This document shows positions 1 to 19,022 of a stretch of 19,022 nt of DNA, one piece after another. The notes under the pieces were generated by a model. The model was given only the letters and a program-made list of their open reading frames with translations. It did not search any database and was not told where the DNA came from. The position numbers and the translations under genes were made by a program. The DNA is taken from assembly GCA_015522385.1 (NCBI GenBank), contig WAMJ01000163.1, positions 1 to 19,022 of the forward strand, written 5' to 3'. Each line of letters starts with the position of its first letter. Within the stretch, counting starts at the first letter, position 1. Origin of the DNA: Candidatus Heimdallarchaeota archaeon. Its GTDB lineage: Archaea > Asgardarchaeota > Heimdallarchaeia > Heimdallarchaeales > Kariarchaeaceae.

Positions 1-477
1 CCTGACACTGTCCTCGAGGATTGGTCAGTTGGAATAGGTCTAGAAGGAGACGACTTGTTCAGGATGTACATTGACAACGACAAGGAACTACTCCTAAGCT
101 CAATTGCTCCGAGTCTGCAGTTCGGTTATCTCCCGACGATTTGGCCATATGTGGAGAAACTCGAGACCGATGAGAAGAAGGAGTTCATCGATCAGATAGA
201 ATCAATTGCCAGACAGATCAATGATAAAACCTTGGGAGAGGAATATGATAAGTTCATGATTGAAATTTTCACCGATGAGGTCTTTGTTATCTCGGACGGT
301 TTAGAGCCATACTTGGACGAGTACCCCAATATTAAGAGACTTATTGATGAGTACGATATACCTGAGATCCCCCAAACCAAGTTAGGGATGATGAAGGCAC
401 TGACCCTAGCCACAAATGAAATCCTCGTCAAGAAACAACAAGCCGAGATGAGAATGAAATCAAATACAAATATTTAG
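1..477 (+). CDS. Unknown protein, C-terminal part (runs off left edge)
   Basis: The reading frame is open from the first base of the window, so the gene begins upstream; the TTG at 55 and ATG at 64 are internal candidates only. About 158 residues are visible, ending in TAG. The visible part is acidic and mostly helical, with no membrane segment, no cysteine pairs and no nucleotide-binding motif that I recognise. It contains a Pro-rich stretch (DIPEIPQTK) followed by a helix and a Lys/Arg-rich tail. The gene has no evident operon link to the next one, which has its own TATA-like element 23 bp downstream. I do not recognise the family and assign no function. That the frame is coding is well supported by its length and the lack of any competing frame. 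Confidence 0.75.
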   Translation, partial: PDTVLEDWSVGIGLEGDDLFRMYIDNDKELLLSSIAPSLQFGYLPTIWPYVEKLETDEKKEFIDQIESIARQINDKTLGEEYDKFMIEIFTDEVFVISDGLEPYLDEYPNIKRLIDEYDIPEIPQTKLGMMKALTLATNEILVKKQQAEMRMKSNTNI

Positions 478-499
478 TGTAAGAAAAATTCCTCGAAAA

Positions 500-515
500 T
501 TTAGATATATCTAAA
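500..515 (+). promoter_or_regulatory. 16-bp perfect palindrome over a TATA-like element
   Basis: The sequence TTTAGATATATCTAAA is its own reverse complement and lies about 43 bp before the TTG start at 551. A TATA-like core (GATATATC) is at its centre. If it acts as the TATA box, transcription would start near 534 and leave a short leader carrying the GGGGT at 540-544 as a ribosome-binding site. The perfect symmetry would also suit a dimeric repressor. The role is inferred. Confidence 0.5.
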
Positions 516-550
516 AAGGATAGCAGTCAAATTGTATTTGGGGTCAGATA

Positions 551-1429
551 TTGGAAGTACTGGTCATAATACTTGTGTTTGTAATCATATTTGGTGTGGT
601 TAAGATGCTAAGCCCGAAGAAGGAGAAGAAAAGAAGGCCTCCTTCTGCACTCAGTCGAATTGACAATGAATCATTTAGAAACAGGAACCAGGCTAGATCT
701 GAAACTCTAACAACACCACTGCATTCCTATCAGAGACAAACAGTAGACCTAGGAGAGAGGTATTATAATTCGAGGCAATTCCTCAGGGCTTATGAGGAAT
801 TTAAAAAGGAGAATAAGGTGTTCAAAGCAGCTCTGGCACTCGCCAGATTGGGACCAGATCGAACTCTTGAGATTGTCGACTACTTGAATAGATCGAATCC
901 AGAGCTGATTGAGGTAACGGTTAACAATCTGGTTCAGACATTGTACAATAAACATGGTGAGGTCTCCACTGCAGCTGCTCTTCTGAGAGCAATCGGTAAG
1001 ACTGATGAAGCCATGGCAATCGAAATTGCTAATGGAATACCATCTACTGAAAGATATGTGAGAACCACCACGATACCACAATCCACACCAACCGTCCAAC
1101 CAGTCACTCAGACAGAACCTGCTAATCAACCCCAACCCTCCACTACGACCAATGTCTCTGTCTCACCGAAGATCAATGCGCCTCCTGTCCAAGTAGAAGA
1201 ACCCCCGTCTTATACCGCTAAGACCAAGAGTGCCTCACTTATCGCGTCTTTCCAGATGACCAACTGCTTAGTTTGCAACAAATCTATCGGAGCTGGTGAT
1301 ACATATGTGAAATGTCCTCATTGTGGAAAAATTGCGCACAAGCGTCATATGCTTGAATGGGCTAAAGCCATAGGTAAGTGCAAGAATTGTAAGGGGCGAA
1401 TCTCAATGTCTGATTTCTTAGATGACTGA
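551..1429 (+). CDS. Membrane-anchored helical-repeat protein with C-terminal RING-like zinc finger
   Basis: 292 residues from a TTG start. Residues 3-20 form one hydrophobic N-terminal segment followed by a strongly basic stretch, which predicts a membrane anchor with the rest in the cytoplasm. Residues 65-165 are helical and look TPR-like (YYNSRQFLRAYEEFKK). Residues 166-235 are a Pro/Thr/Gln-rich linker. The C-terminus carries eight ordered metal ligands: C239, C242, C255, C258, H263, H266, C277 and C280 (C-x2-C-x12-C-x2-C-x4-H-x2-H-x10-C-x2-C), with the hydrophobic and Trp spacing (HMLEW) typical of RING-type treble-clef fingers, where CPxC replaces the usual C-x-H. Such fingers can recruit ubiquitin-like conjugating enzymes or simply bind partners; no E1, E2 or ubiquitin gene is in this window. 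The TTG start keeps the anchor; the next Met (residue 19) would remove it. RING-like is a pattern call; E3 activity is not claimed. Confidence 0.72.
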   Translation: MEVLVIILVFVIIFGVVKMLSPKKEKKRRPPSALSRIDNESFRNRNQARSETLTTPLHSYQRQTVDLGERYYNSRQFLRAYEEFKKENKVFKAALALARLGPDRTLEIVDYLNRSNPELIEVTVNNLVQTLYNKHGEVSTAAALLRAIGKTDEAMAIEIANGIPSTERYVRTTTIPQSTPTVQPVTQTEPANQPQPSTTTNVSVSPKINAPPVQVEEPPSYTAKTKSASLIASFQMTNCLVCNKSIGAGDTYVKCPHCGKIAHKRHMLEWAKAIGKCKNCKGRISMSDFLDD

Positions 1430-1461
1430 TTTCCCACTGATAAAGCCTTATACCCTGATTC

Positions 1462-1476
1462 TAAAAAGCGTTTTTT
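1462..1476 (+). terminator. Possible T-run terminator after the RING-like gene
   Basis: Five A, a three-base GCG loop and six T lie 33 bp after the stop at 1429 and just before the TBP promoter. The A/T stem is weak, but a T6 run on the coding strand is the usual archaeal termination signal. Confidence 0.35.
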
Positions 1477-1484
1477 AAGGAGTA

Positions 1485-1504
1485 CTTATAAACCTTTATA
1501 AATA
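1485..1504 (+). promoter_or_regulatory. Two adjacent TATA-like boxes before the TBP gene
   Basis: CTTATAAAC and CTTTATAAATA lie back to back (centres near 1489 and 1499). The downstream copy is 36 bp before the ATG at 1535, giving a leader of roughly 10 nt. A purine-rich AAGGAG just upstream could act as a BRE. The double site may allow TBP to influence its own promoter; this is inference. Confidence 0.6.
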
Positions 1505-1534
1505 CAATAGTGGTTCTTCATCTTAGGTTATTGT

Positions 1535-2146
1535 ATGAGTTCTGATTTAAATGCTGCTGAAAAAAATGCTAAGGACGGTTTAGATTTTAAAATTGTTATT
1601 CAGAATTGTGTTGCAAGTGTCAACTTGTTTACGAGGATAAACCTCGTGAGCATCTTCCAGCAACTGATTGACGACGATGAGCTGGAGGTATCCTACAATC
1701 CAGAACAGTTTCCAGGACTGATCCTCAAGACAAAGAAGCCAAAAATTTCTTCGCTTGTCTTCTCAAGTGGAAAGCTTGTAATTACAGGTGCAAAATCAGA
1801 AGAAATGGTTCATGAAGGAGTCTACAATATGATCGAGATCTTGAGATCTGTTGGCACAACAATCGAGGAGAAACCAGAGATAATCGTTCAGAACATCGTT
1901 GCATCCGGGAATTTCAACAACAGGACAATTAACCTTGAGCTTGCTGCAATGTGGTTGGATCAGTCTATGTATGAACCAGAGCAGTTCCCTGGGCTTATCT
2001 ACAGACTAAAGAACCCCAAGACCGTGCTCCTCCTTTTCCAGAGTGGTAACCTCGTATGCACAGGTGCCAAGACCGAGGATCAGGTTCATGAGGCAGTAAG
2101 ACAGACTTACGATGACCTCGGAGAGATAGACGGTTTCGATTCTTAG
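1535..2146 (+). CDS. tbp: TATA-binding protein (TBP)
   Basis: 203 residues encoding the general transcription factor that binds and bends TATA boxes and recruits TFB and RNA polymerase. The protein is the expected two-fold direct repeat: residues about 18-108 and 113-200 each begin with a VQN/IQN-x-VAS strand and contain EQFPGLI, then F-x-SG-x-LV, then TGAK. The four phenylalanines expected to intercalate at the ends of the TATA box are visible as F59 and F76 in repeat 1 and F151 and F168 in repeat 2, 92 residues apart. There is a short polar N-terminal extension (residues 1-17) and a short acidic C-terminal tail. The length is slightly above the usual archaeal size of about 180-190 residues. 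The TAG stop overlaps the stop codon of the convergent membrane protein gene by 4 bp. Identification is certain; whether other TBP copies exist cannot be seen here. Confidence 0.97.
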   Translation: MSSDLNAAEKNAKDGLDFKIVIQNCVASVNLFTRINLVSIFQQLIDDDELEVSYNPEQFPGLILKTKKPKISSLVFSSGKLVITGAKSEEMVHEGVYNMIEILRSVGTTIEEKPEIIVQNIVASGNFNNRTINLELAAMWLDQSMYEPEQFPGLIYRLKNPKTVLLLFQSGNLVCTGAKTEDQVHEAVRQTYDDLGEIDGFDS

Positions 2147-3225
2147 TCTGCAGAGTATCGAGAATTTGTATTTCTGTATAATTTGTTGATTTCTTCCCTC
2201 TGAGAAATAACTGTCTGCACCAATTTGTTGAAAGACTCACGTGCTTTCTCATCCAACACCTCTTTGCGGGGAGTTCTGTATCCATTATTACTTTTCCTGA
2301 CTATTTGGTTTTCAGGATCAGCAAATTGAATGTTAGATGAACTCTTTGTTAGGAGGTTCTTGGCGAGAGCAGGATCATAATCCTCTTCAGGGCTGACCAC
2401 TGGTTTGGGAAGGTTCTGATTTATCCTGGTGGTTACAGTGAGAGACATTCTCATAGTGAACCTCAGGTCTTCTCTGATGTAGTGCCTACCAAAGATAAGG
2501 TAAGTCAATGCCAGGAATAATGAAAGGTAGGGGTATGTATCAGGAACCTGAATCTGAATATAAGCGGTTGCAAGCGAGAGAGTCCACAAGAGGAGTCTAA
2601 ACACGGCCAATCGTTTCTTCACAGATGATAGAGGGATCACGAGTATCTCCTTTATCGGAATCCAAAAAGGTTGGCCTGTTAGGTACCAGTTGAACGAAAG
2701 CGAATTGAGCTTGAAGACATAGAGGTATCCCCCGACCGTCAGAGTAAGGATAATATAGAGCTCGATCTCCCTACCGAAGATTGTGAAGAGGATGTAGTCT
2801 TCAACGAAGTAAAGGGAGCTAAGGACAAAGAGGATGAACAAACCCTGAACTATACTGATTTGGAAGAAGGTGAATATTGCAGAATCCATCCGGTTATCAA
2901 TTCCCCCGTGTGTGGAACTAGACACCCTCCTGTCAATTCTCCAAACAGTGATCAAGTTGGATACAATTCCCGAGATCAAGAGGGTTAGGGGTAGGACTAA
3001 GTAGCTCTGTACAAGAGTCCCCATGTAAAGATATAGCAGAGGAATAGTGGCTACGAAGAGTAGGTATGTCCAGTATAGAAGGTAGTCTGAGAGAGTGACG
3101 CTTTGTTCCTTTCTAACTGTGGATTCAGCGGACAAGCCATCTTCAAGTTCATTTTTTAGTTCATCTAGGAGTTGGTTACCTGTTACTTGGCCCATCCTTC
3201 CGTTATTACGCTGACTCAGCACCAT
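2143..3225 (-). CDS. Six-helix membrane protein of unknown function
   Basis: 360 residues from ATG 3225; a GTG at 3231 gives two more and cannot be excluded. After a polar N-terminus of about 45 residues there are six hydrophobic segments, at about residues 47-67, 71-93, 115-140, 150-170, 207-226 and 230-248. A charged cytoplasmic tail of about 110 residues follows (250-360), with a probable coiled-coil segment near the end (EKARESFNKLVQTVISQREE). I see no transporter signature, catalytic motif or cofactor site and do not recognise the family. A palindromic TATA box precedes it. Its 3' end overlaps the TBP gene by 4 bp in convergent orientation, so the two mRNAs are antisense to each other at their ends. 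The open frame and membrane pattern are clear; function is unassigned. Confidence 0.85.
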   Translation of the reverse strand: MVLSQRNNGRMGQVTGNQLLDELKNELEDGLSAESTVRKEQSVTLSDYLLYWTYLLFVATIPLLYLYMGTLVQSYLVLPLTLLISGIVSNLITVWRIDRRVSSSTHGGIDNRMDSAIFTFFQISIVQGLFILFVLSSLYFVEDYILFTIFGREIELYIILTLTVGGYLYVFKLNSLSFNWYLTGQPFWIPIKEILVIPLSSVKKRLAVFRLLLWTLSLATAYIQIQVPDTYPYLSLFLALTYLIFGRHYIREDLRFTMRMSLTVTTRINQNLPKPVVSPEEDYDPALAKNLLTKSSSNIQFADPENQIVRKSNNGYRTPRKEVLDEKARESFNKLVQTVISQREEINKLYRNTNSRYSAD

Positions 3226-3247
3226 TATCACTATTGGGTTGATTGAG

Positions 3248-3259
3248 CTATTATAATAG
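3248..3259 (-). promoter_or_regulatory. Palindromic TATA box of the six-helix membrane protein gene
   Basis: CTATTATAATAG is a perfect 12-bp palindrome whose centre is 28 bp upstream of the ATG at 3225 (minus strand), matching the TATA-to-start spacing seen throughout the window. Confidence 0.6.
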
Positions 3260-3359
3260 GATGTATTACCTCAATAACATGAGGGGGAACCGTATTTGAA
3301 TTCTATTACTGCATATAGCTGATATACCAGTTGCCTAGTGGAGACCAGTAGATCATGTC

Positions 3360-3629
3360 TTAAACAGGTACAACCGGAGCATCCCGGAAATTCTTTATAC
3401 TGAAGAAGATTAGTACACTAGTAACTAAAATCCCAGGTATCAAGAGGTCGCTGATAGTGAAGAAGATAGAAGCAATAATTGCTAATATGAAATAGATCAC
3501 CCCAATTGTCTTTGAGCCCGGTCTCCTAGATTTCTCAAGTCTGACCTGTTTCGGGTTCTCTTCCTCTTCCCGTTTCTTCTTGGAGATCCTCTTTTTCTCA
3601 TAGTACAATTTTCTGCTCTTAGATGGCAC
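3360..3629 (-). CDS. Small basic protein with two membrane helices
   Basis: 89 residues from a GTG start. The first 40 residues are extremely basic (KLYYEKKRISKKKREEEE) and should stay in the cytoplasm, possibly touching nucleic acid or lipid head groups. Two hydrophobic segments follow at about residues 42-61 and 63-80 with a very short turn between them, then a short tail. A TATA-like box centred 26 bp before the GTG supports this start and a leaderless mRNA. I do not recognise the family. Small two-helix proteins of this shape are common and functionally uninformative; the promoter and the clear basic-plus-hairpin design make it likely real. It lies between two other minus-strand genes, each with its own promoter. 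Confidence 0.65.
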   Translation of the reverse strand: MPSKSRKLYYEKKRISKKKREEEENPKQVRLEKSRRPGSKTIGVIYFILAIIASIFFTISDLLIPGILVTSVLIFFSIKNFRDAPVVPV

Positions 3630-3650
3630 AGTATCAACTTGGAAATGCAG

Positions 3651-3659
3651 ATTATTAAA
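3651..3659 (-). promoter_or_regulatory. TATA-like box for the small basic membrane protein
   Basis: TTTAATAAT on the minus strand, centred 26 bp before the GTG at 3629. Confidence 0.5.
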
Positions 3660-3699
3660 TTTACTTCAATTGTGGTTAGTTGTTTACAAAATAAAGAAC

Positions 3700-3873
3700 T
3701 TAGATGTCTTTGGCCATCAGGGTCTTTCTGTCGTTACCCTTTGCCCTCTTGATTGCGTCGTCAAGAGTGACCTTGAGTGCCTTCTCGATTGCCTCGAGTG
3801 AGTCACCGCCAGTGTTCAGACCTTTGTCCTTGATGTATTGTCTAACCTTGGATTGTACAAGAAGTTCTACCAT
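3700..3873 (-). CDS. Truncated-alpha3 histone-fold protein (57 residues, DUF1931/Bd0055-like)
   Basis: This gene is short enough to be missed by usual length cut-offs. It begins MVELLVQSKVRQYIKDKG, continues with one long helix and ends RKTLMAKDI. The N-terminus and the end match single-histone-fold proteins of the DUF1931 type, of which Bdellovibrio Bd0055 is the best-known member. The Arg-Lys-Thr of loop 2 is R49-K50-T51 and the histone-fold salt-bridge pair is R49/D56, seven residues apart as in canonical histones. The protein stops where canonical archaeal histones continue into helix alpha3, so alpha3 is reduced to a turn. Family members form dimers and bind DNA; tetramer or hypernucleosome formation would not be expected without alpha3. 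The ATG has a Shine-Dalgarno GAGGT at 8-nt spacing. I infer a nucleoid-associated role; a transcription-factor-like role is the alternative. Confidence 0.85.
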   Translation of the reverse strand: MVELLVQSKVRQYIKDKGLNTGGDSLEAIEKALKVTLDDAIKRAKGNDRKTLMAKDI

Positions 3874-3881
3874 ATTTGTTT

Positions 3882-3886
3882 ACCTC
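3882..3886 (-). promoter_or_regulatory. Shine-Dalgarno site of the histone gene
   Basis: GAGGT on the minus strand, 8 nt before ATG 3873. It is one of the few clear ribosome-binding sites in a window where most genes look leaderless, and it fixes the start. Confidence 0.7.
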
Positions 3887-3895
3887 ATTTACGTT

Positions 3896-3913
3896 TTAGC
3901 CCGTTAAGGCTAA
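3896..3913 (-). repeat. Inverted repeat upstream of the histone gene
   Basis: TTAGCC and GGCTAA separated by six bases. It lies at the predicted transcription start (about 3910) and could be an operator or a small 5'-end hairpin of the leader. The role is not determined. Confidence 0.5.
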
Positions 3914-3930
3914 GTTCTTCTAAGAGCATT

Positions 3931-3940
3931 ACTTAATAAG
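3931..3940 (-). promoter_or_regulatory. TATA-like box of the histone gene
   Basis: CTTATTAAGT on the minus strand, centred about 63 bp before the ATG. It predicts a leader of about 37 nt that holds the GAGGT site, which makes this gene an exception to the leaderless pattern. Confidence 0.5.
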
Positions 3941-4414
3941 GATTTCTCATTCGCGAAGTGAAAAACAATACGGGAAATGCCCTTCTCGCGGAAATTTACA
4001 TTTTCACATTTTAATCAATTACTTAAGCATTTACTAAAATACTAGAAGAATTCGCAGAAACTTCTTTTTCAACATGTACATATGTCCAAAATACCCCCCT
4101 TTTTTTGGAAGTACGAAATCTTGTAGTAGAGGATGTGTTCACCATTTATTGTAGAACTTCTAAGACACTTTACCAGAAAGAAGGCGCCTAATCCGATTTA
4201 CGAACGGGTCATAAATATTCACAACTAGAGGACACCTACATATATTTTTACAATACGATCTTGAATGGTATTTATATTATCTCTATTGTTTCTTTGGGCT
4301 TTATTCGCAGATGTGTACTAACACTATTCGAGTTATAGCCCACGAATATCGTTCAACGCATTTTTGAGTTTTCAAACTTTCCGATAAAATTTGAACAATT
4401 GTACAGATATGAAA
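3941..4414. other. AT-rich gene-poor stretch (about 470 bp)
   Basis: This is the longest gene-free stretch in the window, between the histone promoter and the end of the gelsolin-like gene. It holds an 8-bp palindrome TTCGCGAA (3950-3957), a C6T7 pyrimidine run near 4095-4107, and several short hairpin-forming pieces around 4290-4395 (GTGT/ACAC, TTTGA/TCAAA, and GTTCAA/TTGAAC about 40 bp apart). Only open frames of 40 codons or fewer are present and none is convincing. A small RNA gene or a regulatory region is possible; I cannot identify a tRNA or a known RNA family. Confidence 0.4.
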
Positions 4415-5008
4415 TTATGGACGACGCCAAAATTCTATTGCCAGAATCTCGGAATCCTTGAGAAGCACCCGAGGTGCATAGTTTGTGGCATCGAATATTC
4501 CGTCCTCTGGAACCTCCAACGGGAGAATGTTATCCTCATCAGTGGTATAGACCAAACCCTTGGCAACTATATAATCACGGATCATCCCCTTTGGTGGTTT
4601 CTCCTTCTCTAGCAGTTTGAGAATATCCTTAAGGTGCATGGGAGCTTCTTCTTCCTTTTCTTCTTCACTTGCCTTCTCCTTGCTCTTCCGCTCAAGCAGA
4701 TCTGCGTGTTTTTTCGGGAGCTTCTTTCCTTCCTTGATATTCTTCAGGTGTAGTTTTAAACTCTCCTTGTACTCACTGTCATCCTCTAAGTTCTTGACTT
4801 GAACGAGATCATACCGAAGAGATTTCTTGAACTCCTTACCGTACTTGAGTCCGAGAAATCCCTCCTGAACAGAGGTATTCTCACCTTGCCATAGATATAT
4901 CGTCTCAGTTTCTGCGTCGAGAAGAAGGTATACCTTTTTGTTATTCGGTCTGAAGGTTTTGGTTCTCTTCTCTTTGATTGAACCATCCGCGAGTATTTCC
5001 AATAACAT
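4415..5008 (-). CDS. Gelsolin-like domain protein with unknown C-terminal domain
   Basis: 197 residues. Residues about 20-95 fit the gelsolin repeat: a hydrophobic strand and Asp (KVYLLLDAET), the I-Y-x-W-x-G core (TIYLWQGENTS, residues 36-46), then a long helix and a strand (LVQVKN). Gelsolin domains bind actin, often with calcium, and sever or cap filaments; Asgard archaea encode both actins and short gelsolins, so an actin-regulating role is reasonable. Residues 98-124 form a charged Lys/Glu linker. Residues 125-197 form a second compact domain that I do not recognise; it shows no obvious second gelsolin core and no villin headpiece. The gene is divergent from a small GTPase gene with 152 bp between the starts, and a TATA-like box lies 30 bp before ATG 5008. 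The gelsolin call rests on motif spacing; the domain could be a related fold. Confidence 0.62.
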   Translation of the reverse strand: MLLEILADGSIKEKRTKTFRPNNKKVYLLLDAETETIYLWQGENTSVQEGFLGLKYGKEFKKSLRYDLVQVKNLEDDSEYKESLKLHLKNIKEGKKLPKKHADLLERKSKEKASEEEKEEEAPMHLKDILKLLEKEKPPKGMIRDYIVAKGLVYTTDEDNILPLEVPEDGIFDATNYAPRVLLKDSEILAIEFWRRP

Positions 5009-5034
5009 TTCTATTGCTCAATGATATGCCATCC

Positions 5035-5042
5035 TTAAATAA
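5035..5042 (-). promoter_or_regulatory. TATA-like box of the gelsolin-like gene
   Basis: TTATTTAA on the minus strand, centred 30 bp before the ATG at 5008, with a purine-rich flank. Confidence 0.5.
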
Positions 5043-5127
5043 TCTTCCCAACCTATGTCGAAGACTGTATTAGAGAGCGTCGAATTTGATGATTTATTCA
5101 ATATCTGAATTTCATAAAACAAAAAGG

Positions 5128-5135
5128 TATAAGTA
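5128..5135 (+). promoter_or_regulatory. TATA box of small GTPase 1
   Basis: TATAAGTA preceded by the purine-rich BRE-like AAAAAGG and centred 30 bp before ATG 5161. It implies a leader of only a few bases. Confidence 0.6.
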
Positions 5136-5160
5136 AAGAGATGATGTAAAAAGAGTGTAA

Positions 5161-5673
5161 ATGCGTCCTCAAGATATCAAAGTTAAATTGTTGCTCTTAG
5201 GTGATGGAAGGGTAGGCAAAACTAGTTTGGCCGTCAGATATACTCATGACAAATTCACAGCCAATTACAAGCCCAGCTTGGGTGTGGACTGGTTGATAAA
5301 AAGGGAGACCATTAATGATAAGAATATCAAGGTTCTTGTCTTCGATACGGCAGGGCAAGAATTCTTGGTAGGATTCAGGTCGAGGTATTACACAGGAGCC
5401 CATGGAGCAATACTGGTATATGATGTCACAAGGAGGGAGACATTCGAAAATCTCGATATCTGGTTAAGAGAGGTAAGAGAGGAGGTGGGAGAGGTATATA
5501 TCAAAATAGTAGGGAATAAATCAGATCTCAAAGAATTACGCCAAGTCCCCTACGATGAGGCAGAGGCATATGCTAACAATGAGGGGGCAGATTACATGGA
5601 GACTTCTGCCCTCAGTGGGGAGAATGTCAATGACCTTTTTATGAGTTTCATCGAGTACGTCCTGAAGTTATGA
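5161..5673 (+). CDS. Ras/Rab-like small GTPase 1
   Basis: 170 residues, one complete Ras-superfamily G domain with little else. G1 is GDGRVGKT (14-21), G3 is DTAGQE (62-67) with catalytic Gln66, G4 is NKSD (119-122), G5 is ETSAL (147-151). In switch I the usual invariant Thr before IG is a Ser (KPSLGVD, S39), which can still coordinate magnesium but is uncommon. There is no C-terminal cysteine for prenylation, as is usual for archaeal members, so membrane contact would need a partner such as a longin or roadblock protein. It is expected to cycle between GTP and GDP states in the cytoplasm and switch effectors. The gene is divergent from the gelsolin-like gene. Family assignment is certain; the pathway it controls is unknown. 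Confidence 0.95.
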   Translation: MRPQDIKVKLLLLGDGRVGKTSLAVRYTHDKFTANYKPSLGVDWLIKRETINDKNIKVLVFDTAGQEFLVGFRSRYYTGAHGAILVYDVTRRETFENLDIWLREVREEVGEVYIKIVGNKSDLKELRQVPYDEAEAYANNEGADYMETSALSGENVNDLFMSFIEYVLKL

Positions 5674-5707
5674 AATCCCAATATACTACAGTAGTATTAC
5701 CCTTATC

Positions 5708-5713
5708 TATAAG
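5708..5713 (+). promoter_or_regulatory. TATA-like box before the four-cysteine small protein
   Basis: TATAAG centred about 25 bp before the ATG at 5735. It favours that ATG over the TTG at 5726. Confidence 0.45.
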
Positions 5714-5734
5714 CCTATTTAGTGATTGGGGGTT

Positions 5735-6049
5735 ATGAATTCCTCCTCAAATCAGTCAGTAACATCAGTTGTAAGTTCATGGATTTTGAATCCAAAATCC
5801 AAGAGAAGAACATCTGCTTCTCCCCGAGCATACATGAGTGGGGATGTAGTAGAGATCTGTACAGGGAAGGAGAAGGACTGCAAACTTGTATACAACACCA
5901 TTGAAAACACCTACGTCCCAATGTATGACTGCCACCGTGGATCACTTTGCACTGAGTTCAGGATCATGAAAGAACTCGCTAAACGAAATGCAAGGCTCAA
6001 TTCCAAAGACTCACTAGTCAAAGATTTCTCTGTTTTCAGGAATCTCTGA
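5735..6049 (+). CDS. Small four-cysteine protein of unknown function
   Basis: 104 residues from ATG 5735; a TTG at 5726 would add three residues but fits the TATA box less well. The first 30 residues are Ser/Asn/Arg-rich and probably disordered. The middle part contains C42, C49, C66 and C72 (EICTGKEKDC and YDCHRGSLC), which could bind one metal ion or form disulfides. The C-terminus is a basic amphipathic helix (FRIMKELAKRNARLN). I do not recognise the family. It sits 47 bp before the GluRS gene in the same orientation, and no strong separate promoter is seen for GluRS, so co-transcription is possible. Coding status is supported by the promoter spacing and the protein-like composition, but not proven. 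Confidence 0.6.
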   Translation: MNSSSNQSVTSVVSSWILNPKSKRRTSASPRAYMSGDVVEICTGKEKDCKLVYNTIENTYVPMYDCHRGSLCTEFRIMKELAKRNARLNSKDSLVKDFSVFRNL

Positions 6050-6095
6050 GTATCAACCGATTATTTCTTATCGGCGGTATTTAATCAAGGTCAGA

Positions 6096-7838
6096 ATGGA
6101 CGATATTGAGAGGAAAATCCTCATTGAGGCGTTGATAAATGCCAAAGAGTATGACGGGAAAACCAACCCTAAAGCAGTCCTAGGTAAACTTATGGGGAAG
6201 TATCCTGAGTTCAGAAAAGAGGCGAAGACGATAGCGCCAAAAGTAAATAGAATCATCGCTGAAAAATTTCCAATGGATATCGAGGAAGTGGATAACCTAC
6301 TCAATGAGTTGGACCCCGATGCCCTAAGTAAGAGACAAGAGACTGTCGCAGAGCAGAAGAGGGTAGTCGAAAAGACAAAGGGGAAGTTAGTTGACCTTCC
6401 AAACGCGATCGAGGGGAAACTCGTTGTCAGGCTGGCACCAGACCCATCGAAATACCCCCATATCGGCCAACTCCTGAACTACACGATTAACTCAATGTAC
6501 GCAGAAAAGTACAAAGGAAAAATTGTATTGAGATTTGACGATACAAATCCCGCCAAGGTTAAACCTGAATTCTACAGAGCAATTAAGGAGGGAATGAAGT
6601 GGGGGGGAATCACATGGGATGTCGAGACAAGGGCTTCAGAGCATATCGAAGAATTCTATGAGGTTGCAAGAACATTCATCAACAATGGTGACTTCTATAT
6701 CTGCACATGTGAACACGATGTCATGAGGAAGAACAGGGAGGATATGGTCGAGTGTGCCTGCAGGGGTAGCTCTACTGAGAAGGTACTCGAACAATTTGAG
6801 CAGATGCTCCAAGGTAAGTTGAAGAATGCTATAATCCGTCTTGTAGGGGATATGAAATCTGATAATCCAGTGATGAGAGACCCTGTGATGTTCCGGAATG
6901 TGGACAAGCAGCACCCTATGCTCGACAAGTTCTACGCGGTCTGGCCAACGTATGATTTCGAGTCTCCCTACCTTGATTGGAAGTATAAGGTCACCCATAT
7001 CTTGAGATCTGGTGAATTTGGACCCATGAGGCAGGAGCAACAGAGCTACATTATCAAGAAACTTGGTGGTAAGGTACCGGTCTTCTTCTCGTACGGTAGG
7101 TACAACATCAAAGGTTGCCCCCTCAAGGGAAGAGTGCTAAGGGACCTGGTTGAAAGAAAGGTAGTTACTGGATGGGATGACATCAGGCTCTTCACAGTTG
7201 AGGGGTGGAAGAAGAGAGGGATACAGCCCGAAGTCCTTAAGGTTCTGATCAGGGAAAACGGAACCACACCAAAGAACTCAACGATTGACTGGTCGGTGGT
7301 TGAGAGGTACAACAAGAAGATCCTTGAACCGAAATCCATGAAGATCTTCGGTGTCCGAACACCTGTAAAGGTATCTCTTGACGACACAATTGATCAGATA
7401 GTAGAGCTACCGTTCTCCCCAAACTCAAAGCGAATGAGATCGCAGCATGTGTCAGACGTCGTTTACGTAGACAAGAACGATGCTGATCGCCTAAAGAAGG
7501 GAGATCTAATTAGGTTGAAGGACCTCATCAATATTGAGATCCTCAGTAAAGAAGAAGATGGAATAAAGGCCAAAGTGAGTGAGGGAAATCCCAGTAGGAG
7601 TATCAAGAAGATCCAATGGGTCGCAGAATATGTCGAGACTGATCTTCTGGTGCCCTCGCTGCTTGAGCCCAAGAAGAATGTGATAGATGAAGAATCGCTT
7701 GGGTCAGTTAGGACGTATCTGGAGAAGTCTATCCTCCGGATAGAGGGAGAGAATTACTATCAGATCGAGCGGGTTGGCTACGCCAAACTCACCGTCGCTA
7801 AGAATGCTGTAAAAGGACACATAATCCACTTGATCTAG
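6096..7838 (+). CDS. gltX: Glutamyl-tRNA synthetase, archaeal type, with degenerate catalytic motifs
   Basis: 580 residues, the usual archaeal GluRS length. Residues 1-100 match the archaeal N-terminal helical domain. The Rossmann catalytic core starts at VVRLAPDPS (110-118) and includes LRFDDTNP (145-152). A CTC...CAC zinc-like motif lies at C203, C205, C220 and C222. Conserved blocks continue with WP-x-Y-x-F, VTHILRSGE (299-307), YGR (333-335) and GWDD-x-RL (359-365). Residues 400-580 form the beta-barrel anticodon-binding half. Two active-site signatures are abnormal: HIGH is HIGQ (122-125), and the KMSKS loop, where archaeal GluRS has about STSK, reads KGRV (344-347), so the second catalytic Lys is missing. 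The enzyme would normally charge tRNA-Glu (and tRNA-Gln in archaea). This copy may be a slow enzyme, a paralog with another job, or a lineage-specific variant. Confidence 0.9.
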   Translation: MDDIERKILIEALINAKEYDGKTNPKAVLGKLMGKYPEFRKEAKTIAPKVNRIIAEKFPMDIEEVDNLLNELDPDALSKRQETVAEQKRVVEKTKGKLVDLPNAIEGKLVVRLAPDPSKYPHIGQLLNYTINSMYAEKYKGKIVLRFDDTNPAKVKPEFYRAIKEGMKWGGITWDVETRASEHIEEFYEVARTFINNGDFYICTCEHDVMRKNREDMVECACRGSSTEKVLEQFEQMLQGKLKNAIIRLVGDMKSDNPVMRDPVMFRNVDKQHPMLDKFYAVWPTYDFESPYLDWKYKVTHILRSGEFGPMRQEQQSYIIKKLGGKVPVFFSYGRYNIKGCPLKGRVLRDLVERKVVTGWDDIRLFTVEGWKKRGIQPEVLKVLIRENGTTPKNSTIDWSVVERYNKKILEPKSMKIFGVRTPVKVSLDDTIDQIVELPFSPNSKRMRSQHVSDVVYVDKNDADRLKKGDLIRLKDLINIEILSKEEDGIKAKVSEGNPSRSIKKIQWVAEYVETDLLVPSLLEPKKNVIDEESLGSVRTYLEKSILRIEGENYYQIERVGYAKLTVAKNAVKGHIIHLI

Positions 7839-7887
7839 CGATCTAAAATTCAATTTGTATCTCCCAATCTGTGAGGATTCAATAAGC

Positions 7888-7912
7888 TGAAATTATGTTT
7901 TAATTAATTTCA
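7888..7912. repeat. Inverted repeat between GluRS and small GTPase 2
   Basis: TGAAATTA and TAATTTCA are separated by nine bases, and an internal TTAATTAA palindrome is at 7900-7907. It lies 50 bp after the GluRS stop and about 70 bp before the next start. It may be a terminator hairpin or an operator. I find no good TATA box at the usual distance before 7979. Confidence 0.45.
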
Positions 7913-7978
7913 CTTCATCCAATTTTCAACCAAAACATTAAGAAGAAACTAGATCGTTTTAGACAAAAAGCAAGTTGA

Positions 7979-8521
7979 ATGCCTATGTCATCAAAAGAGA
8001 ATTACTCATTTACATTCAAAATATTACTTTTAGGAGATGGAGCAGTCGGTAAGACCGCACTCGTTCAAAGGTTCGTTCATGGAAAATTTCAGAAGGCTTA
8101 CCTGATGACGATTGGAATGGAGCCTTATTCAAGGTACGAGACTATTGACGGAACCAAGGTATGTTTCAGCCTGTGGGATATCGCTGGCCAAGACAGGTTT
8201 AAAGTTATGAGAGGTATGTTCTTCAGAGGGGCAATGGGCGGTCTTGTTACATTCGACCTCACACGGAGGGTTACCTTTGAAAATGCACAGAATTGGATAA
8301 ATGAGGCCAAGAAGGAGTCACCTGATGCCCTCTTCATCCTCGTGGGTAACAAGAATGATCTTGAGGATCTCAGGGAGATTGATACCAAGGAGGGTGAAGA
8401 GAAGGCCAAAGAGCTTGGATGTATCGGTTACATAGAGACCTCAGCTCTCACAGGTGACAATGTCGAAGAGGCATTCTACAAAATAGGGAAGACATTGCTC
8501 AACAAGAGAAAACAGCAGTAA
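7979..8521 (+). CDS. Ras/Rab-like small GTPase 2
   Basis: 180 residues with all five G motifs: G1 GDGAVGKT (19-26), switch I Thr44 in MTIGME, G3 WDIAGQD (66-72) with catalytic Gln71, G4 NKND (124-127) and G5 ETSA (153-156). FDLTRRVTFENAQNW is typical of Rab/Ras-like members. It has a polar N-terminal extension of about 12 residues; the second Met (residue 3) is an alternative start. There is no C-terminal Cys, so no classic prenylation. It differs from the other GTPase here in having Thr in switch I and DIAGQ rather than DTAGQ, so the two are not a recent tandem duplication. It lies between GluRS and EF-2 on the same strand. Family is certain; effector and regulators are unknown. Confidence 0.95.
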   Translation: MPMSSKENYSFTFKILLLGDGAVGKTALVQRFVHGKFQKAYLMTIGMEPYSRYETIDGTKVCFSLWDIAGQDRFKVMRGMFFRGAMGGLVTFDLTRRVTFENAQNWINEAKKESPDALFILVGNKNDLEDLREIDTKEGEEKAKELGCIGYIETSALTGDNVEEAFYKIGKTLLNKRKQQ

Positions 8522-8612
8522 GAACCTGCTAGGATAAAATACAAATATCGATGATCCATAGCTTTTTCATACAGTGAGAGGGAATTCTTAGGAAGTGTCA
8601 ATATCTACTTTC

Positions 8613-8620
8613 TTTTATAA
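8613..8620 (+). promoter_or_regulatory. TATA box of the EF-2 gene
   Basis: TTTTATAA, about 60 bp before ATG 8677, giving a predicted leader of about 35 nt. A weak AAAGGG lies 8 nt before the ATG. Confidence 0.5.
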
Positions 8621-8676
8621 GCCATCATCCTTGAAGAACTCAGGTAAGATTACCAAGCAATTTCAAAGGGATTACT

Positions 8677-10911
8677 ATGAAGGTAAAAAACGCGGATGAG
8701 ATCCGAGATATGATTATGAAGTTCCCTTCCGAACAGAGGAGGATCTTCTCGATCGCTGCGCATATTGACCACGGTAAGTCAACTACTGCGGACTATCTGC
8801 TCGCAAAAGCAGGTCTGATGTCAGAGGAGACTGCAGGCCAGAACAGAATGACAGATTCTGATGATGAAGAGCAGGAGAGAGGAATCACAATCTTTACGAC
8901 AGTTGTTATTCTCAGCTATGATTATACCGATGAGAACGGAGATACGAAGACATACCTCTTCCAGATCAACGACACTCCAGGCCACCTTTCATTTACAGGA
9001 GAGGTATCAAGAGCACTTAGAGGTTCTGATGGAGCTATCATCCTCGTTGATGCTCTCGAGGGTATGATGACCCAGACAGAGACAAACATTCAACTCGCAG
9101 TTGGTGAGGAACTCTGCAAACCAGTCCTCTTCATCAACAAGGTAGATAGGTTGATCGCGGAGCTCAAACTCGATCCTAAGGACGTATTCTCCAAGCTTGA
9201 CATTATCGCCAACCAAGTCAACAACAAGATTAAGTCAATTGTTCCTAAGGAATTCAAGAAGGAATGGAAAGTCTCATTTGCAGATAACAGTGTTGCAGTC
9301 GGGTCTGCTAAGGATGGATGGGCATTTACTGTTGAGATCCTGAAAATGAAGGGTCTGACACCCGCCAAGGTATTTGAGAAGTATCAGGAGAATGATAAGG
9401 ATTGGTTGAGAGATAATCTCCCGCTCCACGACTCGCTCCTTCGGATGGTCGTGCAGCACCTACCTCACCCCGTAGTGTCTCAGAGATATAAGATCCCTAA
9501 CATCTGGAAGGGTGATGTCGAGACAGAGCTTGGTCAGTCACTGAGGAAGGCAGACCCCAATGGTCCCCTCCTTGGTATGATCACCAAAATATTTATCGAT
9601 CCCAGGAGCAAGAGACCTACACTAATAGGTAGGGTTTTCTCTGGAACCATTAAAGATGGAGATGACATCTGGCTAATAAACAGGAAAGAGAAAGTGAAAT
9701 TCAGAAGGCTGGGCGTGATGGAAATTACAGATATCCTAACAGTTCCTGAGATCCCCGCCGGTAACCTCTTCGCTGCACAGGGCTTCATCTGCCCTGCAGG
9801 AGAGTCCTTTACACATTACTCTACCAAAGACGTGGAAGGCTTTGACAAGATCTCGTATGCTGCAGAACCAGTCGTTTCACGATCTATCTTCCCCAAAAAG
9901 GAAAAGGACGTGGCAAAGCTCGGTGACGTCGTCAAGACATGGATCATGGCTGACCCCACTGCTAGCTACTATATGGATCCAGAGACCAAGAAATACACTC
10001 TTGAAGGGATCGATCCACTGCAGATTGACATCCTCATCACAAGGATCAATGAGCAGGTTCCGATTGATGTCACTGACCCAATCATCGTCCACCGTGAGAC
10101 CATCACCAAGGACTCAGAGACCTTCACTACTAAGTCACCCAACGGTCACAACAGACTGCAGGTTGTCATGCACCCCATGCCAGATTCACTTTTCAAGGCA
10201 CTCAAGGAGGTCGACGACATCGATGGTATGGACAGAAAGGCTAGATCTAAGTGGCTTGCAGAGCACAGTGACGGAATGTGGGATGAGAAGTTCTTCAGAG
10301 GTTTCTGGGCATCATCAGACTCCAATCTTCTAGTTGAGAACACCAAAGGTGTCCAGAGACTAGACAGGATCAGGGAATTCGTTATAAACCAGTGGAGGAC
10401 ATTCTGTAAGAAGGCAACACTCGCAGGTGAACCCCTGATGAAGACTGTTCTTGAGATCACTGACGCTACAGTACACTCTGATCCTGCACACACAGGTATC
10501 ACAGAGATCATCGCTATGACCTCTGCCGCCACCAACCTGACCTACTTAACTGCAGGACCCCAGCTCCTCGAACCCCTCCTGACTATTGATGTCAAGACCC
10601 CTGAGGATTACCTAGGCGCAATAACTGGTCTTCTGACTCAACACCGTGGTATGATCCAGGAGATTGGAGAAGCAGGTGGACAGTCTACCCTCAAGGCAAT
10701 TATCCCCACAACTGAAACCACAGGTCTCGCTGATGAGATCAGAGGGGCAACAGCTGGTAGGGGTTTCTTCGGATACCAGTTCGCTAAGTTCGAGCCAGTT
10801 CCCCCACATCTTCTCGACGATAAGATAGCCTTCATTAGGAAGAGGAATGGTCTCAAGGAAGAAGTTCCCTCCGCTTCCACATGGGAGAGGTTCATCTACA
10901 AGCAGAGCTAA
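8677..10911 (+). CDS. Translation elongation factor EF-2 (likely divergent paralog)
   Basis: 744 residues, full length for archaeal/eukaryotic EF-2, the GTPase that moves tRNAs and mRNA through the ribosome. G motifs are intact: AAHIDHGKST (27-36), switch I RGITI (68-72), DTPGH (99-103) and NKVD (154-157), with GSAKDGWAF as the G5 region. Domain IV begins near residue 480, and SPNGHNRL replaces SPNKHNR. The diphthamide loop is unusual: His605 is in the right place (DPAHTGITEI), but the normal HRG-x-x-Q context is HTG-x-x-E. The usual GPL before the loop (GPLAxEP) is ATL (ATLAGEP), and the C-terminal FDHW-type motif is FAKFEP. EF-2 paralogs without a standard diphthamide signature are known in Asgard archaea and this may be one; it could also be the only EF-2 in a lineage without diphthamide. 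It has its own TATA box. Confidence 0.93.
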   Translation: MKVKNADEIRDMIMKFPSEQRRIFSIAAHIDHGKSTTADYLLAKAGLMSEETAGQNRMTDSDDEEQERGITIFTTVVILSYDYTDENGDTKTYLFQINDTPGHLSFTGEVSRALRGSDGAIILVDALEGMMTQTETNIQLAVGEELCKPVLFINKVDRLIAELKLDPKDVFSKLDIIANQVNNKIKSIVPKEFKKEWKVSFADNSVAVGSAKDGWAFTVEILKMKGLTPAKVFEKYQENDKDWLRDNLPLHDSLLRMVVQHLPHPVVSQRYKIPNIWKGDVETELGQSLRKADPNGPLLGMITKIFIDPRSKRPTLIGRVFSGTIKDGDDIWLINRKEKVKFRRLGVMEITDILTVPEIPAGNLFAAQGFICPAGESFTHYSTKDVEGFDKISYAAEPVVSRSIFPKKEKDVAKLGDVVKTWIMADPTASYYMDPETKKYTLEGIDPLQIDILITRINEQVPIDVTDPIIVHRETITKDSETFTTKSPNGHNRLQVVMHPMPDSLFKALKEVDDIDGMDRKARSKWLAEHSDGMWDEKFFRGFWASSDSNLLVENTKGVQRLDRIREFVINQWRTFCKKATLAGEPLMKTVLEITDATVHSDPAHTGITEIIAMTSAATNLTYLTAGPQLLEPLLTIDVKTPEDYLGAITGLLTQHRGMIQEIGEAGGQSTLKAIIPTTETTGLADEIRGATAGRGFFGYQFAKFEPVPPHLLDDKIAFIRKRNGLKEEVPSASTWERFIYKQS

Positions 10912-11168
10912 GAATACTCAATACTTCAATATACAATCGGGATATACAATTCAATCAATTTACCAAATCATTACATCTTTTCAGAACTGGTCTTAGAGTT
11001 CATTGTCGAGTAGGTCACACTATAAAACAACCGGGAGAACTATCGAGTTAGAGAAAAGACGGTCATCAAACTCTGCTGATTCTCAAATTCCTCAGAAGTT
11101 GAGCTTGAAGTAGCAGGAACAAGTATCTCGCAGTTCTCTGCATTCAGAGCTTGAAGGATGATGTTGGG
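10912..11168. other. Gap after EF-2, partly remnant of the broken thioredoxin-like gene
   Basis: On the minus strand, 11043-11168 continues the frame of the broken thioredoxin-like gene for 42 codons after a TAA and ends at a TAG (11040-11042); see the pseudogene entry. Between 10912 and 11039 I see only AT-rich sequence with a direct repeat of ATATACAAT and no gene or convincing hairpin. Confidence 0.45.
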
Positions 11169-11606
11169 TTATTTTACCCCTACCCACATCTGCACGTACT
11201 CACCCTGCTCATCAAGGAAGAAGAGCGAGGGTAGTGTATAAATAGTAAACACCTTCTGGAAGTCATGTTGATTGTCCCATCTGAATTCCCACGGAGAGTT
11301 AAATATTGACTAGATTTCCTTGACCTTCTCTACGTTGTCATTTTCGTAGTCCACGCTTAGTGTAAGAATGAAGACTTGTGAGCTAGCGATGTCATAGACA
11401 TCCTTAAGGTAAATCAACTGTTGATCGCAGGAAGGACACCAAGAAGCAGTTGCATCGATAAGTAACAATCTCCCGTACTTGGAATCGAAAGATCGATCGA
11501 TGTCGTCTATTCCCTTGTATATCCCGGACACTTTGATTGTGTAGCCATGGGTAAGGGAGAACAATATCACTAATATGGAGAAAAGAAGAGCCTTACTTGT
11601 TCTCAT
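11169..11606 (-). pseudogene. Exported thioredoxin/TlpA-like protein, interrupted by in-frame stop
   Basis: From ATG 11606 the frame encodes a signal peptide (residues 1-21, MRTSKALLFSILVILFSLT) and the first half of a TlpA-like thioredoxin fold with the redox motif WCPSC. It then hits a TAG at 11310-11312. The same frame, with no shift, continues for 46 codons with the missing second half: a helix, then TLPSLFFLDEQGEYVQMWVG, which is the cis-Pro loop and last strands of a thioredoxin fold. A TAA at 11169-11171 follows, and 42 further in-frame codons (beginning PNIILQALNAEN) look like the final helix, so a second nonsense change is possible and the original gene may reach 11040. UAG is an ordinary stop for at least seven genes here, so pyrrolysine recoding is unlikely. 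A TATA-like box remains 29 bp before the ATG. A base-calling error is the main alternative to a true pseudogene. Confidence 0.75.
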
Positions 11607-11631
11607 GACATGGAAAAGGGTAACTGGTAAG

Positions 11632-11639
11632 TAATAAAT
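11632..11639 (-). promoter_or_regulatory. TATA-like box before the broken thioredoxin-like gene
   Basis: A TTTATTA core on the minus strand, centred about 29 bp before ATG 11606. It suggests the locus still has a promoter. Confidence 0.45.
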
Positions 11640-11675
11640 TCCCAGTCAAGAATTCAAAATCGCAGTATAAATATT

Positions 11676-12764
11676 CTAGGTATAGAATTTTTTAATTGTA
11701 GAGATCACTGTCTCGACTTCATCATCAGTAAGGAATGGATGCATGGGTAGACAAAGTAGTGTCTTACAGATCTTCTCACCAACAGGATACGTACCTTCGG
11801 GGATGTGGTATTTATTCTGGAAGGCCTTAACAAGGTGAAGAGGAAGAGAATATTTAATTGAGCTCTGGATTTCGTTCTCTGCAAGAAACGCCTTGAGTTC
11901 ATCCCTCTTTTCAGTCCTTATGGTATACTGGTGCCAGACGGGAACTGTGTTGGGAAGTACCTTTGGGAGGATTAAATCACCCACTCCCTCTAGACCCTTA
12001 GTGTAGAGAGCAGCAACTTCCTGTCTCCTTTTGGTTTGAGCTTCAAAGTCGGGAAGAAGCGCGTTACCAACAGCTGCGGAGATTTCGCTCAACCTGAAAT
12101 TGAACCCGAACTCATCAGCGTCATCAGGGTGCTTGTCCCTACCTGCGTTTCTCATTTTGGCTATCCTGATTCCTAGCTCCCTGTCAGTAGTGGAGACCAT
12201 TCCCCCATCGCCAAGAACTGTGAAATTCTTTGTAGGAAAGAGGGAGAATGCCGCGACACGACCGATTGATCCGATCTTCTTGCCATGGTATTCTGCTCCG
12301 TGGGCTTGGCAGGCATCCTCTATTACATCTAAATTGTGCTTCTGTGCCACAGCCATAATCTTGTCCATGTCTGCAGGTGTTCCGTAGAGGTGGACGACTA
12401 TAATAGCCTTGGCCTTGTCCGTTATAGCCTCCTCAATCTTGTCTGGATCCATGTTCATGCTGTCGTCTACATCTACAAAGATCGATGTGTAATTACTGAG
12501 CTCTACAGCATTGGCAGTTGCAAGGAATGTGTTTACGGGTACAATTATCTCAGAACCTATGGGGTAGTCAAGAGCCTTGAGAAGCAGGTTCAGAGCAGAG
12601 GTTCCAGAACTTACGGTGTAGTTGTACTCACAACCGCTAACGGATTTGAATCCCTCCTCAAGTTTGACAGATTCGGGACCCTTCACGTATCTTCCAGAAT
12701 CTATCACTCTCTTGATAGCATCAAGCACCTCGTCATTCGGACGAGGGTTTGCCTGTTTTATCAT
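11676..12764 (-). CDS. DegT/DnrJ/EryC1/StrS-family PLP aminotransferase
   Basis: 362 residues, normal for this fold-type I family, which transfers an amino group, usually from glutamate, to a keto group on a nucleotide-activated sugar. Visible hallmarks are SSGTSAL (52-58) for phosphate binding, VPVNTFLATANAV (75-87), the IEDACQAHGA block (148-157) with the PLP-ring Asp150 and His155, and the Schiff-base Lys179 in SLFPTKN, followed by LGDGG. The C-terminal half has the FNFRLSEISAAVG block typical of the family. The exact sugar cannot be told from sequence, and no glycosyltransferase or nucleotide-sugar gene is adjacent, so a role in surface glycan or glycoprotein synthesis is only a family-based guess. 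The gene is divergent from the dehydrogenase gene and its TATA region lies inside an inverted repeat. Confidence 0.93.
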   Translation of the reverse strand: MIKQANPRPNDEVLDAIKRVIDSGRYVKGPESVKLEEGFKSVSGCEYNYTVSSGTSALNLLLKALDYPIGSEIIVPVNTFLATANAVELSNYTSIFVDVDDSMNMDPDKIEEAITDKAKAIIVVHLYGTPADMDKIMAVAQKHNLDVIEDACQAHGAEYHGKKIGSIGRVAAFSLFPTKNFTVLGDGGMVSTTDRELGIRIAKMRNAGRDKHPDDADEFGFNFRLSEISAAVGNALLPDFEAQTKRRQEVAALYTKGLEGVGDLILPKVLPNTVPVWHQYTIRTEKRDELKAFLAENEIQSSIKYSLPLHLVKAFQNKYHIPEGTYPVGEKICKTLLCLPMHPFLTDDEVETVISTIKKFYT

Positions 12765-12781
12765 GTACTGTCCTTTGAGAC

Positions 12782-12801
12782 TTGATATAAGAATATATCA
12801 A
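12782..12801. repeat. 8-bp inverted repeat over the aminotransferase promoter
   Basis: TTGATATA and TATATCAA flank four bases; a further ATATATC half-site lies at 12803-12809. The repeat is centred 27-28 bp upstream of ATG 12764 (minus strand), exactly where the TATA box should be, so a bound dimer would block TBP. It may be an operator for the divergent aminotransferase/dehydrogenase pair. Confidence 0.5.
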
Positions 12802-12850
12802 AATATATCGTATAAAGAAGTTGCATACGGGAGCTTTTGACAGGACACAC

Positions 12851-12860
12851 AAAATTTTTA
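12851..12860 (+). promoter_or_regulatory. TATA-like box of the dehydrogenase gene
   Basis: AAAATTTTTA, centred about 28 bp before ATG 12884. It supports that ATG rather than the longer frame from 12821. Confidence 0.45.
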
Positions 12861-12883
12861 GCAGGGTGATTCAGGTACTTAAT

Positions 12884-13930
12884 ATGAAGGCCGCAGTATT
12901 CTATGAGCACGGAGATGCATCAGTTATCCAATACCGAGAGGTTGACCTGCCCGAAATCAAACCCGACGAGGTAAAGATTGAAGTTCACTACGCATCACTC
13001 AACAGACTTGATATCTTTGTGAGGAACGGGTCACATGCACTGAAGATCCCACTGCCGCACATTTCAGGAAGTGATTTTACTGGGAGAGTGGTAGAAGTGG
13101 GAAGTAAGGTGAAAGAGGTGACACTTGGGGCCAAGGTTGCTGTAAATGCGGCAATGTTCTGCGGAAAGTGTCAACAATGTCTCCATGGAGAACAGTCACT
13201 ATGCAGGGATTTCTCTATGGTTGGAGAACACTCGTGGGGTGGATTGGCAGAGTATGCAATCGTCCCTGCCCGGAATCTACAGGTTTTACCAGAAGAGACT
13301 GACTGCCGAAAAATCGCTGCTGGTACACTCACCACACTGACCGCGTGGAGGATGCTCTCATCCTTGGCGAACGTCAGACCTGGGAATACGGTTCTAATTC
13401 CTGGGGCAGGAGGTGGACTGTCCACTGTTGCGATCCAGATCGCTAAATATCTCGGGGCCAAGGTCATAGCTACAACATCAAAAAGAGCAGAAGTAGTAAA
13501 AGCCCTCGGAGCGGACCATGTCATCAATTACATCGATAATCCAAACTGGTCCAATGAGGTTTGGAAATATACGAATAAGAAGGGGGTCGATGTAGTCTTC
13601 GAGTCAGTAGGCGAGGTGACGTGGGAGCAAAGCCTGAGATCACTTGCAAAAGGAGGAGTTCTTGTCACCGCTGGAGCTACAACTGGTTTCGAAGGGAAGA
13701 CCAATATTGGGCTTGTCTTCTGGAAACAACTAAGAATTATGGGTTCCACTATGGCCAATAGAAGGGAATTCGAGGAGGCTATTTACCTACTGTTAAACGG
13801 GATTGTTGAACCAGTGATCGATTCTGAGTTCACACTGGATGAAACACAGGAAGCAGAGAGAAGATTAGAGCTTCCCGATCGATTCGGTAAAGTTCTCATC
13901 AGAGTCAAAGGCTGTCAGACTACTGAATGA
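12884..13930 (+). CDS. Medium-chain dehydrogenase/reductase with structural zinc only
   Basis: 348 residues from ATG 12884 (MKAAVFYEHG). An in-frame ATG at 12821 would add 21 residues with no family similarity and would leave the TATA-like box inside the coding region. The protein is an MDR oxidoreductase: a GroES-like N-terminal half and a Rossmann NAD(P)-binding half with GAGGG near residues 173-177 and ATTSKR for the cofactor ribose. The structural zinc site is intact (C93, C96, C99, C107). The catalytic zinc ligands are not: the first Cys is Asn40 (SLNRLD) and the GHE motif is GSD (62-64). That pattern fits quinone-oxidoreductase or enoyl-reductase-like members rather than a zinc-dependent alcohol dehydrogenase. 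The substrate is unknown. Its 3' end overlaps the convergent longin-like gene by 11 bp. Confidence 0.9.
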   Translation: MKAAVFYEHGDASVIQYREVDLPEIKPDEVKIEVHYASLNRLDIFVRNGSHALKIPLPHISGSDFTGRVVEVGSKVKEVTLGAKVAVNAAMFCGKCQQCLHGEQSLCRDFSMVGEHSWGGLAEYAIVPARNLQVLPEETDCRKIAAGTLTTLTAWRMLSSLANVRPGNTVLIPGAGGGLSTVAIQIAKYLGAKVIATTSKRAEVVKALGADHVINYIDNPNWSNEVWKYTNKKGVDVVFESVGEVTWEQSLRSLAKGGVLVTAGATTGFEGKTNIGLVFWKQLRIMGSTMANRREFEEAIYLLLNGIVEPVIDSEFTLDETQEAERRLELPDRFGKVLIRVKGCQTTE

Positions 13931-14546
13931 AGTAAACCCACTTTCCATTGGCATTGTACCTCCCGATATGACCTAGATCTACGAGCTTGTCTAAATCTCC
14001 CTGCGTCTGGTATACCGTTCTTTCACTGATCTTGCTAATATCAACCACAGTACCCTTCTGAATCTGAAGTAGAGCCTGAGCAGTTTTCTGTAGATCGCGG
14101 TTGAGTCTTACCAGTGTGAGAGAAGTAAGAGGATCCGTAGGAACAGACTCACGCATAAGTAGATTGTCCTTCCCGAGAATCTCTTCGAGATCACCGATGA
14201 AGGAATCAAAGATAACAGTGTCTCCCTCCCAATCTTCGAGAAGCTCCCCATACTTGTTAATGAACCTCAACGTAATCTGAAGTAGGTTGAATTCTATATG
14301 CGATTTGTCCTCTAAGTGGGTAGTCGAGGCGATTACAACCTGAATATAACCTCGTTTTTCACAGTAGAACGTGTAGTCACCCGCAGAAAAATTCTTGATA
14401 TAGCTGTTTGAAACCTCGTGGACAAAATCTTGGAGTGCTGCAAGCAAACCAGTCACTAGAAGGTAGGGGGGAGGGCTGGGGACGAGATTATGGTTGAAAA
14501 TACAACGTCCATCTTCAAGAAGTACATATATTGCAGCAATTGACAT
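13920..14546 (-). CDS. Longin-like domain plus winged-helix protein
   Basis: 208 residues. Residues 1-128 have the order of a longin/profilin-like fold: a strand (IAAIYVLLEDGRCIF), a long helix (LVTGLLAALQDFVHEV), paired strands (GDYTFYCEKRGYIQVVIAS), a second long helix (FNLLQITLRFINKYGELLEDW) and the GD-x-x-x-F-x-x-F ending common in archaeal and eukaryotic longin-type proteins. Residues about 148-208 look like a winged helix (ISERTVYQTQGDLDKLVDLGHI, then a wing ending KWVYFIQ). Longin domains bind small GTPases or coat proteins; the winged helix could bind DNA or another protein. The gene is 3 bp after the stop of the MinD/ParA-type ATPase and must be co-transcribed with it, so the two likely act together. 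The longin call is made from the pattern of strands and helices, not from a search. Confidence 0.68.
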   Translation of the reverse strand: MSIAAIYVLLEDGRCIFNHNLVPSPPPYLLVTGLLAALQDFVHEVSNSYIKNFSAGDYTFYCEKRGYIQVVIASTTHLEDKSHIEFNLLQITLRFINKYGELLEDWEGDTVIFDSFIGDLEEILGKDNLLMRESVPTDPLTSLTLVRLNRDLQKTAQALLQIQKGTVVDISKISERTVYQTQGDLDKLVDLGHIGRYNANGKWVYFIQ

Positions 14547-14549
14547 GGT

Positions 14550-15410
14550 CTAACCTTCTGTACTTTGAATAATCTTATCGCTGAATTCTCTGATCTTCTC
14601 TGCAAATACACTGCCTGGAGACTCAATTATCTGGATTGGACGGGCATCCGTTTCATTGCCTACCAAGGATGACATTGCGTATTTCGTCTCGATCTTTAGG
14701 ATCTCATCATTGGTGGGGATGATTGGTCCAATGCTGATCTTGGAACTGTGAGCAATCTTTTCCAGCATTTGTGTCTTGAGTACTGACCTAATCTTTTCCT
14801 TGCCTCCAAATTCCTCGTAAACAAGGGGGATTTGATTTATCACTATTGTTGTGTCTAGATTCAGCGTCTCGTTGAGTGTTCTCAGCATCTCACGAGTACC
14901 ATCCAAGTCACCATTCACTAGTTTCATGAGTACAACGAGCGAATTCGAAGCTGCTATGCTGTTTATGGAACCTGTAGATATCCCAGGGGATGTATCAAGG
15001 ATGACAAAATCTACATTCCACGGCTCATTGCTCAGGGTATTCCTCACCATCTTCATCAATAGGTAGAGGTCATTGAGCTGTGCTTGCTTGTCACGATGCT
15101 GGATAGCTGATATCTTGTCAGTGTCGATACTAGCAAGAGCGAGATAGAATCGATTATCACCAGTATATCCCCTCAGGAGGTACGTGGCATCGAAGACGAT
15201 CTCATTCAATTTTGTGTCTCCCAGAAAGTAGTCATTGATAGTCTTCTCATGGCGATTAGGTGCATATGTCTGTAACGAAGGAGCTCCAAGATCGAGATCG
15301 ATAAGGGCGACATTATACCCCCTGAAAACCAGCTCGGATGCGAGATTGATTGAAAACATTGACTTACCCGTTCCACCTTTATGGCTGTGAACTGATATTA
15401 CTCTCTTCAT
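14550..15410 (-). CDS. MinD/ParA-family (deviant Walker A) ATPase
   Basis: 286 residues from ATG 15410 (MKRVISVHSHKGGTGKS). A longer frame from 15485 exists, but the TATA box at 15433-15441 lies inside that extension, 27 bp before 15410, so the shorter start is preferred. The deviant Walker A motif is HKGGTGKS (10-17) with the signature Lys11; switch I is DLDLGAPS and switch II is ILDTSPGIS. The family dimerises with ATP and often cycles on and off membranes, DNA or protein scaffolds to place cargo. I see only a weakly amphipathic C-terminal helix (SVFAEKIREFSDKII), so classic MinD membrane targeting is uncertain. No ParB or MinE partner is adjacent; the co-transcribed longin/winged-helix protein is the natural partner candidate. 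Family is certain, cargo unknown. Confidence 0.92.
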   Translation of the reverse strand: MKRVISVHSHKGGTGKSMFSINLASELVFRGYNVALIDLDLGAPSLQTYAPNRHEKTINDYFLGDTKLNEIVFDATYLLRGYTGDNRFYLALASIDTDKISAIQHRDKQAQLNDLYLLMKMVRNTLSNEPWNVDFVILDTSPGISTGSINSIAASNSLVVLMKLVNGDLDGTREMLRTLNETLNLDTTIVINQIPLVYEEFGGKEKIRSVLKTQMLEKIAHSSKISIGPIIPTNDEILKIETKYAMSSLVGNETDARPIQIIESPGSVFAEKIREFSDKIIQSTEG

Positions 15411-15432
15411 CCCAATGCAGTATTGAAATACG

Positions 15433-15441
15433 TAATTATAA
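15433..15441 (-). promoter_or_regulatory. TATA box of the ATPase-longin operon
   Basis: TTATAATTA on the minus strand, centred 27 bp before ATG 15410. Confidence 0.6.
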
Positions 15442-15507
15442 CCCTTTAGGCTTTCACTAATAAATTGAAGAAAAATTTCCCTCAATACAACCTGACCATT
15501 TCTGCAG

Positions 15508-15515
15508 ATTTATCA
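15508..15515 (+). promoter_or_regulatory. TATA-like box of lipA
   Basis: ATTTATCA centred 26 bp before ATG 15538. It predicts a leaderless mRNA and selects that ATG over the out-of-frame ATG at 15534. Confidence 0.5.
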
Positions 15516-15537
15516 ACAGAGGACTTGGAAAAAATGT

Positions 15538-16455
15538 ATGAGCAGGAAGTCCCCCTACGCCGGGGAGTTGGAAGTTCCCGACTGGTTAAAGTACAAGGGC
15601 AAGACATTTACAAGAACCCTAAGTGTCGTTGATAGCACCGTCAGCAGCTCGGGCATTGCCACGGTATGCAAGGAGGCTCGTTGTCCAAACAGGACAGAGT
15701 GCTGGAGCTCAGGTACTGCAACATTCATGCTCATGGGAGATACCTGCACCAGAAACTGTAAGTTCTGCTCTGTCAAGAGCTCTGTGAATCCGGCACCTCT
15801 CAACCCAGATGAACCGAAGAACATCGCTCATGCACTCCATGATTGGGATCTTAACTACGTGGTACTAACATCGGTGGATAGGGACGACCTCCCAGATGGA
15901 GGCGCAGAGCATCTTGCTAAGTGCATCAAAGAGATAAAAGCAGAGCATCCAGACCTGAGAATTGAGATACTTATCCCTGACTTTCAAGGTTCTATATCTT
16001 CACTAAAGAAGATTGTCAATGCAGGTCCTGATGTGATCGCCCACAACATCGAGACAATCAGAAGACTGCAGAAAAAGGTACGGGATCCCCTAGCAGAATA
16101 CGACCAGTCACTAAAAATCCTGCGAGGAGTAAAGGAACTCAATCCAAACATACTGACCAAATCTTCCATAATGGTGGGACTCGGTGAGACATACGATGAG
16201 GTCATTGAGACGATGCAAGATCTAAGAAATGTGGGAGTGGAACTCCTAACCATCGGCCAGTACATGCGTCCTACCTTTAGGAATCTCAGAGTTAAGGCAT
16301 ACGTGAAACCTGAAGTCTTCGCTAAATGGGAGAGTGATGGACGCAAAATGGGCTATCTCTATGTGGCATCTGGACCACTCATCAGGTCATCGTACAAGGC
16401 AGGAGAATTCTTCATCACCAAGGTTCTCAACGAGAGGTTCACACCCAACCCCTAG
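15538..16455 (+). CDS. lipA: Lipoyl synthase
   Basis: 305 residues, normal length. LipA is a radical-SAM enzyme that inserts two sulfurs into an octanoyl group on the lipoyl carrier domains of 2-oxoacid dehydrogenases or the glycine-cleavage H protein. Both iron-sulfur sites are complete: the auxiliary cluster C44, C49 and C55 (C-x4-C-x5-C), which is consumed as the sulfur donor, and the radical-SAM cluster C70, C74 and C77 (C-x3-C-x2-C). The C-terminal RSSY motif (283-286), whose Ser holds the auxiliary cluster, is present. VVLTSVDRDDLPDGG and IGQYMRPT are family blocks. Many archaea lack LipA, so its presence implies lipoylated enzymes elsewhere in this genome and probably an origin by transfer from bacteria. 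Octanoyltransferase or lipoate ligase genes are not in the window. Confidence 0.97.
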   Translation: MSRKSPYAGELEVPDWLKYKGKTFTRTLSVVDSTVSSSGIATVCKEARCPNRTECWSSGTATFMLMGDTCTRNCKFCSVKSSVNPAPLNPDEPKNIAHALHDWDLNYVVLTSVDRDDLPDGGAEHLAKCIKEIKAEHPDLRIEILIPDFQGSISSLKKIVNAGPDVIAHNIETIRRLQKKVRDPLAEYDQSLKILRGVKELNPNILTKSSIMVGLGETYDEVIETMQDLRNVGVELLTIGQYMRPTFRNLRVKAYVKPEVFAKWESDGRKMGYLYVASGPLIRSSYKAGEFFITKVLNERFTPNP

Positions 16456-16476
16456 TCTGTTCAGAAACACGAGCAC

Positions 16477-17481
16477 TCAGTTATAGTTGCTTGAGGGAGC
16501 TACAGTATCATACCTTGGTACAGGATTGTAATATGGAAGGTATTCCTCCAAATCCCCAGTGCTAGTGACTATATTCGTCCTTCTATTATATGAAATGGGA
16601 TAGCCAAGCTCGAAGATCATCGTATTCACCATCTTCTCAAGACCCTTGATACTTTGCTCACCCATTCCCTCCGCTAATGTCCTGAGATTCACCTCACCCA
16701 TATTTAGAATAGACCGCATGATCTGCATCCTCCTCTTACGTTTGGTCGATGTCGAGTATGCAACAACCCCAAATATAGACAGTCCCACAGGGATGGCACC
16801 AATAGAGAAAATTCCGACAAACAGAAAGATGTTTCCAATTATGAACAGGAGAAAATCCTGTTGAGAGACATCATTGAAGTACGAGAACGGATGGTATATC
16901 TCATGCTCTCCAACCTCATCGTCGTCCCTCTCTTCAACTGTGACCTGTCTACGATCTATCCAGTTAACAAATTTTAGCACGATCCAGACCTGCAGACTGA
17001 ACATCAACAGGTTGAACAGAATCCAAAATAGAATTACAAAGACCACAAAAGGTACAACAAATGTCTTGTCCACCTCTACAAATAAGATGTGCCTGTGGAT
17101 GGGGTCACCAGATTGATTCTCCACCTTGATAACTACAGGAGAATTGGAACTAGGTGTGATTAGAAGAACCTGAATCTCACTGTTGGTAAGGTCAACTGTC
17201 GTTGTGCCTAAACTGATCACCACAAGATTACCGGGAGCAAGACCATTCTTTGAGTTCAGATTACTGACCACCAGTACCTGTGAGTCTGAACCACTTAGAG
17301 GATAGCTAACAATACTTGACGTCCCTGGTTCTTGATAGAATTCCCTGATCTCAGGATTAGCATTCTTGAAGGTGAGAGAACCAAACAGTATCACTGCAAC
17401 AAGCGAAATCAATACCATTACTGACAATACCCTCACAATCTTCCCAAGCTTACGCATTACCGAGGAACCAATAATCGCCAT
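16477..17481 (-). CDS. Membrane protein with outer beta-domain and cytoplasmic winged-helix-like tail
   Basis: 334 residues from ATG 17481; a TTG at 17487 adds two, but the TATA box is centred 26 bp before the ATG. A transmembrane segment at about residues 15-37 is followed by about 95 residues that look beta-rich and extracytoplasmic (SDSQVLVVSNLN...). A long hydrophobic stretch (about 136-165) and a further hydrophobic pair (about 209-243) follow, with an acidic loop between them (VEERDDDEVGEHE). The last 90 residues begin with a basic cluster (TKRKRRMQ) and look like a winged helix (ILNMGEVNLRTLAEGMG...), ending in a Pro/Tyr-rich tail. This layout would suit a sensor that passes an outside signal to a cytoplasmic binding domain, but I do not recognise the family. 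It converges on lipA with 21 bp between them. Confidence 0.82.
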   Translation of the reverse strand: MAIIGSSVMRKLGKIVRVLSVMVLISLVAVILFGSLTFKNANPEIREFYQEPGTSSIVSYPLSGSDSQVLVVSNLNSKNGLAPGNLVVISLGTTTVDLTNSEIQVLLITPSSNSPVVIKVENQSGDPIHRHILFVEVDKTFVVPFVVFVILFWILFNLLMFSLQVWIVLKFVNWIDRRQVTVEERDDDEVGEHEIYHPFSYFNDVSQQDFLLFIIGNIFLFVGIFSIGAIPVGLSIFGVVAYSTSTKRKRRMQIMRSILNMGEVNLRTLAEGMGEQSIKGLEKMVNTMIFELGYPISYNRRTNIVTSTGDLEEYLPYYNPVPRYDTVAPSSNYN

Positions 17482-17503
17482 GATCAATTATGGTTCATAG
17501 TAG

Positions 17504-17510
17504 TATAAAT
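17504..17510 (-). promoter_or_regulatory. TATA box of the membrane/winged-helix protein gene
   Basis: ATTTATA on the minus strand, centred 26 bp before ATG 17481. Confidence 0.55.
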
Positions 17511-17686
17511 TATTGTCTACGAACGCGTGACCCACAGATCCAGTTACATCAAATCTATAAAGCACAGGTAAAGACATTGATTAATATTCACTATATGACC
17601 GAAATGGTGAAAGAGACTATATGGGGCTCTATATCAAGATTTTCTGACAGAGTATGCAGAAAGCTATACGTAGTGGTAAAGCATTC

Positions 17687-17694
17687 AAATATAA
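17687..17694 (+). promoter_or_regulatory. TATA-like box of the coiled-coil protein gene
   Basis: AAATATAA centred about 27 bp before ATG 17718. It supports this start and a leaderless mRNA. Confidence 0.5.
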
Positions 17695-17717
17695 CCCCGT
17701 AAAATTTTATTCAGAAC

Positions 17718-18212
17718 ATGGTATACAACTCAAAAATACCAGGCACAAAATATTCACTCGCTCTGACCAAGAAATACAACGAGTGGTTCCTCCAGTTGCT
17801 TATTGATAATTCGGTGGAGGATGAATATCCGGTGACAGACATGTCCATCGGGGGAATAAAGAGCCTGACGAACAAGATACTTGACCCAATCTCATTCCTC
17901 GTTAATCCATTGGTAGCCAAAAGGGTAATAGACGATCTGATCTCCAAGACCAAACATATCCTTGTGGACTTCGGAGGACAACCACAAAGAGAAGATGGAA
18001 GTACTAAAACACATGTGTCAACTTCAACTGCACAGATCACAAGCAGATTAGACGAGGAAATGATAAAAGACATCTCAGATGGTATGAACATGCTCTTCCA
18101 GACAACTCAAGAAATTACAGAAAAACTCTCTCAACTTGAGGTCAGACTGAGCCACCTCGAAAAGATCACCAATAACTTAGCTCTAATTACAGACAATTTA
18201 CTGGAGAAATAA
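17718..18212 (+). CDS. Unknown protein with C-terminal coiled coil
   Basis: 164 residues. Residues 1-90 form a compact alpha/beta region (TKYSLALTKKYNEWFLQLLI, then a helix and LVAKRVIDDLI) with no cysteine, metal or nucleotide motif. A polar Gln/Ser/Thr linker lies at about 91-112. Residues 113-163 have a clear heptad pattern of Leu/Ile/Met (EITEKLSQLEVRLSHLEKI) and should form a coiled coil of about six heptads, so the protein is probably a dimer or trimer. There is no signal peptide or membrane segment. The family is not recognised. It is flanked by its own promoter upstream and a convergent NuoI gene downstream, so no operon partner is visible. Confidence 0.8.
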   Translation: MVYNSKIPGTKYSLALTKKYNEWFLQLLIDNSVEDEYPVTDMSIGGIKSLTNKILDPISFLVNPLVAKRVIDDLISKTKHILVDFGGQPQREDGSTKTHVSTSTAQITSRLDEEMIKDISDGMNMLFQTTQEITEKLSQLEVRLSHLEKITNNLALITDNLLEK

Positions 18213-18343
18213 ACCCAGAAATGGATTCATGAAATCCAAGAATGATCTTGGGTTGAACAACGAACCTGCTAGATGGCATGTGATCTGATTGGGGATATTC
18301 GAGTATATTGTACTTGGGAACTACGTACCAATTGAGAGAGGGC

Positions 18344-18970
18344 TTACCAGAAGGTGGGTTCGGCAGCATCCTGCTGTTTCCTGAGCTCCATGATCTCCTT
18401 CTCTTTGGCCTTTTGGGTGTCCTTATCACCCTTGATCTTCTTCTTGTCAGGAACTGCAACGTGAGCTATCTTTGCGTCAATACGCGGTTGAATGTGCTTG
18501 TCCCACATGTCCCACATACGCTCAGGGCTGTAGTACAACTGCTCACGGATGTAGCCAGCATCTTCCCACTGATCCGTGTGACGAATGGCGTACTGACGGT
18601 CACAGACCTCCTCGCAAAGACCACACTTCATGCAGCGACCAGCAAAATACGCAGGAAACCGATAGGTGTCACCTTCGATCTCAATGTCCCTCATGATAAT
18701 AACTTTGTTGGGACAAATACGTTCACATTTCTTACAACCGGTGCATGCTTCCTTTGAAAGAGCAAGTAGTCCTCGATATCTTGCAGCGATGTAGGGGTAC
18801 TGTGAGTGCTCTCTTATTGGGTGGTAGAGGTTTACTTGAGGTACCCTGAATAGTGTTCTCAGGGTTGTCTTCATTGCAGGGATATGAAGAATTCTCTTAA
18901 ATCTACGGATGAAAGTGTCTTCTCTCTCTGCGGAGACGATGCCTTCTCTAGAAATTGCTCTTTGCCGCAT
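18344..18970 (-). CDS. nuoI: Complex I NuoI-type subunit, two 4Fe-4S clusters
   Basis: 208 residues from ATG 18970. The frame stays open to the right edge of the window (TTG at 18982 and beyond) and no good TATA box fits, so the true start may lie further upstream. The core matches NuoI: a short amphipathic region (LRTLFRVPQVNLYHP), then RYRGLLAL, then two ferredoxin motifs, C76-x2-C79-x2-C82-x3-C86-P and C113-x2-C116-x2-C119-x3-C123. These bind the N6a/N6b-type clusters that pass electrons through the peripheral arm of respiratory complex I and relatives. The second motif has Asp instead of the usual Pro after the last Cys. The C-terminus has a very charged extension of about 35 residues (KKKIKGDKDTQKAKEKE). 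Upstream Nuo subunits probably lie beyond the edge. Fpo- or Mbh-type relatives are possible, since only this subunit is visible. Confidence 0.88.
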   Translation of the reverse strand: MRQRAISREGIVSAEREDTFIRRFKRILHIPAMKTTLRTLFRVPQVNLYHPIREHSQYPYIAARYRGLLALSKEACTGCKKCERICPNKVIIMRDIEIEGDTYRFPAYFAGRCMKCGLCEEVCDRQYAIRHTDQWEDAGYIREQLYYSPERMWDMWDKHIQPRIDAKIAHVAVPDKKKIKGDKDTQKAKEKEIMELRKQQDAAEPTFW

Positions 18971-19022
18971 GTGTAATTCCAATTTGATAAATCGCGGATG
19001 ATTTAAGAGGATTGTCTTACTT

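Follow-up and report, generated by a model that had tools for sequence, protein, structure and literature searches.

Can a class I synthetase that has lost the lysine of its KMSKS motif still work as an enzyme? This question is raised by a GluRS gene in the window, as we call the whole stretch of 19,022 nucleotides of Candidatus Heimdallarchaeota DNA that was analyzed. In standard teaching, class I synthetases are recognized by the KMSKS lysine and ArgRS is the one exception; the second lysine of the motif stabilizes the transition state of adenylate formation. Lysine at this second position, a canonical class I trait, is missing from the window protein, which has Gly345 there. An earlier, sequence-only reading of this DNA had proposed either a tRNA-binding or tRNA-sensing paralog or an enzyme that does charge tRNA but whose active site is altered. 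From comparison with homologous sequences, the gene probably encodes a working GluRS whose catalytic lysine has been relocated from the KMSKS loop to the HIGH loop, as Lys119, convergently with ArgRS.

The domain content of the protein is that of a GluRS. It combines PF00749 with PF03950, the domain pair of archaeal/eukaryotic-type GluRS, and at E 0.001 Pfam gives PF00749, PF03950 and PF20974 only, with the ArgRS domain PF00750 absent. The description of the protein as full length in the sequence-only reading agrees with the intact ORF and its catalytic and anticodon-binding Pfam domains, PF20974 being below its cut-off (Table 1), and comparison of structures finds the overall GluRS fold intact in the AlphaFold2 model. 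The best NCBIfam matches are glutamate--tRNA ligase models, and the protein is nearer to GluRS (442.9 and 375.5 bits) than to GlnRS (222.8 bits with glnS). It lies below the curated GluRS cut-offs (TIGR00463, 375.5 vs 401.75; PRK04156, 442.9 vs 516), although these equivalog cut-offs are annotation thresholds and not biological features. Two Ras-family small GTPases (PF00071; 5161-5673 and 7979-8521) flank the gene on the same strand, and an EF-2-like gene (8677-10911) and a TBP gene (1535-2146) also lie in the window.

Table 1. Features of the GluRS gene, with nucleotide positions in the window
Feature	Position	Strand	Basis or remark
GluRS gene, Lys119/Gly345 form	6096..7838	+	intact ORF, 580 aa plus stop
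N-terminal helical domain, residues 1-97	6096..6386	+	aligned with N-terminal part of 3aii; helical in AlphaFold2 model
Class I catalytic domain, residues 108-411	6417..7328	+	PF00749, E 5e-58
Lys119 codon, HIGH-loop lysine at H-3 (proposed KMSKS-lysine substitute)	6450..6452	+	alignments
HIGH motif, reads HIGQ, residues 122-125	6459..6470	+	alignment
Cys203, Cys205, Cys220 cluster, putative metal site	6702..6755	+	invariant in 75 aligned sequences; metal binding inferred
KMSKS-equivalent loop CPLKGRV, residues 341-347	7116..7136	+	aligned with MPVSKRK
Gly345 codon, column of second KMSKS lysine	7128..7130	+	alignments
Anticodon-binding beta-barrel, first part, residues 418-491	7347..7568	+	PF03950
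Anticodon-binding domain, second part, residues 505-564	7608..7787	+	PF20974, 22.7 bits vs cut-off 23.9 (just under)

The letters HIGQ at residues 122-125 and K-G-R-V at residues 344-347, pointed out in the sequence-only reading, are both seen in the translation of the ORF. That reading compared the loop with S-T-S-K and took Val347 to replace the lysine. S-T-S-K is the loop of Methanobacteriota GluRS, which have Lys at column 347 in 81 of 120 sequences, and in their register the comparison holds; against the SKR-type relatives (MPVSKRKIKPL), however, S-K-R aligns to K344-G345-R346 (window loop GCPLKGRVLRDL opposite GMPVSKRKIKPL of the relatives), and therefore the column of the second KMSKS lysine is that of Gly345. 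Overlooked in that reading was Lys119 (PDPS-K-YPHIGQ), which precedes the first His of HIGH by three residues (H-3), a place where canonical enzymes have Gly. We refer to proteins with Lys at H-3 and Gly at the loop column as the swapped form.

HIGQ itself, which had been regarded as a telling change, is ruled out as the key one because H and Q alternate within the swapped form and bacterial GluRS are variable at this site (HVGG, HIGG, HIGN, HVGT, HLGG). The fourth letter is not diagnostic: 103 swapped-form proteins divide into 59 with Q and 44 with H; in a 94-row archaeal sample it is H in 32 and Q in 6 rows within the form, and H in 42, N in 13 and Q in 1 outside it. Many Asgard GluRS (L149, L150, L153, L154 and many of L177-L224) have HIGN and a DDTIGS-like sequence for HIGH and RFDDTNP, and these retain the KMSKS lysine.

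The residues at the two columns go together, and pairs are written here as (residue at H-3, residue at the KMSKS-lysine column). Among 235 proteins from two homolog searches, G,K occurs in 127, K,G in 103, A,K in 3 and G,R in 2, proportions that are biased because both searches started from swapped-form proteins. Lys119 and Gly345 are found in every one of the nearest 72 of the 120 matches listed from the first search (38-94% identity), and Gly and Lys in every one of the following 48, a typical contrast being PDPSKYPHIGQ with KGR versus PEPNGYLHIGH with SKR. Asgard GluRS outside the relatives' class have G,K in 60 of 60 cases, hand-picked among the best-scoring matches listed from a search of 227 genomes, 202 of them with a match. 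For a DPANN class, represented by 57 genomes selected around a Woesearchaeota-titled record, 55 genes gave G,K in 24, K,G in 23, A,K in 2, G,T in 3 and G,A, G,C and N,G in 1 each.

Lys119 is thus accompanied by Gly345 in 126 of 126 rows (103/103 and 23/23, the window protein included), 126 of the 127 rows with Gly in the loop have Lys at H-3, and the two lysines occur together in none of 470 rows (235 + 60 + 120 + 55, including 120 Methanobacteriota GluRS; one gene may be counted twice). Rows without Lys at H-3 have Gly there, rarely Ala or Asn. The sole row with Gly345 and without Lys119, L334 from the DPANN genome G262, carries Asn at H-3 in the sequence SNYMTAGH, where HIGH is altered too.

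In a 94-row alignment, columns 119 and 345 are mutual best covariation partners, with a normalized mutual information of 0.606 as against 0.22 for the next partner of either, these being raw scores that ignore kinship among the rows. The pair ranks 5 among 137,940 column pairs, behind two pairs of near-invariant columns that have one or two deviating rows in common (ranks 1 and 2), Cys205-Cys220 (rank 3) and Ala16-Cys220 (rank 4). Calculated from the 52 DPANN rows only, it is again the top pair at 0.604, with the next partners at 0.331 and 0.315; the other 42 rows likewise put it first, at 0.668 as against 0.29 and 0.381.

Trees were built after removal of both motif regions. Those without the DPANN class are compatible with a single origin of the swapped form: a 111-row tree has 3 label changes with 2 forced under LG+G4 and 2 with 1 forced under a mixture model, and a 46-row tree has 1, the swapped form being one side of a branch with support 52. 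When the DPANN class is included (94 rows; 52 of its 55 ORFs, those of 480 aa or less being left out), Lys119 switches at least 6 times, with 4 switches forced by well-supported branches, and the loop letter switches 9 times. An independent-pairs test finds the loop following the H-3 change in a mean of 2.8 of 4 pairs and never in the opposite direction; with only these 4 pairs, too few to reach significance, the sign test gives no significant evidence of correlated change (median p 0.25). The swapped form may have arisen once, with transfer or losses, or several times. The nearly identical GluRS of L300 (genome G265, DPANN class) and P0125, about 0.01 apart in the tree, group with that of Heimdallarchaeum aukensis, which reflects either a recent transfer or a binning mix-up.

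ArgRS provides the precedent for a lysine at this place. Four solved ArgRS, which we take to be the enzymes of yeast (1bs2), P. horikoshii (2zue), T. thermophilus (1iq0) and E. coli (4oby), have Lys at H-3, the HIGH regions being SPNIAKPFHAGH in 1bs2, SVNPTKPLHMGH in 2zue (loop FSGRKG), SVNPNKELHVGH in 1iq0 (loop MSGRKG) and APNVAKEMHVGH in 4oby (loop FKTRAG). The Lys-x-x-His spacing of KMSKS-lacking ArgRS is identical to that in PSKYPHIGQ of the window GluRS, the second KMSKS lysine is missing in both, and the S-G-R loop of 2zue and 1iq0 resembles the T-S-G-R, T-Q-G-R and T-K-G-R loops present among swapped-form GluRS. Sekine et al. are said to have proposed in 2001, from modelling and mutagenesis, that a lysine upstream of HIGH is the functional counterpart of the KMSKS lysine in ArgRS. 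ArgRS, an enzyme of a different family, has its own tRNA and its own anticodon domain, and the likeness is likely convergent. A degenerate KMSKS motif is ascribed to ArgRS as a known family trait in a passage that cites Sekine et al. (PMC8318970).

The known types of GluRS and GlnRS compared here differ from the window protein at both columns. The archaeal-type GluRS, termed GlxRS-A with 3aii as the example (PMC11580382), has Gly before HIGH instead of Lys119, and Lys (most of those sampled) or Thr (Methanobacteriota) instead of Gly345 at the loop column. The eukaryotic GluRS 7wrs has Gly at H-3 and an L-S-K-R loop, and in sampled GlnRS the residue before HIGH is again Gly and the loop, in those sequences that include it, reads S-K-R or G-K-R, both unlike the window protein. 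In five Heimdallarchaeia GlnRS loci (L081, L105, L106, L107, L111), G-K-R replaces S-K-R and the catalytic Lys is retained.

It is not a strict requirement that an enzyme carry one of the two lysines, since exceptions are found among the Methanobacteriota GluRS and in a small number of DPANN rows. In each of the 120 Methanobacteriota GluRS sampled (P0236-P0355), Thr occupies the KMSKS-lysine column and H-3 is Gly, the loop being of the LSTSx type; the lysine that 81 of them have at column 347 stands two residues after the usual column, and the other 39, the 3aii type among them, have no loop lysine. We take 3aii to be the M. thermautotrophicus-type GluRS and an active enzyme. Six of the 55 DPANN rows break the swap, 5 with Gly at H-3 and neither lysine and 1 with Gly345 and Asn. 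Among Heimdallarchaeia ArgRS (L225-L254; 30 loci giving 29 ORFs, 3 of them without the loop), both lysines are missing in 15 of the 26 with both sites visible, and the other 11 have Lys at H-3 only; one of those lacking both reads NPTGPLHVGN with KMAGREFEY. Because 39 of the 120 Methanobacteriota GluRS and 15 of the 26 Heimdallarchaeia ArgRS have neither lysine, we infer, and do not observe, that Lys119 is the replacement.

These enzymes with a lysine at neither place, including the 3aii type, indicate that neither lysine is indispensable in these families and that Lys119 could serve otherwise. The loop lysine would then have been lost as in some Methanobacteriota GluRS, and Lys119 would be employed in another role, for example in contacting the acceptor end of the tRNA or in holding the loop. 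We consider this unlikely: the coupling of Lys119 to Gly345 is far tighter than to any other column, the Methanobacteriota enzymes have a different loop and retain Gly at H-3, and Lys occupies this position in the four solved ArgRS as well.

A non-charging paralog that binds or senses tRNA and has lost catalysis would be in keeping with the missing KMSKS lysine, the HIGQ and the scores below the NCBIfam cut-offs, but a survey of the relatives' genomes speaks against it. The class search covered 58 genomes of assemblies for which completeness is not given, 49 of them with a PF00749 match, and the swapped form was read in 31 (G001-G008, G010-G015, G017-G025, G027, G028, G030-G035), relatives of the window's own genome, which lies outside the sample. 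No second GluRS was found in any of these 31. A second strong PF00749 gene is present in 16, in all of which the best match is to GlnRS models (15 over the curated glnS cut-off, 1 a fragment at a contig edge), and the remaining 15 have no second PF00749 match above cut-off. Six weak PF00749 matches from the class search had no match to GluRS and were excluded, and a separate genome scan, dominated by GlnRS matches, contributed two Heimdallarchaeota loci of use. A GluRS with the KMSKS lysine is present in other genomes of the class, and none of those examined carries both kinds.

Of the 57 genomes of the DPANN class, 55 carry a single strong GluRS/GlnRS-family gene (at least 194 bits), further matches reaching at most 27.4 bits and spanning at most 110 positions; in 23 of these 55 genomes, that only strong gene is of the swapped form. 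The swapped-form proteins P0122, the GluRS of Candidatus Heimdallarchaeum aukensis, and P0164, a named Woesearchaeota protein, score above both GluRS cut-offs (TIGR00463 and PRK04156), P0051 and L083 above that of TIGR00463 only, and L147 above neither. Many residues are invariant across 75 aligned sequences, and the GluRS of the relatives is under purifying selection, with dN/dS of 0.056-0.263 in the 25 most similar pairs within the 78-97% identity band from 30 genomes (the window protein excluded; ORFs taken stop to stop and hence with slight upstream sequence).

With no second GluRS in the relatives' genomes and with their extra PF00749 genes being GlnRS, both a paralog and decay are rejected on the basis of this survey, and for the window gene itself a non-charging paralog is highly improbable. 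The sequence-only reading was thus right that this is not simple decay, and of its two proposals the tRNA-binding or tRNA-sensing paralog finds no support in the relatives' genomes, whereas the charging enzyme with an altered active site fits, the alteration being a coupled swap and not a bare loss. Relatives with the same loop have it in their sole GluRS in the genomes examined, a finding which that reading had itself named as one that would tell against it. A slip of the loop lysine by one position, such that Lys344 of K-G-R acts as the KMSKS lysine, is rejected as very unlikely since residue 344 is variable within the swapped form: of 38 members sampled, 18 have Lys, as the window protein does, 11 Gln and 9 Ser.

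The Lys119/Gly345 GluRS is probably a housekeeping gene, and the rearrangement of its active site is real and unusual. For the relocated lysine, the following mechanism is proposed, modelled on the HIGH-loop lysine of KMSKS-lacking ArgRS. The class I lysine of the mobile KMSKS loop is gone, Gly345 standing in its column, and Lys119, in the loop just before HIGH, would reach the phosphates of ATP and take over their neutralization during formation of the glutamyl-adenylate. The enzyme would presumably charge tRNA-Glu, and perhaps also tRNA-Gln where GlnRS is missing. GatE is above cut-off in 12 of the 13 swapped-form genomes without GlnRS that were searched (13 of 15 covered) and likewise in 14 of the 16 with GlnRS; because it is common in both groups, it permits, but does not prove, an indirect synthesis of Gln-tRNA.

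A requirement of tRNA for activation is stated for GluRS, GlnRS, ArgRS and class I LysRS (PMC7916415; PMC7373986), and we conjecture that such tRNA-dependent activation may allow the enzyme to tolerate a lysine placed outside the mobile loop. GlnRS, likewise tRNA-dependent, retains the KMSKS lysine in the samples examined. It is possible, though we put it forward only tentatively, that a shared need for tRNA in activation led ArgRS and archaeal GluRS, each independently, to shift the lysine out of the KMSKS loop into the HIGH loop, such that bound tRNA, and not closure of the loop, gates adenylate formation and a mobile lysine becomes dispensable. For IleRS2, too, a signature motif of class I is described as naturally changed while the enzyme works, the change being tied to mupirocin resistance (PMC10485003); there, unlike in the GluRS form, HIGH is altered and not KMSKS.

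A literature search of titles and abstract openings, with subscription papers mostly outside its scope, found no description of the Lys119/Gly345 form of GluRS. As far as this search reached, the form appears to be a previously undescribed variant of archaeal GluRS, the lysine move itself being known from ArgRS. The swapped form is apparently the sole GluRS in part of Heimdallarchaeia and in many genomes of the DPANN class, and loss of the motif calls for caution before such enzymes are declared dead. Two residues, 119 and 345, suffice to probe the swap directly by mutation. If true, a second family with a moved lysine would make the placement of this lysine a repeatable evolutionary switch.
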